A stretch of DNA of 64,000 nt from Rhodococcus sp. SGAir0479 (GTDB lineage: Bacteria; Actinomycetota; Actinomycetes; Mycobacteriales; Mycobacteriaceae). Under the pieces are notes generated by a model. That model saw nothing but the letters and a program-made list of their open reading frames with translations, was not told the origin of the DNA and searched no databases. The stretch spans positions 1,054,001-1,118,000 of the forward strand of contig NZ_CP039432.1 of the NCBI RefSeq assembly GCF_005484805.1, written 5' to 3'. Every line of letters begins with the position of its first letter. Position 1 is the stretch's first letter. The translations under genes and the position numbers were made by a program. Below are positions 1-64,000 of this stretch, piece after piece.

Positions 1-309
1 TCGACCGGCTGTCATCGCATGATCCGTGAGGGCGAGGCCACGTTGGTGGCGAGCGCGGCGGACGTCGTGGTGGAGGCGGGTCCGATCGGGGTCGAGGACG
101 GAGGTGGTGGTCCGGCCCGTGCGCTCGACGTGCTCGCCGGGGACGCGGCCGCGATCTACGAGGCGCTGCCGGCGCACGGCTGGCGAAGTCCGCGGGCGTT
201 GTCCGAGGAGGCGGGAATCCCGATCGAGCGGGTGCGGGCGCTGCTGCCGGCACTCGAGCTCGACGGGTTCGTCGGCTCGGACGAGACGGGATGGTTCCGG
301 GAGCGGTGA
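1..309 (+). CDS. dprA: DNA-processing protein DprA, C-terminal part (5' end outside window)
   Basis: The reading frame is open from the first base and ends at a TGA at 307-309, leaving about 102 residues. It opens with STGCHRMIREGEATLV, which matches the end of the Rossmann-like single-strand-DNA-binding core of DprA/Smf, where the family has a (S/G)-x-(H/N)-x-L-I-R-x-G-A-x-L-V pattern. The last ~55 residues (YEALPAHGWRSPRALSEEAG onward) look like the C-terminal winged-helix domain seen in many DprA proteins. DprA protects incoming single-stranded DNA and loads RecA during transformation. The neighbouring xerC and rpsB order fits the conserved actinobacterial dprA context. The catalytic core cannot be judged because it lies outside the window. 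Confidence 0.85.
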   Translation, partial: STGCHRMIREGEATLVASAADVVVEAGPIGVEDGGGGPARALDVLAGDAAAIYEALPAHGWRSPRALSEEAGIPIERVRALLPALELDGFVGSDETGWFRER

Positions 310-310
310 G

Positions 311-844
311 TCACACCTCCCGCATCATCACGTCCTTGATGCGTTCGATCCGCTGCGGGTCGGCGTCGTTGCCGGCGCGGCCGACGAGCGTGGTCAACGT
401 GGTGACGACCGGCTCGCCGTCCTTGTCGGTGACGACGTTCTTGGTGACGAAGATGTCGGTGCCCGCGCTCTGGCGGAACGACTCCAGCGAGACGTCGACC
501 GACAGCCGGTCGCCGGCGCGGATGGGGCGGTGGAAGATCAGTCGCTGATCGGTCTGCAGGATCTGACTCAGATCGAACCCCGTGATGATCTGTTCGAGCA
601 GGAACCGCTGCGCGATCGCGCCGATGACCGAGACGAAGGTGAGCGGCGCGATCAGCGTGGGGTGACCGAGCGCGCGCGCGGCCACTTCGTCGTAGTGCGC
701 CGGGTGATCGTTCTGCACCGAGATCGCGTACTCGCGGACCTTTTCCCGACCCACCTCGTAGTAGTCGGGCATGCGGTAGTTGTAGCCCACCAGTCGCCTG
801 GCGCGGGCGGCGCGGTCTTCCGTGGGTTCCGCGGATCGGGTCAC
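311..844 (-). CDS. HadA-type (3R)-hydroxyacyl dehydratase, MaoC/UPF0336 family
   Basis: About 177 residues from a GTG at 844; a longer frame to 967 exists but its N-terminus is arginine-rich and unlike the family. The core RMPDYYEVGREKVREYA, then HPTLIAPLTFVSVIG, DQRLIFHRPIRAGDRL and GTDIFVTKNVVTDKDGE is the hot-dog fold pattern shared by mycobacterial HadA/HadC-like proteins. These are subunits or relatives of the FAS-II hydratase that dehydrates 3-hydroxyacyl-ACP during mycolic acid elongation. The gene stands apart from a hadB partner, converging on dprA with one base between the stop codons, so it may be a paralogue rather than the essential FAS-II subunit. A MaoC-type HadB catalytic partner is not visible in this window. 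Confidence 0.7.
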   Translation of the reverse strand: MTRSAEPTEDRAARARRLVGYNYRMPDYYEVGREKVREYAISVQNDHPAHYDEVAARALGHPTLIAPLTFVSVIGAIAQRFLLEQIITGFDLSQILQTDQRLIFHRPIRAGDRLSVDVSLESFRQSAGTDIFVTKNVVTDKDGEPVVTTLTTLVGRAGNDADPQRIERIKDVMMREV

Positions 845-996
845 TCGTCGAGTGTGACTGAAATATCGGCGCCCGCGACCGAAATCGGGCGGTGATCGAC
901 GGGGTGACGACAAATCGTTTCCCACCGGGAAGACGGGGCGTCCGGTGCTCAGCAAGGCGTACCGCATGCGGCCGGGGGATCGCCTACAGTCGCGTC

Positions 997-2130
997 ATGG
1001 CTACCGTCTGGACCGTTCCCGAAGACATCACCCGCGTACTCCTGGCTGCGCCGGGAATCCGAGACTTCCTCACGAACGACGAGGGGCGCGGCGTGGTGAG
1101 CGATCCCAAGGTGCGGCTGGCGGAGTTCACCGCGGTGGTGAACTCGCTGCAGCGGAGCGCCGGGCGGACCTTCACGTCGGTGCGGGACGCCGCGGGCGTG
1201 CTGTTCGACGGTCCCGCGACCGGCGGCGTCGTGGTGTCCGACGCTCTGCGTCTGGCGGTGATGCGCGTGATCACCGCGGAGCCCCGCGAGCGCAAGCCCG
1301 CCCCGAACCCGCTGGCGCCGCGGGTGGTCGAGAATTTGGGGCTGTACTTGTATGCGCTGCGGGATCCGCGGGACCGTTCGATCTTCTACGTCGGGATCGG
1401 ACGCGGCAACAAGGTCTATTCGCACGAGTGGGACGCGTTGGGCGAGGCCGGCACGCTCGATGCCGAGGGCGTGGGCGATCCCGACCGCGACGCGACCCGC
1501 AGCGCCTGGACCCAGCGGATCCGCGACATCTACGCGGCCGGGCACTCGGTCGATCACATCGTGCTGCGGCACCGAATCGAGGCGCCCCACGACGCGATGG
1601 CCACCGCCAAAGAGTTCGCGCACCTGCTCACCGACGCGCTGCGTCTGCTCGAACACCACCCGGACCATCCGGTGCTCACCAACCTCGCGGGCGAGCCGGA
1701 TGATTTGGAGAAGCGGGCGATGTCGGTCGCGGAGCTGGCGGTCCAGTACTCCGCCCAGCCCGCCCCCGAGCTGCCGGTGCCCGGTGCCCTCGTCCGCGTG
1801 CCCGCGGCGGCGAACCCGGCCTCGACCGCGGAGGAGCTGTATGCCGCGGCGCGCGGGCCGTGGCGGGCGGGCGCGGCGGCCCGAAATGTTCCCGGTCTGC
1901 CCGTGATCGTGTTCGCGGACAACATCGTTCGCGCCGTCTACCGGGTGGAGTCGTGGGATGGTGTCGGCCCGGCCGGCGAGCAGGAGTGGCGTTTCACCGG
2001 TGCCGTCGACCCGGAACTCGAGGCACGGTTCGTCGGGACGCGGGTGACGCCCGATCGGGCGGGTCTCAAGGCGTGGCCCGCACACGGCTGGGTCCAGCGG
2101 CTGACGTTGGCGCGTCCGCACGGCCGCTGA
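997..2130 (+). CDS. GIY-YIG (LEM-3-like) domain protein
   Basis: 377 residues from the ATG at 997, chosen because a TACAGT -10-like hexamer ends 7 bases before it, which suits a leaderless start; upstream extension gives arginine-rich sequence. Residues 116-140 read LYLYALRDPRDRSIFYVGIGRG, the GIY-YIG nuclease core in the LEM-3/ANKLE1-like version (YLYAL then YVGIG). Bacterial members of this family are mostly uncharacterised and often annotated only as GIY-YIG domain proteins. The N-terminal 110 residues and the C-terminal ~120 residues carry no motif I recognise. It is a single gene between a dehydratase and an iron-regulated gene. Nuclease activity is an inference from the fold. Confidence 0.65.
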   Translation: MATVWTVPEDITRVLLAAPGIRDFLTNDEGRGVVSDPKVRLAEFTAVVNSLQRSAGRTFTSVRDAAGVLFDGPATGGVVVSDALRLAVMRVITAEPRERKPAPNPLAPRVVENLGLYLYALRDPRDRSIFYVGIGRGNKVYSHEWDALGEAGTLDAEGVGDPDRDATRSAWTQRIRDIYAAGHSVDHIVLRHRIEAPHDAMATAKEFAHLLTDALRLLEHHPDHPVLTNLAGEPDDLEKRAMSVAELAVQYSAQPAPELPVPGALVRVPAAANPASTAEELYAAARGPWRAGAAARNVPGLPVIVFADNIVRAVYRVESWDGVGPAGEQEWRFTGAVDPELEARFVGTRVTPDRAGLKAWPAHGWVQRLTLARPHGR

Positions 2131-2159
2131 GCCCGGCGGAATACACCGAAACGGAGATC

Positions 2160-2178
2160 CATGGTTAGCTTTACCTAA
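2160..2178 (+). promoter_or_regulatory. Candidate IdeR/DtxR iron box
   Basis: The 19 bases match the DtxR/IdeR consensus TTAGGTTAGCCTAACCTAA at 14 positions, including the contiguous GGTTAGC and ACCTAA parts. It lies 40 bases upstream of the siderophore-interacting protein start at 2218, where Fe(II)-IdeR binding would repress transcription when iron is plentiful. The gene function fits this. The site was counted by eye and not scored against a matrix. Confidence 0.65.
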
Positions 2179-2217
2179 CTGTAGATCTCGTTTTCGTTGT
2201 AACCGAGGAGAAGTGCC

Positions 2218-2997
2218 GTGGCACGAAAGACGTCGACACTGACGGTGGTCCGAACCGAGCGGCTCGTTCCGCACATGGTGCGCGTGGTTCTCGGTGATCC
2301 AGGCTTCGACAGCTTCGAGCCGTCCGAGTTCACCGATTCGTACGTCAAGATGGAGTTCGGATCGGCGGAGGAGCCGGTGCTGCGGACGTACACGGTCCGT
2401 GCCGTCGACCCCGTCGCGCGGGAGCTGGCGATCGACTTCGTCGTCCACGGCGACGAGGGCGTGGCCGGCCCGTGGGCGGCGTCGGTCCAGCCGGGTACCG
2501 CGGTGACGGTGCGCGGTCCCGGCGGCGCGTACTCGCCGCGTCCGGACGCGGACTGGCACCTCATCGCCGGGGACGAGTCGGCGCTGCCCGCGATCTCGAC
2601 CGCGGTCGCCGCGCTCGGCCCGGATGCGGTGGCGCGGGTGTTCGTCGAGGTCGCCGACGCGCACGACGAGATCGATCTGCCGGCCGGTCCGAACGTCGAG
2701 ATCACGTGGCTCCACCGCGGCGCACCGTCGGACGCGGCGGGCGCCGATGTGGTCGCCGGTAACGCCCCGCTGGTCGCCGCCGTGCGTGCGATGCCGTGGC
2801 TGCCGGGCGACGTCCACGTCTTCATCCACGGTGAGGCCGAGACCGTCATGCACCACCTGCGCCCGTACATCCGCAAGGAGCGCGGAGTTCCCGCGGCGTC
2901 GGCGTCGATCTCCGGGTACTGGCGGCGCGGCCGCACCGAGGAGGGCTTCCGGGTGTGGAAGTCGGAGCTGGCGTCGGTGGAGGCCGGCTCGCGCTGA
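2218..2997 (+). CDS. Siderophore-interacting FAD-binding protein (ViuB-like)
   Basis: 259 residues from a GTG at 2218 with an AGGAG ribosome site at 2206-2210. RTYTVR (56-61) is the FAD-binding R-x-Y-[ST] motif of the ferredoxin-reductase-like beta barrel; HGDEGVAGPWA (78-88) and GDESALPAI (118-126) are hallmarks of the siderophore-interacting protein family. The family uses flavin and NAD(P)H to reduce ferric siderophores in the cytoplasm and release iron. The M. tuberculosis neighbour of xerC, Rv2895c, is the same kind of protein as I recall. An IdeR box upstream supports iron regulation. The gene is monocistronic and ends just before a hairpin shared with the convergent exporter gene. Confidence 0.88.
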   Translation: MARKTSTLTVVRTERLVPHMVRVVLGDPGFDSFEPSEFTDSYVKMEFGSAEEPVLRTYTVRAVDPVARELAIDFVVHGDEGVAGPWAASVQPGTAVTVRGPGGAYSPRPDADWHLIAGDESALPAISTAVAALGPDAVARVFVEVADAHDEIDLPAGPNVEITWLHRGAPSDAAGADVVAGNAPLVAAVRAMPWLPGDVHVFIHGEAETVMHHLRPYIRKERGVPAASASISGYWRRGRTEEGFRVWKSELASVEAGSR

Positions 2998-3016
2998 TCA
3001 CCCCCCCCGGCCGCCC

Positions 3017-3040
3017 GGCCCGCGTCAGTGGGCGCGGGCC
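3017..3040. terminator. Hairpin between convergent genes
   Basis: GGCCCGCG (3017-3024) pairs perfectly with CGCGGGCC (3033-3040) across an 8-base loop. It sits between the stop of the siderophore-interacting gene (2997) and overlaps the last codons of the convergent exporter gene (stop at 3025). There is no T-tract, as is usual in high-GC actinobacteria. A run of eight C residues lies at 3001-3008. Confidence 0.5.
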
Positions 3041-4206
3041 AGGACCTTGAGCGACGTCATCGCCACGACACCGGACGCCAGGATCGCGACCGCCATCGGC
3101 ACGGCGGTGTCGGGTCCGGCGATCCCGACCAGGGGGGACACCAGCGCCGCGAGCCCGAACTGGCACGCGCCCATCAGCGCCGAGCCGGTGCCGGCGGCCT
3201 CGGTGACCTGGCCCTGCGCCAGGGCGGTGGCGTTGCCCATGATGAACCCGATGCTGGAGACCACCGCGAACATCAGGGGCAGCACCAGCCAGATGTGGCT
3301 GCCGCCGATGGTGGTGGCGAGGGTCAGCAGCAGGCCGGCCGTCACCAGCAGGCTCACGCCGAAGGTCAGCAACTGCCGCGCCTCGAACGTCCCGATGAGC
3401 TTCGTGTTGACGATGCTGCCGGTCACGATGCCGAGTGAATTGATCGCGAAGACGATCGAGAACTGCCCCGGCGAGAGTCCGAGCACGTCCTGCACCACGA
3501 ACGGCGACGCCGAGATGTACGAGAACAGCGCGCCGAATCCGAAGGCGAAGGTGAACGCGTAGCCGAGGTAGATCCGGTTGGTCACCACGTAGCGAAGGTT
3601 GCCGACGAGCGCGGTCAGCCCACCGCCGTGCCGACGCTCGGCGGGCAGCGTCTCGGGCACCATGGTGAGCACGCCGATCAGCATCACCACGGAGGCGGCT
3701 GCCAACACCCAGAAGATGCCGCGCCAGCCGACCGGGCCCAGCAGCGCCCCGCCCAGCAGGGGCGCGACAACGGGCGCGACACCACCGATGATCATCATGA
3801 CGCTGAAGAGCCGGGCCGCGGCGTCGCCCTTCGCGCGGTCGGCGATCACCGCACGAGCCAGCACGATGCCGGCGCCGCCGCTGAAACCCTGCAGCAGTCG
3901 CGCGGCGATCAGCACGCCGACGTTCGGCGCGATGGCACACAGCACGCCACTCACCGCGCACAGGATCGTGCCCGCGATCAGCAGTCCGCGCCGGCCCAGC
4001 CCGTCGGAGAGCGGCCCGATCACCAACTGCCCGACGCCGAGCCCGGCCATGAACGTCGTGAGCGTGAGCTGCACGCTCGCCGCCGAGGTGTCGAGGCCGT
4101 CCGCCATCGACGGCAGGCCCGGCAGATACATGTCGGTGGCCAGGGGAGCGATCGCCGAGAGGAGGGCGAGAACGCACAGCATGGGGATGGGAATCGCTCG
4201 TTTCAC
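3025..4206 (-). CDS. Bcr/CflA-type multidrug efflux MFS transporter
   Basis: 393 residues with twelve probable membrane segments. It begins [19 protein letters not shown] and continues with the Bcr/CflA signature region around [15 protein letters not shown] (about residues 25-39), followed by the MFS motif A-like [15 protein letters not shown] (about 60-74). The family exports bicyclomycin, chloramphenicol, sulfonamides and other small molecules by proton antiport. The gene is divergent from xerC with 61 bases between their starts. The substrate cannot be read from sequence. Nothing unusual is seen in length or topology. Confidence 0.85.
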
Positions 4207-4267
4207 GCGAAAACCCTACCGGCGCGGGAACTTGCGGATTCGTCCGGTCACCGCGACGGTGGTGGTC

Positions 4268-5206
4268 ATGGATGTCGACCCCGATCAGGTGCTGCCCGCC
4301 GCGTTGCGTGTGCATCTCGAGGACTACGGCGAGTACCTGCGCCTCGAACGGGGCCGGTCGGCGCACACGGTGCGCGCCTACCTGGGAGACGTCACGAGCC
4401 TGCTCGAGTTCGTCGGCCGCGTGCGGGCGGACGCGACGCTCGCCGATCTCGATCTGCGTGCCCTGCGCGGCTGGCTGGGGGAGCAGGCCGCGGCCGGGGT
4501 GGCCCGCACGACGCTGGCCAGGCGCACATCGGCGGCCAAGGGATTCACCGCGTGGGCGCAGCGGACCGGTCGCACGGACGTCGACCCGGGAGTACGACTG
4601 GTGGCGCCGCGCGCCCACCGGACGCTCCCGCCGGTGCTGCGTCAGGAACAGGCGGCGGAGGCGATGGCCGCCGCGGAATCGGGCGCGGCGCAGGAGGACC
4701 CGATCGCGCTGCGCGATCGGCTGATCGTCGAGCTGCTGTACTCGACCGGTATCCGTGTCGGCGAGCTGTGCGGGCTCGACGTCGGCGACGTCGACGACGC
4801 CCGTCGCGTGCTGCGGGTGCTCGGCAAGGGTGACAAGGAACGCGTCGTCCCGTACGGGCGACCTGCCGAGGACGCGATCGGCGCGTGGCTGCGGGCCGGC
4901 CGCCCGGCGCTCGCGAACGACCGGTCCGGGGACGCGCTGCTGCTCGGCCGTCGCGGTGGGCGCCTCGACCAGCGACAGGCCCGCGCCGTCGTCCACGACG
5001 TCGTGCAGGCGGTACCCGGGGCGCCCGACCTGGCGCCGCACGGGCTGCGGCACTCGGCCGCCACCCACCTGCTCGAGGGCGGCGCCGACCTGCGCGTGGT
5101 GCAGGAGGTACTGGGGCATTCGAGCCTCGCGACCACCCAGCTGTACACCCACGTCTCGGTCGCTCGCCTGCGCGCCGTGCACGACCAGGCTCATCCGCGG
5201 GCCTGA
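4268..5206 (+). CDS. xerC: Tyrosine recombinase XerC
   Basis: 312 residues from the ATG at 4268; frames further upstream have no XerC-like sequence. An N-terminal SAM-like core-binding domain (about 12-100) is followed by the catalytic domain with all six active-site residues visible: R163 (TGIRVGEL), K187 (LGKGDK), H258 and R261 ([12 protein letters not shown]), H284 (GHSSLATTQ) and Y293 (LYTHVS). XerC with XerD resolves chromosome dimers at dif next to the septum. It lies in the conserved dprA-xerC-rpsB neighbourhood, so it is the housekeeping enzyme and not an island integrase. Its 3' end overlaps the convergent M23 gene by 16 bases. Confidence 0.93.
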
Positions 5207-5763
5207 CCGGCGCCGGTCGGCAGCAACCGGATCGGAGCGGTGCGCACCAACGGCAGCGGGTCGAGGTAGTCCCGGTCCCGGCGCAGCCCCCAGTGCAGGC
5301 AGGTGGCCGCCGCGCACGCGGGGTGCCCCGCTGCCACGGTTCCCAGCGGGGTGCCGCGCGCGACCACGCGGCCCGCGGTCACCGTCGCCTCGACCGGCTC
5401 GTACGTCGTCCGCAACCCGCCGGGATGGTCGACCGAGACGACGGGCTTGCCCGCGACGGTCCCGGCGAATGCGACCGTGCCGGCGCCCGCGGCCAGCACG
5501 CTCTGGCCCGGGACCGCCCCGAGGTCCACCCCACGGTGCCCGGAGAGCCAGTTCTGTGCGGGCTTGTCGAACGCGCGCACCACGCGCGGCCGGGGGCGCA
5601 GCGGCCAGTCGAAGCCGGGGCGGGTCTCGTCGGTGCGATCGACGCCGGCCGCCGGCGGGGTGCGGGGCGCCGCGGCGTCGGCCGGTGCCGTCGCGCCCAC
5701 GCACACGAGCCCGACGACGCACGCGGCGGCGAGGCGACGGACCGGACGAGTCACGCAGGGCAT
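5191..5763 (-). CDS. Secreted M23-family (LytM) peptidase-like protein
   Basis: 190 residues from the ATG at 5763, chosen because it directly precedes a signal peptide (basic [10 protein letters not shown], hydrophobic core, cleavage near ADA-A at 28-31). The LytM domain spans about 50-165, with the zinc motif HRGVD (H76, D80) and the final LHWGL (H157). The residue two before H157, a His in most M23 peptidases (HxH), is Cys155 here. The M. tuberculosis gene Rv2891, at the same position next to rpsB, is of this kind in my recollection. It may cut peptidoglycan cross-links or act as a non-catalytic binder or activator. It is divergent from rpsB. Confidence 0.8.
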
Positions 5764-5901
5764 GCCCCGACCCTGCCGCGCCGCGGGGCGGCGACGACCG
5801 GGAGCCGGTGGATTGTGGACAGCGCTTCGCGAAATCCCCAGATCGCCGATCGGGGTTGCGGGCACCGCGCGGCTGTGCTTTCCCCGGCCGGGAAGTGCGA
5901 A

Positions 5902-5931
5902 TTGGGAGACCGGGTGCCCAGGCCGTACACT
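5902..5931 (+). promoter_or_regulatory. Predicted rpsB promoter
   Basis: TTGGGA (5902-5907) and TACACT (5926-5931) are separated by 18 bases, a good match to the vegetative actinobacterial promoter. Transcription would start near 5938, giving a leader of about 155 bases before rpsB. The 330-base gap 5764-6093 otherwise holds no gene; the long leader could carry an S2 autoregulatory structure, but I see no motif I can name. Confidence 0.6.
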
Positions 5932-6093
5932 TGTCGAGCGGTCTGTGCACGCACAGTCCGACTTCGCGCGTCCGCACCTTCATCCGGTCGTCGGCTGGTC
6001 CCGCATTCGTGTGGGTCCGACACCGGGCGGGCGCCAGGGCAGGAGTCACCGATTCCTGCGACAACCGGCACACGAAAGACGAGGTACACAGCC

Positions 6094-6918
6094 ATGGCTG
6101 TTGTGACCATGCGCCAGCTGCTCGACAGCGGTGCACACTTCGGGCACCAGACCCGCCGTTGGAACCCGAAGATGAAGCGGTTCATCCTCACCGACCGCAA
6201 CGGCATCTACATCATCGACCTGCAGCAGACGCTGACGTACATCGACAAGGCGTACGAGTTCGTCAAGCAGACCGTCGCGCACGGCGGCACGGTTCTGTTC
6301 GTCGGCACCAAGAAGCAGGCGCAGGAGTCCATCGCGGCCGAGGCCACGCGCGTCGGGATGCCCTACGTCAACCAGCGTTGGCTCGGCGGCATGCTCACCA
6401 ACTTCTCGACCGTCCACAAGCGCCTGCAGCGCCTGAAGGAGCTCGAGTCGATGGAGCAGACCGGCGGTTTCGAGGGTCGCACCAAGAAGGAAATCCTCAT
6501 GCTCACGCGTGAGATGACCAAGCTCGACCGCACCCTCGGTGGCATCCGGGACATGGCCAAGGTTCCGTCGGCCGTCTGGGTCGTCGACACCAACAAGGAG
6601 CACATCGCCGTCGGCGAGGCGCGCAAGCTGAACATCCCGGTCATCGCCGTCCTGGATACCAACTGCGACCCCGACGTCGTCGACTACCCGATCCCGGGCA
6701 ACGACGATGCGATCCGCAGCGCCGCCCTGCTCACCAAGGTCGTCGCCTCCGCCGTCGCCGAGGGCCTGCAGGCCCGCGCCGGTGCCGGTTCGGACAAGGA
6801 CGCCAAGCCGGAGGCTGCCGCGGGCGAGCCGCTCGCGGAGTGGGAGCAGGAGCTCCTCTCGCAGGCCGCACCGGCCGCCGAGGGCGAAGCCCCGGCCGCG
6901 GACGCTCAGCAGTCCTAG
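6094..6918 (+). CDS. rpsB: 30S ribosomal protein S2
   Basis: 274 residues starting [20 protein letters not shown], the classical S2 N-terminus, with [20 protein letters not shown] and [14 protein letters not shown] following. S2 binds late to the 30S head-platform junction and is needed for initiation with S1-type contacts. The C-terminal ~45 residues are an Ala/Glu-rich acidic tail typical of actinobacterial S2. The gene starts the rpsB-tsf pair; a strong hairpin follows its stop, so tsf may be read by partial read-through or from its own start. Confidence 0.97.
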
Positions 6919-6925
6919 TCGACTC

Positions 6926-6950
6926 GGCCCCGACCTCACCGGTCGGGGCC
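6926..6950 (+). terminator. rpsB-tsf intergenic hairpin (terminator or attenuator)
   Basis: GGCCCCGACC (6926-6935) pairs over ten perfect base pairs with GGTCGGGGCC (6941-6950) around a TCACC loop, followed by GTTTCG. It lies 7 bases after the rpsB stop. In other bacteria a partial terminator between rpsB and tsf sets their ratio; the same role is plausible here. Confidence 0.65.
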
Positions 6951-7032
6951 GTTTCGCTCACCTGCTTCGCCAGGTCTCCGCGCGAACCGTAGAGCCTGGC
7001 ATCCGAAACTCATCCGAGGAGGATCGCCCCCC

Positions 7033-7857
7033 ATGGCGAACTACACCGCCGCCGACGTCAAGCGGCTCCGCGAGCTCACCGGCTCCGGCATGATGGACTG
7101 CAAGAACGCTCTCACCGAGACCGACGGTGACTTCGACAAGGCCGTCGAGCTGCTGCGCATCAAGGGCGCCAAGGACGTGGGCAAGCGCGCCGAGCGCACC
7201 ACGGCCGAGGGCCTGGTCGTGGCCAAGGACGGCGTCATGATCGAGATCAACGCCGAGACCGACTTCGTCGCCAAGAACGCCGAGTTCCAGGCGCTGGCCG
7301 ACACGATCGTCACCGCGGCTGCTTCGGCCAAGCCGGCCGATCTCGAAGCGCTCAAGGCCATCGACGTCGACGGCAAGACCGTCGAGAACCTGGTCCAGGA
7401 GCTGTCCGCCAAGATCGGCGAGAAGCTCGAGCTGCGCCGCGTCGTCTCCTTCGACGGCCCCGTGGCCACCTACCTGCACAAGCGTGCCTCCGACCTGCCG
7501 CCGGCCGTCGGCGTGCTCGTCGAGTACACCGGCGAGGGCGACGCTGCGGCCGAGGCCGCTCGAGGCGCAGCCATGCAGGTTGCCGCGCTCAAGGCCAAGT
7601 ACGTCACCCGCGACGAGGTCCCCGCGGACGTCGTCGAGAACGAGCGTCGTATCGCCGAGCAGACGGCCAAGGAGGAGGGCAAGCCCGAGGCTGCACTCCC
7701 CAAGATCGTCGAGGGTCGCGTCAACGGCTACTACAAGGACGTCGTCCTGACCGAGCAGTCCTCGGTCACCGACTCCAAGAAGACCGTCAAGGCACTCCTG
7801 GACGAGGCCGGAGCCACCGTCGTTCGCTTCGCGCGTTTCGAGGTCGGCGCCAGCTAG
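7033..7857 (+). CDS. tsf: Translation elongation factor Ts
   Basis: 274 residues beginning [20 protein letters not shown], with the EF-Ts signatures [16 protein letters not shown] and [12 protein letters not shown] (about 73-84, containing the TDFV nucleotide-exchange motif). EF-Ts ejects GDP from EF-Tu. An AGGAGG ribosome site is at 7017-7022, ten bases before the start. It is at its usual place after rpsB. The protein has full family length. Confidence 0.97.
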
Positions 7858-7900
7858 TCGCGCTCTCACACTTCGGCCCCGCCGGCCGGGTGGGTGCAGA

Positions 7901-7925
7901 CGTCGGGTTCGGTACGAACCCGACG
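7901..7925 (+). terminator. Hairpin downstream of tsf
   Basis: CGTCGGGTTC (7901-7910) pairs perfectly with GAACCCGACG (7916-7925) around GGTAC, 43 bases after the tsf stop. It probably ends the rpsB-tsf message. The rest of the 279-base gap to pyrH holds a second small hairpin (8061-8078) and a TAATAC hexamer at 8091-8096 that could be a pyrH -10 element. Confidence 0.6.
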
Positions 7926-8136
7926 CTCCGCCCCTCCGGTCCGCGCGGGGCCGAGTTGTGCGGCGAGTGGGTCGACTGGGTCCCCGACCGCCGGATGAGG
8001 CAGGATGAATGGGGCCGGTTCCGGCGACATCGCCGGTCGGCCGGGGTGTACGGCCCCGCTGAGCGGCGCGCTCCGCTCACCGACGAAACGTAATACTTCT
8101 AGAACCGAATCATCGGGCAAGAACCGAGGGAGAGTT

Positions 8137-8865
8137 ATGACCGCACCGGCCGACGCACGTCCAGGATTCCGACGAGTGCTCCTCAAACTCGGTGGTGAAA
8201 TGTTCGGCGGCGGCAAGGTCGGACTCGACCCGGACGTGGTGACGACCGTCGCGGAGCAGATCGCCGAGGTCGTCCGCTCCGGCGTCCAGGTGGCCGTCGT
8301 GATCGGCGGCGGCAACTTCTTCCGCGGCGCCGAACTGCAGCAGCGCGGCCTCGACCGGGCCCGCTCGGACTACATGGGCATGCTCGGCACCGTGATGAAC
8401 TGCCTTGCGCTGCAGGACTTCCTGGAAAAGCAGGGCATCGACACCCGCGTGCAGACCGCCATCACCATGGGGCAGGTCGCCGAGCCGTACCTGCCGTTGC
8501 GCGCCCGCCGTCACCTCGAGAAGGGACGCGTGGTCATCTTCGGTGCGGGCATGGGCATGCCGTACTTCTCCACCGACACCACCGCGGCGCAGCGCGCCCT
8601 GGAGATCGGGGCCGAGGTGGTCCTCATGGCCAAGGCCGTCGACGGTGTCTACTCGGCGGACCCGCGGGTCGATCCCGATGCCACCATGTACACCGAGGTC
8701 ACGCACCGCGAGGTCATCGAGAAGGGCCTCAAGGTCGCCGACGCGACCGCGTTCAGCCTCTGCATGGACAATCAGATGCCGATGATGGTCTTCAACCTGC
8801 TCACCCAGGGCAATATCGCCCGCGCGGTGTCCGGTGAGAAGATCGGAACACTGGTCAAGTCATGA
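8137..8865 (+). CDS. pyrH: UMP kinase
   Basis: 242 residues from the ATG at 8137, chosen because GAGGGAGAG (8127-8134) is a nearby ribosome site and the family N-terminus [13 protein letters not shown] starts about 14 residues later. [32 protein letters not shown] is the amino-acid kinase fold segment that binds UMP; the C-terminus holds [11 protein letters not shown]. The enzyme phosphorylates UMP to UDP and is normally activated by GTP and inhibited by UTP. It starts the pyrH-frr-cdsA run; frr follows after 67 bases. Confidence 0.96.
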
Positions 8866-8932
8866 TGGCGGGCAGCACGACCAAGATGCGAGACGTATTC
8901 GAGCGTCCGACGGACGAGACGGAGGAACAGCC

Positions 8933-9490
8933 GTGATTGATGAAGCTCTCTTCGAGGCCGAGGAGAAGATGGAGAAGGCCATCACGGTTGCGAAGGACGA
9001 CCTCAGCTCCATCCGTACCGGTCGCGCGAACCCCGGCATGTTCAACCGGATCGTCGTCGAGTACTACGGCGCGATGACGCCGATCACGCAGCTCGCGAGC
9101 ATCAACGTGCCCGAGGCGCGTCTCGTGGTCGTCAAGCCGTACGAGGCGTCGCAGCTGGGACCGATCGAGAACGCGATCCGCAACTCCGATCTGGGTGTCA
9201 ACCCGAGCAACGACGGCTCGATCATCCGCATCTCGGTCCCGCAGCTCACCGAGGAACGGCGCCGCGAGTTCGTCAAGCAGGCCAAGGGCAAGGGCGAGGA
9301 CGCCAAGGTCGCCATCCGCAACGTGCGCCGCAAGACGATGGACGAGCTCTCCCGTATCCAGAAGGACGGCGAGGCCGGCGAGGACGAGGTCGGACGGGCC
9401 GAGAAGGAGCTCGACAAGACCACCGCGCGCTACGTCAGCCAGATCGACGAGCTGGTGAAGCACAAGGAAGCAGAATTGATGGAGGTTTAG
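8933..9490 (+). CDS. frr: Ribosome recycling factor
   Basis: 185 residues, the exact usual length, from a GTG at 8933 with a GGAGGA ribosome site at 8921-8926. The sequence has [24 protein letters not shown], the conserved RTGRA motif of domain I, and [10 protein letters not shown] plus the long C-terminal helix. RRF splits post-termination ribosomes with EF-G. The longer frame from 8834 overlaps pyrH and is not supported. The stop is 2 bases from the cdsA start, so the two are probably co-transcribed and coupled. Confidence 0.96.
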
Positions 9491-9492
9491 CC

Positions 9493-10362
9493 GTGGGGAA
9501 AGCTGACGGCGCCCCTGTAGCGTCGCCGGGTCCGGCTGCGGCTCCGTCCAAGGCCGGACGCAACCTCCCCGCCGCGATCGCCGTCGGAGGCGGTCTCGGT
9601 GCCGCGGTGATCCTGATTCTGATCTTCACTCCGCTCGTGTGGGTGGCGGTGGTCGCGGCCGCCGTCGCGGTCGCCACGTGGGAGGTGGTCAGGCGGCTGC
9701 GCGAGGCCGACATCAGCGTCCCGCTGATCCCGCTCCTGCTCGGCGGCCAGGCGATGGCCTGGCTCAGCTGGCCGTACGGGCCGCAGGGCGTGCTCGCGGC
9801 GTTCGCGGGCACCGCGGTGGTCACCATGGTGTGGCGACTGTTCGACCACGGACTCAAGGCCACCCCGCGAAACTTTCTGCGCGACACCGCCATCGCCGTG
9901 TTCGTGGCGACCTGGGTGCCGCTCCTCGCGTCGTTCGCGGCGCTGATGGTCCTGCAGGACGACGGCGCCGGGCGGGTGTTCTGCCTCATGATCGTCGTCG
10001 TCTGCTCCGACGTCGGCGGGTACGCCGCCGGCGTGTTCTTCGGCAAGCACGCCATGGTGCCGGCGATCAGCCCCAAGAAATCGTGGGAGGGATTCGCCGG
10101 ATCGCTCGTCTTCTGCGTGATCGGCGGCGTCCTGACGGTCACGTTCATCCTGGACGCGAACCCGTTCATCGGTGCGCTGCTCGGCGCGGCGCTGGTGTTC
10201 ACCGCCACGCTCGGCGACCTCATCGAGTCCCAGGTCAAGCGGGAACTGGGAATCAAGGACATGGGCACGCTGCTGCCCGGTCACGGCGGCATCATGGACC
10301 GGTTGGACTCGATCCTGCCGTCCGCGTTCGTCACCTGGCTCGTTCTCACCGTCCTGGTGTGA
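9493..10362 (+). CDS. cdsA: Phosphatidate cytidylyltransferase
   Basis: 289 residues from GTG 9493, two bases after the frr stop. It is a polytopic membrane protein with about eight hydrophobic segments. The family signature runs from SQVKRELGIKDMGTLLPGHG into GIMDRLDS near residues 245-272, and PKKSWEGFAGS occurs earlier. It converts phosphatidic acid and CTP to CDP-diacylglycerol, the precursor of phosphatidylinositol, PIMs and cardiolipin. Its last codons overlap the start of the methyltransferase gene that follows by 4 bases. Confidence 0.95.
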   Translation: MGKADGAPVASPGPAAAPSKAGRNLPAAIAVGGGLGAAVILILIFTPLVWVAVVAAAVAVATWEVVRRLREADISVPLIPLLLGGQAMAWLSWPYGPQGVLAAFAGTAVVTMVWRLFDHGLKATPRNFLRDTAIAVFVATWVPLLASFAALMVLQDDGAGRVFCLMIVVVCSDVGGYAAGVFFGKHAMVPAISPKKSWEGFAGSLVFCVIGGVLTVTFILDANPFIGALLGAALVFTATLGDLIESQVKRELGIKDMGTLLPGHGGIMDRLDSILPSAFVTWLVLTVLV

Positions 10363-11093
10363 GCCGCGACCGCTTCAGCCGTGTTCGGGCTCGGGGACCG
10401 ATCCCGAGCCCGAACATCTGGCACTGGCCCGACATCTACGAGGTCGAGAACCGCGCCCAGGACGTCGACGGCGTGATCTTCGACGCGCTCGCGGAGGTCG
10501 CCGACTGGGGCGGCCGGGACGTGGTGGACGTCGGCTGCGGTGCGGGCTTCCATCTGCCGCGCTTCGCGGCGCGCGCCCGGTCGGTCGTCGGCGTCGAACC
10601 GCATCCGCCGCTGGTCGCGGCCGCACGCAGCCGGGTCGCCGGCCTCGCGTCCGTCTCCGTTCTGCGCGGGAGTGCCGAGGCGCTGCCGCTGCCGGACGCC
10701 GCCGTCGACGTCGTGCATGCGCGGACCGCGTACTTCTTCGGGCCCGGCTGCGGCCCCGGGATCCTCGAGGCCATGCGGGTGTTGCGGCCCGGAGGCGTGC
10801 TCGCAGTCGTCGACCTCGACGCGACGGTGGCCCCGTACGGCACCTGGATGCGCGCCGACCTGCCGCACTACGACCCAGCCGTCGTCGAGTCCTTCTTCGA
10901 CGCGCAGGGATTCGCACTGCGCCGGGTCCGCACCCGGTGGGAGTTCTCCGATCGGGCGGCGCTGCGTTCGGTGCTCGGGATCGAGTTCAGCGAGCGGACC
11001 GCCGAGCGCGCCTTCCGGGAGACCCCCGGACTGGGCCTCGAAGTCGGCTACCGGATCCACGTCCGCTCGGCGCCGTCCGGCCTCCTTCTCTGA
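10359..11093 (+). CDS. SAM-dependent class I methyltransferase
   Basis: 244 residues from a GTG at 10359 that overlaps the cdsA stop as GTGA, implying translational coupling. Motif I, VVDVGCGAGFHLPRF, lies at about residues 54-68, followed by VVGVEPHPPLV (motif II acidic residue), SAEALPLPDAAVDVVHA and VLRPGGVLAVVD, the usual order of a Methyltransf_11/UbiE-like fold. The substrate is unknown. Between cdsA and rlmN this gene is an extra compared with the mycobacterial order I recall. Coupling to cdsA could hint at a lipid substrate, but that is only an inference. Confidence 0.8.
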   Translation: MSRDRFSRVRARGPIPSPNIWHWPDIYEVENRAQDVDGVIFDALAEVADWGGRDVVDVGCGAGFHLPRFAARARSVVGVEPHPPLVAAARSRVAGLASVSVLRGSAEALPLPDAAVDVVHARTAYFFGPGCGPGILEAMRVLRPGGVLAVVDLDATVAPYGTWMRADLPHYDPAVVESFFDAQGFALRRVRTRWEFSDRAALRSVLGIEFSERTAERAFRETPGLGLEVGYRIHVRSAPSGLLL

Positions 11094-11094
11094 T

Positions 11095-11112
11095 CTCCGG
11101 CACGCGCCGGAG
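11095..11112 (+). terminator. Short hairpin after methyltransferase gene
   Basis: CTCCGG (11095-11100) pairs with CCGGAG (11107-11112) across CACGCG directly after the methyltransferase stop. A consensus TTGACA at 11115-11120 follows and may be the -35 of the lipase promoter, although I see no convincing -10 element at the right distance. Confidence 0.35.
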
Positions 11113-11150
11113 TATTGACACCGCCGGTCTGCTCCGGTGAGCTGTGCCAC

Positions 11151-12431
11151 ATGACCATTCCGCGATGGATTCGTTGGACTGTCGTTGCCGCGGCGACCTG
11201 CCTCACGTTCACGGCGGCGGGAACGGCGGGTGCAGCGCCCGCGGACTTCTACGCGACCCCGGAGCCGCTGCCGGCAGGCGCGGCGGGAGACGTTCTGAAG
11301 GCGGAGGGGTACGCGCCGGCGTTAGCCGTCCGCGACCAGGTGGGCCCGTGGCCCTCCGGTGCGCAACGGATCATGTACCGCAGCACCGACGCCCGCGGCG
11401 GCGCGGTCGCCACGACGGCCACCTACTTCGACGCCGCCGCACCGTGGCCCGGTGGCGGGCCGCAGCCGCTGGTGGTGCTCGCGCCGGGCACCCAGGGGCA
11501 GGGCGACCAGTGTGCGCCGTCGAAGTTGTTCACCGAGATCGTCCACTACACACCGCCGCTCGACTTCGCGGTGGAGTACGAGGTGGCGCAGACGTACGCG
11601 CTGCTGGCGCGGGGCATCGACGTCGTGGTCGTCGACTACGAGGGCCTCGGGACCGCCGGGATGCACAGCTACGTGGACCGGCGTGCGGAGGCGCACGCGG
11701 TACTCGACGCGGCGCGCGCGGTGAAGGCACTGCCCGGCAGCCGCATCGGCGACGACAGTCCGATCGGTTTCTGGGGCTACTCGCAGGGTGGCGGCGCCGC
11801 GGCGGCCGCCACCGAGTTGCAGGCGGCGTACGCGCCCGAACTGAACGTGCGCGGGACGTACGCGGGCGGCCCGCCCGCGGATCTGCGAGCGGTGGCCGGG
11901 GCGCTCGACGGCGGCCTGGCGGCGGGCCTGCTCGGCTACGCGGTCAACAGCATCTACGCCGGCTATCCCGAGACCCGCGCCGAGATCGACGGTGCCCTGG
12001 CGCCGGCCGGGCGACAGGTCCTCGACGACATCGCCGGCCAGTGCGTCCCGGAGACGATCGCCCGGTACGGCCTGCACCGGACGTCGGAGTGGACGCGGGA
12101 CGGTCGGACGCTGGCGCAGCTGATCGACGCGTTGCCGAACGTGCGGGCCGTCGTCGACGAGCAGCGCATCGGACGGTCGGCGCCGCGCAGCCCCGTGCTG
12201 ATCGTGCAGGGCCGCAACGACGACCTCATTCCGCACACGCAGGCGCAGCAATTGGCCGCCGACTGGTGCGCTCAGGGGGCGACGGTCGACTTCGGCACCG
12301 AGGAGATCCCGCCGATCGCACCGGGTTTCGTCGTGGGGCACGCGTTGCCGATGTTCACGGGGCTGCCGCGGGCACTGGACTGGATGACCGCCCGATTCGA
12401 CGGGGAACCGGCGCCGACGACCTGCGCGTGA
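11151..12431 (+). CDS. Secreted lipase (LIP family)
   Basis: 426 residues from the ATG at 11151; a start at 11115 would add 12 residues before the signal peptide. The N-terminus MTIPRWIRWTVVAAATCLTF to AGAAPADF is a signal peptide with AxA-type cleavage near residue 28. The alpha/beta-hydrolase fold carries GYSQGGG with Ser211 as nucleophile, and GRNDDLIP and GHALPM near the end supply the likely Asp and His. The family (secretory lipase, PF03583-type) includes many Nocardia and Rhodococcus extracellular lipases. It converges on the CitE-like gene with three bases between stops. Confidence 0.85.
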   Translation: MTIPRWIRWTVVAAATCLTFTAAGTAGAAPADFYATPEPLPAGAAGDVLKAEGYAPALAVRDQVGPWPSGAQRIMYRSTDARGGAVATTATYFDAAAPWPGGGPQPLVVLAPGTQGQGDQCAPSKLFTEIVHYTPPLDFAVEYEVAQTYALLARGIDVVVVDYEGLGTAGMHSYVDRRAEAHAVLDAARAVKALPGSRIGDDSPIGFWGYSQGGGAAAAATELQAAYAPELNVRGTYAGGPPADLRAVAGALDGGLAAGLLGYAVNSIYAGYPETRAEIDGALAPAGRQVLDDIAGQCVPETIARYGLHRTSEWTRDGRTLAQLIDALPNVRAVVDEQRIGRSAPRSPVLIVQGRNDDLIPHTQAQQLAADWCAQGATVDFGTEEIPPIAPGFVVGHALPMFTGLPRALDWMTARFDGEPAPTTCA

Positions 12432-12434
12432 ACG

Positions 12435-13274
12435 TCAGTGCAGCCCGAACGCCTGGGCCAGCTCGGCGATCCGTTTGGCTCTGGCCAGGCGGGGGAGGTC
12501 GCTGCCATCGCGCACGCGGCGGCCGTCCGCGCCGAGGTCCGTAATGGTCTCGTGGGCCCAGCCGATGTCGGCGGTACTCGGGCTCAGTGCCCGGTTCACG
12601 GTGGGCGCCTGATCGGGATGCAGGCACAGGCGGCCGGTGAGGCCGAGGGAGACCGCGGCCTCGCAGTCGCGTTGCAGGATGGTGTCGTTCGCCGCGACGG
12701 TGGGGCCGTCGATGGGGCCGCCGGCGAGCCGGGCGGCGCGGCTGGTGATCACGAGCCGCGCCCGCGGGTACGCCATCGCGGTGAGGTCGTCGCTCATCCC
12801 GGTGTCGCGGCGAAAGTCGCCGCTGCCGAACGCCAGCCGGAACGTGCCCTCGGCGCGCGCGATCTCCGGAGCCGCCTCGAGCCCCATCGCGGACTCGATC
12901 AGCGGGATGATCGGGGTCCCCTCGGGCAACCGCTCCCGGGTGGCTTCGACCTGGCTGCCGCTCTCCGTCTTCGCCAGCATCACCCCCGTCAGCCCGGGTA
13001 GCCCGGACAGCGCCTCGAGGTCGGCGGCCCAGTGCACCGTCGTCGCATCGTTGACCCGCACCCACGCGGCGTGCTCGCCCCCGAGCCGGTCTGCGACCGA
13101 GTGGCGCGCACCGGGCTTGTCGGCCGGCGCCACCGCGTCCTCGAGGTCGAGAATCATCGCGTCCACCGCCGCGGGCGGCGGGAAGACGTCGGCACGGGTC
13201 GCCGGCGTCAACAGCCACGAGCGGGCGAGGTCGGCGCGGATCGTGCGCGCGGTCCGGTGGGGATGGGTCGTCAC
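12435..13274 (-). CDS. HpcH/HpaI aldolase / citrate lyase beta-like protein
   Basis: 279 residues from a GTG at 13274 giving MTTHPHRTARTIRADLARSW; the longer frame upstream is arginine-rich. Conserved family pieces are SWLLTPATRADVF, DAMILDLEDAVAP (Mg-binding acidic residues), LMLAKTESG-like GVMLAKTESGSQVEA, PLIESAMGLEAAPEIA, RLAFGSGDFRRDTG and LCLHPDQAPTVNRAL. CitE-like proteins cleave or form short acyl-CoA thioesters such as malyl-CoA or citramalyl-CoA. There is no citrate lyase alpha or gamma gene nearby, so it is a stand-alone CitE-like enzyme and not part of a citrate lyase complex. Confidence 0.82.
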   Translation of the reverse strand: MTTHPHRTARTIRADLARSWLLTPATRADVFPPPAAVDAMILDLEDAVAPADKPGARHSVADRLGGEHAAWVRVNDATTVHWAADLEALSGLPGLTGVMLAKTESGSQVEATRERLPEGTPIIPLIESAMGLEAAPEIARAEGTFRLAFGSGDFRRDTGMSDDLTAMAYPRARLVITSRAARLAGGPIDGPTVAANDTILQRDCEAAVSLGLTGRLCLHPDQAPTVNRALSPSTADIGWAHETITDLGADGRRVRDGSDLPRLARAKRIAELAQAFGLH

Positions 13275-13342
13275 GGGGCGGCTCCTCGACTCGAAGGCAT
13301 GCGCGTGTCGCCCCCCATCGTCCCCCCGCCGGGCGGGTGCAG

Positions 13343-13726
13343 CTAGTTCGGCACCGTTCCGTCCGGCAGGGTGCCGGCACGTTTGGCCACGCGCCGGATC
13401 TGGATGATCCGCACCCCGCCGGCGAGGGCCATGATCAGCGCGCCGGCGATCGCGGCGAGCAGCAGGCTGATGCCGGCCGGCAGCGTGAACTCCCACGCGA
13501 ACAGCTCGAACGTCACCGAGTCGAGGTTCTGCAGAATGAAGATGAGCAGCAGGATCGCGACGACGATCCCGATGACCAGCCCCACCCACGTCGTCGCCGC
13601 ACGCGTGCGTTCGAGGTGGGCGGCGTCGTGCGCGGTGGACGGCGTCGCCGCGGGGCGGGCGCCGGACGGTGGACCTGCGGCCGGCCGGCCGACTGCGTCG
13701 GGGTACTCCTGCGGTGTCTCGGACAT
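13343..13726 (-). CDS. LapA-domain (DUF1049) membrane protein
   Basis: 127 residues from the ATG at 13726. A Pro/Ala-rich cytoplasmic N-terminus (1-40) precedes two membrane segments (about 47-67 and 83-103), with FILQNLDSVTFELFAWEFTLPAG between them, the LapA/DUF1049 core. In enterobacteria LapA takes part in regulating lipopolysaccharide synthesis; the function in actinobacteria is not known to me. The gene is divergent from rlmN with 79 bases between starts. The longer frame to 13906 overlaps rlmN and is rejected. Confidence 0.75.
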   Translation of the reverse strand: MSETPQEYPDAVGRPAAGPPSGARPAATPSTAHDAAHLERTRAATTWVGLVIGIVVAILLLIFILQNLDSVTFELFAWEFTLPAGISLLLAAIAGALIMALAGGVRIIQIRRVAKRAGTLPDGTVPN

Positions 13727-13805
13727 ATGACGATCATCACCCAGGTTATGGCGTTGCGCACGCGCATCGGACACAGCGGCCGGGTAATGGGAGAATGGCA
13801 GCACT

Positions 13806-14915
13806 ATGACTGTCTCCCTTCCCCTCGTCTTCAACGCGCCGCGACGTGGAATGCCGCCGCGCCACCTCGCCGACCTCGACGCGGACGAGCGCAAGGCGGT
13901 GGTCAAGGAGCTGGGTCTGCCAGGCTTTCGCGCCGACCAGATCGCTCGCCAGTACTACGGGCGGCTCGAGGCCGATCCCGAACGGATGACCGATCTTCCC
14001 GCGGCGATGCGCGATCAGGTGGGCGCCGCCCTGTTCCCGCAGCTGCTCTCCGTCGTCAAGCACGTCGCCTGCGATGCCGGGCAGACGCGCAAGACGCTGT
14101 GGAAGGCGAACGACGGCACGCTGCTCGAGAGCGTGCTGATGCGCTACCCGGACCGCGCGACGCTGTGCATCTCCAGCCAGGCGGGCTGCGGCATGGCCTG
14201 CCCCTTCTGCGCGACCGGGCAGGGCGGGCTCAACCGCAACCTGTCCACCGCGGAGATCGTCGACCAGGTGCGCGCCGCGGCGGCCGCCCTGCGCGACGGC
14301 GAGGTCGAGGGCGGCCCCGGCCGGCTGTCGAACATCGTGTTCATGGGCATGGGCGAGCCGCTCGCCAACTACAAGCGCGTGGTCGCGGCGGTCCGCCGCA
14401 TCACGTCGCCGGCCCCGGACGGGCTCGGCATCTCGCAGCGGGCCGTGACGGTCTCGACCGTCGGGCTGGCGCCGGCGATCCGCAAGCTCGCCGACGAGGA
14501 GATGTCGGTGCGGCTGGCCGTCTCGCTGCACACCCCGGACGACGAGCTGCGCGACACCCTGGTGCCCGTCAACAACCGGTGGCCGGTGGCCGAGGTTCTG
14601 GACGCGGCGCGCTACTACGCGGACAAGTCCGGTCGCCGGGTCTCCATCGAGTACGCGCTGATCCGCGACGTCAACGATCAGCCGTGGCGGGCCGACCTGC
14701 TCGGCAAGAAGCTGCACAAGGCGCTGGGGCCGCTGGTGCACGTCAACCTGATCCCGCTCAACCCGACGCCGGGCAGCAAGTGGGACGCCAGCCCCAAGCC
14801 GGTCGAGCGCGAGTTCGTGCGCCGCGTGCAGGCCCAGGGCGTGTCCTGCACGGTGCGCGACACCCGTGGTCAGGAGATCGCCGCCGCGTGCGGCCAGCTG
14901 GCCGCCGAGAACTGA
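13806..14915 (+). CDS. rlmN: 23S rRNA (adenine2503-C2)-methyltransferase RlmN
   Basis: 369 residues from the ATG at 13806. The radical-SAM cluster motif CGMACPFC places cysteines at 128, 132 and 135, and [11 protein letters not shown] follows. The C-terminal [20 protein letters not shown] holds the conserved cysteines, including the resolving Cys that forms the methylene-bridged intermediate. The enzyme methylates A2503 in 23S rRNA and often A37 in tRNAs. It sits downstream of cdsA in mycobacteria too. A very strong bidirectional terminator follows. Confidence 0.95.
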
Positions 14916-14920
14916 GGTCG

Positions 14921-14963
14921 ACGACGAAGGCCCCGCACCGGTCAGGTGCGGGGCCTTCGTCGT
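14921..14963. terminator. Bidirectional terminator between rlmN and the DUF2631 gene
   Basis: A perfect 19-bp stem: 14921-14939 pairs with 14945-14963, loop 14940-14944. It lies 5 bases after the rlmN stop and 17 bases before the stop of the convergent gene. The outer stem reads ACGACGAAGG, so each strand ends in a moderately T-rich arm. Confidence 0.85.
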
Positions 14964-14980
14964 GACTGTGGGGGCGGCGA

Positions 14981-15250
14981 CTACCGGGGCTTGCGCCGCA
15001 GGATGATGTCGCGCACCAGGATCAGGACGATCGCGGCGGCGAAACCGACGAGGAACAGGTCCTCGACCTTGCCGCCGTGGTTGCCGATCATCATCAGCAG
15101 CAGGAAGGCCGCGAAGAACCAACCGAAGAAACGGAACGTACGCGGAGCCTCGCCACTCCAGCCCCACGCGGCCGAGGGAACCTCGGCGGTGTCGACGTGC
15201 GCTGCGACGACGGGGTCGTTGGAAGTGGGGTCCAACTGGGTACCGGCCAC
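14981..15250 (-). CDS. DUF2631 membrane protein
   Basis: 89 residues with two hydrophobic segments (about 39-57 and 66-84). The N-terminal half has [20 protein letters not shown], the conserved DUF2631 region, and the protein ends in a basic RRKPR tail. Short proteins of this family occur in mycolata near dxr; I recall Rv2876 as one. Function is unknown. The gene converges on rlmN and is divergent from dxr. Confidence 0.8.
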
Positions 15251-15408
15251 GGCTCGATCCTCCTGATGTTACGAATGCGCTTCCCGCACATCGTGGCATA
15301 CGACCGGGCGTCGTACGAACCTGGGTCCGGGGGTGTCGCGGTTCCCGCTGCCGCCGCCTCGGACAATCCTGTGTGATTCTCTCAGCTTCCGTCAGGAACA
15401 ATGATGAC

Positions 15409-16566
15409 GTGTCAGACTCCCAACCGACTCGCGTCCTGCTGCTGGGCAGCACCGGATCCATCGGCACCCAGGCCCTCGAGGTCATCGCCGCCAACCCCGA
15501 CAAGTTCGAGGTCGTCGGGCTCGCGGCCGGTGGCGGCAACATCGATCTCCTCGCGCGGCAGATCCGTGCCGCCGGGGTGACGCGGGTGGCCGTCGCCGAT
15601 CCCGCGGCCGCCGCGCGCCTGGACCTGCCGGGCGTTCTGTCCGGACCCGACGCGGTCACCGAACTGGTACGCGGCACCGACGCGGACGTCGTGCTCAACG
15701 CGCTGGTCGGCTCGCTGGGTCTGGAGCCGACGCTGGCCGCGCTGCAGTCGGGTGCCCGGCTGGCCCTCGCGAACAAGGAGTCCCTGGTCGCCGGCGGCCC
15801 ACTGGTGACGGCCGCCGCGGCACCCGGACAGATCGTGCCCGTGGACTCCGAGCACTCCGCGCTCGCGCAGTGTCTGCGCGGCGGGCGCGCCGACGAGGTC
15901 GACCGGCTGGTTCTCACCGCGTCCGGCGGACCGTTCCGCGGCTGGACGGCGCAGGCGCTCGAAGACGTCACTCCCGAACAGGCGGGCGCGCACCCCACGT
16001 GGTCGATGGGGCCGATGAACACGCTCAATTCCGCGTCGCTGGTGAACAAGGGTCTCGAACTGATCGAGACGCACCTGCTGTTCGGGATCGACTACGACCG
16101 CATCGACGTCACCGTGCACCCGCAGTCGATCGTGCACTCGATGGTGACGTTCGTCGACGGATCCACGCTGGCGCAGGCCAGCCCGCCGGACATGAAGCTG
16201 CCGATCGCGCTCGCGCTCGGCTGGCCCGACCGGGTCCCCGGCGCCGCCGCCGCGTGCGACTTCTCGACGGCGTCCACGTGGACCTTCGAACCGGTGGACG
16301 CGGCGGTGTTCCCCGCCGTGGACCTCGCGCGTGCCGCCGGCAAGGCCGGCGGATGCATGACCGCCGTCTACAACGCCGCGAACGAGGTGGCGGCGGAGGC
16401 GTTCCTGAGCGGTTCACTGCGTTTTCCGGAGATCGTGCGCACCGTCGACCGGGTTCTCGAAGCGGGGAGCCAGTGGTCGGCGCCTCCGGCTACGGTGGAC
16501 GACGTACTGGCGGCCGACGCGTGGGCGCGTGCCCAGGCGCGTGACCTGGTGAAGCAGGAGGGCTAG
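15409..16566 (+). CDS. dxr: 1-deoxy-D-xylulose 5-phosphate reductoisomerase
   Basis: 385 residues from the GTG at 15409, preferred over an upstream GTG at 15373 because an AGGAA ribosome site (15394-15398) lies 10 bases before it. The NADPH-binding [46 protein letters not shown] and [20 protein letters not shown] pieces include the metal-binding Asp/Glu and fosmidomycin-site residues. It makes 2-C-methyl-D-erythritol 4-phosphate in the MEP isoprenoid pathway. It starts the dxr-rip1-ispG run that is conserved in mycobacteria. Confidence 0.95.
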
Positions 16567-16572
16567 AGCGGC

Positions 16573-17790
16573 ATGGTCTTCGCAATCGGTGTCGTGCTGT
16601 TCGCTCTCGGTATCGGCGTGTCCATCGCGCTGCACGAGGCCGGACACATGTGGACCGCCAAGGCGCTCGGCATGAAGGTGCGGCGGTACTACATCGGCTT
16701 CGGGCCGAAGATCTTCTCGTTCCGCCGCGGCGAGACCGAGTACGGACTCAAGGCCGTCCCGGCCGGCGGGTTCTGCGACATCGCGGGCATGACCGCGGTC
16801 GACGAACTCGCCCCCGACGAGGTCGACCGCGCGATGTACAAGCAGAAGGCGTGGAAGCGGATCGTCGTCATGTCCGGCGGCATCGCGATGAACTTCGTCC
16901 TCGGCTTCGCACTGATCATGGTGTTGGCCGTCGGGTGGGGGCTGCCGGACCGCGACACCCCGCCGGCGACCGCGCTCGGCATGATGAGCTGCACGGCCGA
17001 CCAGGTCGCCGACACGAACACGCTCGCCGACTGCGAGGGCCCGGGCCCGGCCGAGCGGGCGGGTCTGCAGCGGGGCGACGTGGTGACCGCGGTCGGCGGC
17101 GTTCCGGTCGACAGCTGGGAGACGTTCCAGGCGCAGACGCAGAAGGCGACCGGACCGACGGACTTCACGATCGAGCGCGACGGACAGCGGCTCGACGTCA
17201 CGGTGGTTCCGCAGCAGGTCAAGCGCATCGTCGAGGATCCGGCGACCGGACAGACCGCGGAGAAGACGGTCGGGGCGATCGGCGTCGGCCAGGACTTCTA
17301 CCCGCCGGTCCGGTACAACGCGCTGACCGCGGTACCGGCGTCGCTGGTGTACACGGGCGACATCTTCGCCCAGACGGCGCACGCGCTGACGCAGATGCCC
17401 GCGAAGGTCGTCGACCTGTGGCACGCGGTGACCGGCGGCGAGCGCGGGCTCGACACCCCGATCAGCGTGGTCGGCGCGTCCGTGATCGGCGGCGAGGTCG
17501 CCGAGGAGGGCCTGTGGGAGGTCTTCATCGGCCTGCTGGCGACGCTCAACTTCTTCCTCGGCATCTTCAACCTGTTGCCGCTGCTTCCACTCGACGGCGG
17601 CCACATCGCGGTCACGATCTACGAGAAGGTCCGGAACTCGCTGCGCCGGATGCGCGGTCTGGCCGCCGGTGGGCCGGTGGACTACATGAAACTGATGCCG
17701 GTCACGTATGTCGTGGTCGTCATCGGCGGCGCCTACATGCTCCTCACACTGACCGCGGACATTGTGAACCCGATCAAGCTCTTCCCGTGA
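16573..17790 (+). CDS. rip1: Site-2 intramembrane zinc protease Rip1
   Basis: 405 residues. HEAGH (21-25) in the first membrane segment and the LDG motif with D341 (NLLPLLPLDGGHI) in a late segment form the zinc site of S2P proteases, and a PDZ domain lies between (about 150-240; GPAERAGLQRGDVVTAVGG). In M. tuberculosis Rip1 (Rv2869c) cuts anti-sigma factors RskA, RslA and RsmA and affects mycolate regulation. It starts 6 bases after the dxr stop, so the two are an operon. Confidence 0.93.
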   Translation: MVFAIGVVLFALGIGVSIALHEAGHMWTAKALGMKVRRYYIGFGPKIFSFRRGETEYGLKAVPAGGFCDIAGMTAVDELAPDEVDRAMYKQKAWKRIVVMSGGIAMNFVLGFALIMVLAVGWGLPDRDTPPATALGMMSCTADQVADTNTLADCEGPGPAERAGLQRGDVVTAVGGVPVDSWETFQAQTQKATGPTDFTIERDGQRLDVTVVPQQVKRIVEDPATGQTAEKTVGAIGVGQDFYPPVRYNALTAVPASLVYTGDIFAQTAHALTQMPAKVVDLWHAVTGGERGLDTPISVVGASVIGGEVAEEGLWEVFIGLLATLNFFLGIFNLLPLLPLDGGHIAVTIYEKVRNSLRRMRGLAAGGPVDYMKLMPVTYVVVVIGGAYMLLTLTADIVNPIKLFP

Positions 17791-17816
17791 TCGGGCTCTG
17801 TGACCCGGTCGAACGA

Positions 17817-17822
17817 TAGACT
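17817..17822 (+). promoter_or_regulatory. Possible ispG -10 element
   Basis: TAGACT lies 29 bases upstream of the GTG start of ispG, in the 61-base gap after rip1. No -35 element stands at the right distance. It would allow ispG to be transcribed separately from dxr-rip1. Confidence 0.35.
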
Positions 17823-17851
17823 TGGCCCGTACCAACGAAAGAAGGCGAAAC

Positions 17852-19015
17852 GTGACCAGCCCCGTCGGTTTGGGCATGCCGGGAGCTCCCAGCGACACCC
17901 CCGTCCTCGCGCCGCGACGCAAGACCCGCCAGTTGATGGTCGGCAACGTCGGTGTCGGCAGCGACCATCCGGTCTCGGTGCAGTCGATGTGCACCACCAA
18001 GACGCACGACATCAACGCGACCCTGCAGCAGATCGCCGAGCTCACGGCGTCGGGTTGCGACATCGTCCGCGTCGCGTGCCCGCGCCAGGAGGACGCGGAC
18101 GCGCTCCCGGCGATCGCGAAGAAGAGCCAGATCCCGGTGATCGCCGACATCCACTTCCAGCCGCGCTACATCTTCGCCGCCATCGACGCGGGTTGCGCGG
18201 CCGTCCGGGTCAACCCGGGCAACATCAAGGAGTTCGACGGCCGCGTCAAGGAGGTCGCGAAGGCGGCCGGTGACGCGGGCATCCCCATCCGTATCGGCGT
18301 CAACGCCGGTTCACTCGATCCGCGGCTGATGCAGAAGTACGGCAAAGCCACCCCGGAGGCGCTCGTCGAATCCGCGCTGTGGGAGGCGAGCCTGTTCGAG
18401 GAGCACGGCTTCGGCGACATCAAGATCTCGGTCAAGCACAACGACCCGGTGATCATGGTGGAGGCGTACCGCCAGTTGGCGGCCCAGTGCGACTACCCGC
18501 TGCACCTCGGCGTGACCGAAGCCGGCCCGGCGTTCCAGGGCACCGTCAAGTCGGCGGTCGCGTTCGGTGCGCTGCTGTCCGAGGGCATCGGCGACACCAT
18601 CCGGGTGTCGCTGTCGGCGCCGCCCGCCGAGGAGATCAAGGTCGGCACGCAGATCCTGCAGTCGCTCAACCTGCGGCCCCGCAAGCTCGAGATCGTGTCC
18701 TGCCCGTCCTGCGGCCGCGCCCAGGTCGACGTCTACACCCTCGCGAACGAGGTGACCGCCGGGCTCGAGGGCATGGAGGTGCCGCTGCGCGTCGCGGTCA
18801 TGGGTTGCGTCGTCAACGGGCCCGGTGAGGCCCGCGAGGCCGACCTCGGTGTGGCGTCCGGCAACGGCAAGGGCCAGATCTTCGTCAAGGGCAAGGTCAT
18901 CAAGACCGTGCCGGAGGCGCAGATCGTCGAGACGCTCATCGAGGAGGCGATGCGCATCGCCGACGAGATGGACGGCGGCGAGACGAGCGGCGCGCCGGTG
19001 GTGACCGTCGGCTGA
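17852..19015 (+). CDS. ispG: (E)-4-hydroxy-3-methylbut-2-enyl-diphosphate synthase
   Basis: 387 residues from the GTG at 17852 with a GAAGG ribosome site (17841-17845). The TIM-barrel part has [20 protein letters not shown] and ADIHFQPRY; the 4Fe-4S part has [11 protein letters not shown] and [15 protein letters not shown] with the three cluster cysteines and the conserved Asn-Gly-Pro-Gly-Glu. The enzyme makes HMBPP from MEcPP in the MEP pathway, the second MEP gene here after dxr. The longer frame from 17822 has no conserved sequence. Confidence 0.95.
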
Positions 19016-19124
19016 ATCTGCCCACCTCGGAGCCCGTTCATGGCAATGTGGTTCCGAGATCCGGCACTGACAGCTCGACGCTGACAGACTTCACGCCGAG
19101 CAGTTGGCACAAGGGGGTGCGTCA

Positions 19125-19961
19125 GTGCTCAAGCTCCTCGGAGCGCGGCAACTGGGTGGTCGGGACACCGCCCAGGTTCTGCGCGTGCTCGAGTCCGATC
19201 CGGTCGCGGCCTGCATGGTCGCGGCGCGCGTCCAGCAGTCCGGTCTGGACCCGCGGGCGCTGCAGGGCGAGATGTGGAGCCGGGGCGGGCCGACGGAGTC
19301 GCTGTGCTTCGCCGGCGCCAACCTCATTCCGCTGCTGGGCGACGTCGACGACCTGCGCTCGTTCGCCGACCGTGCCAGCCGGTTCCCCCGGATGTGCTCG
19401 TCGCTCGTCGGGCGCGCGGAACTCACGATGCCGCTGTGGGAGATGCTCGAGACGGAGTGGGGCACTCCGCGCGAGGTCCGCTCGGAGCAACCGTTGCTGG
19501 TGCTGCGCGGCGATGCGGCGGTCCGCCCCGATCCGCGGGTGCGGCAGGTGCGGATGGACGAGCTCGACGCGTACCTGCCGGCGGCGGTGGCGATGTTCAT
19601 CGAGGAGGTCGGCATCGACCCGCGCGCCAACGACGGTGGCCGCAGTTACCGGCGCCGCGTGGCGAACCTGATCGCGGCCGGCCGGGCCTGGGCGCGCTTC
19701 GAGGGTGGGGAAGTGGTCTACAAGGCCGAGGTGGGCTCGATGTCGGCGACGGTGGGGCAGATCCAGGGCGTGTGGGTCGATCCCGCGCGGCGCGGTGAGG
19801 GTCTCGGCAGCGGTGGTACCGCGGCCGTGGCGGCCGCCGTGAGCGCACTCGGCCGGACGCCCAGTCTGTACGTCAACAGTTTCAACGAGCGCGCGCGGCG
19901 TGCGTACGACCGTGTGGGCTTCACCCAGGTCGCCACCTTCGCGACCGTGCTGCTCGACTGA
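19125..19961 (+). CDS. GNAT-family acetyltransferase (Rv2867c-like, DUF4081)
   Basis: 278 residues from the GTG at 19125, chosen because AAGGGGG (19111-19117) is 7 bases upstream; a TTG at 19104 lies in front of that site. The first ~130 residues form the DUF4081-type N-terminal domain found in mycobacterial homologues; the C-terminal half has the acetyl-CoA pocket IQGVWVDPARRGEGLGSGG and YVNSFNERARRAYDRVGF. The place after ispG agrees with Rv2867c. Substrate unknown. It converges on the prepilin peptidase with 5 bases between stops, marking the border between core genome and pilus locus. Confidence 0.88.
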   Translation: MLKLLGARQLGGRDTAQVLRVLESDPVAACMVAARVQQSGLDPRALQGEMWSRGGPTESLCFAGANLIPLLGDVDDLRSFADRASRFPRMCSSLVGRAELTMPLWEMLETEWGTPREVRSEQPLLVLRGDAAVRPDPRVRQVRMDELDAYLPAAVAMFIEEVGIDPRANDGGRSYRRRVANLIAAGRAWARFEGGEVVYKAEVGSMSATVGQIQGVWVDPARRGEGLGSGGTAAVAAAVSALGRTPSLYVNSFNERARRAYDRVGFTQVATFATVLLD

Positions 19962-19966
19962 CGCGG

Positions 19967-20737
19967 TCAGGCCGCGCCCGACCACTGCAGGTACGCGTCC
20001 ACGAGGGCATCCGCCCCCAGGACCGCGGCGAACGCGGCACCGATCATGTACGGCCCGAACGGAATCGTGGTCCCGAGCCGCCCGCGGCGAGTGAGCAGAA
20101 GCGCCACCCCCGCCACCGCGGCGAGCACGAACGCCTGCAGCGCGCCGACCACGAGGACCCCGTAGGAGAGATAGGCGAGCAGCGCGCCGATCACGCCCGC
20201 CAACTTCACGTCGCCGAACCCCATCCCGGCGGGATGGATCAGCGCCAGCACGAGGTAGAAGACGAACAGCACTGCCGCACCCACCGCCGCCCGCCCCAGC
20301 GCGGGCCACTCGCCCGTAATCGCGGAAGCTACTGTGAGACAAGCGAAGACGATCGGATACGACGGTACGACCAGGACGTTCGGCAGCCGCTTGCACTCGA
20401 CGTCGATGACCGTCAAGGCGGATCCGACTGCGGCGAACCACAGGTATGCCGGTGCCGCCGCAAGCAGTTCGAGATCCGCGAGGCGAGCCACGACGGCCAG
20501 GGACAGCACTGCGGCCGTGAGGCCGACCAGCAGGCGGGAGCCGGTGCTGCGCCGGGCACGCTCGAGCGGCAGCGGTGTCGGTGGGGTGGGGGAGTTGCCG
20601 GAAGACGCTTGCGGGCCGGCGGATTCGTCGGGACCCGGTGGCGCGCTCTCGCGACCGACACGCTCGAGTGCGACGTTTGCGGCGATGCCTGCGAGCAGTC
20701 CGACGGCCGCGTTCGCGACCCACATCGTGGGGTTCAT
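19967..20737 (-). CDS. tadV: A24 prepilin peptidase of the Tad pilus system
   Basis: 256 residues, strongly hydrophobic with seven or eight membrane segments. Both catalytic aspartates are visible: D112 in TVIDVECKRLPN and D176 in GMGFGDVKLAG (the GxGD motif). It lacks the N-terminal CxxC methylase region of type IVa enzymes, as expected of Tad-type TadV/CpaA. It would cut the leader from the Flp pilin and the TadE/TadG pseudopilins at the inner membrane. It is divergent from the pilin gene across a 314-base control region. R. equi has an equivalent rplA gene in its rpl cluster as I recall. Confidence 0.9.
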   Translation of the reverse strand: MNPTMWVANAAVGLLAGIAANVALERVGRESAPPGPDESAGPQASSGNSPTPPTPLPLERARRSTGSRLLVGLTAAVLSLAVVARLADLELLAAAPAYLWFAAVGSALTVIDVECKRLPNVLVVPSYPIVFACLTVASAITGEWPALGRAAVGAAVLFVFYLVLALIHPAGMGFGDVKLAGVIGALLAYLSYGVLVVGALQAFVLAAVAGVALLLTRRGRLGTTIPFGPYMIGAAFAAVLGADALVDAYLQWSGAA

Positions 20738-20909
20738 CTTGGGTGCCTCTTTGCTGACAGTTTGTTCTCTCTCCGGTCGGTGCGGTCCAGTGAATCGACT
20801 GGTCGATTGGCTGATCTGTTCAGGTTCTGAAAGAAATGTGATTGGCGCGCAACAGATCTCGCATCAAAGCTGTTGAAGCTTAGACCAGTTCGGCGTGTTA
20901 CGCCAGAGC

Positions 20910-20928
20910 CGTTTTCGTGATGAAAACG
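20910..20928. promoter_or_regulatory. Inverted repeat in pilus control region
   Basis: CGTTTTC (20910-20916) and GAAAACG (20922-20928) flank GTGAT. The repeat lies in the gap 20738-21051 between the prepilin peptidase and pilin genes. It could be a regulator site. The gap is visibly more AT-rich than the genes on either side. A TTGAAG at 20873-20878 is a possible -35 element. Confidence 0.45.
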
Positions 20929-20945
20929 TTATCTGGAAGGCCGTC

Positions 20946-20970
20946 CAGTAGGGATGAATGGGACCTACTG
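20946..20970. promoter_or_regulatory. Second inverted repeat in pilus control region
   Basis: CAGTAGG (20946-20952) and CCTACTG (20964-20970) are perfect inverted copies separated by 11 bases, a one-helical-turn arrangement suited to a dimeric regulator. It lies 82 bases upstream of the pilin start. No family-specific consensus is recognised. Confidence 0.5.
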
Positions 20971-21051
20971 TTGCCGATCAGGTTACCCATTCGGGTGAGC
21001 CACTTCACAGTTCGACAGAGATCTTCTCCCCTACCAAATCAGGAGCTCTCC

Positions 21052-21273
21052 ATGAACCTCTTCTTTGCCAACCTGTACCTCATGGGCTTGGACGCCAAGG
21101 ATCGTCTGACCCGAGAAGACCGCGGCGCCACGGCCGTCGAGTACGGCCTGATGGTCGGATTGATCGCGGTGGTGATCATCGGAACAGTCCTTGCGTTGGG
21201 AGGCACCCTTAACGACATGTTCGGAGGTGTTGAGGACGCACTGCCGGCTGGCGCGGGTGGTGGCGCCCAATAG
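21052..21273 (+). CDS. flp: Flp-family type IVb major pilin
   Basis: 73 residues from the ATG at 21052, with AGGAG at 21041-21045. A 25-residue leader ends in EDRG; the predicted TadV cut is after G25, giving ATAVEYGLMVGLIAVVIIG with the conserved Glu at +5 and Tyr at +6 (E30, Y31) of Flp pilins. The mature protein is ~48 residues with one hydrophobic helix and a Gly-rich end (PAGAGGGAQ). It would polymerise into the thin adhesive Tad fibre. A stem-loop follows the gene. The leader is longer than the 15-20 residues common in Flp pilins. Confidence 0.92.
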   Translation: MNLFFANLYLMGLDAKDRLTREDRGATAVEYGLMVGLIAVVIIGTVLALGGTLNDMFGGVEDALPAGAGGGAQ

Positions 21274-21291
21274 CGCGATCCGTCCATGTCT

Positions 21292-21325
21292 GCGCAGCGG
21301 CCTCGGCTTTTTGAGGTCGCTGCGC
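21292..21325 (+). terminator. Strong hairpin after pilin gene (partial terminator or mRNA stabiliser)
   Basis: A 13-bp stem with one G-U pair: 21292-21304 pairs with 21313-21325, with the loop GGCTTTTT. It sits 18 bases after the pilin stop and 39 bases before tadE. No T-tract follows the stem. The position suggests it limits read-through or protects the pilin message, giving more pilin than assembly proteins. Confidence 0.6.
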
Positions 21326-21364
21326 GGCCATCTCTGTGCCGTCCGTCGATCTGCTAGGACTCCC

Positions 21365-21766
21365 ATGCGCCGATTCCGTTCGGATTCCGGTGCCGCCGCC
21401 GTCGAGTTCGCCCTGGTGGTGCCGGTTCTGCTCCTGCTCGTGCTCGGGATCATCGAGTTCGGGCGGGCCTACAACATCCAGAACTCGCTGAGTGCCGCTG
21501 CGCGCGAGGGTGTTCGGGTGATGGCGATCAGTGAGAACGTTGCCGCCGCGAAGACCGCCACCAAGCAGGCCGGAGCGTTCAACCCGGCGATCGTGGACTC
21601 GCAGATCTGCATCAGCACCGGCACTGCGGGCACGTGCTCGGCAACGACGTGTCCGGCCGGCGCCGCCGTCACTGTGACGATCCGGTACCCGGTCGACTAC
21701 CTCACCGGGCTCTTCCCGGGAAACCTCACGCTGACCGGCAAGGGGGTCATGCGATGCGGTGGATGA
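21365..21766 (+). CDS. tadE: TadE-like minor pilin
   Basis: 133 residues from the ATG at 21365. After a short basic leader MRRFRSDSG the sequence AAAVEFALVVPVLLLLVLGI has the pseudopilin cut after G9 and Glu at +5. EFGRAYNIQNSLSAAAREGVR is the TadE consensus. The C-terminal part has three to four cysteines (QICISTGTAGTCSATTCPAG) that could form disulfides outside the membrane. It would be processed by TadV and sit in the pilus base or tip. The stop overlaps the start region of tadG. Confidence 0.88.
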   Translation: MRRFRSDSGAAAVEFALVVPVLLLLVLGIIEFGRAYNIQNSLSAAAREGVRVMAISENVAAAKTATKQAGAFNPAIVDSQICISTGTAGTCSATTCPAGAAVTVTIRYPVDYLTGLFPGNLTLTGKGVMRCGG

Positions 21767-22710
21767 GCGGCAGCCGTGACGGAGAAGCGGGCGCGGTTGC
21801 GGTCGTCGTCGCCATCCTCATGGTGGCGCTGCTCGGGTTCGCAGCGATCTCCGTCGACGTCGGCGCGAACTTTGTCGAGAAGCGTCAGCTCCAGAACGGC
21901 GCCGATGCGGCGGCACTGGCGATAGCCCAGGAAACGTTGTGCAAGAACACCACTAACGGCACGGGTGCGGCGGACGCCTGGGCCAAGGCGAATGTGAACG
22001 ACGGTGGCGCTCGCGGGTCCGCGGTCGTCGACGCCGGGCGCCGCAGGGTGACCGCGACCGCCACCGCGCTCGACAGTGACGGTGAACTCGGTCGTCGCAA
22101 CCTCTTCGCGCCGGTGCTCGGACACGATCGGACGCAGATCGCCGCGACGGCCACGGCGGGATGCGGTTACCCGCTGGCGGGCACCGCGACCCTGCCGCTC
22201 ACGTTCCACAGGTGCCACTTCACCACCCCGGGCGTGAAGATCCTCGTCGCGTACAACACCACGGCGCCGCGGTGCAACGGCGTCAGCGGCAACGTCGTTC
22301 CCGGCAACTTCGGGTGGCTTCGCGGCGCCGACGGTGGTTGTGCCGCGATCATCAGCACGTCGGTGTACGCGACCCCCGGCGACAACGGCAACAACATCCC
22401 GTCGGCGTGCAAATCCGAGATCGAGAAGCTACGGGGCGCCGTCGCTCTGCTGCCCATCTACGACGTCGCCGGCGGCGGGGGCGGTGGTGGCTGGTTCCAC
22501 GTCGTCGGCTTCGCGGCCTTCAAGATCGAGGGTTACCGCTTCAGCGGCAATCCGGAATACAACTGGCGGAACAATATTCACGGCGCGCTCTCCTGCACCG
22601 GCAACTGCCGCGGGGTGATCGGGAGGTTCGTCGAGACCGTGAGCCTCGAGACCGACATGGAGATGGGCGGAGAGGATTTCGGAGTCACGATCGTCAATCT
22701 GCTCGGCTAG
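21754..22710 (+). CDS. tadG: TadG-like pilus assembly protein
   Basis: 318 residues from the ATG at 21754 (AAGGGGG at 21740-21746); an ATG at 21763 forming an ATGA overlap is the alternative. The N-terminal membrane segment GAVAVVVAILMVALLGFAAI and KRQLQNGADAAALAIAQE are the TadG/TadE_2 signature. The remaining ~250 residues form an external domain with several Cys and a Gly-rich stretch (AGGGGGGGWFH). Many TadG proteins carry a von Willebrand A domain after the membrane segment, but I find no MIDAS motif here; that domain is on TadB instead. It is co-transcribed with tadE. Confidence 0.8.
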   Translation: MRWMSGSRDGEAGAVAVVVAILMVALLGFAAISVDVGANFVEKRQLQNGADAAALAIAQETLCKNTTNGTGAADAWAKANVNDGGARGSAVVDAGRRRVTATATALDSDGELGRRNLFAPVLGHDRTQIAATATAGCGYPLAGTATLPLTFHRCHFTTPGVKILVAYNTTAPRCNGVSGNVVPGNFGWLRGADGGCAAIISTSVYATPGDNGNNIPSACKSEIEKLRGAVALLPIYDVAGGGGGGGWFHVVGFAAFKIEGYRFSGNPEYNWRNNIHGALSCTGNCRGVIGRFVETVSLETDMEMGGEDFGVTIVNLLG

Positions 22711-22720
22711 GAGTGCATCT

Positions 22721-23458
22721 GTGAGAAGTCGCATCGTTGCGGCCGTTCTGGCCGTAGTTCTCGCCGTGGGCGGGACGCTCGCCCTCGTCGCGTACGTGCG
22801 CGGCGCGGACGCCCGGGCGCTGGCGGGCACGCGCACCGTCGACGTCCTCGTCGCGACGCAGACGATTCCTCCGGGCACCCCGGCGAAGGCCCTGGTCGGG
22901 ATGGTCGCCGTCAAGCAACTCCCGCAACTCGCCGCGCTGCCCGACCGGGTGACGACTCTCGATCAGCTGTCCGGCCAGGTCGCGCTCGTCGACATCCTGC
23001 CGGGAGAACAGCTGGTTCCGGCCCGGTTCGCGGACCCCGCGACGGCCCGCGAGCAGGGGCAGGGCGCCATCCCGGAGGGTATGCAGGAAGTGACGATCCA
23101 ACTCGAACCCCGACGTGCACTCGGCGGTGATGTCGCCCCGGGCGACACCGTCGGTGTCTTCATGTCCTTCACCCCGCCGGTGAAGGACTACGAGACCCAC
23201 CTGAAGTTCCAGAAGGTTCGGGTCACTCGCGTACAGGGCGCCGTCGCCCCGGCGGCCGAGCGTGCCGAGGGCGCAGAGGCTTCCACGCCCGGACCGGCGC
23301 CGACCGAGGCGTTTCTGGTGTCGTTGGCGGTCGACGTCCCGATGGCGGAACGAATCGTCTACGCCGCCGAACACGGCACGATCTGGCTGTCCAAGGAGCC
23401 GCTCGGCGCGAACGAAGCCGGCTCGTCCGTCGTCAACTCGGGGAGTGTGTACAAATGA
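22721..23458 (+). CDS. cpaB: CpaB/RcpC-like pilus assembly protein with SAF domain
   Basis: 245 residues from a GTG at 22721, ten bases after the tadG stop, with GGAG at 22710-22713. One N-terminal membrane segment (about 5-25) leads into the SAF domain (RTVDVLVATQTIPPGTPAKA, about 38-57), then VALVDILPGEQLVPARF and the RcpC-like region APGDTVGVFMSF. CpaB/RcpC proteins in Gram-negatives work with the secretin; here there is no outer-membrane secretin, so a periplasm-like or cell-wall role is inferred. Its stop overlaps the tadZ start as ATGA. Confidence 0.85.
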   Translation: MRSRIVAAVLAVVLAVGGTLALVAYVRGADARALAGTRTVDVLVATQTIPPGTPAKALVGMVAVKQLPQLAALPDRVTTLDQLSGQVALVDILPGEQLVPARFADPATAREQGQGAIPEGMQEVTIQLEPRRALGGDVAPGDTVGVFMSFTPPVKDYETHLKFQKVRVTRVQGAVAPAAERAEGAEASTPGPAPTEAFLVSLAVDVPMAERIVYAAEHGTIWLSKEPLGANEAGSSVVNSGSVYK

Positions 23459-24663
23459 CCCGCACAGTGCTGCTGACCGCGCGCGACGACTTCGCCCGTC
23501 GGGTCCATCACGCGTCGGACGGCAACCTGCTGGTGCTACCGCCGAGTCCGGTGCCGGCGGGCCCCGCCCAACTCGTCGCGTCGGGCGTGACCGAACAACC
23601 GGCGGTGCTGGTGCTGGGCCCCGACGTCCCGGTGGCCGAAGGGCTTTCGCTCGCCACCCGGCTCGACCACTCCGCGCCCGGCACGACCGTCGTCCTCGCG
23701 CGCGACGCCGGCACGGACGTGTGGCTCGCCGCGATGCGCGCCGGGGTGCGCGACGTCCTGTCGCCCGACGCCGACATCCCCGACATCCGGGTGGTGCTCG
23801 AACGCGGCGCCCACGCGGCCGCGGCCCGGCGACGGAACGCCGATGGGCCGGCGCAGCCGCGGCAGGCGCAGGCCCGGGTCATCGTCGTGGCGTCACCGAA
23901 GGGTGGGACCGGCAAGACCACGGTGGCGACCAATCTGGCGGTCGGGCTGGCGGCGTCCGCACCGCAGTCCACGGTCCTGGTCGACCTCGACGTGCAGTTC
24001 GGCGACGTGGCCAGTGCGCTGCAACTCGTGCCCGAGCACAACCTCACCGACGCGGTCGCCGGCGCTGCCAGCCGGGATTCGATCGTCCTCAAGACGGTCC
24101 TGACACCACATGCGACCGGGCTGCACGCACTGTGCGGGTCGGACTCCCCGGCCGCCGGGGACGGCGTCACCGGCGACCAGGTGACGACGCTGTTGACCCA
24201 GTTGGCGGCGGAGTTCCGGTACGTCGTGGTCGACACCGCCCCGGGTCTGCTCGAGCACACGCTCGCCGCGCTCGATCTCGCGACCGACGTGGTGCTCGTG
24301 TCGGGGATGGACGTGCCGAGTGTGCGCGGGATGCACAAGGAACTCCAGCTGCTCGCCGACCTCGACCTGAGGCAGGCGAACCGACACGTCGTGCTCAACT
24401 TCGCCGACGGCCGGGACGGCCTCTCGGTGCAGGACGTCCAGAACACGATCGGGCTGCCCGCGGACGTCGTGCTTCGCCGGTCCAGAGCGGTTGCGCTGTC
24501 GACCAATCGGGGTGTTCCGCTGCTGCAGAACCCCAGCCGTGACCGCGCGGCGAAGGAACTGTGGCGACTGGTCGGTCGGGTCGGTCGGGTCGGTCGGCCC
24601 GCGAGCCCGGCGAAGGAGAAGGGTGCGCGGCATCGTGCCCGGGAGGCGGTGGCGGTCAAGTGA
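23455..24663 (+). CDS. tadZ: TadZ/CpaE-like pilus-localising ATPase
   Basis: 402 residues. The N-terminal ~135 residues resemble a degenerate receiver domain, followed by a MinD/ParA-type ATPase with the deviant Walker A KGGTGKTT (K149 onward), then VLVDLDVQFGDVASAL and YVVVDTAPGL. TadZ proteins mark the pole or envelope site for Tad assembly. ATGA overlap with cpaB and GTGA overlap with tadA show tight coupling. The C-terminus contains three copies of a 9-base repeat (24571-24597) coding VGR-VGR-VGR, a possible site of length variation. Confidence 0.88.
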   Translation: MTRTVLLTARDDFARRVHHASDGNLLVLPPSPVPAGPAQLVASGVTEQPAVLVLGPDVPVAEGLSLATRLDHSAPGTTVVLARDAGTDVWLAAMRAGVRDVLSPDADIPDIRVVLERGAHAAAARRRNADGPAQPRQAQARVIVVASPKGGTGKTTVATNLAVGLAASAPQSTVLVDLDVQFGDVASALQLVPEHNLTDAVAGAASRDSIVLKTVLTPHATGLHALCGSDSPAAGDGVTGDQVTTLLTQLAAEFRYVVVDTAPGLLEHTLAALDLATDVVLVSGMDVPSVRGMHKELQLLADLDLRQANRHVVLNFADGRDGLSVQDVQNTIGLPADVVLRRSRAVALSTNRGVPLLQNPSRDRAAKELWRLVGRVGRVGRPASPAKEKGARHRAREAVAVK

Positions 24664-26048
24664 AGCTGTCCCAGCGTCTCGGGGCCGTCCGGGAGCCGTC
24701 CGCGCCGACGGCCGTCGTGCCCGGCAACGCCGCCAAACCGAAACCACCGCCCCCACCGGCCGATGCGCTCGCCGAACTCAAGGATCGGGCCAGCGCCGCC
24801 ATGTACACCCGCATCGGTGCGCGGCTCAACGACCCGTCGCTCAGCGAGGAACAGCTGCACACTCTCGTGCGTGAGGAACTGGCCGACATCGTCGAGCACG
24901 AGACGACGCCGCTCACCCCGGACGAACGTCGCCGGCTGCTGCGCGAGGTGGGCGACGAGGTCCTCGGGCACGGACCGCTGCAGCGTCTGCTCGACGATCC
25001 GTCGGTCACCGAGATCATGGTCAACAGCCACGACATGGTCTACGTCGAACGCGACGGCATCCTGACCCGCAGCGCGGCGCGGTTCGCGGACGAGGCACAC
25101 CTGCGCCGGGTGATCGAGCGCATCGTCTCGGCGGTGGGCCGCCGGATCGACGAGTCGTCGCCACTGGTCGACGCCCGTCTTGCGGACGGCTCCCGGGTCA
25201 ACGCGGTGATCCCGCCGCTGGCGTTCAACGGCTCCTCGCTCACCATCCGCAAGTTCTCCAAGGACCCGTTCCAGGTGCACGACCTCATCGCGTTCGGAAC
25301 GCTGTCGCCCGAGATGGCGGAGTTGCTCGACGCGTGCGTCCAGGCCCGACTCAACGTGATCGTCTCGGGCGGCACCGGTACCGGTAAGACGACGCTGCTC
25401 AACGTCCTGTCGTCGTTCATCCCGGAGGGGGAGCGGATCGTCACGATCGAGGATGCGGTGGAGTTGCAGCTGCAGCAGGACCACGTCGTCCGGCTCGAGA
25501 GCCGTCCGCCCAACATCGAGGGCAAGGGGGCGGTGACCATCCGCGATCTCGTGCGCAACTCGCTGCGGATGCGTCCGGACCGCATCGTGGTCGGGGAGTG
25601 CCGAGGTGGGGAGAGCCTCGACATGCTCCAGGCGATGAACACCGGTCACGACGGGTCGCTGTCCACCGTGCACGCGAACTCGCCCCGCGACGCGATCGCC
25701 CGGCTCGAGACGCTGGTGCTGATGGCCGGCATGGATCTGCCGCTGCGGGCGATCCGAGAGCAGATCGCGTCCGCGGTCGACGTGATCGTCCAGCTCGCGC
25801 GCATGCGCGACGGTACCCGCCGGGTCACGCACGTGACGGAGGTGCAGGGCATGGAGGGCGATATCGTCACGCTGCAGGACGCGTTCCTGTTCGACTACGG
25901 CGCCGGCGTCGACGCGCGCGGACGATTTCTCGGGAAACCGCTGCCCACCGGTGTCCGGCCGCGGTTCACCGACAAGTTCCGGGATCTCGGTATCACGCTG
26001 TCCCCGAGTGTCTTCGGGGCGGGGGACCCGTACCGGGGGCGGGCATGA
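24660..26048 (+). CDS. tadA: TadA/CpaF secretion ATPase
   Basis: 462 residues from a GTG at 24660 overlapping the tadZ stop. A Pro-rich N-terminus (KPKPPPPPAD) precedes the all-alpha N-domain and the VirB11-like ATPase: Walker A GGTGTGKTT with K243, Asp box TIEDAVELQL, Walker B-type RIVVGECRGGESLDMLQAMN and the His box GHDGSLSTVHANS. TadA is the hexameric motor that drives pilin polymerisation through TadB/TadC at the membrane. The gene ends with ATGA overlapping tadB. Confidence 0.94.
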   Translation: MKLSQRLGAVREPSAPTAVVPGNAAKPKPPPPPADALAELKDRASAAMYTRIGARLNDPSLSEEQLHTLVREELADIVEHETTPLTPDERRRLLREVGDEVLGHGPLQRLLDDPSVTEIMVNSHDMVYVERDGILTRSAARFADEAHLRRVIERIVSAVGRRIDESSPLVDARLADGSRVNAVIPPLAFNGSSLTIRKFSKDPFQVHDLIAFGTLSPEMAELLDACVQARLNVIVSGGTGTGKTTLLNVLSSFIPEGERIVTIEDAVELQLQQDHVVRLESRPPNIEGKGAVTIRDLVRNSLRMRPDRIVVGECRGGESLDMLQAMNTGHDGSLSTVHANSPRDAIARLETLVLMAGMDLPLRAIREQIASAVDVIVQLARMRDGTRRVTHVTEVQGMEGDIVTLQDAFLFDYGAGVDARGRFLGKPLPTGVRPRFTDKFRDLGITLSPSVFGAGDPYRGRA

Positions 26049-27919
26049 AGCGGGCCGTGGTGGCGCTCGTGCTCGCCCTCGGGGCGGGGCTGGGAGGTTC
26101 GGCCGCGGGCGCCGATGTCCTCACGCCCGATCCCGGCGCCGTGCAGGTCGTCGCGGCCGACACGAGCGCCTTCCCGGACGTGGAGGTGTCGGTGCTGGCC
26201 CCGCCCGGCCCCGCGGGGGAGCCGGTCGACGCGGGCACGTTCGCGCTCGTCGAGGCCGGTCTGCCCCGCGAGACGACGGTCCGCCAACAGTCCGGTGCCG
26301 AGCAGGACATCGTGCTGGCGATCGATGTCTCGGGTGGGATGACGGGATCCGCGTTCGACGACGTCCGCCGGGCCGCAGCGGACTTCGTGCGGCAGGCGCC
26401 GTCCGGCTCCCACATCGGGCTCGTCGCAATCTCCTCTGCGCCGCAGGTGGTCTCGGAACTGACGACGGACACGGCGGACCTGATCCGCCGCATCGACGGC
26501 CTGCGGGCCGGCGGCAGCAGCGCGATCGCCGACTCCGTCGTGACCGCCGCCGCGATGCTCGACCGGGGCACGGCCCCCCACAGCATCCTCGTGCTCCTCA
26601 CGGACGGCGCGGACACGTCCAGCGCACACGCGATGACCGACGTGCCGGCGGTGCTGAACGCCGCGCACGTGTCGCTCTACACGGTGCAGATGTCCACGCC
26701 CGAGACCGATGCGGGCGTGTTGCAGCAGCTCTCCCGCGAGGCGCGGGGCCAGTACGCGACCGCCGACGACACCGCGGCGCTCGGCGCGATCTACCGCTCG
26801 GTGGCGCGGGCTCTCGGCAACCTGTACGTGGTCCGCTACCGCTCCGACGCCGGCGGCGACACCGAGGTGGTGGTGAGCGTGCACAGCGGCGCGGACCGGC
26901 GGGTCAGTGCGCCGTTCCCGGTGACACTGCCGAAATCGGCGCCCGCGGTGATGCCGGACAGGGCGGCCGCCGAGGGGTTCTGGACCACCCGCAACGGGTT
27001 GGGACTGGGCTTGGTCGCGGTGTACCTCGCGCTCGCCGCGGCGGTGCTCGCCGTCGGCAGGGCCGCCCCGCCGATCTCCGCCGAACGCCGCGGCCGCGGT
27101 CCGGGCGAGGACTCGGTGCTCCATCACGTCGCCGAACGTCTCGTGCAGTGGATCGACCACAACCTGCGCCGGCGGGGGCGGATGGCCGCCCGTACGCAGG
27201 CGTTGCAGGACGCCGGGCTGAAGATGCGGCCGGGGGACTTCATCACGTTGGTGGGTGCGGCGGCGGTGACGATCGCGGCCGTCGGCCTGTTGCTGTCCGG
27301 CGTCCTCGTGGCGGTTCTGCTCGGCGCGGTGACGGCCGCGTCGTCGCGGTTGTACCTCGGGGTCCTGGCCGGGCGTCGCCGCTCCGCGTTCGCCGATCAG
27401 TTGGACGACTCCGTGCAGCTGTTGGCCAGCAACCTGCGGGCCGGGCACAGCCTGCTCCGCGCGCTGGACGCGGTGGCCCGCGAGGCGGACGCACCCACCG
27501 CCGAGGAGTTCGCGCGGGTGGTGAACGAGACCCGGGTGGGCCGCGACCTCGGCGACTCGCTCGCCGACGTCGCCCGACGGATGCGCAGCGAGGACTTCGA
27601 CTGGATCGCGCAGGCGATCGCGATCCACCGGGAGGTGGGCGGTGACCTGGCCGAGGTGCTCGATCAGATCGGCCACACCATCCGCGAACGCAACCAGATC
27701 CGTCGGCAGGTCAAGGCGTTGGCGGCGGAGGGCAAGTTGTCGGCGTACGTGCTCATGGCGCTGCCGTTCGGCATCGCCGGCTTCCTGCTCGTGTCCAATC
27801 CCGGCTACCTCGCTCCGTTCACCGCGGGGCCCGTCGGGTACGCGCTCATCGGCGCCTGCCTGGTGCTGCTCACCGCCGGCGCGCTGTGGCTGCGCAAACT
27901 CGTCGACCTGAAGTTCTGA
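26045..27919 (+). CDS. tadB: Fusion of secreted vWA domain and TadB pilus platform protein
   Basis: 624 residues, about twice the usual TadB length. Residues 1-23 are a signal peptide (ALGAGLGGSAAGA). Residues 88-265 form a von Willebrand A domain with D94 in IVLAIDVSGGM and D187 in VLLTDGAD; the MIDAS motif reads DVSGG where DxSGS is usual, so S98 is replaced by Gly. A membrane segment (about 320-340) then leads to a TadB/GspF-type platform domain (about 365-624; SVQLLASNLRAGHSLLRAL, AIAIHREVGGDLAEVLDQI). TadB and TadC form the inner-membrane platform moved by TadA. The vWA part would face the outside and may bind pilus or host ligands. Confidence 0.9.
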   Translation: MKRAVVALVLALGAGLGGSAAGADVLTPDPGAVQVVAADTSAFPDVEVSVLAPPGPAGEPVDAGTFALVEAGLPRETTVRQQSGAEQDIVLAIDVSGGMTGSAFDDVRRAAADFVRQAPSGSHIGLVAISSAPQVVSELTTDTADLIRRIDGLRAGGSSAIADSVVTAAAMLDRGTAPHSILVLLTDGADTSSAHAMTDVPAVLNAAHVSLYTVQMSTPETDAGVLQQLSREARGQYATADDTAALGAIYRSVARALGNLYVVRYRSDAGGDTEVVVSVHSGADRRVSAPFPVTLPKSAPAVMPDRAAAEGFWTTRNGLGLGLVAVYLALAAAVLAVGRAAPPISAERRGRGPGEDSVLHHVAERLVQWIDHNLRRRGRMAARTQALQDAGLKMRPGDFITLVGAAAVTIAAVGLLLSGVLVAVLLGAVTAASSRLYLGVLAGRRRSAFADQLDDSVQLLASNLRAGHSLLRALDAVAREADAPTAEEFARVVNETRVGRDLGDSLADVARRMRSEDFDWIAQAIAIHREVGGDLAEVLDQIGHTIRERNQIRRQVKALAAEGKLSAYVLMALPFGIAGFLLVSNPGYLAPFTAGPVGYALIGACLVLLTAGALWLRKLVDLKF

Positions 27920-27930
27920 CGGAGGTTCAC

Positions 27931-28827
27931 ATGACCCCACTGGTCGTTCTCGCCGCCGCCGCAGCCGTGGGCGTCGCTGTGCCGCTGCTGCTCTGGGCCC
28001 TCGTGGGGGCCCGGGACCCGCAGCGCCGTCCGGTCCTCGACAACCTCACCGCCGGCCTCGACGTCGCGTACGCCGGGGGTCCCTCCGTCGGTGCGCCGGC
28101 GCCGCTCCCGCTCGTGCGGCGCCTGACGACGCCGGGCACCATGGCCCGCCTGGACCGGCTGCTCTCACTCGCCGGCCGGCCGCCGGCGTGGCCGGTGGAG
28201 AAGCTGGCCGCCGGAAAACTCGTGCTCGTCGGGGTATTCGGCACGCTGGGGCTACTGTTCGCGCTGCCGGACCCGAGTGCGCTGCGCATAGTCCTCGCGG
28301 TGGTCGTGGTCGTGGTGGCGTACTTCACCCCGGAGTTGTTGCTGCACAGCCGGGGTCAGGAGCGGCAGCAGAAGATCGACGTCGCTCTGGCCGACACTCT
28401 CGACCAGATGACCATCGCGGTGGAGGCGGGGCTGGGCTTCGAAGCGGCCATGGCCCGCGCCGCGACGAACGGGAAGGGGCCGCTGGCCGAGGAATTCGTC
28501 CGCACCCTGCAGGACATCCAGATGGGGCAGTCGCGCCGTGTCGCGTATCTGGACCTCGCCGCCCGCACCGACGCGCCGAACCTGCGCCGCTTCCTGCGCG
28601 CGGTGATCCAGGCCGACGAGTACGGCGTCGCGATCGCCGACGTCCTGCGCACGCAGGCCGGGGAGATGCGACTCAAGCGGCGTCAGCGCGCCGAGGAGAA
28701 GGCGATGCAGTTGCCGGTGAAGGTGATCTTCCCGCTGCTGCTGTGCATCATGCCGACGCTGTTCATCGTGCTGCTCGGCCCCGCCGTGATGAACATGATC
28801 GACGCGTTCAGCGGCGGCATCGGCTGA
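27931..28827 (+). CDS. tadC: TadC pilus platform protein
   Basis: 298 residues from the ATG at 27931 with GGAGG at 27921-27925. It has the GspF/TadC pattern DTLDQMTIAVEAGLGFEAAM and ARTDAPNLRRFLRAVIQADEYGVAIADVLR, with membrane segments at about 4-24, 94-130 and 265-290. With TadB it forms the platform for the TadA motor. It is the last gene of the pilus operon; its stop abuts, with no gap, the stop of the convergent SnoaL-like gene, which marks the right edge of the locus. Confidence 0.92.
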   Translation: MTPLVVLAAAAAVGVAVPLLLWALVGARDPQRRPVLDNLTAGLDVAYAGGPSVGAPAPLPLVRRLTTPGTMARLDRLLSLAGRPPAWPVEKLAAGKLVLVGVFGTLGLLFALPDPSALRIVLAVVVVVVAYFTPELLLHSRGQERQQKIDVALADTLDQMTIAVEAGLGFEAAMARAATNGKGPLAEEFVRTLQDIQMGQSRRVAYLDLAARTDAPNLRRFLRAVIQADEYGVAIADVLRTQAGEMRLKRRQRAEEKAMQLPVKVIFPLLLCIMPTLFIVLLGPAVMNMIDAFSGGIG

Positions 28828-29628
28828 TCACGAGTACACGACCGGCCGCACGACACGCATCGTCTTCCGGTCCAGGTAGCAGAACAGCACCGCGTGCGCG
28901 CCGTCGACGGTGCACGTGGCGGTGACGGCGTCCCCGGCAGCGATGAGTTTGGTGACGTTCTCGACGACCCGTCCGCCCAGTAACTTCAGAGCCGCGGGGT
29001 CCCCGCGCCGGCCGTCGGCGATCAGCCGACGCACGGCCTGCTTGCCGCGCTCACCGACGCTGCGGACCGCCAGCCCGAACGCCAGCGACCCGCCCAGCCC
29101 CTGCAGCCTCAGCATGCGTGCGCTCATTGCTGCTGCCACCCCGAGTTTCGCGCGGTCCACCCCGGCGACCTGCGCGAACATCGGCGCGACCTCCCAGTGC
29201 GCCGCGATCCGCCGGATTCGGGGCGCGCCCTCGTCCAGCGTGGTCTCGTACAGCAGGTGCATGGGCGCCTTCGCCACCACTCCGCCGCCCAGCTGGGTCT
29301 CGATCGTCACGTCGCGCACCACGTCGAGACCGTGGACGATGTCGTCGTGCTCGACGTGGAAACGGATGTCGTTCGGGGCGATGAACGTGTCCCAGAAACG
29401 CGCCAGCGGTGCGCCGCCGCGCATGTGGCTGCGCCGGTCGTACAAGCCGCCCAGGACGGGCCGGCCGCCCACTGGGTCCTCGACGACGTGCCGGGTCGCG
29501 AACAGGTCCAGCCAGGCGTTCCTGTCGTGGACGGCCACCGCGGCGGGGGAGGCAAGCACGACGTCGAGCAGTTCCTGCGCGGCGGCGATCCGGGTCACGA
29601 CGGGCGCGGCGGTGGGGGTCTCGGCCAT
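28828..29628 (-). CDS. SnoaL/NTF2-like domain protein
   Basis: 266 residues. The N-terminal ~150 residues resemble the ketosteroid-isomerase-like fold (RNAWLDLFATRHVVEDPVGG, RFWDTFIAPNDIRFHVEHDD), as in many actinobacterial proteins near steroid or fatty-acid genes. The rest (RLQGLGGSLAFGLAVRSVGE onward, to HAVLFCYLDRKTMRVVRPVV) has no motif I recognise. No catalytic residue can be assigned. It is followed downstream by tadC, tail to tail. Function unknown. Confidence 0.6.
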   Translation of the reverse strand: MAETPTAAPVVTRIAAAQELLDVVLASPAAVAVHDRNAWLDLFATRHVVEDPVGGRPVLGGLYDRRSHMRGGAPLARFWDTFIAPNDIRFHVEHDDIVHGLDVVRDVTIETQLGGGVVAKAPMHLLYETTLDEGAPRIRRIAAHWEVAPMFAQVAGVDRAKLGVAAAMSARMLRLQGLGGSLAFGLAVRSVGERGKQAVRRLIADGRRGDPAALKLLGGRVVENVTKLIAAGDAVTATCTVDGAHAVLFCYLDRKTMRVVRPVVYS

Positions 29629-29685
29629 GGCCGCGAGTATGGCACAGCACTGGAACGTGTTCCAGAAATCGGGCGGACGGTCAGC

Positions 29686-30552
29686 TCACGGCAGTAGTCC
29701 CAGCCGGCGCGCGGCCACCACGGCCTCGCGCCGCGAGTGGGCGTCCAGCTTGCTCATGGCGCTGCGCAGGTAACTCTTGACGGTCTCGGGCTTGACCGAA
29801 AGTCGTTCGGCGATCACGACGTTGGAGCAGCCGAGCGCCGCGTGGCTCAGCACGTCGACCTCGCGGGGCGAGAGCGTGACCGCGGGCGTCGGGCGCGAGC
29901 GGTCCGCGGATCCGACGCTCGCGAGCCGGCCCGAGAGCGTGCGGAGTCTCTCCTGCAGTTCGGGATCGTCCACGGTCTGTGCCAGGCTGCGCAGTTCGGC
30001 GTGGACATCGCGGATCTCCTCGGTGTCCGCCGCCGAATGCACGGAGCGGTCCGCGGCCGCGGCGTCGAGCAGGTGCACCCGACGATCCACCTCGTCGCGG
30101 ATCGCGATCTCGTTCGCGAGGCGCCGACCCGCCTGCATCATGACGTCGGTGAGCCGGTCGCCCAGTGGGGTCTCGTCCCGGACGGCGGCGTACATCACCG
30201 CTCGGGAGCGGCCCTGCACCACGACGGGGACGGCGAGCACCGACCGCAACCCCTCCGCCAGCACGGGCCGGTCGTAGTGGTGGGTGATGGTGTGGTCGCG
30301 GCGGTAGTCGTTGACCACGATCGGATTCTTCTGCTCGACGACCCGTCCCCCCAGGCCCGACCGTTCGCGGACCGCGAGGCCGCGCAGGCCGTCGGTGACG
30401 GTGCCGACGAACTCGCCGAGATGGAGGGTGCGGTCCTGGACTTCGCCGCCGAACACGACGGGCACGATGCCCGCGGCGGCGACTTTGCGTAGCTCGGTGC
30501 GCAGTGCGTCGCGGTCGCGTGGTCGAAGCAGGGCCGCGTTCTCGGTCGGCAT
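29686..30552 (-). CDS. GAF-LuxR transcriptional regulator
   Basis: 288 residues from the ATG at 30552 with AAAGGGG eight bases upstream; a GTG at 30561 would leave no room for a ribosome site. A GAF-like sensory domain (about 20-165; GLGGRVVEQKNPIVVNDYRR, SVLAVPVVVQGRSRAVMYAA) is linked by a helical region to a C-terminal LuxR helix-turn-helix (LSPREVDVLSHAALGCSNVV, PETVKSYLRSAMSKLDAHSR). It is divergent from the acyl-CoA synthetase gene with 104 bases between starts, so that gene is its most likely target. The ligand of the GAF domain is unknown. Confidence 0.85.
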   Translation of the reverse strand: MPTENAALLRPRDRDALRTELRKVAAAGIVPVVFGGEVQDRTLHLGEFVGTVTDGLRGLAVRERSGLGGRVVEQKNPIVVNDYRRDHTITHHYDRPVLAEGLRSVLAVPVVVQGRSRAVMYAAVRDETPLGDRLTDVMMQAGRRLANEIAIRDEVDRRVHLLDAAAADRSVHSAADTEEIRDVHAELRSLAQTVDDPELQERLRTLSGRLASVGSADRSRPTPAVTLSPREVDVLSHAALGCSNVVIAERLSVKPETVKSYLRSAMSKLDAHSRREAVVAARRLGLLP

Positions 30553-30656
30553 CCTCTTCACCCCTTTCCGGGGGTAGTGGGTCGAGGCTGTGACTTGGAG
30601 CATAGGTCGAACGACGGCCCGGCGGTGAACACGGGCCCCGAGGACGAGGAGTGACG

Positions 30657-32279
30657 ATGACCGTCGACACCAGCACCCGTGTGCGTGAGCTCTTGGCGCA
30701 GTACGAGACTCCGGACGCGTGCGCCGCGGAGTTGCTGTGCGACCGGCATCCGGCCGACGCGGTGGCGTTCACCGTCGTCGAATCCGATCTGTCGTCGACC
30801 GATCTGACGTTCGGCTGGTTGCGGGAGCAGTCCACGCGTTTCGCGGCGGCCCTCGCCGATCTCGGCGTCGAGCCGGGGGACTGTGTGGCCACCCTGATGG
30901 GCAAGTCGGCCGATCTCGTCGTCGCGCTGCTGGGCATCTGGCGCCGCGGCGCCGTCCACGTCCCGCTGTTCACCGCGTTCGCGCCGCCGGCCATCGCGTT
31001 CCGGCTCGAGGCCAGCGGCGCGAAGGTCGTGGTGGCGGACGAGAACCAGCTCGACAAGCTGGCCCCGGGTGAGGACATGCCCGCGGACGCGTCGTGGCAG
31101 GTGGTCGTCGCGGGCGAGCGCGAGGGCGCGCTGCGCTTCGCCGACCTGCTCGCGCAGCACTCGGGCGACGACCCGCGCGGCGCCGCGGTGGCGCTCGGCG
31201 GTGACGCGCCCATCGTGCGCTTGTTCACCAGCGGCACGACGGGCACCCCCAAGGGCGTCCCGGTCCCGATCCGGGCGCTCGCGGCGTTCCGCTCCTACAT
31301 CGAGTGGGGCCTCGACGTCCGCGAGGACGACGTCTTCTGGAACGCCGCCGACCCCGGCTGGGCGTACGGGCTGTACTACGCGCTGCTCGGGCCGATGGCG
31401 TCCGGCATCCGCAGCATCCTGCTGCACGCGGGCTTCTCCGCGCCGCTGACGTGGCAGGTGATGGAGCGCTTCGGTGTCACCAACTTCGCCGCCGCCCCCA
31501 CGGTGTACCGCAGCCTGCGCGCGGACGAGGCTCCGGTGCCGGAATCGGTGAAGCTGCGCCGCGCATCCTCGGCGGGCGAGCCGCTGACCCCGGACGTGAT
31601 CGCGTGGTCGGAGACCGAACTCGGCGTGACCGTTCGTGACCAGTACGGGCAGACCGAGCACGGCATGTTCATCATCAACGCCTGGGCGGACGGCCTGCGC
31701 GAGGACGTGGTAGCCGGCTCGATGGGCCGACCGCTGCCGGGCTGGAGCTGTGCGGTCCTCTCGGACGACTCCGACGAGGTCGCGCCCCCGAACACCCCCG
31801 GCCGGGTCGCGATCGACACCACCGCCAGCCCGTTGATGTGGTTCACCGGCTACAGCGATGCCCCCGAGAAGACCGCGGCGCGCTTCACGCCCGACGGCCG
31901 CTGGTACATCACCGGCGACGCCGGCCAGACCGACGAGGACGGCCGCTTCTTCTTCTCGTCCCGCGACGACGACGTCATCATCATGGCCGGATACCGCATC
32001 GGGCCGTTCGACGTGGAGAGCGTGCTGGTGATGCACGACGACGTCGTCGAGGCCGCGGTGGTCGGCATGCCGGACGAGCTGCGCGGTGAGGTGCTCGAGG
32101 CGTTCGTGGTGCTGCGGTCCGGCGTCGAGGGCACCGACGAGCTCAAGAAGGAACTGCAGCAGCTGGTGAAGAAGAAGTTCGCCGCGCACGCCTACCCGCG
32201 GTCGGTGCACTTCGTCCCGCACCTGCCGAAGACCCCCAGCGGCAAGGTACAGCGGTACATCCTGCGCCAGGGGAAGTGA
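30657..32279 (+). CDS. Acyl-CoA synthetase (AMP-forming, medium-chain/ACSM-like)
   Basis: 540 residues from the ATG at 30657 (AGGAG at 30647-30651). All adenylate-forming motifs are visible: A3 LFTSGTTGTPKGVPVPI, A5 DQYGQTEHGMF, A7 YITGDAGQTDEDGRFFFSSR, A8 IIMAGYRIGPFDVESVL and the catalytic Lys motif PKTPSGKVQRYILRQGK at the C-terminus. The sequence is closest in pattern to ACSM/acetate-type ligases acting on short or medium-chain acids. It is divergent from a GAF-LuxR regulator that may control it. A strong hairpin follows. Confidence 0.87.
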   Translation: MTVDTSTRVRELLAQYETPDACAAELLCDRHPADAVAFTVVESDLSSTDLTFGWLREQSTRFAAALADLGVEPGDCVATLMGKSADLVVALLGIWRRGAVHVPLFTAFAPPAIAFRLEASGAKVVVADENQLDKLAPGEDMPADASWQVVVAGEREGALRFADLLAQHSGDDPRGAAVALGGDAPIVRLFTSGTTGTPKGVPVPIRALAAFRSYIEWGLDVREDDVFWNAADPGWAYGLYYALLGPMASGIRSILLHAGFSAPLTWQVMERFGVTNFAAAPTVYRSLRADEAPVPESVKLRRASSAGEPLTPDVIAWSETELGVTVRDQYGQTEHGMFIINAWADGLREDVVAGSMGRPLPGWSCAVLSDDSDEVAPPNTPGRVAIDTTASPLMWFTGYSDAPEKTAARFTPDGRWYITGDAGQTDEDGRFFFSSRDDDVIIMAGYRIGPFDVESVLVMHDDVVEAAVVGMPDELRGEVLEAFVVLRSGVEGTDELKKELQQLVKKKFAAHAYPRSVHFVPHLPKTPSGKVQRYILRQGK

Positions 32280-32304
32280 TTTACCGGAGTCACCGACCCG
32301 AGTC

Positions 32305-32340
32305 CGAGCGCCCGCTCCCGATCGTGGGGGCGGGCGCTCG
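32305..32340 (+). terminator. Terminator after acyl-CoA synthetase gene
   Basis: CGAGCGCCCG (32305-32314) pairs with CGGGCGCTCG (32331-32340), and the inner CTCCC/GGGGG extends the stem by five more pairs around GATCGT. It ends the synthetase message 26 bases after its stop. The rest of the 257-base gap to the next gene shows no clear promoter. Confidence 0.75.
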
Positions 32341-32536
32341 GGCGTTGTCGACCCCGCCTGCACTGGCTGCTGTCCGCCCGTCCACAACCGCATCCCGGGG
32401 GTTCGGCCGGGAGGGGGTACCGACAGGGCCTGGCATCGGACGCCGGAGTGAGCGACCGTTGAGTCATGAGCACTCGCGCAACCGGAGCGCTTCCCCTCGA
32501 TCGAGAAGGCCTGACCTCCCGGAAGGAAGTGAACGC

Positions 32537-33394
32537 ATGACCATTCTGAACGAGCGCTACACCTTGTCCAACGGCGTCGAGATCCCGAAGCTCGGCCTCG
32601 GCACCTGGTTCATCGACGACGGCTCGGCGGCCCAGGCGGTGCGCGAGGCCGTCGAGATCGGCTACCGCAACATCGACACCGCGCAGGCCTATGGCAACGA
32701 GCGCGGAGTCGGTGAGGGTGTCCGGACGTCCGGGATCCCCCGCGGCGACCTGTTCGTGTCCACGAAGCTCGCCGCGGAGATCAAGGACTACGACGGCGCG
32801 GTCGCGGCGATCGACGGGTCGCTCACCACGCTGGGGCTCGACTACGTCGACCTGCTGCTGATCCACAGCCCGCAGCCGTGGGACGACTTCCGCGGCGGCG
32901 ACTACGCCGAGGGCAACCGGGCCGCCTGGCGTGCACTCGAGGACGCCTTCGAATCCGGGAAGGTCCGGGCCATCGGCGTCTCGAACTTCGAGCAGCACGA
33001 TCTGGAGAACGTCCTCGGCTCGTGCACGGTCGCCCCGCATGTGAACCAGTTGCTCGTCCACACCGGCAACACCCCGACCGAGCTCATCGACTACTGCAGG
33101 ACCGAGAACATCGTCGTGGAGGCCTATTCGCCCATCGCGCACGGAGAAATCCTGAAGAACCCGGCCGTGCAGGCGATGGCCGAGAAGTACGCCGTGACCG
33201 TCCCGCAGTTGTGCATCCGCTACACCCTGCAGTTGGGCACGGTGTCGCTTCCGAAGACCGCGAACCCGGAGCACATGCGCAGCAACGCCGAGGTCGACTT
33301 CGTCATCTCGGAGGACGACATGGCGGCGCTTCGTGATCTGCGCGCGCAGGATTACGGCGAGCACAGCGTCTTCCCGGTCTACAGCGGAAAGTGA
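32537..33394 (+). CDS. Aldo/keto reductase (AKR5-like)
   Basis: 285 residues from the ATG at 32537 with GGAAGGAAG at 32521-32529. The catalytic tetrad is visible as D47 and Y52 (NIDTAQAYGNE), K77 (FVSTKL) and H110 (LLLIHSP). GKVRAIGVSNF and the C-terminal SLPKTANPEHMRSN phosphate-binding loop point to NADPH use, as in 2,5-diketo-gluconate reductases. It reduces a carbonyl compound, identity unknown. Upstream frames are not conserved. An HD-domain gene follows after 58 bases and may be co-transcribed. Confidence 0.87.
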   Translation: MTILNERYTLSNGVEIPKLGLGTWFIDDGSAAQAVREAVEIGYRNIDTAQAYGNERGVGEGVRTSGIPRGDLFVSTKLAAEIKDYDGAVAAIDGSLTTLGLDYVDLLLIHSPQPWDDFRGGDYAEGNRAAWRALEDAFESGKVRAIGVSNFEQHDLENVLGSCTVAPHVNQLLVHTGNTPTELIDYCRTENIVVEAYSPIAHGEILKNPAVQAMAEKYAVTVPQLCIRYTLQLGTVSLPKTANPEHMRSNAEVDFVISEDDMAALRDLRAQDYGEHSVFPVYSGK

Positions 33395-33452
33395 GGGGTT
33401 CGCGAAAGCCGCAACCACCGACCCGGCACGCCGATCAGGAGGCGAACCGCCC

Positions 33453-34088
33453 ATGACCGACATCATTGCGGGCGTCGAGATCCCCGACACGAGGGCCGCC
33501 GCGGAAGCGACCCGACTCGTCGAAGCCACACCGCCGCTGCTCTTCCACCACTCACGCCGCGTATTCCTGCTGGGCACGCTGCTCGGTCGCCGGCTGGACC
33601 TGCAACCCGATCCGGAGCTGCTGTATCTCGCGGCGATGTTCCACGACCTCGGGCTGCTCGTTCCGTCCTCGGACGCGGCGCAGCGCTTCGAGGTCGACGG
33701 GGCCGACCATGCTCGCCGCTTCCTCCTCGAGCAGGGCTTCTCCGCGGCCGCCGCCGACGTCGTCTGGACCGCCGTGGCGCTGCACACCACCCCGGAGGTC
33801 CCGCGTCGGATGGGGCCCGAGATCGCCGTCACCCAGCTGGGCGTGCTCACCGACGCGGTCGGTGCCGGCCTCCCCGACCTACCGTCCGACGCGGTGGAGG
33901 AGATCACCGCGGTCCACCCGCGTGGCGATTTCAAGCGGGAGTTCCTGCGGACCCTCCACGAGGGTCTCGTCGGCCGGCCCGACACCACGTACGGAACGGT
34001 GAACGCCGACGTCCTCGAGCACTTCGTCCCGGGGTTCCGTCGCGGGAACATGGTCGAGCGGGTGATGGATTCGCCGTGGTCGACGTAA
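33453..34088 (+). CDS. HD-domain metal-dependent hydrolase-like protein
   Basis: 211 residues from the ATG at 33453 with AGGAGG at 33437-33442. The HD pattern is visible: HHSRRVFLLG (H32 or H33), AAMFHDLGLL (H64, D65), an intermediate ADHARRF and VALHTTPEVP. The arrangement resembles cyanamide-hydratase-like HD proteins, where two helices after the HD pair carry further His ligands. The substrate cannot be predicted. It lies 58 bases after the aldo/keto reductase and ends 61 bases before the convergent phosphonate transporter operon. Confidence 0.72.
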   Translation: MTDIIAGVEIPDTRAAAEATRLVEATPPLLFHHSRRVFLLGTLLGRRLDLQPDPELLYLAAMFHDLGLLVPSSDAAQRFEVDGADHARRFLLEQGFSAAAADVVWTAVALHTTPEVPRRMGPEIAVTQLGVLTDAVGAGLPDLPSDAVEEITAVHPRGDFKREFLRTLHEGLVGRPDTTYGTVNADVLEHFVPGFRRGNMVERVMDSPWST

Positions 34089-34149
34089 TCCGACGCACGG
34101 GCCGATCTGCCGACGGAACCGGGCATGGGGACATTGTGCGTCAGTGCGG

Positions 34150-34947
34150 TCAGCGCGCGGCGCCGCGGCCCCGGATCCGTCCGAGTGCCAACAGCGCCAG
34201 GAGGGTGACCAGGAGTAGCAGCGTGGTGTTCGCCGCGGCTTGGAACACCTGACCGCGATCGGTGAGCCCGAAGATGGTCACCGGCAACGTCTTCCAGGTG
34301 GCCGGGTACACCATGACCGTGGCGCCCAGTTCGCCCATCGACAGCGCCACCGACAGTCCGGCCGCCGCCCCGAGCGCCGGCACCAGCAGCGGCAGCGTGA
34401 TCCGCAGCAGCACCCGGGCCGGGCCGGCGCCGAGGGATTCGGCGGCCTGCCGGTACGCGGGGTCCACACGGTCCAGGGCTGCGGAGACTGCGCTGAACGC
34501 GAAGGCCAGCACCAGCACGGCGTGCGCGAGGATCACGATCCACTTGGTGCCACCGAGCAGCACCGGCCGCTCGTTGAACGCGATGAGCAGGCCCAGACCG
34601 ATCGCCACCGAGGGCAGCGCGACGGGCAGGTGAAAGATCGCGTCGGTGACCTTGCGCAGCCACGGAGGCGCCTCCCGCGCGGCGAGCGCCGCCCAGGTTC
34701 CCACGACCAACGCCAGGCCGCCGGCGATGACGGCGGTCTGTAGGCTGACGACCATACTGGCGAGATTGTCGTCGGACAGCGCCGCCGACAGATTCTCCGT
34801 GCCGAGATCGGACGGCAGTGGACCGTTCCAAGCGCCGGCGAGCGCGGCCGCGATCACGGTGGCGATGGGCGCGACGAACACGATCGCGACCACCGCGGCG
34901 AAGAACGTGAGCGTCAGATATCTAGCGCGTCGGGTCCACAGCAGCAC
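34150..34947 (-). CDS. phnV: ABC transporter permease, 2-aminoethylphosphonate type (PhnV-like)
   Basis: 265 residues with six membrane segments and the permease EAA motif region (RQAAESLGAGPARVLLRITLPLLVPAL) that contacts the ATPase. It begins MLLWTRRARYLTLTFFAAVV. It is the last gene of a six-gene leftward operon and overlaps the upstream permease gene by 26 bases. The PhnV assignment rests on the phosphonate-specific neighbours; on its own it would be called a Fe/polyamine-type (CysW/PotC-like) permease. Confidence 0.72.
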   Translation of the reverse strand: MLLWTRRARYLTLTFFAAVVAIVFVAPIATVIAAALAGAWNGPLPSDLGTENLSAALSDDNLASMVVSLQTAVIAGGLALVVGTWAALAAREAPPWLRKVTDAIFHLPVALPSVAIGLGLLIAFNERPVLLGGTKWIVILAHAVLVLAFAFSAVSAALDRVDPAYRQAAESLGAGPARVLLRITLPLLVPALGAAAGLSVALSMGELGATVMVYPATWKTLPVTIFGLTDRGQVFQAAANTTLLLLVTLLALLALGRIRGRGAAR

Positions 34948-35827
34948 GGCTGCCTCCCATCAGTCGGGCGAACAGGAATCGGTAACCGCCGTACAGCGCC
35001 AGCGACAGCGCGACCTGCACGGTCGCGATCACGGCGGCCCCAGGCAGATCGAACGTGACGATGCCGTGCGTGTAGATCAGCACCGGCAGCGTCATGACAT
35101 CCTTGGCCCCGGTGAACAGCACGATGCCGAACTCGTTGAGCGTCAACAGCAGCACCAACGACCCGCCGGCCACCATAGCCGGCCACGCCTCGGGCAGCAC
35201 CACCTGCCGCAGCACCCGCAACGGCGACGCGCCGAGGCTCGCGGCGACGTCGAGCTGGTCCCGCGGGATCTGGGAGAACGCGGCCAGCAGGGGTCGCATC
35301 ACGAACGGCGTGAAGAACGTGATCTCGGCGGCGATCACACCGAGCGGGGTGTTGAGGAAGTTCAGCGGCCCCCGCTCCGCGCCGGTGATCCGGGTGACGA
35401 GCGCGTTGACCGCACCCGCGGTGCCGTAGAGGAACGTGAACGCGAGCGTGACGAGGAAGGACGGCAGCGACAGAATCGTGTCGATCGTCCGGCCCACCAC
35501 CTTCGAGCCCGGGAACGGAACGAACGCCAGGACGAGCGCGACGAACGTGCCGAGGACGAGGCAACCCAGGGTGGATGCCACCGCGACCTCGACGGTGCGC
35601 CACAACGCGTTCCGGAACGACGCCGACCCGAGCACCCGGGACCACGTGGACCAGCCACGGCCGGTGTCGGTGACGGTCGACTCCGCCAGCACGCGCGCCA
35701 TCGGGTACACCGCGAACCCGACGACGAGCAGGAGCGGGGGGAGCACCCAGAGCCCGGACCGGCGGCGTGACGGGTCGGGTCGGGTCGGGGCGCCGTCGAC
35801 GGCGGAGGTGTCGAGGAGCGCGGTCAC
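34922..35827 (-). CDS. phnU: ABC transporter permease, 2-aminoethylphosphonate type (PhnU-like)
   Basis: 301 residues from a GTG at 35827, which overlaps the stop of the upstream ATPase gene by 4 bases; the longer frame to 36208 lies inside that gene. Six membrane segments and the EAA loop DVAASLGASPLRVLRQVVLP are present. Together with the next permease it would form the channel of an importer for an organophosphonate. The repeated CGGGT units at 35771-35790 lie in its N-terminal coding part. Confidence 0.72.
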   Translation of the reverse strand: MTALLDTSAVDGAPTRPDPSRRRSGLWVLPPLLLVVGFAVYPMARVLAESTVTDTGRGWSTWSRVLGSASFRNALWRTVEVAVASTLGCLVLGTFVALVLAFVPFPGSKVVGRTIDTILSLPSFLVTLAFTFLYGTAGAVNALVTRITGAERGPLNFLNTPLGVIAAEITFFTPFVMRPLLAAFSQIPRDQLDVAASLGASPLRVLRQVVLPEAWPAMVAGGSLVLLLTLNEFGIVLFTGAKDVMTLPVLIYTHGIVTFDLPGAAVIATVQVALSLALYGGYRFLFARLMGGSRAAVDPTR

Positions 35828-37026
35828 CGTGCCGCCCCCGTGGTCGCACCGGGGTCCGGCACCAGCACCGCACCGCGTTCGGGGAACCGCATGCCCACCT
35901 CGGTGCCCACCGCGCGCTCGTCGTGACCGGGGACGTCCACGTCGATCGGGGTCTCGGGCAGGCTCGGCAGTGCGAGCGTCACGCGCGTCGACGCGCCGCG
36001 CCAGACACTCGCGACGATCCGGGCGGGCAGTGCGCCACGCTCGGCCGGAGAGGTCAGGGTGATCGCGTGTGGACGCAGGCACAGCAGCGCGCCGGTGTCG
36101 GACTCCCAGTCGGTGCGCCCGATCTCCGGCTGCGGCGCGTGCGCGGTGACCGGAGTGCCGCCCACCGACACCAGGGCCGACGTTCCGATTACGCGGGTCA
36201 CGTTGCACGGCAACAGGTTAGCGCCACCGAGGAAGGCGGCGGTGAAGCTGCTCGGGGGTCGCTTCCACAGGTTCTCGGTGGTGTCGACGTCCACGAGCCG
36301 GGCATCGCGCATCACGGCGATCCGGTCGGCGAGCGCCAGTGCCTCGGACTGGTCGTGCGTGACGTACAGCATCGCCGTGTCGGGCAGTGCCGCCCGCAAC
36401 TCCTGCAGTTCGGTGAGCATGCTCTGGCGCAACTGGGCGTCGAGCGCGGCGAGCGGCTCGTCGAGCAGCAGGACCTTGGGGCGGATCGCCAGCGCGCGGG
36501 CGATGGCCACGCGCTGCTGCTGACCGCCGGACAGCTCGCGGGGGAAGCGTTTGCCGTACGCCGACATCCCGACCATCGCCAGGGCGTCGGACACGCGCCC
36601 GCCGATCTCGGACCGGGGGACCCGGTGGGCACGGAGCCCGAACGCGACGTTCTCGGCGACCCGCAGGTGCGGGAACAGGGCGTAGGACTGGACGACGACG
36701 CCGATCCCGCGCTTGGCCGGCGGCAGGTCGGTGACGTCCTCGCCGCCGAGGCGGACCGTGCCCGACACCGGGCGGGTGAAGCCCGCCAGCGCCTTGAGGG
36801 CGGTGGACTTGCCCGACCCGCTCGGCCCCAGCAACGCGACGGTCTCACCGCGGGCGACGCGGAGATTGAAGTCGATCAGGGCCCGGGTGGCCCCGCGGCC
36901 GCGTCCGTACGCGACGTTCACCCGGTCGAACGTGATGGCCGGAAGGGACGCCTCGGCCGGAGTCGTGCTGTCGCGTGCCCTGCCGATCGTGGTGCGGAGG
37001 GACCGCCCGGGCTCGAATCGTGGCAT
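35824..37026 (-). CDS. phnT: ABC transporter ATP-binding protein (PhnT-like)
   Basis: 400 residues from the ATG at 37026, chosen because it sits one base after the stop of the binding-protein gene. Walker A GPSGSGKSTALKAL, Q-loop VVVQSYALFPHL, signature RELSGGQQQRVAIARAL, Walker B VLLLDEPLAALDA and the H-loop YVTHDQSEAL are all intact. The C-terminal ~140 residues form a TOBE-like regulatory domain. It energises the phosphonate importer. The order binding protein, ATPase, permease, permease matches phnSTUV. Confidence 0.82.
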   Translation of the reverse strand: MPRFEPGRSLRTTIGRARDSTTPAEASLPAITFDRVNVAYGRGRGATRALIDFNLRVARGETVALLGPSGSGKSTALKALAGFTRPVSGTVRLGGEDVTDLPPAKRGIGVVVQSYALFPHLRVAENVAFGLRAHRVPRSEIGGRVSDALAMVGMSAYGKRFPRELSGGQQQRVAIARALAIRPKVLLLDEPLAALDAQLRQSMLTELQELRAALPDTAMLYVTHDQSEALALADRIAVMRDARLVDVDTTENLWKRPPSSFTAAFLGGANLLPCNVTRVIGTSALVSVGGTPVTAHAPQPEIGRTDWESDTGALLCLRPHAITLTSPAERGALPARIVASVWRGASTRVTLALPSLPETPIDVDVPGHDERAVGTEVGMRFPERGAVLVPDPGATTGAAR

Positions 37027-37027
37027 G

Positions 37028-38089
37028 TCAGTTACCGGTGGCCTTCTGGTAGGCGGCGATGTCGGCGTCCAGGGAGGCGAGGACGTCGTTCCAGTTCGGG
37101 GTCCAGACCTCGACACCGTTCACCAGGCCGGTGGGCGTGGACGGGTCGGTGGAGCTGCCGGCGGCCGCGCGGACATCGGTGCGGACGGAGACCCCGCGCG
37201 CGTCGTCGGCGACGGTCTTCTGCGCCTTCTCCGACAGCAGATACTCCATGAGCTTCTTGGCCTCGTCGGAGTGCGGCGCGCCCTTCGCCAGGCCCATCAC
37301 GTACGGCAGCGCGATGGTGGTGCGCTTGCCGTCCGCGGCGGCCGGGAAGAAGATCTGGAACTTGGAGCCGTCGTCCTCGATCGACGCCAGGTTCATCTGG
37401 ACGTCCCCGTTGGCGACGAGCAGCTCGCCGTTGCTCACCTTCGGCTGCAGCTTGCCGGTCGACGACGACGGTCCGACGTTGTTGGCCTGCAGCTTGGTCA
37501 GGTAGTCGAGTGCGCCGTCCTTGCCCATCAGCTGCTGGAGCAGCAGCAGCACCGCGGTGCCGTCACCGGCCTGCCCGGGGGTGGAGTACTGCAACTTGCC
37601 CTTGAACTGGTCGGAGAGCAGGTCGGTCCAGGTCTTCGGCGCCGGATTCGCGCCGGGATTCGCGATGAACGACAGGTAGTTGTCGACGACGGGGACGTAC
37701 TTGCCGGCCGGGTCCTGGACATCGGCTGGTACCGCGGAGGTGTCGATGCCGCTGGGCTGCAGCAGACCCTGGGCATCGGCCTTCTGGATGAAGGGCGGCA
37801 GCGTCACCACCACGTCGGCCTGCGGGTTGGCCTGCTCCTTCTCCACACGGGAGACGACCTCACCGGAACCGGCCTCGACGAGGTCGACGGCGATGCCGGT
37901 CTCCTCGGTGAAGGCGGCGAACTGGCTCTTGTACCAGCTCGCGAGGCCGTCGGCGCTGTAGACGGTGACCGTCCCGCCGCCGGTTCCGGCGGCCGCGCCG
38001 GTACCGCCGCACGCGGTGAGGGTGAGTGCCGCGGTGGTCATGGCGACCGCGGCGACGGCGACGCGGAAACGCTTGATGTTCCTGCTCAT
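37028..38089 (-). CDS. phnS: Phosphonate (2-aminoethylphosphonate-type) substrate-binding lipoprotein
   Basis: 353 residues with a lipoprotein signal peptide: ALTLTAC with C27 as the lipidation site. The mature part begins GTVTVYSADGLASWYKSQFA, the pattern of Fe3+/AEP-type family 1 binding proteins, and continues with PQADVVVTLPPFIQKADAQG. It would capture the phosphonate at the outer face of the membrane and pass it to the two permeases. Start ATG at 38089 is 68 bases after the stop of the phosphonatase-like gene. Confidence 0.78.
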   Translation of the reverse strand: MSRNIKRFRVAVAAVAMTTAALTLTACGGTGAAAGTGGGTVTVYSADGLASWYKSQFAAFTEETGIAVDLVEAGSGEVVSRVEKEQANPQADVVVTLPPFIQKADAQGLLQPSGIDTSAVPADVQDPAGKYVPVVDNYLSFIANPGANPAPKTWTDLLSDQFKGKLQYSTPGQAGDGTAVLLLLQQLMGKDGALDYLTKLQANNVGPSSSTGKLQPKVSNGELLVANGDVQMNLASIEDDGSKFQIFFPAAADGKRTTIALPYVMGLAKGAPHSDEAKKLMEYLLSEKAQKTVADDARGVSVRTDVRAAAGSSTDPSTPTGLVNGVEVWTPNWNDVLASLDADIAAYQKATGN

Positions 38090-38157
38090 TCGGATGTCCT
38101 GTCTGAGTAAGGGATTCGAACGGTGACGGAAGAACTCGGGGAAGGCTCGGGACGAAC

Positions 38158-38835
38158 TCAGCGGGAGAGCACGAGCTCGGTGAACTCGCGGACCGACGGG
38201 ACCACGTGTGTCGGGTCGGCAGCGCGAAGTTGCCGCTCGTCGTGCGCGCCGGTGAGGGCGCCGGCGACGATGCTCGCGCCGGCCCGTCGACCGCTGGTGA
38301 TGTCGTTGGCGGTGTCGCCCAGGACGGCAACGTCTCTCACGTCGTCGACGTCGAGGCGCATGAGAGCGGTGAGGATCAGGTCGGGATAGGGGCGACCGCG
38401 TCCGGCCTCCGCCGGGGAGAGCGTCAGGTCGGCGAGCGTCTGCCAGCCGAGTGCCGACAGCAGCTTGTCCTGTGTGGTGCGGCTGAAGCCGGTGGTCAGC
38501 GCGACGCGTACTCCGGCGTCGCGCAGCGCGGTGATCGCCTCGGCGGCGCCGGGAATCGCGGTGGCGCCGCCTTCGTCGACGAGCCGGTCGTACTCGGTCT
38601 CGAACGCACGGTTGGCGGCCTGGGCGCGGTCCTCGTCGCCGAACAGGGCCCGGAACACGACGATCTTGGACTGGCCCATGGTGTCGAGCACGTACTGCCG
38701 GGCCGCGTCGGCCTCGGGGCCCGACGCGGACAGCCCGGCTGCCGCACCGGCCGCGTCGAACGCGCGGAGCACGAGGCCGTCGTCGGCGACGGTGGTGCCG
38801 GCCATGTCGAGGACGGCGAGCTTGATGGTCGTCAC
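38158..38835 (-). CDS. Phosphonatase-like HAD hydrolase (PhnX-like)
   Basis: 225 residues. The HAD motif I is LAVLDMAGTTV with nucleophile D10 and the DMAGTT form typical of phosphonoacetaldehyde hydrolase and its relatives. MGQSKIVVFRALF supplies K57 at the place of the Schiff-base Lys of PhnX. Motif II is ALTTGF and motif III-IV is DVAVLGDTANDITSGRRAGA. It belongs to the PhnX-like group (TIGR03351 as I recall) found next to the FAD oxidoreductase group that precedes it here. It may cut the C-P bond of phosphonoacetaldehyde or a related compound. Confidence 0.82.
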   Translation of the reverse strand: MTTIKLAVLDMAGTTVADDGLVLRAFDAAGAAAGLSASGPEADAARQYVLDTMGQSKIVVFRALFGDEDRAQAANRAFETEYDRLVDEGGATAIPGAAEAITALRDAGVRVALTTGFSRTTQDKLLSALGWQTLADLTLSPAEAGRGRPYPDLILTALMRLDVDDVRDVAVLGDTANDITSGRRAGASIVAGALTGAHDERQLRAADPTHVVPSVREFTELVLSR

Positions 38836-38860
38836 GGTGTCTCTCCTGGGATGTCGGGGC

Positions 38861-39988
38861 CTACAGGCCCAGCTGGTCGGCGGTCTGTTCGGCCAGGGCG
38901 GGGCCGAGAGTCATCCCGCGGCCGCCCGGACCGGCTACCACCCACACGCCGTCGGTGGGCTGGGCGCGGTGGACGAGTTCGGTGGGGTCCAGACACTGGC
39001 TGTAGACGCCGGCCCAGCGCTTGACGACCGGCGGCAGCGGGCGGCCGAGCAGTTCCTCGACGACGCTGGTCAGGTGCCGGTACGGCGCCTCGTCGACGTC
39101 GAAGTCGAACGGTTCGTCGTACTCGTGGGTGTCCCCGATGGTCAGGCCCCCGTGCAGGCGCTGCACGCACAGCAACTGCATGCGATGCTCGGCGGCCGTG
39201 GGTTCCTGCGGCTGGGCGGCGCGCAGGGTGTCCAGCGCGGACCCGGCGAACGCCGGGTAGTAGCGCAGGCTGTCGCCGTCGGCGATCGCGGTGGTGAGCG
39301 CCTCGCCCAGCGACGCCGTCTGCATCATCTGCAGCCGTACCCGGCGCAGCGGCAGGTCGCCGGCCAGGTCGCGGGCCAGGCCGCCGAGCGTGGCGCCGGG
39401 GCACACGATGACGAGGTCGGCCTCGAACATGCGGCCGTGGTCGTCGCGGATGCGTACTCCTGCGGGCGTGGCGGCGATCTCGCGGGCCTCGGTGCCGGCG
39501 TGGAAGGTGTACCGGCCGGACGCCTCCAGGTGGCGGCGGATCGCCGGCAGCGCGATCCTCGACTCGACCGCGCCGTCCCGCGTGCAGTGCAGTCCGGCCA
39601 GGAACTTGCCCCGCAGCGCCGGGTTGACCGCGAGGACCGCGTCGGGTTCGAGCAGTGTGAACCCGCGGACGTCGGCGTCGGTGCGGGCGACCATGTCCTC
39701 GGCAACCGCCACTTCCTCCGGGGTGCGCAACAACGTGATCGACCCCGCGGCGCGGAAGCCGATCGCCGGGACGCGTCGGGCCAGGTCCGCCCACAACTCG
39801 CGGGAGCGCAGCGCGGCATCGAGTTCGTGCTGGGCACGCCCGGAGACCCACACCAGTCCGAAGTTGCGTACGGTGGCACCGCGCGCCTCGAGCTCACGTT
39901 CGAGATGGACGACGTCGTGTCCTCGGCGGATCGCCTCGTCGGCGTGCGCCGTGCCGAGGATCCCTCCACCCACAATTGCAATTCGCAT
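38861..39988 (-). CDS. FAD-dependent oxidoreductase of phosphonate loci (TIGR03364-type)
   Basis: 375 residues from the ATG at 39988; the longer frame runs into the divergent gene. RIAIVGGGILGTAHADEAIR is the FAD dinucleotide fold (GxGxxG at 7-12), and the DAO-type fold continues with ESRIALPAIRRHL, LVIVCPGATLGGLARDL and the C-terminal GVWVVAGPGGRGMTLGPALA. This family is known mainly from its association with PhnX-like hydrolases and phosphonate transporters and may oxidise amino- or N-alkyl-phosphonates to an aldehyde for the hydrolase. It heads the leftward operon and follows a GntR operator. Confidence 0.8.
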   Translation of the reverse strand: MRIAIVGGGILGTAHADEAIRRGHDVVHLERELEARGATVRNFGLVWVSGRAQHELDAALRSRELWADLARRVPAIGFRAAGSITLLRTPEEVAVAEDMVARTDADVRGFTLLEPDAVLAVNPALRGKFLAGLHCTRDGAVESRIALPAIRRHLEASGRYTFHAGTEAREIAATPAGVRIRDDHGRMFEADLVIVCPGATLGGLARDLAGDLPLRRVRLQMMQTASLGEALTTAIADGDSLRYYPAFAGSALDTLRAAQPQEPTAAEHRMQLLCVQRLHGGLTIGDTHEYDEPFDFDVDEAPYRHLTSVVEELLGRPLPPVVKRWAGVYSQCLDPTELVHRAQPTDGVWVVAGPGGRGMTLGPALAEQTADQLGL

Positions 39989-40005
39989 GGGACACAGCGT
40001 GATCA

Positions 40006-40019
40006 TTGGTCTAGACCAA
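40006..40019. promoter_or_regulatory. GntR/HutC-type operator 1
   Basis: TTGGTCTAGACCAA is a perfect 14-base palindrome, the same core as the DasR/NagR-type dre site (TGGTCTAGACCA). It lies 18 bases upstream of the FAD oxidoreductase start and points to the GntR/HutC regulator coded at 40615 as its ligand. Confidence 0.8.
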
Positions 40020-40027
40020 CTGGGGGA

Positions 40028-40044
40028 CTGCCGGGAAACGGCAG
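40028..40044. repeat. Inverted repeat between the two operators
   Basis: CTGCCG (40028-40033) and CGGCAG (40039-40044) flank GGAAA midway between the two GntR sites. It may be a small hairpin or an extra regulator contact. No consensus recognised. Confidence 0.35.
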
Positions 40045-40052
40045 ATGAACAA

Positions 40053-40066
40053 TTGGTACAGACCGA
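40053..40066. promoter_or_regulatory. GntR/HutC-type operator 2
   Basis: TTGGTACAGACCGA matches the perfect site at 40006-40019 at 11 of 14 positions. It covers the -35 hexamer TTGGTA of the rightward promoter, so regulator binding would block that promoter directly. Confidence 0.65.
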
Positions 40067-40080
40067 AATCTGTGTACGCT
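40053..40080 (+). promoter_or_regulatory. Promoter of the HD oxygenase-GntR operon
   Basis: TTGGTA (40053-40058) and TACGCT (40075-40080) are 16 bases apart. The start would fall near 40087, at the GTG at 40088, so the message is probably leaderless. The operator overlaps the -35. Confidence 0.6.
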
Positions 40081-40087
40081 GGCGGTC

Positions 40088-40618
40088 GTGAACGACGCTT
40101 TCGAAGTGTTGGAAGAGACTGCTGCGCTGTTGAATTCGCTTCGCGGAGTGTTCGACGGCGAGGCCGTCGACGAACTCGACCACGCGTTGCAGTCGGCGGG
40201 CCCCGCGATCGCCGACGGCGCCGACGACGAACTGGTGTTGGCGAGTGCGCTGCACGACCTGGCACGCAGCCCGCTCGTCGGCGATCCCGGACACCACGCG
40301 CACGACCGGGTCGCGCGGGAATGGCTGACACCCCGTTTCGGGGAGCGGTGCGGGTGGCTGGCCGGCGCGCACGTCGCGGCCAAACGGTTCCTGGTCGCCA
40401 CCGAACCGGAGTACGCCGCCACGCTGTCGCCGGAATCGGTCGCCACGTTGGGGCGACAGGGAGGGCCTGTCGTCGACGACGCGTGGACGACGCACCCGTG
40501 GTGGCCGGACGCCGTCCGGCTGCGTCGCTACGACGACAGCGCGAAAGTACCCGGCGCGCAAGCGCTGTCGATCGACGACGTGATCGCGGTCGCGCGACGG
40601 GTCCGGCAGTCGCGATGA
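40088..40618 (+). CDS. PhnZ-like HD-domain oxygenase of phosphonate breakdown
   Basis: 176 residues from a leaderless-type GTG at 40088. The mixed-valent di-iron ligand set of the PhnZ/MIOX group is visible: H32 (ELDHALQ), H56 and D57 (ALHDLAR), H72, H95 (LAGAHVAAKRFLV) and D149 or D150 (RRYDDSAK). ATLSPESVATLGRQGGP is a strong family signature. PhnZ cuts (R)-2-amino-1-hydroxyethylphosphonate to glycine and phosphate. Where PhnZ has Tyr24 this protein has F22 (VFDGE), with the partner Glu kept as E25. No PhnY hydroxylase gene lies in the window. Stop overlaps the GntR gene as ATGA. Confidence 0.78.
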   Translation: MNDAFEVLEETAALLNSLRGVFDGEAVDELDHALQSAGPAIADGADDELVLASALHDLARSPLVGDPGHHAHDRVAREWLTPRFGERCGWLAGAHVAAKRFLVATEPEYAATLSPESVATLGRQGGPVVDDAWTTHPWWPDAVRLRRYDDSAKVPGAQALSIDDVIAVARRVRQSR

Positions 40619-41316
40619 CCGCCGAGAGCCTTCCCAAGCACTATCTCGTGCGGACACACGTCGAGGACCTGCTCGCCGATCTCGCCGAGGGTGATCCCGT
40701 ACCTGCCGAGCGGGAACTCGCGGCGCGCTGCGGGGTCTCGCGCGAGACGGTGCGTCAGGCGCTGCACGAACTGCTCGTGGCCGGACGGGTCGAACGCCGG
40801 GGCAGGGGCACGGTCGTCGCGCGCCCCAAGATGGTGCAGCCGCTGTCGCTGGGCTCGTACACCGAGGGTGCGCTCAGCCAGGGCCGCGAACCGGGACGAA
40901 TCCTGGTGCGGTGGGAGGAGATCGACGCACACGCCAAGTTGGCCGAGATCCTCGGGATCGGTGTCGGCGCTCCCGCGATCCACCTCGAGCGCGTGTTGCT
41001 CGCGGACGGCGAGCGCATCGGCCTCGAGAGCACCTATCTACCGCTGCACCGGTTCCCGGATCTGGCCGACACCTTCGACCCCGAGACGTCGCTGTACGCG
41101 GCGATCCGGTCGAGGGGCATCGACTTCACCACCGCCACGGAACGGATCGAGACCGCGCTGCCCACGCCGCGGGAGGCGGCGCTGGTCGAATCGAGCACGG
41201 CGATGCCGATGCTGAAGTTGCACCGCGTCTCCCGCGACGCCGACGGGGTACCGGTCGAGCGGGTGCGTTCGCTGTACCGCGGCGATCGGATGGCGTTCGT
41301 GACGGAACTGCGCTGA
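40615..41316 (+). CDS. GntR/HutC-family regulator of the phosphonate locus
   Basis: 233 residues from the ATG at 40615 (ATGA overlap). The N-terminal winged helix-turn-helix (VPAERELAARCGVSRETVRQ, RGTVVARPK) is followed by a UTRA ligand-binding domain (LSLGSYTEGALSQGREPGRI to the end), which defines the HutC subfamily. Its likely operators are the two TTGGTCTAGACCAA-type sites in the divergent promoter region, one of which covers its own promoter. The inducer would be a phosphonate or a breakdown product. The regulator therefore controls both arms of the locus and itself. Confidence 0.87.
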   Translation: MTAESLPKHYLVRTHVEDLLADLAEGDPVPAERELAARCGVSRETVRQALHELLVAGRVERRGRGTVVARPKMVQPLSLGSYTEGALSQGREPGRILVRWEEIDAHAKLAEILGIGVGAPAIHLERVLLADGERIGLESTYLPLHRFPDLADTFDPETSLYAAIRSRGIDFTTATERIETALPTPREAALVESSTAMPMLKLHRVSRDADGVPVERVRSLYRGDRMAFVTELR

Positions 41317-41322
41317 GCCGCG

Positions 41323-41640
41323 CTACTGTCCGACGAGTTCGAGCGCGAGGCGCACGTAGAGGTTCACTTCCTCGACCGCGTACAGGACGACGATCTCCGC
41401 GCTGTCGCCGTGATCGCTTCTGGCGGTCAGTGTGATTCGCGGTGGCTCGGTGTCGTGGTGCAGGGTCAGGTCGCTCTGCCTGCCCTTGCTCATCCGATCG
41501 AACGCCCGAGCCCACTCGGGATGGATGTCGCCGTCGAGTTCGGCGTCGACGTGGACGATGTCGCCCGAACGGGTCGTGACGACCTTACTGACCTTGACCG
41601 GAGCCCACCGACGTTCGGCGGCCCGCGACTGCTGGCCCAT
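41323..41640 (-). CDS. Hypothetical protein
   Basis: 105 residues from the ATG at 41640, chosen for a GAGGGTG ribosome site seven bases upstream; a TTG at 41661 is the alternative. No membrane segment or known motif. The sequence has a beta-rich look (VSKVVTTRSGDIVHVDAELD, PPRITLTARSDHGDSAEIVV) and is acidic near its end. It lies tail to tail with the GntR gene, six bases between stops, and is divergent from the MurJ-like gene. I do not recognise the family. Confidence 0.55.
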   Translation of the reverse strand: MGQQSRAAERRWAPVKVSKVVTTRSGDIVHVDAELDGDIHPEWARAFDRMSKGRQSDLTLHHDTEPPRITLTARSDHGDSAEIVVLYAVEEVNLYVRLALELVGQ

Positions 41641-41746
41641 TGTCACCCTCGCTTCTGACAAGTTGACCGCTCACCATACCCACTTTCGTAGAAAATGCAC
41701 CCGCGTCGGTTGAGCGGACTGTGTGCGGCTGAGGCACCATGGTCGG

Positions 41747-43333
41747 ATGGGGGAGACGTCCGACGCACTTGCCCGGTCCACCGGCGTCGTCGCAGCGGCG
41801 AGCGCTGTCAGCCGGGCGACCGGATTTCTGCGCACACTCGCGTTGGCGGCGGTGCTGGGTGCCGCGGCGGTCGGTGATGCCTACAACGGCGCCAACGGAT
41901 TACCGAACATGGTGTACGAACTGCTTCTCGGTGGCGTTGCGGCCAGTGCCCTGGTTCCCGCGTTGGCTCGCGCCCGACTGAGGGGAAGCATGCACTCGAA
42001 CGTGTTCACCCAGCGTGTGCTGCTCGCCATGACGATCGCGGGCGCACTCGTGACCGCGGCGGCCGTCGCGTGCGCGCCGGTGTTCGTCGCAGTGCTTGTG
42101 CGCGACCCGGAACAATCGCGACTGGCCACCCTCTTCGCGTACCTGCTACTTCCGGAGATCTTCTTCTACTGCGTCTGCGCGACCGCCACAGCGGTCCTCA
42201 ATGTGCGTGAGAGCTTCGCAGCAGCCGCCTGGGCACCGGTCGTCAACAACGCGATCGTTCTGGCAACCGTCGGGGCGTTCGTCCTGGTTCCGGGCCCGGT
42301 GACACTCACCCCGGCCACGATGACCACCGCCCAGACCCTCGTGCTCGGGGTGGGCACCACCGCGGGCATCGTCGGGCAGGCGCTGTGGACGCTCGCCGCC
42401 CTGCGCCGCACCGGGTTCCGCTGGGACTGGCGGGTCCGGCCGGTGCCGTACACCCTCCGCCCGGTGCGCCGCGGTGTACGGATGCTGACCTGGGTCGGGT
42501 TGTACGTCGCGGTCAGCCAGATCGGCGTGGTGTTCGTCCTGCGGGCCGCGTTCAGCCACGGCGGGGTGTCGACTTTCACGTATGCCGATCTGCTCTTCCA
42601 GGTGCCGTACGGCGTGCTCGGTGTGTCGTTGCTGACGGTGTTGATGCCGCGGGTGGCGACTGCGGTGGCCTCGGGAGACCGGGCCGCGCTGATCACGGAT
42701 CTGGGCCGTGCCGCGCGCTACTCGGTGGTCGCGCTGGTGCCGGCGTCGGCGGCGATGATGCTGCTGGGGCCGGTGGCGACGACGGTCGTGTTCGTCGGCC
42801 GCGTCGACGTGGACGCCGCCCGGCTCATCGGCACCGCGTTGGCGCTGGCAGCGTTCGGGCTGGCGCCGTTCGCACTGGTGATGCTGCAACTGCGAGTTTT
42901 CTACGCCGACAACGACATGCGGACCCCCGCCCTCGTCAACGTTGCGATGGTTGCGACGAAAGTGACCGCGGTCGCGGTCACGGTAGCCGCCGTCCCGACG
43001 GAATGGGTGGTCGTCATGCTCCCCGCCGCCGGATCGCTGTCCTACGTCGTGGGCGCCGTGTGCGGACACCTGATACTGCGAAGGCGTTACGGTCTGCTCG
43101 GCTTCCACACCGTGCTCGAGACGCTCTCCCGCGTGCTGTGGGCGTCGGCGATCGCGGGCGTGTTCTGCGTGGCGGCGGTCGGTGGCGCGTACCTCTCGCT
43201 CGACGATCCTCGCCAGGCCGCCGCGGTCGCCCTGCTGGTGGCGGTGGCCGCCGGCGCCCCGGCGTTCCTGCTCGCGGCACGGACGATCGGCATAACCGAG
43301 ATCGGGCACGCGAGGCAGCTGTTGCGGGGCTGA
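41747..43333 (+). CDS. MurJ/MviN-family lipid II flippase-like protein
   Basis: 528 residues from the ATG at 41747; a TTGAGC at 41710-41715 and CACCAT at 41735-41740 suggest a leaderless start. Fourteen membrane segments are expected. The N-terminus AAASAVSRATGFLRTLALAA and YNGANGLPNMVYELLLGG match MurJ, with the conserved SRxxGFxR arginines. MurJ flips lipid II across the membrane. The usual mycolata MurJ lies near the replication origin and has a pseudokinase tail; this one has neither feature, so it is likely a paralogue, perhaps for another polyprenyl-linked substrate. Confidence 0.8.
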   Translation: MGETSDALARSTGVVAAASAVSRATGFLRTLALAAVLGAAAVGDAYNGANGLPNMVYELLLGGVAASALVPALARARLRGSMHSNVFTQRVLLAMTIAGALVTAAAVACAPVFVAVLVRDPEQSRLATLFAYLLLPEIFFYCVCATATAVLNVRESFAAAAWAPVVNNAIVLATVGAFVLVPGPVTLTPATMTTAQTLVLGVGTTAGIVGQALWTLAALRRTGFRWDWRVRPVPYTLRPVRRGVRMLTWVGLYVAVSQIGVVFVLRAAFSHGGVSTFTYADLLFQVPYGVLGVSLLTVLMPRVATAVASGDRAALITDLGRAARYSVVALVPASAAMMLLGPVATTVVFVGRVDVDAARLIGTALALAAFGLAPFALVMLQLRVFYADNDMRTPALVNVAMVATKVTAVAVTVAAVPTEWVVVMLPAAGSLSYVVGAVCGHLILRRRYGLLGFHTVLETLSRVLWASAIAGVFCVAAVGGAYLSLDDPRQAAAVALLVAVAAGAPAFLLAARTIGITEIGHARQLLRG

Positions 43334-43393
43334 CACGGCGGGGACAGCGGGCGGTTGCCTAGGCGTAGCCACAGACGGCGGTTCGCGCTGAAT

Positions 43394-43430
43394 CGAAAAT
43401 GTACAGAACCCGGCGATCTGTACATTTTCG
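43394..43430. repeat. Long perfect AT-rich inverted repeat
   Basis: A 13-base arm (43394-43406, CGAAAATGTACAG) is repeated inverted without mismatch at 43418-43430, separated by 11 bases. It lies in the 235-base gap between the MurJ-like gene and map, 60 bases after the MurJ-like stop. It could be a terminator hairpin or an operator; its AT content stands out sharply. Confidence 0.8.
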
Positions 43431-43556
43431 CTTCCACCGCGCACTGAGTTGCGGGGAAGGCAGTGGTGATGTGCGCCCACGATCCTGTGCCGGATCGGGT
43501 GTCGCGCCGCACGGGCCTCGTGCCGGACACGCCGACGACGCGCCCGGGGCGCGGTC

Positions 43557-43562
43557 TACGCT
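43557..43562 (+). promoter_or_regulatory. map -10 element
   Basis: TACGCT ends six bases before the ATG of map at 43569, so transcription should begin on or next to the start codon, a leaderless message. Confidence 0.55.
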
Positions 43563-43568
43563 GGACGC

Positions 43569-44426
43569 ATGTCTGTTCGCACTGCTCTCGTACCCGGAAC
43601 CGTCTCGCCCACCCTCGCTGTGCCCAAGAGCATCGAGCGTCCCGAGTACGTGTGGAAGGCGACGGCCCAGGAGGGCAAGGAGCCCTGGGTGCAGACCCCG
43701 GAGACCATCGAGAAGATGCGGGTGGCGTGCAAGATCGCCGCCCAGGCGCTGCAGGAGGCCGGCAAGGCCGTGGCTCCGGGGGTGACCACGGACGAGCTCG
43801 ACCGCATCGCGCACGAGTACATGTGCGATCACGGCGCGTACCCGTCCACGCTGGGCTACCGCGGTTTCCCCAAGTCCTGCTGCACGTCGCTCAACGAGGT
43901 GATCTGCCACGGGATCCCCGACTCGACGGTCATCCAGGACGGCGACATCGTCAACATCGACGTCACCGCCTACATCGACGGCGTCCACGGCGACACCAAC
44001 GCGACGTTCCTCGCGGGTGACGTGTCCGAGGAGAACCGCCTGTTGGTCGAGCGCACGCACGAGGCGACGATGCGCGCGATCAAGGCCGTCAAGCCCGGCC
44101 GCGAGCTCAACGTCATCGGCCGCGTCATCGAGTCGTACGCCAATCGCTTCGGCTACGGCGTCGTGCGCGACTTCACCGGACACGGCATCGGCGAGACCTT
44201 CCACAACGGCCTGGTGATCCTGCACTACGACCAGCCCAACGTCGACACCGTGATCGAGCCGGGCATGGTGTTCACGATCGAGCCGATGATCAACCTGGGC
44301 ACCGTCGACTACGACATCTGGGAGGACGGCTGGACCGTCGTCACCAAGGACCGCAAGTGGACCGCCCAGTTCGAGCACACCATCGTCGTCACCGACGAGG
44401 GCAACGAGATCCTCACGCTGCCGTGA
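43569..44426 (+). CDS. map: Methionine aminopeptidase, type I
   Basis: 285 residues. An N-terminal extension of about 40 residues ([20 protein letters not shown]) typical of the longer actinobacterial MetAP1 precedes the pita-bread fold. The metal ligands are visible in [20 protein letters not shown] (two Asp), [13 protein letters not shown] (His), [10 protein letters not shown] (Glu) and [12 protein letters not shown] (Glu). It removes the initiator Met from nascent proteins. It corresponds to Rv2861c in position. The stop overlaps the cobQ start as GTGA, linking the two translationally. Confidence 0.95.
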
Positions 44427-45955
44427 CGCCGGCGCTGCGCGGCGCACTGCTGGTCGCCGGCACCACGTCGGACGCCGGCAAGAGTGTCCTCGTCGCCGGT
44501 CTGTGCCGGATGCTCGCGCGACGCGGCGTGCGGGTGGCGCCATTCAAGGCGCAGAACATGTCGAACAACTCCGTCGTCACGCTCGACGGCGGGGAGATCG
44601 GCCGCGCGCAGGCGCTGCAGGCGCGCGCGTGTGGACTCGAACCCAGCGTGCGGTTCAACCCGGTGCTGCTCAAGCCGGGTGGTGATCGGACGTCGCAGCT
44701 GGTGGTGCGCGGCAGGGCCGTCACCACCGTCGGAGCCCGCGACTACATCACCCATCGGGAGTGGTTGCGCGAGATCGTCACCGCGGAACTCGCCGCGTTG
44801 CGCGACGAGTTCGATGTGGTGATCTGCGAGGGGGCCGGCTCGCCCGCCGAAATCAACCTGCGGGCCACCGACCTGGCGAACATGGGGCTGGCGCAGGCCG
44901 CACAGTTGCCGGTGCTGGTGGTCGGCGACATCGACCGTGGGGGAGTGCTGGCCCACCTCTTCGGCACCGTCGCGGTGCTCTCGCCCGCGGACCAGGCACT
45001 CATCGCCGGATTCGTGATCAACAAGTTCCGCGGCGACGTCGGCCTGCTCGAGCCCGGACTCGATCAGCTGCGCGCCCTCACCGGGCGTCCCACGCTCGGC
45101 GTGGTCCCGTTCGCCGAAGGGTTGTGGCTCGACGCCGAGGATTCGCTCGGCGTCGTGGGTGACGCGCCGGTCGGACGGCCCACCCCGCCGATCGGCGAGG
45201 AGTGGCTGCGCGTGGCCGCCATCCGACTGCCGCGGGTCTCGAACTCCACCGACGTCGAGGCGCTTGCGTGTGAGCCCGGGGTCTCGGTGCACTGGGTGAC
45301 CGAACCCTCGCGGTTGGCCGATGCCGATCTCGTCGTGCTGCCCGGCAGCAAGTCCACCGTCACGGACCTGGACTGGTTGCGGCGCAGCGGGATCGGTGAC
45401 GCGTTGATCCGCCGGGCGCAGGCAGGCGGAGCGATCCTCGGCATCTGCGGCGGCTACCAGATGCTCGGCCGCGTGATCGACGACGACGTCGAATCCGGCG
45501 CGGGCTCTGTGCAAGGTCTCGATCTGCTGGATCTCGAGATCGAGTTCGGCTCCGACAAGGTACTCGCCCAGGTCGACGGCGACGCCTGGGGAATCCCGGT
45601 GCGCGGCTACGAGATCCACCACGGACGCGTGCGGCGCACCGGCGACGCACCGCTGCTGACCGACGCCGCCGGGACGAAGGAGGGCAGCGTGCGCGGCAGT
45701 GTGCGCGGCACCCACTGGCACGGGCTGCTCGAGAACGACGACTTCCGACGACGGCTGCTCACCGAGGTGGCGGAGACGGCTGGACGCGCCGGCTTCGTCG
45801 TCGCGCCGGACACCGATGTCGCCCGGGTGCGCGAGGCCCAGCTGGATCTGCTGGCAGACCTGGTGGAACGGCACCTCGACGTCGACGCCGTCCTCGCGAT
45901 CGTCGGCGGCGGGTCGCCGGTGGGTCTGCCCACGATCGCGTCGCGGCTGCTCTGA
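44423..45955 (+). CDS. cobQ: Cobyric acid synthase
   Basis: 510 residues from the GTG at 44423. The P-loop [17 protein letters not shown] and [11 protein letters not shown] are the N-terminal ATP-binding part; the C-terminal glutaminase domain has [10 protein letters not shown] with the nucleophile Cys and GYEIHHGRV with the His. CobQ amidates adenosyl-cobyrinic acid a,c-diamide at positions b, d, e and g. It overlaps map rather than sitting with the cob genes at 60257-64000, which is unusual grouping. No second riboswitch is seen in front of it. Confidence 0.92.
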
Positions 45956-46032
45956 ACGGATTCGCCGCGCGGGGTGGACGGTTCGCCTAGTGTTCGAAGC
46001 CGACGACCGTCGGCCGAATCGGAGGAGGCGCC

Positions 46033-47277
46033 GTGCGAACTGCCCTGCGGAGGACCGATGCCGCCCGCCTGATCGCCGGCGCCGCGGCGGCCGCGCTGGT
46101 GCTCGCGGGCTGCACCTCGAACCAGTCCGAAACCTCGCCCACCTCCTCGACCGCGGCAGCCGAGACGTCGACGGCGGCACTGCAGAAGGTCGACCTCGCG
46201 GCGCTGGACGGGATCGTCAAGCGGGTCGCGGAGAACCTGCAGATCCCGGGTGCCGTCGCGATCCTCGAGACCCCCGACGGGCGCCAGACGGTCAAGTACG
46301 GCACCGGCACCCGCGATCAGGATGCGCCGGTCGATCCCACCGAGCACATCCGGATCGGCTCCAACACCAAGACCATGACCGGCACCGTGATCCTGCAACT
46401 CGTCCAGGAGGGGAAGATCGCGCTCGCCGATCCGGTGTCCAAGTTCCGCCCGGACGTGCCGAACGGCGACGGCATCACCATCGAACAGCTACTCGACATG
46501 CGCAGCGGGCTGTTCAACTATTCCGAGACCGCCGAGCTCAACGAGACCCTGGACCGGGATCCGCAGAAGCAGTGGAAGCCCGAGGAGTTGCTGACGCTGG
46601 CGTTCGCGAACCCGCCCTACTTCCCGCCGGGACAGGGCTACCACTACTCCAACACCAACACCGTGCTGCTCGGACTGATCGCGGAGAATCTCGACGGCAA
46701 ACCGCTGACACAGATCTTCCAGTCGCGCCTGTACGGCCCACTCGGTCTCAGCGGCACCACCTTCCCCGCCGCCGCCGACAGCTCACTTCCCGCGCCGCAC
46801 CCGCAGGGCTACATGTTCGGAACCAACATGGACACGCTCACCGATCCGGCGCTGCCCGAGCCCATGCAGGCCGCCGCCCGGAACGGCACCCTCGCGCCGA
46901 ACGACGTCACCGACGTCAACCCGTCGTGGGCATGGGCGGCCGGCGCCGGCATCTCCACCGCGAACGATCTGGTGACCTGGGTGCAGGCGTTGGCGGGCGG
47001 CAGGCTGCTGGGCGCCGACCTGCAGGCGCAACGTCTGGCCAGCGTCCAGCCCACCGCCCCCGACAACGGCGCCGCCCAATACGGTTGGGGCATAGCCAAG
47101 ATGGGGCCGATGTTCGGTCACACCGGCGAGCTGCCCGGCTTCAACTCGTTCATGGGCCACGACCCGGACAACAAGGTCACGCTGGTGGTGTGGGCAAACC
47201 TGGCTCCCGCCGCGGACGGTCAGGATCCGGCGACGGCGATGGCCAAGGAGATCCTCGGGCAGGTCTACCCCACCTAG
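46033..47277 (+). CDS. Beta-lactamase-fold serine hydrolase lipoprotein
   Basis: 414 residues from a GTG at 46033 with GGAGGAGG just upstream. The lipobox is ALVLAGC (lipidated C27). The catalytic motifs of class C beta-lactamases and DD-peptidases are visible: SxxK as SNTK in RIGSNTKTMTG, YxN as YSNTN, and HTG in MFGHTGELPGF. Such proteins act as D-alanyl-D-alanine carboxypeptidases or esterases at the outer membrane face. Substrate unknown. There is no PBP-type N-terminal domain. Confidence 0.85.
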   Translation: MRTALRRTDAARLIAGAAAAALVLAGCTSNQSETSPTSSTAAAETSTAALQKVDLAALDGIVKRVAENLQIPGAVAILETPDGRQTVKYGTGTRDQDAPVDPTEHIRIGSNTKTMTGTVILQLVQEGKIALADPVSKFRPDVPNGDGITIEQLLDMRSGLFNYSETAELNETLDRDPQKQWKPEELLTLAFANPPYFPPGQGYHYSNTNTVLLGLIAENLDGKPLTQIFQSRLYGPLGLSGTTFPAAADSSLPAPHPQGYMFGTNMDTLTDPALPEPMQAAARNGTLAPNDVTDVNPSWAWAAGAGISTANDLVTWVQALAGGRLLGADLQAQRLASVQPTAPDNGAAQYGWGIAKMGPMFGHTGELPGFNSFMGHDPDNKVTLVVWANLAPAADGQDPATAMAKEILGQVYPT

Positions 47278-47318
47278 GCGTCCGGTTTCGTGACGTGGAT
47301 CGCGTACCGTTTCCAGTC

Positions 47319-47885
47319 ATGGAGCCGACGAGCGTGACCGTGGGAAGTGGGACCGTGACGGTCCGTATCGGGGGACCGGAAAGTCGGCACACGGTGCTGC
47401 TCCTGCCCGACGCGGGCGCACCCGCCGACGTCTTCGACCCCGTCTGCGCCCGCCTGCACGACTCGGATCTGCGCACCGTCGTCCCCGAGAGCATCGACGG
47501 GCTCGACGAGCCCACGGTGATCGCGCTGCTGGACGAGCTGAAGCTGCCGTGGGTCAACCTGGTCGGTGCCGGGGCGGGCGCCGAACTCGCGTGGCAGCTG
47601 GCCGCCAAGACCTTCGGACGATTCGCGAGTCTCATCGTGGCCGACCGCGGACACCCGGCGGTGCCCGGAGTGGACGGAGCCGTCCTCGACGCGGCTTGCC
47701 CCGCCGTCGAACTGCCCACCACCGTCCTCGTCGGCAGCTCGCTGGGGCGTCCGTGCGCCGACGCGAGCGGCCGCTACGCGTACTCGGAACTGCGGATCGT
47801 CCAGCTCGACGGCATCGACGACATCCCCGCCAAGGCGGCCGCCGAGTTGGCGACCGAGATCGTGCTGCGCACCGGGTCCTGGTAG
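47319..47885 (+). CDS. Degenerate alpha/beta-hydrolase-like protein
   Basis: 188 residues from the ATG at 47319; TACCGT at 47305-47310 suggests a leaderless message. The fold pieces VLLLPDAGAPADVFDPVCAR and WVNLVGAGAGAELAWQLAAK look like the strand-turn-helix of an alpha/beta hydrolase, but the nucleophile elbow GxSxG reads GAGAG, so the Ser is replaced by Ala. The protein is also short (usual 250-300). It is probably not catalytic and may be a binding or structural homologue. The family is not named with certainty. Confidence 0.6.
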   Translation: MEPTSVTVGSGTVTVRIGGPESRHTVLLLPDAGAPADVFDPVCARLHDSDLRTVVPESIDGLDEPTVIALLDELKLPWVNLVGAGAGAELAWQLAAKTFGRFASLIVADRGHPAVPGVDGAVLDAACPAVELPTTVLVGSSLGRPCADASGRYAYSELRIVQLDGIDDIPAKAAAELATEIVLRTGSW

Positions 47886-47927
47886 GTCCGCGCGTCGGCC
47901 GATGACGGTCCCCGAGCGCGCACTCCC

Positions 47928-47933
47928 TAGACT
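47928..47933 (+). promoter_or_regulatory. SulP gene -10 element
   Basis: TAGACT ends six bases before the GTG at 47940, again the spacing expected of a leaderless transcript. Confidence 0.5.
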
Positions 47934-47939
47934 CGCCCG

Positions 47940-49436
47940 GTGCCCGACACCCTCACCAGCGCGGCCGACGTCACGTCCGTCCGCGCCGCACTGCGCTCTC
48001 CCCGCCGCCTGACGACCGAGGCCCTCGCCGGCCTGGTGACCGCGCTGGCGCTCATCCCCGAGGTCATCTCGTTCGCGGTGATCGCCGGCGTCGATCCCAA
48101 GGTGGCGCTGTACACGTCGTGCATCATGGCGATGGCGATCGCGTTCGTGGGGGGCCGGCCGGCGATGGTGTCGGCGGCGGCCGGGGCGACCGCACTGGTG
48201 ATCGCGCCGCTGGTCTCGGCGCACGGCATCGACTACCTCATCGCCGCGGTCTGGTTGGCCGCCGCGCTACAGATCCTCTTCGCGGTGGCCGGGCTCGCGC
48301 GGCTGGTGCGGTTCATCCCCAGATCTGTGATGATCGGGTTCGTCAACGCCCTCGCCATCCTCATCTTCAGCGCCCAACTCCGGCACCTGATCGACGTTCC
48401 GTGGCTGGTCTACCCGCTGGTCGTCGCGGGCCTCGCGATGATCGTGATCGTCCCCAAACTGACCCGGGCGATTCCCGCGCCGCTCGTCGCGATCGTCGTC
48501 CTCACCGGCGCGGTGGCGCTGTTCGGTTTCGACGTGCCCGACGTCTCCGACCAGGGGGAACTCCCGTCGGGACTGCCCACGTGGATGCTCCCGGACGTGC
48601 CGCTCACGTGGGAGACGCTCACGATCATCGCGCCGTTCGCGCTCGGTCTCGCGCTCGTCGGACTCCTCGAATCGCTACTCACCGCCAAGCTCGTCGACGA
48701 CATCACCGACACGCCGTCGAACAAGACTCGGGAGGCGTGGGGGCAGGGCGTGGCGAATGCCGCGGGCGCCCTCTTCGGCGGCATGGGCGGCTGCGCCATG
48801 ATCGGCCAGACCATGATCAACGTGAAGGAAGGGCGGGCCCGCACCCGGATCTCCACCTTCCTGGCCGGCGCGTTTCTGCTGGTGCTGTGCGTGACCGTCG
48901 GGGCCGTGGTCGGAGCCGTTCCGATGGCGTCGCTGGTGGCGGTCATGCTGGTGATCGCGGTGACCACGTTCGACTGGCACAGTGTCGCACCGCGGACCCT
49001 GCGCCTGATGCCGCGCAGCGAGACGGCGGTCATGGTGGTCACCGTGGTCGGGACGCTCGCGACCCACAACCTGGCGATCGGTGTCGTACTCGGGGTGCTG
49101 ACCGCGATGGTGGCGTTCGCCCGGCGGGTGGCGCACCTTACCCGCGTCGACGTCGTCGACGAGGTCCGGGACGGCACCGCGGAGCGCACGTACCGCGTGT
49201 CCGGCGAACTGTTCTGGGCGTCGAGCAACGACCTGATCCACCGGTTCGACTACGCCGACGATCCCGACGCGGTGGTGATCGATCTGACGGAGGCCGACGT
49301 GTGGGACGCCTCCACGGTCGCGACGCTCGACGCCGTCCAGGCCAAGTACGCCGCCCGCGGCAAACGCGTGCGGGTGATCGGCCTCGACGGCGCCAGTCTG
49401 CACCGACTCGAAAAGCTGTCCGGACGCCTCGGCTGA
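47940..49436 (+). CDS. SulP-family anion transporter with STAS domain
   Basis: 498 residues from a GTG at 47940. About eleven to fourteen membrane segments include the SulP motif region ALALIPEVISFAVIAGVDPK and GGMGGCAMIGQTMINVKEGR. The C-terminal ~90 residues (YADDPDAVVIDLTEADVWDA) form a STAS regulatory domain with the conserved DLTEA. SulP proteins import sulfate, bicarbonate or dicarboxylates. The gene sits directly upstream of a sulfur-type operon with a Cys-codon leader, which makes sulfate an attractive guess but not a proven one. Confidence 0.86.
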   Translation: MPDTLTSAADVTSVRAALRSPRRLTTEALAGLVTALALIPEVISFAVIAGVDPKVALYTSCIMAMAIAFVGGRPAMVSAAAGATALVIAPLVSAHGIDYLIAAVWLAAALQILFAVAGLARLVRFIPRSVMIGFVNALAILIFSAQLRHLIDVPWLVYPLVVAGLAMIVIVPKLTRAIPAPLVAIVVLTGAVALFGFDVPDVSDQGELPSGLPTWMLPDVPLTWETLTIIAPFALGLALVGLLESLLTAKLVDDITDTPSNKTREAWGQGVANAAGALFGGMGGCAMIGQTMINVKEGRARTRISTFLAGAFLLVLCVTVGAVVGAVPMASLVAVMLVIAVTTFDWHSVAPRTLRLMPRSETAVMVVTVVGTLATHNLAIGVVLGVLTAMVAFARRVAHLTRVDVVDEVRDGTAERTYRVSGELFWASSNDLIHRFDYADDPDAVVIDLTEADVWDASTVATLDAVQAKYAARGKRVRVIGLDGASLHRLEKLSGRLG

Positions 49437-49498
49437 GGGACGGGGAGACCGTTCGTCTCACGGACGTCGCCGTTCGTCGTCGTGCGTATACGTGCGAT

Positions 49499-49528
49499 TT
49501 GAACTCTCCGCCGCGACCGCGCTAGCCT
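49499..49528 (+). promoter_or_regulatory. Promoter of the oxygenase-metQNI operon
   Basis: TTGAAC (49499-49504) and TAGCCT (49523-49528) are 18 bases apart. The start would be near 49535, giving a leader of about 250 bases before the oxygenase start at 49785. The 348-base gap 49437-49784 thus holds this promoter, a short coding leader and a hairpin next to the ribosome site. Confidence 0.55.
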
Positions 49529-49586
49529 CCCTCTCACCGGCGTCCCGAACGGGAACGCCGATCGATCTCGTCCGGGAAGGTCTCCG

Positions 49587-49658
49587 ATGCGCGGCCCTGC
49601 AGCAACCGTCGCCACGATGCTCATGCGTGGTGGTTGTTGTCGCATGCGTCGGCGCTGA
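49587..49658 (+). CDS. Cysteine-codon leader peptide (attenuator ORF)
   Basis: A 23-codon frame starts at ATG 49587 with GGGAAGG (49574-49580) six bases before it and ends at TGA 49656-49658. The last nine residues are GGCCRMRRR; the two Cys codons (49635-49640) are both TGT, the rare Cys codon at this GC content, after two GGT codons. The inverted repeat CATGCG (49622-49627) / CGCATG (49641-49646) encloses exactly these codons. Mycobacteria are known to use short Cys-rich upstream ORFs to attenuate sulfur genes. This is most likely the same device, sensing charged tRNA-Cys. Confidence 0.75.
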   Translation: MRGPAATVATMLMRGGCCRMRRR

Positions 49659-49717
49659 GACGAGAAATCCTGCGCGACGGCACGTTTCGTACCGTCCCGC
49701 CTTCCCTCGCACTGTCC

Positions 49718-49771
49718 CCCCATCGGGCACCCACTCGTCGCAGCGCTGATTCTCCGCAGGTGCCCGTGGGG
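49718..49771 (+). promoter_or_regulatory. Hairpin next to the oxygenase ribosome site
   Basis: CCCC (49718-49721) and GGGCACC (49725-49731) pair with GGTGCCC (49759-49765) and GGGG (49768-49771). The stem ends at the edge of the ribosome site GAAAGGA (49771-49777) of the gene starting at 49785, so it can hide or expose that site depending on ribosome position in the leader ORF. Confidence 0.55.
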
Positions 49772-49784
49772 AAAGGACCGTTCC

Positions 49785-50798
49785 ATGCCCGCTCAGACGC
49801 TCCCGATCATCGATCTGGAGAACCTCGACGTCGACGCACTCCGGCAGGTGACGCACGAGATCGGCTTCTTCTACCTGACCGGTCACGGCATCGATCAGCA
49901 GCTCACCGACCACCTGGTCGCGGCGGCGCGCGAGTTCTTCGCGCTGCCGGAGGCGGACAAGCTCGCGATCGAGAACAGCAACTCGCCGCACTTCCGCGGT
50001 TACACCCGGGTCGGTGGCGAGCGGACACAGGGTCACGTCGACTGGCGCGAGCAGCTCGACATCGGGCCCGAGCGCGCCGCCATCGAGCCGATCGACCCCT
50101 CCCGCCCGTGGGACGTGCTGCACGGGCCGAACCTGTGGCCCGCGGCCGTGCCGCGGCTGCGGGAGCTGGCGCTGGAGTGGTCGAGCCAGGCGCAGGACGC
50201 GGGCCTGCGGCTGATCCGCGGCTGGGCGCGGTCGCTCGGCGCGCCGGCCGACTTCTTCGATGCCGCCTTCGCCGACCCGGATCCGCTGCTCAAGATCGCG
50301 CGATACCCCGGCCACGACGGCTCCGTCACCGACCAGGGCGTCGGCAGCCACAAGGACGTCGGCGCGCTGACCTTGCTCTACCCCGAACCGGACAGCGCCG
50401 GTTTCCAGGTGGAAACGGTCGGTCCGGCAGGGGAGACCGGCTGGCTCGACGTCGCTCCGATCCCCGGGCACCTGCTGGTCAACATCGGTGAACTGCTCGA
50501 GGTCGCCACCGGCGGCTACCTCAAGGCGACCGTGCACCGCGTGCTGCCACCCGCCGCCGGCACGGACCGGGTCTCACTGCCGTTCTTCCTCAATCCCGGC
50601 TACGACCAGGCGCTGCCGACGGTGCCGCTCTCGCCCGAGCTGGCCGCCGAGGCTGCCGGTGTCGGGCCGGACCAGCACGGCGGGACGCTGCACGCGCGCT
50701 ACGGACTCAATGCCCTCAAGTCGCGCCTCCGGGCGCACCCCAACGTCACCGAGCGGTATCACCGCAACCTGCTCGACCTGCCTGCCCTGCGCGGCTGA
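49785..50798 (+). CDS. 2-oxoglutarate/Fe(II) oxygenase, isopenicillin-N-synthase-like
   Basis: 337 residues from the ATG at 49785 with AAGGA at 49773-49777. The DIOX_N-type N-terminus (LPIIDLENLDVDAL, EIGFFYLTGHGI) is followed by the jelly-roll core with the iron triad H189, D191 (GSHKDVGALTLL) and H251 (ATVHRVLPP), and the oxoglutarate-binding RVSLPFF. The substrate is unknown. It heads an operon with a methionine-type ABC importer, and the Cys leader in front implies sulfur supply, so oxidative release of sulfur from an imported compound is a reasonable hypothesis. Confidence 0.87.
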   Translation: MPAQTLPIIDLENLDVDALRQVTHEIGFFYLTGHGIDQQLTDHLVAAAREFFALPEADKLAIENSNSPHFRGYTRVGGERTQGHVDWREQLDIGPERAAIEPIDPSRPWDVLHGPNLWPAAVPRLRELALEWSSQAQDAGLRLIRGWARSLGAPADFFDAAFADPDPLLKIARYPGHDGSVTDQGVGSHKDVGALTLLYPEPDSAGFQVETVGPAGETGWLDVAPIPGHLLVNIGELLEVATGGYLKATVHRVLPPAAGTDRVSLPFFLNPGYDQALPTVPLSPELAAEAAGVGPDQHGGTLHARYGLNALKSRLRAHPNVTERYHRNLLDLPALRG

Positions 50799-50829
50799 CC
50801 GACCCCACAACCCCGGAAGGGATCTTTCA

Positions 50830-51663
50830 ATGTTCTTGCGCCGCACTGCTGTTCTTTCTGCTGCCGCCCTGCTCTCGGTCGGATTGGCCGCCTGCTCGTC
50901 GGACGGTGACGGGGAGACGCTGGTGATCTCCGCGTCGAGCACCCCGCACGTCGAGATTCTCGAGCACATCGCCGACTCCGGTGTCCTCGGCGACGTCAAG
51001 CTCGACATCAAGCCGGTCACCGGCGAGATCGACCCCAACGAGCTGCTGGTCGCGGGCGACGTGCAGGCCAACTACTTCCAGCACGCCCCCTACCTTACGG
51101 ACTGGCAGAAGCAGAAGGGCGTGACCGATCTCGTCTCGGTGGCCGACGTCCACCTCGAGCCGATGGGCCTGTACTCGGAGAAGATCACCGCCGTCGACCA
51201 GCTCGCCGACGGGTCCACCATCGCGCTGCCCAAGGACACCACCAACTTCGCCCGCGGCCTTTACCTCCTCGAGTCGGCCGGGCTGCTCCAGATGGACAAG
51301 CCGTTCGCCGACGCCGACCTGTCGGTGGTCACGCAGGCCAACATCAAGACGAACCCCAAGAACTTGAAGTTCGTCGAGATCGAGCGTTCGCAGCTCGCCC
51401 GCAACCTCGGTGACCCGCAGATCACCGCCGCGGTCATCAACTCCAACTACGCGATCGAGGCCGGACTGGTGCCGGCGGACGACGCGCTGCTGTCGGAGAA
51501 GGTCGAGAACAACCCCTTCGCGAACCTGCTGGTCGTCCGTGCCGCGGACGAGAACGATCCCGGTGTGCAGGCGCTGGCCGAGGCGCTCGAGTCGCCGGAG
51601 ACCGCCACCTGGATCCAGGAGAACTACTCCGGCTCCGTCGTCCCGGTCCACGCGGCCAGCTGA
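50830..51663 (+). CDS. metQ: MetQ-type (NLPA) substrate-binding lipoprotein
   Basis: 277 residues from the ATG at 50830 (GGAAGGGAT upstream). The lipobox is VGLAAC with C22. The mature protein follows the NlpA pattern: LVISASSTPHVEILEHIADS, NELLVAGDVQANYFQHAPYL, ADVHLEPMGLYSEKI, and IALPKDTTNFARGLYLLESAGL. MetQ proteins bind L- or D-methionine and relatives. The stop overlaps the metN start as TGATG. The ligand may be another sulfur compound, given the oxygenase partner. Confidence 0.88.
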   Translation: MFLRRTAVLSAAALLSVGLAACSSDGDGETLVISASSTPHVEILEHIADSGVLGDVKLDIKPVTGEIDPNELLVAGDVQANYFQHAPYLTDWQKQKGVTDLVSVADVHLEPMGLYSEKITAVDQLADGSTIALPKDTTNFARGLYLLESAGLLQMDKPFADADLSVVTQANIKTNPKNLKFVEIERSQLARNLGDPQITAAVINSNYAIEAGLVPADDALLSEKVENNPFANLLVVRAADENDPGVQALAEALESPETATWIQENYSGSVVPVHAAS

Positions 51664-52697
51664 TGATCACCGTCGAGAACCTGGTCAAGACCTTCCCCGC
51701 CGCGGGCGGCGCGGGGGAGGTCTCGGCGCTGCGCGGCATCGACCTCGAGATCGCCGACGGCGAGATCTTCGGGATCGTCGGACCGTCGGGGGCCGGCAAG
51801 TCGACGCTCCTGCGGTGCCTGAATCTGCTCGAGCAGCCCACGAGCGGCCGCATCGTCCTGCGTGGCGACGACCTGTCGCAGCTCTCCGGCGCGGCGCTGC
51901 GGCAGGCCCGCCGCCGCATCGGCACCGTCTTTCAGCAGTTCAACCTGCTGCACTCGCGGACCGTGCGAGCCAACGTGGAGTTCCCGCTCGAGCTGGCCGG
52001 CCTGGACCGCCGAGAGCGCCGGGCCCGCGCCGACGAGTTGATCGCGCTCGTCGGCCTCGCCGGCAAGGAGAAGGCGTTCCCGTCGCAGCTGTCGGGCGGT
52101 CAGCAGCAGCGCGTCGGCATCGCCCGCGCGCTGGCGTCCCAGCCGGACGTGCTGCTGTGCGACGAGGCGACCAGCGCGCTCGATCCCGACACGACCGATC
52201 AGGTGCTCGACCTGCTCGCCGAGCTCAACCGCCGGATCGGCGTCACGGTCGTCCTCATCACCCACGAGCTGGGGGTGCTGCGGCGCATCTGCACATCCGC
52301 GGCCCGGATCGACGACGGCCGAATCGCCGAGAGCGGCCGGATCCTCGACCTCGTCGGTACCCCCGACTCGGTGTTGGGCGCGGCGATCGTCCCGGTCGGG
52401 GACGATCCCTCCGCGGGTGACGGCGCCGACACCGCGCTCGTGACGACCATCGGCGACGAGGCCCACGGCCCCTGGCTCGCGCAGCTGGTCCGCAAGCTCG
52501 ACGTCGACATCTCCGTCGTCGGCGGCAGCGTCGAACAGGTCGCCGGTGTCACCGTGGGACGGCTGCGGCTGCGGTTCGCCCCGGACGTGAACCGGGCCGA
52601 CGTCGAGGCGTTCGTCGCCGCGCAGCCGGGCACCACCCTGGCCTGGGGTGGCGGACCGGAAACACCCGCCGCACTGACGCAGGAGGTGACCGCATGA
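51663..52697 (+). CDS. metN: MetN-type ABC transporter ATP-binding protein
   Basis: 344 residues. Walker A GPSGAGKSTLLRCLN, signature QLSGGQQQRVGIARAL, Walker B VLLCDEATSALDPDT and ITHELGVL with the switch His are intact. The C-terminal ~90 residues (GPWLAQLVRKLDVDISVVGG onward) form the NIL/ACT-like domain that lets methionine shut down the transporter in E. coli MetNI. Overlaps with metQ (1 base) and metI (4 bases) show one operon. Confidence 0.92.
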   Translation: MITVENLVKTFPAAGGAGEVSALRGIDLEIADGEIFGIVGPSGAGKSTLLRCLNLLEQPTSGRIVLRGDDLSQLSGAALRQARRRIGTVFQQFNLLHSRTVRANVEFPLELAGLDRRERRARADELIALVGLAGKEKAFPSQLSGGQQQRVGIARALASQPDVLLCDEATSALDPDTTDQVLDLLAELNRRIGVTVVLITHELGVLRRICTSAARIDDGRIAESGRILDLVGTPDSVLGAAIVPVGDDPSAGDGADTALVTTIGDEAHGPWLAQLVRKLDVDISVVGGSVEQVAGVTVGRLRLRFAPDVNRADVEAFVAAQPGTTLAWGGGPETPAALTQEVTA

Positions 52698-53362
52698 AAA
52701 AGCTGTCCTGGCAGGACTCGCTGCCGGAGGTGTGGGAAGCGACGCTGGACACCCTCTACATGGTGGGCATCTCCTTCGTCCTCACGGTGATCGGCGGCGT
52801 GCTGCTCGGCGTGGTCCTGCACGTGACCTCGCCCAGTGGGCTGTGGCCGCAGCGAGCCGTCAACTCCGTGCTGGGCGCGATCGTCAACCTCTTCCGCTCG
52901 CTGCCGTTCCTCATCCTGATGATCGCGCTGATCGGCACGACGCGGATGATCGTCGGCACCGCGATCGGTCCGACGGCCGCGATCGTGCCGCTGACGATCG
53001 GCGCGATCCCGTTCTACGCACGCGTCGTCGAGTCGGCGCTGCGTGAGGTCCCCGTCGGCCGTGTGGAGGCGGCCCAGGCGATGGGCGCGAGCAACGGGCA
53101 GATCGTGCGGAAAGTGCTGTTGCCGGAATCTGTTTCGGCCCTGATCGCCGGTGCGACACTGACGGCCGTGCTGCTCGTCGGCTACTCCGCGATGGCCGGC
53201 GTCATCGGCGGCGGGGGACTGGGCGACTTCGCGATCGTCTACGGCTACCAGCGGTTCAACACACCGGTCCTGCTGGTCGCGGTCGTCGTGTTGATCGTCC
53301 TGGTGCAGATCCTGCAGTCCATCGGCGACGGCGCCGTGCGCGCGCTGAAGCACCGGAAGTAG
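52694..53362 (+). CDS. metI: MetI-type ABC transporter permease
   Basis: 222 residues with five membrane segments. It begins MKKLSWQDSLPEVWEATLDT, and VNLFRSLPFLILMIALIG and VEAAQAMGASNGQIVRKVLLP (the EAA loop) are typical of MetI. It forms the membrane channel with MetN. ATGA overlap with metN. A long bidirectional terminator follows. Confidence 0.92.
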   Translation: MKKLSWQDSLPEVWEATLDTLYMVGISFVLTVIGGVLLGVVLHVTSPSGLWPQRAVNSVLGAIVNLFRSLPFLILMIALIGTTRMIVGTAIGPTAAIVPLTIGAIPFYARVVESALREVPVGRVEAAQAMGASNGQIVRKVLLPESVSALIAGATLTAVLLVGYSAMAGVIGGGGLGDFAIVYGYQRFNTPVLLVAVVVLIVLVQILQSIGDGAVRALKHRK

Positions 53363-53390
53363 GGCTCCACCCGTACTGGACCCCGGACAT

Positions 53391-53433
53391 CGAGCGTGAA
53401 GGATCCCCGTCGGACGGGAATCCTTCACGCTCG
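53391..53433. terminator. Bidirectional terminator after metI
   Basis: A 20-position stem with one mismatch: 53391-53410 pairs with 53414-53433 around CGG, arms beginning CGAGCGTGAAGGAT. It stands between the metI stop (53362) and the stop of the convergent VOC gene (53438). Confidence 0.85.
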
Positions 53434-53437
53434 GGCG

Positions 53438-53860
53438 TCAGGCCTCCCAGACGGCCTCGACGTCGAGAACCCAAGTGACCCCGTATCGGTCGGTCAGCAT
53501 CCCGTACAGCGGCGCCCACTGCGCGGGGGCGAGCGGCGCGTGGATCGTCGCGCCGTCGGCCAGTCCGCTCCAGTAGCCGGCGATCTCGTCGGCGTCGGCG
53601 CCGCGGACCGACACGAAGAACGGGATGGTGCCGGCCGCCCACTCCGTGTGGGACGGGACGTCGTAGGCCATGATGCGGAACCCGTTGTCGGACAAAACCT
53701 GTCCCCACATCACGTGCTTCGCCTCGGACGGATCGGTGACGTTCTGGGCGTCGGCGTAGGTGATGACCACGAGTTCTCCACCGAACACGGATCGGTAGAA
53801 CTCCAGCGCGGTTCGGGCGTCGCCGCGGAAGTTGAGGTGGGGGGTGACGTTGACGGTCAT
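53438..53860 (-). CDS. VOC-family (PhnB-like/glyoxalase fold) protein
   Basis: 140 residues. NVTPHLNFRGDARTALEFYR and FGGELVVITYADA are the PhnB-like VOC N-terminus, followed by VMWGQVLSDNGFRIMAYDVP and APLYGMLTDRYGVTWVLDVE. The expected metal ligands of VOC enzymes are partly present (H7, E-rich end). Despite its name the PhnB-like family is not linked to phosphonate use. It is divergent from the WYL regulator with 108 bases between starts and is a likely target of it. Confidence 0.8.
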   Translation of the reverse strand: MTVNVTPHLNFRGDARTALEFYRSVFGGELVVITYADAQNVTDPSEAKHVMWGQVLSDNGFRIMAYDVPSHTEWAAGTIPFFVSVRGADADEIAGYWSGLADGATIHAPLAPAQWAPLYGMLTDRYGVTWVLDVEAVWEA

Positions 53861-53956
53861 GGCGTCGTTTCTCCTTGCGCTCGGTGCACCGGCGTCTGCC
53901 GGCGTCGACGACCACGCTCGCAGCAGTAGCGGTCAGTTCCTGTCCGCTTCCTCGGA

Positions 53957-53962
53957 TACCGT
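53957..53962 (+). promoter_or_regulatory. WYL regulator -10 element
   Basis: TACCGT ends six bases before the ATG at 53969, again consistent with a leaderless message. Upstream, TCCTGTCCGCTTCCTC contains a near direct repeat that might bind a regulator. Confidence 0.5.
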
Positions 53963-53968
53963 CGAGGC

Positions 53969-55021
53969 ATGTCGACAGCCACCTCGCGTTCGCTGCTCCT
54001 GCTGTCGCTGTTGCAGGCGCGCCGGGAGTGGTCCGGCCCCGTCCTGGCAGTCCGGTTGGCGGTGAGTCCGCGCACGGTGCGTCGCGACGTGGACCGGCTG
54101 CGGGAGATGGGATACCGCATCGTCGCGCTCAAGGGCCCCGACGGTGGGTACCGGCTCGAGGCGGGGTCCGAGCTGCCCCCGCTGCTGTTCGACGACGAGC
54201 AGGCCGTGGCGCTCGCACTGGCGCTGCAGACGGTCGCGGCGACCGGGGCCGACGTCGGCGCCGCCGCCGAACGGGCACTCGCGACCGTGCGTCAGGTCCT
54301 GCCGTCACGGTTGCGGCATCGCATCGGTTCGGTTCGGATCACCGCGGTGGGGGACACCGGCGTGGCGGCGGGGGTCGATCCGGCGGTGCTCGCCTCGCTG
54401 AGCGCGGCGGCGTCCGAACGGGTGGTGCTGCGCTTCGACTACACCACCTCGGCGGGGCGCGTCGAGCGGCGCCGGATCGAGCCGCACCACGTCGTGACGG
54501 TCTCGGGCCGGTGGTATCTGGTGGGCTGGGACTGCGATCGGGACGACTGGCGGATCTTCCGGGCGGACCGCATCGAACCGCGCGTGCCGACGGGCCCCAC
54601 CTTCGCGCGACGCACACTGCCGAGCAGCGACGTGCGGTCCTTCGTGTCCGCGCGATTCAGAGGGGCGGCCGGGGACGGGAGCTGGCCGTGCGTCGGCGAG
54701 GTGATCCTGCGTCTGCCCGCGGCCCGGGTCGCCCCGTTCGTCGACGCCGGCACGGCGGTCGAGGACCTCGGTGACGGGCGCTGCCGAATGGTCGGCGGTT
54801 CGTGGTCGTGGGAGTCGCTGGCGGCGGCAACCGGGCGATTCGATGCCGACATCGAGGTCGTGGCTCCGCCGGCGCTGCGCGCCGCCTTCGCGACGCTGGC
54901 GCAGCGGTTCGCGGAGGCCGCGCGGTCAGACGGCGGCGGGAGCCCGGGTGATGCCGACGACGTCACCGAGCCCGACCGGTCCGGGCACGAGCACGTCCGC
55001 GTAGACCCCGAGAGCCGGTAG
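53969..55021 (+). CDS. WYL-domain transcriptional regulator (HTH_11 type)
   Basis: 350 residues. The N-terminal DeoR-like helix-turn-helix (LAVSPRTVRRDVDRLREMGY) is followed by the linker and the WYL domain (about 150-215; RRRIEPHHVVTVSGRWYLVG with the WYL triplet) and a C-terminal WCX region. Such proteins often activate or repress a divergent gene, here the VOC gene. The last ~32 codons overlap the 3' end of the convergent MOSC gene by 96 bases, so the true end of one of the two might differ. Confidence 0.85.
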   Translation: MSTATSRSLLLLSLLQARREWSGPVLAVRLAVSPRTVRRDVDRLREMGYRIVALKGPDGGYRLEAGSELPPLLFDDEQAVALALALQTVAATGADVGAAAERALATVRQVLPSRLRHRIGSVRITAVGDTGVAAGVDPAVLASLSAAASERVVLRFDYTTSAGRVERRRIEPHHVVTVSGRWYLVGWDCDRDDWRIFRADRIEPRVPTGPTFARRTLPSSDVRSFVSARFRGAAGDGSWPCVGEVILRLPAARVAPFVDAGTAVEDLGDGRCRMVGGSWSWESLAAATGRFDADIEVVAPPALRAAFATLAQRFAEAARSDGGGSPGDADDVTEPDRSGHEHVRVDPESR

Positions 55022-55825
55022 ATCCGCGGTGCCGTACCCGACCGAAACCCGGTGTGCCGCAGCGATCGTCTTCAGCATCCGGCGCTCGGCCGGCAGCTCC
55101 TGGTGCGCCAGGTTCACCATGCCGCAGCGTCCGGTCGGCATCCGAACCGCCGTCTCGGCCGCGCCCAGGCGAAGGCGCGACTCCACCCACTCGTCCTCGA
55201 CCCATCCGGCGTCCCACTCGGGTGGGCCGACGACCACGTTCGGCCGGAAGCGGCGAACCTCTGCACGACCGGAACCCGGGGCGACGGCATTGAGGCTGGA
55301 CGTGGTGAGCACATGCAACGGCGCCAGGTCGTAGAACCGCTCGTGCGCACCGCCCGTGGGGACCGCACCCACCGGGACGTCGGATTCCGGATCCTGGTCC
55401 GTGCGGCGGGAGGACGCCGCCACCGCGTCCTCCATCCCGACCCGGGCCTCCGCCACCCACTCCATCTCCATGACCCGCGACGTGCCCTGCGGTGACCGCA
55501 GGGACACGGGGCGTCCGACGAGGGCGGTCAGCTCGGCCGCCGTCCGGGGATCGTCACCGCGCACAACGGTGCCGCCGGGCAGCGTGATCTCGAGCGCGGC
55601 CGGATCTCCGACGGCGGTGTCGTCCAGTAGCCGCGCGCTGCACGCGAGCAGCGGACTCCACAACCGAGCGCGCTTGGCGCTGGCCACGTGACCCGTCCCG
55701 TCGTCGACGACCGCCCACACGTGGTCACCGCGGATGCCGTCCGGGTCGATCACCGCGGTGTCGAGGCGCTCACCGCCGAACGACTTGACCGGATACCGCC
55801 AGAGTTCGGTGACCGTGTGCCCCAT
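54926..55825 (-). CDS. MOSC-domain protein (MOSC_N plus MOSC)
   Basis: 299 residues from the ATG at 55825. The N-terminal beta-barrel domain (TELWRYPVKSFGGERLDTAV) and the C-terminal MOSC domain (RRFRPNVVVGPPEW, TGRCGMVNLAHQ with the conserved Cys) match the YcbX/mARC-like family. These proteins use a molybdenum cofactor to reduce N-hydroxylated compounds, or handle Moco sulfur. Cys in GRCGM fits the Mo-ligand position. It converges with the WYL regulator over a long overlap and follows the mycothione reductase gene by 76 bases only in map order, on the same strand. Confidence 0.83.
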   Translation of the reverse strand: MGHTVTELWRYPVKSFGGERLDTAVIDPDGIRGDHVWAVVDDGTGHVASAKRARLWSPLLACSARLLDDTAVGDPAALEITLPGGTVVRGDDPRTAAELTALVGRPVSLRSPQGTSRVMEMEWVAEARVGMEDAVAASSRRTDQDPESDVPVGAVPTGGAHERFYDLAPLHVLTTSSLNAVAPGSGRAEVRRFRPNVVVGPPEWDAGWVEDEWVESRLRLGAAETAVRMPTGRCGMVNLAHQELPAERRMLKTIAAAHRVSVGYGTADLPALGVYADVLVPGPVGLGDVVGITRAPAAV

Positions 55826-55900
55826 TACGTCCGCCTCCGAAGAACGACTCCATTCGAGAGCGGACACTAGTGGGCAACCGCGTCGTTTTGTCCGGAACGC

Positions 55901-57292
55901 TCAGATCTGCAGTCCCAGCAGCGCGTTCTCGACCACCTCGGCGAGGGCGGGATGGATCCAGTACTGCCCGGTGGCCATGTCGTGCGCCGACAGCCCGAAG
56001 CTCATCGCCTGGATCAGCGGCTGGATCACGGTCGAGGCCTGCGCGCCGATGACGTGCGCACCCAGCAGTCGCCCGGTGCCGCGCTCGGCGATCACCTTGC
56101 AGAAGCCCTCGTCGTCCTCCATCGCCCAGCCGTACGCGACGTCGCCGTAGTTCTGCACCTTGACGGTGATGTCGAGTCCGGCCTCGCGGGCCTGCTCCTC
56201 GGTCATCCCGACGTCGGCGATCTGGGGGTCGGTGAACACCGCCGCCGGCACGAACCGGTGGTCGGTACGGCGCAAACGGGAGAGCGAGTGGCCCGCACCG
56301 TCGTTCCAGGCGTCGTGGAGCAGATTGTGCTGCACCACCCGCATCTCGTGATTGGCGACGTGCTTGAGCTGGTACGGCGAGGAGACGTCGCCGAGCGCGA
56401 AGACGCCCTCCGCGGTGGTGCGCTGGTACTCGTCGACGAGCACCCGACCGGACTCGTCGACGGAGACGCCCCCGAGGGCCGCGTCCAGCCGATCGCCGTT
56501 GGGGATCCGCCCGGTCGCCACCAGCAGCTCGTCGCCGGCGACGACGGTGCCGTCGGCGAGTTCGATCTCGATGCCGGTACCCGCCGCGCGCGCCGCCAGC
56601 ATCGGGTTGCCCAGGTGCACGTCCCACTTGCGCTGCGCCAGTTCGGTGAACCATTCCGAGACCTCGCGGTCGAGGTGACGCAGCAGCCGTTCGCTGCGGG
56701 CGATGATCGACACGTGCACGCCGAGCGCCGAGAAGACGTGCGCGAATTCCGCTGCGATGAAACCGGATCCGAGAATCACCAGGCGCCGGGGCAACTCCGG
56801 CAGCCGCATGATGTCGTCGTTGGTGTGGTAGCGGATGCCGGAGTCGACGATCTCGCCGGGAATCGCCGGCCGGGACCCGGCGGCGATCACCACCTGGTCG
56901 GCGGTGATCACCTCACCGGTCCCCGTGTCGATCGTCCGCGGCCCGACGAATCGGGCGTGGCCGCGGTACACCGTCACGTCGGCGCAGTCCTCGGTCCGGT
57001 AGCGCTCGCCGCCGGCGGAGATCGGGTCGATCCGTCCGAACACCCGCTTGACGATGTCGGGCCAGCGGACGTCGTCGAGCGTCGCGTCGATGCCGAGCTT
57101 GGAGGACTCGGTGATCGTCCGCGCCATGTCGGCGGTGTAGACGAACATCTTGGTGGGGATGCAGCCCACGTTGAGGCACGTGCCGCCGAAGGTGCCCTCC
57201 TCGAGGATCGCGACCTTCTTCCCGTCGTAGCGCTCGTCGAGGATCGAGTTGCCCGATCCGCTGCCGATGATGGCGATGTCGAAGTGGCTCAC
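55901..57292 (-). CDS. mtr: Mycothione reductase
   Basis: 463 residues from a GTG at 57292 overlapping the upstream hydrolase gene by 4 bases. FAD fold [17 protein letters not shown], redox-active CLNVGC (C39, C44), NADPH fold [20 protein letters not shown] and the C-terminal [12 protein letters not shown] with H447 and E452 identify a pyridine-nucleotide disulfide reductase; the GSGSGN start and short loop are those of mycothiol-specific enzymes. It keeps mycothiol reduced in the cytoplasm. It corresponds to Rv2855 in my recollection, with the Rv2854-like hydrolase as its partner gene. Confidence 0.92.
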
Positions 57293-58311
57293 GCGGATGC
57301 TCCTGTCGGTCGGTCGTTGTCGAGATGATGTGCGTCGAGCCAGGCCAGCCACAGATCCACCTCGCGGAACGCCTCCGCGAGCGGCTTCGCGGTGGACAGG
57401 AACACGTCGTGGCGGGCGCCGTCGATGGGGACGATCGTGGTGCGGTTGCCGAGGCATCCGGCCCACCGGGCGATCTGGTCGACGTCGAGGACGGCGTCGG
57501 CCTCGTCGACCGACGGGTTGTAGCGCGAGGCGAACACGGTCCGCTTCGACCGCAGGATCAGCGACGGCACACCGATGTCGAGCCCGTGGTGCAACTCGGC
57601 GTGCCCACGCCGGATCGCGCGCAGCCACCCGAACCGGACCGGGAAGCCGGTCAGCGGCTTCCAGTCGAGGTCGTACTCCCACTGCCCGTTGGAGCCGACG
57701 TGCAGGCTCGCGCCGTACGTGTCGAGTTTCTGCCCGGGGATCGGCGTCTTGCTCGACACCCGTCCCAGCGCGTCGATGGCCGCGGTGGTGCCCGCGCTGC
57801 GCAACAGACCCGGGCCCTGCAGGTCGAACCACGGGCTGTTGAGGATCAGGCCGGCCACGCCCGCGCCCGCGGAGCCGCCCGGCCGGCGTTCGAGCCGGTC
57901 GAGCCACAGCGGGAGGATCAGGCCGCCGGTGGAGTGGGCGACCAGCAGCACCTGGCCGCCGCCGATCTGTTCACGGACCAGGCGCAGCGCCTCGTCGAGT
58001 TCGGTGTCGTACAGCCGCAGGTCCGTCACGAAGTGCGGGGTCTGCCCGGGACGCCGGGAACGACCGCATTTGCGCAGGTCGAGGGCGAAGAACGAATACC
58101 CCTGTTCGGCGAAGTGCTCGGCCAGGTGTTGCTGGAAGAAGTAGTCGGTGAATCCGTGGACGTACAGGACCGCCCGGTCCCCGGTCATCTCGCCGGGCTG
58201 GTAGCGGACCAGTGTGGCCGCGACTTCCCCTTCTCCGTCGGGATCGGCCCCGAGCGGGATCGTCAGCTGCTGGTATCCATCGCCGAGGACGTCGGGAACC
58301 CAAGTAGTCAC
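57289..58311 (-). CDS. Alpha/beta hydrolase (Rv2854-like)
   Basis: 340 residues from the GTG at 58311; a GTG at 58317 is the alternative. The -10 element TAGAGT (58323-58318 on this strand) ends six bases before 58311, supporting it as a leaderless start. [20 protein letters not shown] (oxyanion region) and [11 protein letters not shown] (nucleophile S127) define the fold; a late Asp and GARHDVFLS supply the rest of the triad. A lysophospholipase-like role is likely. It is translationally coupled to mtr (GTGA overlap). Confidence 0.85.
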
Positions 58312-58317
58312 GATCAC

Positions 58318-58323
58318 ACTCTA
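58318..58323 (-). promoter_or_regulatory. -10 element of the hydrolase-mtr operon
   Basis: TAGAGT on the minus strand. The spacing to the GTG at 58311 suits a leaderless start. Confidence 0.45.
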
Positions 58324-58488
58324 TTGGCCGAACAGAGTCGTTTGCGAGGGGCACAATTAGGGGAGGTGACGCACAGGTAACCTAAGCCCGACAGGCACGC
58401 GAAGTGCGGTCTGTGCACGCGATGTCTCGGATCGGACGATGCGTGCGAATCAGGTCGCGTGTGAACAGACAAGGAAGTCGATTCTCCA

Positions 58489-60021
58489 GTGTCAGACCAG
58501 AATGTAGTGGCGAAGACCGATGTAGTGCTCGTGGGTGCGGGCATCATGAGCGCAACGCTCGGCGCGATCCTGCGTCAGCTGCAGCCCGACTGGTCGATCA
58601 CCACCTTCGAACGACTCGACGCGGCTGCCGCCGAGAGCAGTGACCCCTGGAACAACGCCGGAACCGGTCACTCCGCGCTGTGCGAGCTCAACTACACCCC
58701 GGCCAAGGGCGATGGCGTCGACATCAGCAAGGCCGTCAACGTCAACGAGCAGTTCCAGGTCTCCCGGCAGTTCTGGGCCTACGCCGTCGACAACGGGATC
58801 CTCACCGATCCCAAGGAGTTCATCAACCCGATTCCGCACGTCAGCTTCGTGCACGGGGCCGACAACGTGAAGTACCTGCGCGCCCGCTACGACGCGCTCG
58901 CCGGCCACCCGCTGTTCGCCGGGATGGAGTACTCCGAGTCCGCGGACTTCTTCACCGAGCGCCTCCCGCTCATGGCCAAGGGCCGCGACTTCTCCGACCC
59001 GGTCGCGCTCAACTGGACCGAGGCCGGCACCGACGTCGACTTCGGCGCACTCACCAAGCAGCTCCTCGGCTACGTCGGCGCGTCCGGCGGCCAGGTGTAC
59101 TTCGGCCACGATGTCCGCAACCTCACCAAGCAGTCCGACGGCAGCTGGCTGGTCAAGGCCGAGAACCTGCGCACCGGCGTCAAGAAGACCGTCAACGCCC
59201 GGTTCGTGTTCGTCGGCGCCGGCGGCGGTGCCCTGCACCTGCTGCAGAAGTCGGGCATCAAGGAGGCCAAGGGCTTCGGCGGCTTCCCGGTCAGCGGCCA
59301 GTTCCTGCGCTGCACCAACCCCGAGCTCATCGCCCAGCACCGCGCCAAGGTGTACGGCAAGGCCGCGGTCGGTGCCCCCCCGATGTCGGTGCCGCACCTC
59401 GACACCCGCGTGATCAACGGCCGCCAGGGGCTGCTGTTCGGCCCGTACGCCGGGTGGTCGCCCAAGTTCCTCAAGAACGGCAAGGTCACCGACCTGCCCG
59501 GTTCGGTCAAGCCCAACAACCTCATGTCGATGCTCGGCGTGGGCGTCACGGAGCTCGGCCTGACCAAGTACCTCATCGGTGAGCTGATGCAGTCGTCCGG
59601 CGACCGCATCCAGACGCTGCGCGAGTTCGTGCCCCGCGCCACCGGCGGCGACTGGGAGCTCATCACCGCCGGTCAGCGCGTCCAGGTGATCCGCAAGAAG
59701 GGCAGCGGCGGCGTCCTGGAGTTCGGTACCGCCGTCGTCAACGCCGAGGACGGCACCGTCGCCGGTCTGCTCGGTGCCTCGCCCGGCGCGTCCACCGCGG
59801 TGCCCGCGATGCTCGACGTGCTGCAGCGGTGCTTCCCCCGCGAGTTCGAGGCGTGGAAGCCGAAGCTGCAGCAGATGGTCCCGTCGCTGGGCCTCAAGCT
59901 GTCGGACAACCCGGATCTGTTCCAGCAGGTCTGGGACTGGAGCAGCCGCTCGCTGCAGCTCGGCTCGGGCCGTCCCGCGGCGCACGCCGGCGACCGCGTC
60001 GTCGAATCCGCGACCGTCTGA
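58489..60021 (+). CDS. mqo: Malate:quinone oxidoreductase
   Basis: 510 residues from a GTG at 58489 with AAGGAAG upstream. The FAD-binding N-terminus [20 protein letters not shown] and the family pattern [20 protein letters not shown] are diagnostic, with [20 protein letters not shown] and [20 protein letters not shown] later. The enzyme is peripheral on the membrane and passes electrons from malate to menaquinone, replacing or adding to malate dehydrogenase. It corresponds to Rv2852c. A 19-bp terminator follows directly. Confidence 0.96.
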
Positions 60022-60030
60022 CGAACCCCT

Positions 60031-60072
60031 CACACTGCCGCGGCCCCGGGCTTCCGGGGCCGCGGCAGTGTG
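60031..60072 (+). terminator. mqo terminator
   Basis: A perfect 19-bp stem, 60031-60049 with 60054-60072, loop GCTT, starting nine bases after the mqo stop. It separates mqo from the riboswitch-controlled operon. Confidence 0.88.
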
Positions 60073-60086
60073 CTGTGACGGCGGCA

Positions 60087-60205
60087 CGGTAAGGTGCTGC
60101 AACTGAAGAAACGTCTGCGGGGAAGTCCTGTGAGAATCAGGCGCGGTCCCGCCACTGTGAGGGCGATCGATCCGGTCGACCCGAAGCCAGAATGCCGCGG
60201 CGTTT
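60087..60205 (+). ncRNA. Cobalamin riboswitch
   Basis: The classic elements are in order: an AGGTGCTGC-type 5' region, GGGAAGTCCTGTGAGAATCA (60119-60139 area), GGTCCCGCCACTGTGA (60145-60160, the B12 box) and GAAGCCAGAATGCCG (60183-60197). A small hairpin (CTCGG 60220-60224 / CCGAG 60233-60237) follows and may be the expression platform in front of the ribosome site at 60242-60249. It would shut the downstream cobalamin genes when adenosylcobalamin is abundant. Boundaries are approximate. Confidence 0.92.
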
Positions 60206-60256
60206 CGCTTGGCCAAGCTCTCGGCGAGGAAACCGAGACGTGAAGGGATTCGACCG

Positions 60257-62182
60257 TTGCGTCACAGTCATCAGCCCACACCCGAACCGTCGGGGTTTCC
60301 GTTCAGTGCGATCGTCGGTCAGGATCGGCTCCGGCTGGCGCTGATCCTGTGCGCCGTCCACCCCGCGATCGGCGGCGTGCTGGTGCGGGGCGAGAAGGGC
60401 ACCGCGAAGTCCACCGTCGTCCGGGCGCTCACCGCGCTGCTGCCGGAGGTGGAGGCCGCCGGCGAGCGGCGGCGGGCCCGGCTCGTCGAGCTGCCCGTGG
60501 GTGCGACCGAGGACCGGGTGGTCGGCTCGATCGACCTCGAGAAGGTGCTCCGCGACGGCGAACGCGCCTTCCAGCCCGGACTGCTGGCCGACGCGCACCA
60601 GGGCGTGCTCTACGTCGACGAGGTCAACCTGCTGCACGACCATCTCGTCGACGTCCTGCTCGACGCCGCCGCGATGGGGCGTGTGCACGTCGAACGTGAC
60701 GGTGTCTCGCATTCGCACCCGGCGCGATTCGTGCTCGTCGGCACCATGAACCCCGAGGAGGGCGAACTGCGCCCGCAGCTGCTGGACCGCTTCGGGTTGG
60801 CCGTCGACGTCGCCGCCTCCCGGGAGGTGGACGTGCGCATGCAGGTGGTCCGTCGGCGCCTCGACTACGAGCGCGACCCCGACGGTTTCGCGGCCCGGTA
60901 CGCCGAGGCCGACGCCGACCTGGCCCGCCGCATCGCCGCCGCCCGCGCCGCCGTCGAGGCGGTGGAGCTGTCCGACACCGAGCTGCGCCGAATCGCGTCG
61001 GTGTGCGCGTCGTTCGACGTCGAGGGCATGCGCGCCGACCTGGTGCTGGCGCGCACCGCCACCGCACACGCCGCGTGGCGCGGCGCGGACGCGGTCACCG
61101 AGGAGGACGTTCGCATCGCCGCGGAACTGACGCTGCCGCACCGCCGTCGGCGCGATCCCTTCGACGAACCCGGCCTCGACCCCGAGCAGCTCGACGACGC
61201 GATGGACCAGGCCGACGCCGACGCCCGCGCCCACGAGGACCCCGAACCCGACCCCGACGGTCCCGGTCCGGGCGGGCCCGGCGGCGAAACCCCCGACCAG
61301 GCACCCGACGCGCCGAAAAACACCTCATCCGAGCAGGATTCGTCCGAACCGGGTGCACGGCCCGGCGGCGAACGGGCCGCCGGAGCGCCGGGGCCGCAGT
61401 TCCGGGCCCGGCTGCTCGAGATCCCCGGTGTCGGTGACGGCGCCCCCGGCCGGCGCTCGCGGGCCCGGTCGAGCCGCGGCCGCGCGGTCCGGGCGACGAC
61501 CGGGCGCGGCAACGGGGTGCACCTGGTGAGCACGTTGTTCGCCGCGGCCGAGCACCAGGTCGACCGGGGCCGGGTCGGCGGCCCGATGATCCTGGCGCCC
61601 AGCGACGTTCGGGGTGCGGTCCGGGAGGGGCGGGAGGGCAACCTGGTGCTGTTCGTCGTCGACGCGTCCGGTTCGATGGCCGCGCGCGACCGCCTGTCCG
61701 CGGTGACCGGGGCCGTCGTCTCGCTGCTGCGCGACGCCTACCAGCGCCGCGACAAGGTCGCGGTGATCACCGTGCGCGGCACCGCTGCCGAGCTGGTGTT
61801 GCCGCCCACGGCGTCGGTGGACGTCGCGGTGCGCCGCCTGCGGTCCATGCGGACCGGTGGACGCACACCGCTCGCCGAGGGATTCCTGCGCGCCCGGGAC
61901 GTCGTGCTGCGCGAGCGGGTGCGCGATCCGCGTCGGCGCCCCCTCGTCGTGTCGCTCACCGACGGCCGCGCGACCGGGGGACCGGACGCCGTGTCACGCG
62001 CCAGGCGGGCGGCGCACCTGCTCGCCGAGACCGGTGCGGGCTCCATCGTCGTCGACTGCGAGACCGGGATGGTCCGGCTGGGCCTGGCCGCCGAACTGGC
62101 CCGGGCGTTGCACGGCGGCCACGTGCGCCTCGCGGAGCTGTCCGCCCAGCAGGTCGCCGGCGTCGTCCGCGCGGCTGCCTGA
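60257..62182 (+). CDS. Fused ChlI/ChlD-type chelatase (putative cobaltochelatase ATPase subunits)
   Basis: 641 residues from a TTG at 60257 with GAAGGGAT (60242-60249) eight bases before it; the frame open further upstream runs through the riboswitch. The N-terminal AAA+ part has Walker [11 protein letters not shown] (about 44-53) and [20 protein letters not shown]. An acidic Pro-rich linker (about 315-400) leads to a C-terminal vWA domain with the MIDAS motif [13 protein letters not shown] (D469). It resembles Rv2850c. With a CobN-type large subunit, not in this window, it would insert cobalt into hydrogenobyrinic acid diamide. Confidence 0.88.
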
Positions 62183-62210
62183 GAACACCTGCCCGAGAAA
62201 GGGATTGCAG

Positions 62211-62825
62211 ATGCCGCAGGGCGTACCCGAGAACGTGCCGGCCGACGGGCTCACCACCCGCCAGCGCCGCAACCAGCCGGTCCTCGCAGTCCACACCGGA
62301 CCGGGGAAGGGTAAGTCGACCGCGGCCTTCGGCATGGCGCTGCGGGCCTGGAACCAGGGGTTCGACATCGGCGTGTTCCAGTTCGTCAAGAGCGCCAAGT
62401 GGAAGGTGGGCGAGGAGGCCACGTTCCGCGCGCTCGGCGAACTGCACGAGAGCAGTGGTGTCGGCGGCCCGGTGAGCTGGCACAAGATGGGCGAGGGCTG
62501 GTCGTGGACCCGCAAGCACGGGACCGAGGAGGACCATGCCGCCGCGGCCCTCGAAGGTTGGCGGGAGATCGCGCGGCGACTGGCCGCCCAGACGCACCGG
62601 TTCTACGTGCTCGACGAATTCACCTACCCGCTCAAGTGGGGCTGGGTGGACACCGACGAGGTGGTCGAGGTGCTGCGCAACCGGCCCGGCAACCAGCACG
62701 TGGTCGTCACCGGCCGGGATGCCCCCCGGGCGCTCGTCGCCGCGGCGGACCTGGTGACTGAGATGACCAAGATCAGGCATCCGATGGACGCGGGGCGCAA
62801 GGGCCAACGCGGGATCGAATGGTGA
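62211..62825 (+). CDS. cobO: Corrinoid adenosyltransferase
   Basis: 204 residues from the ATG at 62211. The P-loop GPGKGKST (30-37), FQFVKSAKWKVGEEATFRAL, GEGWSWTR and the C-terminal VTEMTKIRHPMDAGRKGQRG are the BtuR/CobO signature. It transfers the adenosyl group from ATP to cob(I)yrinic acid a,c-diamide. It lies 28 bases after the chelatase gene and overlaps cobB by 4 bases. Confidence 0.95.
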   Translation: MPQGVPENVPADGLTTRQRRNQPVLAVHTGPGKGKSTAAFGMALRAWNQGFDIGVFQFVKSAKWKVGEEATFRALGELHESSGVGGPVSWHKMGEGWSWTRKHGTEEDHAAAALEGWREIARRLAAQTHRFYVLDEFTYPLKWGWVDTDEVVEVLRNRPGNQHVVVTGRDAPRALVAAADLVTEMTKIRHPMDAGRKGQRGIEW

Positions 62826-64000
62826 GGTCCACCCCGGCCGTCGTGATCGCGGCGCCCGCGTCGGGCAGCGGCAAGACCACCGTCGCCACCGGGCTCGTCG
62901 GGGCGCTGCGCGCCGCTGGTGACCGGGTCGCGCCGTTCAAGGTTGGCCCCGACTACATCGATCCCGGCTACCACGCGCTCGCGGCGGGCCGCCCCGGACG
63001 CAACCTCGACACCGTGCTGGTCGGCGCGGACCGGATCGGGCCGCTGTTCCGGCACGGCAGCGACGACTGCGACGTCGCGGTGGTCGAGGGCGTGATGGGA
63101 CTGTTCGACGGCAAGATCGACCCGGGATCCACCGAGCCGTCGGCGGAGGGATCGACCGCGCAGGTCGCCGCCGCGCTGGGGGCACCGGTGGTCCTGGTGA
63201 TCGACGCCCGCGGGCACAGCCAGAGCCTGGCCGCCGTCCTGCACGGTTTCGCCACGTACGACGCGGCGGTGCGTATCGGTGGGGTGATCCTCAACCGGGT
63301 CGGCAGCGCGCGGCACGAGCGGGTGCTGCGGCAGGCGTGCGATCGGGTCGGGTTGCCGGTCCTGGGATCGGTGCCGCGACTGGCCGAGCTCGAGGTGCCG
63401 TCGCGGCACCTGGGCCTGGTACCCGCCGTCGAGCACGGACGCGCCGCGCTCGACGCCGTCGCCGCCATGACCGAACTGGCTGCGGCGCATCTGGATCTGC
63501 CCGCGATCCGGGCCCTCGCGCGCTCGTCGGTGGGCGAGGCCGGGTGGGACCCGAGCGCCGAGGTGGGGTCGGTGCCCGCCGGGCCACGCCCGCGCATCGC
63601 GCTCGCCGGCGGGGTCGCGTTCACCTTCGGCTACGCGGAGCACCGTGAACTACTCGAGGCCGCGGGCGCCGACGTGGTGACGTTCGACCCGCTGCAGGAC
63701 GAACTGCCTTCCGGGACAACCGGCCTGGTACTGCCGGGCGGCTTCCCCGAGGAGCACGCGGTGGCACTGTCGGCGAACAGGCCGCTGCTCGGGCAGGTGC
63801 GGACCCTGGCGTTGGACGGCGCCCCCATCCACGCCGAGTGCGCCGGCCTGCTGTACCTCACCCGCAGCCTCGACGGGCACCCCATGGCCGGGGTGATCGA
63901 CGTCGACGCCCGCTTCGGGTCGCGGCTGACCCTGGGATACCGCGAGGCCGTCGCCGTCTCCGACTCGGTGCTCTTCGACGCCGGAACCCGGGTGACGGGA
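62822..64000 (+). CDS. cobB: Cobyrinic acid a,c-diamide synthase, N-terminal part (cut by window end)
   Basis: 393 codons are visible from a GTG at 62822 (GTGA overlap with cobO); no stop occurs before the window ends. The P-loop APASGSGKTTVATGLVGAL, FKVGPDYIDPGYHALAAG and VEGVMGLFDGK are the CobB/CbiA ATP-binding part; the glutaminase domain includes LVLPGGFPEEHAVAL and IHAECAGLLYL with the nucleophile Cys. It amidates cobyrinic (or hydrogenobyrinic) acid at a and c. About 60 to 80 residues are probably missing. Confidence 0.93.
   Translation, partial: MRSTPAVVIAAPASGSGKTTVATGLVGALRAAGDRVAPFKVGPDYIDPGYHALAAGRPGRNLDTVLVGADRIGPLFRHGSDDCDVAVVEGVMGLFDGKIDPGSTEPSAEGSTAQVAAALGAPVVLVIDARGHSQSLAAVLHGFATYDAAVRIGGVILNRVGSARHERVLRQACDRVGLPVLGSVPRLAELEVPSRHLGLVPAVEHGRAALDAVAAMTELAAAHLDLPAIRALARSSVGEAGWDPSAEVGSVPAGPRPRIALAGGVAFTFGYAEHRELLEAAGADVVTFDPLQDELPSGTTGLVLPGGFPEEHAVALSANRPLLGQVRTLALDGAPIHAECAGLLYLTRSLDGHPMAGVIDVDARFGSRLTLGYREAVAVSDSVLFDAGTRVTG

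Follow-up and report, generated by a model that had tools for sequence, protein, structure and literature searches.

Cys-rich upstream open reading frames (uORFs) were found in mycobacteria by Shell 2015 (PMC4633059, in the sections available), and the polycysteine uORFs of these organisms, which are leaderless, have been reported to confer regulation by cysteine through translation (Canestrari 2020, as related in excerpts of PMC9031893, PMC9094748 and PMC13236596); the excerpt of PMC13236596 names this mechanism translation attenuation. In the available passages of Seliverstov 2005 (PMC1262725), Cys leader peptides are described before the cys operons of Mycobacterium and P. acnes and before cbs of B. 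longum, and no conserved RNA structures are reported before methionine operons. The same passages describe the actinobacterial LEU element before leuA, which differs from the leader studied here in its Leu codons and its fold.

Here we describe a leader in a 64-kb window (the whole stretch of DNA that was analysed), where a short Cys-codon uORF precedes an oxygenase gene and metQNI. We consider this leader to be a cysteine-responsive attenuator of the oxygenase–metQNI operon, with a probability of roughly 0.75. Like the mycobacterial polycysteine uORFs, as excerpted, it is short, has contiguous Cys codons, stands before sulfur genes and is conserved across species; like the Cys leaders of Seliverstov 2005 (PMC1262725, available passages), it has its Cys run near the stop codon and no intrinsic terminator. 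It differs from the leaderless mycobacterial uORFs, so far as the excerpts describe them, in being led by a Shine–Dalgarno sequence, in its oxygenase–metQNI target and in the conserved hairpins behind the uORF. Two of these hairpins, H2 and H3, also set it apart from the leaders of Seliverstov 2005 (PMC1262725), for which the available passages give no conserved terminator hairpins. The kind of cysteine attenuator is a known one; new are the Shine–Dalgarno-led uORF, the peptide and the target. A search of titles and abstracts, with most subscription papers outside its coverage, returned nothing on a Cys leader in Rhodococcus or on this operon under sulfur starvation.

Catalogued Cys leaders likewise precede sulfur genes in this genome, namely the NCBIfam leaders NF042933 (Ms5788A), NF042936 (Ms4527A) and NF042934 (cis_reg_atten). 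The window peptide differs from those leader peptides in lacking, by eye, their R-R-x-V-D motif. None of the NCBIfam leader models matched it (E ≤ 5), and none matched the peptides of one relative and three second-design leaders (E ≤ 10) or of two more relatives (E ≤ 1); one second-design peptide gave an unrelated match below cut-off, to TIGR04135 (16.1 versus 45 bits). Searched with NF042934, the organism's own genome yielded 11 places at E ≤ 10, three of them over the cut-off, a level reached nowhere in 14 control genomes. One leader over this cut-off, MLTRRRAVDLCRLGGCCCPCC (G000:C1:93067-93123, minus strand; L161/L177), has Ms5788A as its best relative, at a score below the cut-off of Ms5788A itself, and stands before DUF4395 and rhodanese genes. 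Another leader, of the Ms4527A type and over cut-off (G000:C1:2244547-2244603, plus strand; L180), ends CSCCCLPCGV and precedes a nitrite/sulfite reductase (NIR_SIR) gene. Two further places, L178 and L179, also exceed the NF042934 cut-off; one open reading frame behind L178 matches glycosyl hydrolase family 26, and the frame tried behind L179 has no Pfam match. Below the threshold, leader-like frames lie before an SDF symporter gene (L181) and an OsmC-like gene (L182). Together, the metQNI genes downstream and these catalogued leaders before other sulfur genes back the link to sulfur that an earlier, sequence-only reading of this DNA had proposed. A simpler genome-wide pattern, three Cys codons nine bases before TGA, was set aside as near chance overall (16 matches versus 13 in a reversed control); one of the 16 is the leader before the DUF4395 and rhodanese genes.

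Architecture of the leader and its operon

The main elements that the sequence-only reading had described are present (Table 1): the 23-codon uORF with its GGGAAGG site and adjacent TGT codons, the hairpin abutting the oxygenase Shine–Dalgarno sequence and the promoter TTGAAC-18-TAGCCT, although by our own count the promoter agrees with the sigma-70 consensus at 7/12 positions and a strict sigma-70 scan called no promoter at the leader. The TAGCCT hexamer is retained in 9/10 Prescottella-type leaders, among those listed. TGT was also rightly taken to be the rare Cys codon, as nine genes of the region use TGC 13 times and TGT 0 times. The Cys codons are clustered near the stop codon of the uORF. 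With its transcript start placed from the sequence, the uORF would have a 5′ untranslated region of about 50 bases, the candidate promoter lying about 60 bases upstream; its start is not leaderless, because a Shine–Dalgarno sequence stands six bases 5′ of the ATG. GGAAGG occurs 5′ of the uORF ATG in 15/16 leaders, the remaining one (L201) having GGAAAGG. We found 0 intrinsic terminators with a T run in 49437–49790, and a search of the 64-kb window gave no Rfam match at gathering score at the leader. The only Rfam match of the window is a cobalamin riboswitch aptamer at 60120–60234 (plus strand; 32.4 bits versus a gathering score of 31.5).

Table 1. Positions of the leader elements and operon genes in the window.
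Feature	Position	Strand	Basis or detail
Candidate promoter TTGAAC-18-TAGCCT	49499..49528	+	Read from sequence; TTGAAC 49499-49504, 18-nt spacer, TAGCCT 49523-49528
5′ hairpin H0	49538..49560	+	Folding and 14-leader alignment
uORF Shine–Dalgarno GGGAAGG	49574..49580	+	Sequence; uORF ATG at 49587
uORF, 23 codons, MRGPAATVATMLMRGGCCRMRRR	49587..49658	+	Sequence, translation, conservation
Two adjacent TGT (Cys) codons	49635..49640	+	Sequence; conserved in 27 leaders
uORF stop region GCGCTGAGACG, 5′ strand of candidate anti-sequestor (AS)	49652..49662	+	Conservation, complementarity
Hairpin H2	49672..49700	+	99.2% of cells paired, 16 leaders
C-rich, G-poor stretch, possible Rho entry	49689..49735	+	C/G 3.1
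Shine–Dalgarno-proximal hairpin H3, 13 pairs, 27-nt loop	49718..49771	+	Arms 49718-49731 / 49759-49771
Block CGTCGCAGCGC in H3 loop, 3′ strand of AS	49736..49746	+	16-leader conservation
Oxygenase Shine–Dalgarno AAAGGA	49772..49777	+	5/6 columns invariant, 16 leaders; ATG 49785
2OG-Fe(II) oxygenase gene (DIOX_N and 2OG-FeII_Oxy)	49785..50798	+	Pfam
metQ, NlpA/MetQ lipoprotein	50830..51663	+	Family searches
metN, ATPase with NIL domain	51663..52697	+	Pfam; under curated NCBIfam MetN cut-off
metI, permease	52694..53362	+	Pfam; top NCBIfam match MetI, 202.4 versus cut-off 212

It is through metQNI, identified by Pfam, that sulfur-metabolism genes lie downstream of the leader; the family searches with metQ used a form of the protein without its first 11 residues. 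The solved proteins closest to the oxygenase by sequence are 9ovh and 6jyv, neither of which indicates its substrate, and the oxygenase itself may have a role in sulfur metabolism. A link to PA4191 is possible. Directly upstream of the leader lies a gene for a SulP-family transporter with a STAS domain (47940–49436, plus strand). At two other loci (L010 and L011), about 75 bases separate the end of a SulP match from the oxygenase match, and this interval holds no leader.

Conservation of the leader among relatives

Homologues of the oxygenase were collected from named genome contigs (67 loci), from the 14 genomes of the window's genus, 12 of which gave a match at E ≤ 1e-60, and from the 401 genomes of its family, 196 of which matched. 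The 158 upstream regions compared comprise the window, the 67 named loci, 31 genus or family loci and 59 picked from the matches listed; they include duplicates between collections, and L124 was left out. In the 350 nt upstream of the gene, 48/158 loci have an open reading frame whose final 12 codons include two adjacent Cys codons, compared with 7/158 on the antisense strand of the same regions and 3.2% in dinucleotide shuffles. Once duplicates were removed, two clear peptide designs emerged. All 12 genus genomes with the oxygenase have a leader of the Prescottella type, such as MRGPAATVATTHMRGGCCCMRQR, before it, and so do Tomitella biformata and R. tukisamuensis, which gives 14 distinct leaders. 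Leaders of the second design, such as MGNTHTQTVSTRARGAVAPACCRCR and MFGKDRAQFVSTRMVGVVAPACRCCRCF, are present in 13/16 oxygenase-bearing genomes of genus g27, which is Rhodococcus in two records; it is absent from L090, L098 and L100 of that genus. Oxygenase homologues of other genera mostly have no such frame upstream, and the other, scattered matches look like chance.

The sequence-only reading had made its case depend on the Cys codons being conserved in orthologous leaders. That comparison was run, and they are: with the two designs aligned separately (14 and 13 leaders), the three Cys columns are kept in 27/27, 27/27 and 26/27 leaders, counts that are not independent because the leaders share descent. 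The only exception at the third Cys is the window itself, where TGC has become CGC; in the relatives this Cys is the next or next-but-one codon after the pair. Across the 14 Prescottella-type leaders, gaps within the uORF are of 3 or 6 bases. Codon comparison gave modest evidence of coding for this design (variable columns 9, 11 and 11; synonymous/non-synonymous changes 219/304 in frame versus 179/357 and 202/446) and suggested coding better for the second (185/309 in frame versus 117/368 and 105/336).

A covariance model built from the 14 leaders, searched against the family with strict filters, matched 16/401 genomes at E values from 1e-40 to 4e-29, including all 14 of the genus, and 16/16 of these leaders carry a uORF with Cys codons. 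Three weak matches (L203, L204 and L205; E 1.9e-4 to 0.008) were dropped, having no Cys-run uORF in the 400 bases surrounding the match. Applied to the second design, the model gave a weak match in the right place in L087 (E 0.007) and no right-place match in the other second-design loci tested. Two genus genomes gave no oxygenase match (E ≤ 1e-60); in each of them metQ–metN comes directly after the leader, and the two uORFs read MRSPATPDVTTLMRGRCCCMRWR and MRSPATPDATTLMRGRCCCMRWR. Because the leader is kept before metQ–metN where no oxygenase was matched, it serves the operon and not the oxygenase alone. In the named set of 67 loci, a Cys leader is present wherever the oxygenase is followed by metQNI (11/11). 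It is absent from L010, L011 and L015, which are close orthologues without metQNI, and from five Corynebacterium loci in which a metQ-like gene lies beside a more distant oxygenase.

Cys-run leaders of other design were found elsewhere in the actinobacteria. Two MAGs (L031 and L035) have uORFs reading MNALFCCCCCR and MNALLCCCCCR before oxygenase homologues that are 55–56% identical to that of the window, with no metQNI in 13 kb. We then searched the class with the L031 protein (394 genomes, 48 of them matching at 1e-100) and examined the best 30 loci. Both matching genomes of genus g93 carry such a leader (VSVIVSAFTCCCCRR in one and VSTNTCRCCRR in the other; L206 and L207); the other 27 of these best 30 loci, the window's own aside, have no Cys-run leader, and nine loci of genus g99, in the same family, are among those 27. 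Judged by eye, the uORFs of L031, L035, L206 and L207 are apparently leaderless. By this comparison, Cys leaders that differ in design were acquired or retained by the oxygenase gene, and we take this as the best evidence from sequence that oxygenase expression follows cysteine.

Hairpins, complementarity and computed switching

Structure was assessed on an alignment of 16 leaders, with some tests on 14. Alignment support for H0 is moderate: in 14 leaders, 73.2% of cells are paired (68/500 shuffles as high), and its covariation score is reached by 8/500 shuffles. Two pairs of H2 are changed on both sides, and its covariation score is reached by 2/500 shuffles (16 leaders). H3, which ends just 5′ of AAAGGA and has no T run, is paired in 97.6% of cells (16 leaders); it lies beyond covariation testing because 8/13 of its pairs never vary. 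The folding energy of 49534–49800 is not unusual (19/200 shuffles at least as stable), the corresponding values being 22/200 for 49715–49790 and 2/200 for 49670–49790.

A 6-bp inverted repeat that encloses the TGT codons (CATGCG 49622–49627 / CGCATG 49641–49646) had also been pointed out in the sequence-only reading. This part stands only in so far as the repeat is present and mostly pairable in relatives. The 14 leaders all permit five of the six pairs, the first pair is broken in 9/14, and the sixth is a Watson–Crick G–C only in the window, being G–U or A–U in the other 13. As a separate functional hairpin the repeat was rejected (89.3% of cells pairable, no covariation, all bases coding), and it is no independent evidence, because its bases encode conserved Met, Arg and Cys and lack covariation.

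Unlike that repeat, a second complementarity, between the region of the uORF stop codon and the loop of H3, involves post-stop and loop bases that are non-coding. In the window, the two strands of this candidate anti-sequestor are complementary at 10/11 positions. The GACGAGA that follows the uORF stop is invariant in 7/7 columns and the CGTCGCAGCGC block in 7/11, compared with 0/4 and 0/12 elsewhere in the H3 loop (16 leaders). In 10/14 leaders, at most 10/1000 loop shuffles are as complementary to the stop region; the other four, all from one subclade, show weak complementarity (51–292/1000). AS is pairable in 96.9% of cells (16 leaders). Several changes in the loop block respect it, namely G to A at the mismatched position in L048, L074 and L201, and C to T giving G–U in two and in four leaders; of the ten pairs, one cannot form in four leaders and another cannot form in one leader. 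AS shows no covariation, as no pair is altered on both sides. Complementarity to the stop region was not convincing among the 13 second-design leaders examined (lowest value 36/500 shuffles).

Folding was then computed with the ribosome at different positions, on the assumption that its footprint leaves RNA free from 12 bases past the start of the A-site codon, and with a nested-fold program, in which pseudoknots cannot be weighed. Folded from 49650 (ribosome on the second Cys codon), the window forms the stop–loop helix, and from 49670 (ribosome at the stop codon) it forms H3. For full leaders at equilibrium with the ribosome on the first Cys codon, H3 has a probability of at least 0.57 in 13/14 leaders; L006 alone has AS ahead (0.96), and the window gives AS 0.41. 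When no ribosome is present, the probability of AS is 0.98 in the window and at most 0.02 in the other 13 leaders, and the window's leader alone would then be 'on' without translation. For transcripts that stop short of the 3′ arm of H3, a ribosome placed on the second Cys codon gives AS a probability of 0.71–1.00 in 16/16 leaders; placed on the first, it gives at least 0.81 in 13/16, the values in L008, L009 and L075 then being 0.50, 0.17 and 0.24. The AS value of 0 for a ribosome at the stop codon holds by construction. The model that we favour is therefore a kinetic one, in which AS would form while the 3′ arm of H3 is yet to be transcribed.

Stalling at the Cys codons had been expected, in the sequence-only reading, to expose the oxygenase Shine–Dalgarno sequence. 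A simple accessibility calculation does not bear this out, as it gives almost no change between states. In the 14 Prescottella-type leaders, the core of this sequence is unpaired about equally with the ribosome on the first Cys codon and at the stop codon (within 0.1), except in L006 (0.68 versus 0.48), and in the 13 second-design leaders the differences run both ways. Between states the helices change in part, whereas the computed accessibility does not. Pairing between the stop region and the loop is a better candidate for the switch than exposure of the Shine–Dalgarno sequence through stalling.

Proposed attenuation by cysteine and its alternatives

In the model that we propose, ribosomes would load on the uORF at its own Shine–Dalgarno sequence. 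With charged tRNA-Cys plentiful, translation would run to the stop codon; a ribosome there would cover the stop region, which would allow H3 to form beside the oxygenase Shine–Dalgarno sequence and keep expression low. When cysteine is short, the ribosome would pause on the Cys codons, some 18–21 bases 5′ of the stop codon, and the free stop region could pair with the conserved block, destined for the H3 loop, while the 3′ arm of that hairpin is still to be transcribed; this pairing would hinder H3, and the operon would be translated. Across the relatives compared, the uORF and its Cys codons are conserved, H2 and H3 are kept, the complementarity recurs and the place before metQ–metN is retained. 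The leader very probably senses cysteine. The balance tips slightly towards control at the level of translation, and the computed folds make the pairing of the stop region with the H3 loop a tentative candidate for the switch, at somewhat less than even odds.

Control could instead act on transcription, if full translation of the uORF opened the C-rich stretch to Rho and pausing on the Cys codons thwarted it. The C/G ratio of that stretch is equalled by 0.09% of 47-nt windows on the plus strand of the 64 kb, no intrinsic terminator was found, and Rho was suggested for the cys leaders of Mycobacterium in the available passages of Seliverstov 2005 (PMC1262725). However, the best 47-nt C/G ratios of the relatives (2.0–3.8 in the 14 leaders and 1.4–3.1 in the 13) exceed those of other upstream regions just mildly, against a background median of 1.75 and a 90th percentile of 3.1, and a ribosome on the Cys codons would leave the C-rich stretch uncovered; we regard Rho attenuation as unlikely. 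The same complementarity could also be read without an anti-sequestor. As no base belongs to both AS and H3, the stop region could pair with the loop while H3 stays intact, in a pseudoknot that serves as a fixed fold or a brake. That AS and H3 are pairable in 96.9% and 97.6% of cells, respectively (16 leaders), and that H3 is retained in the equilibrium folds are consistent with this, and a leader peptide combined with a pseudoknot is known for actinobacterial leuA (PMC1262725, in the passages available). Such a pseudoknot would, however, deepen repression while ribosomes are paused on the Cys codons, the opposite of what would be expected of an operon for sulfur import, and we regard it as decidedly unlikely.

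What the leader senses, if it is a sensor at all, bears on the remaining alternatives. The downstream genes form a methionine-type importer and two inner Met columns, kept in 14/14 Prescottella-type leaders, flank the Cys run, as would suit a leader that senses methionine, or cysteine and methionine together. Yet the 13 second-design leaders retain their Cys codons with no conserved inner Met, and the Cys-run designs of L031, L035, L206 and L207 have no inner Met either; we therefore give sensing of methionine little weight. A small Cys–Arg peptide that acts in its own right, for example in metal or redox binding, would account for the conservation of the peptide inside each design. By eye, though, the designs share little except Cys and Arg near the stop codon and their position relative to the gene, and PMC9031893, as excerpted, presents the known relatives as leaders that act in cis, so that a functional peptide is very improbable.

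Our reading thus remains that of a cysteine-responsive attenuator. In its fullest form, it would combine a kinetic translational attenuator, in which the stop region pairs with the H3 loop and a ribosome positioned at the stop codon, unlike one on the Cys codons, permits the hairpin, with a 2OG-Fe(II) oxygenase family that helps to acquire sulfur and is controlled by cysteine in several lineages of actinobacteria; we hold this combination to be possible, with the odds a little against it. The leader offers a defined pair of candidate alternative helices, set beside the Cys leaders that Seliverstov 2005 describes, in the passages available, without conserved terminator hairpins. If the reading is true, cysteine attenuation would not be confined to the cys genes of mycobacteria but would also take in an importer of the methionine type and an oxygenase, and both of these would be assigned to sulfur scavenging.
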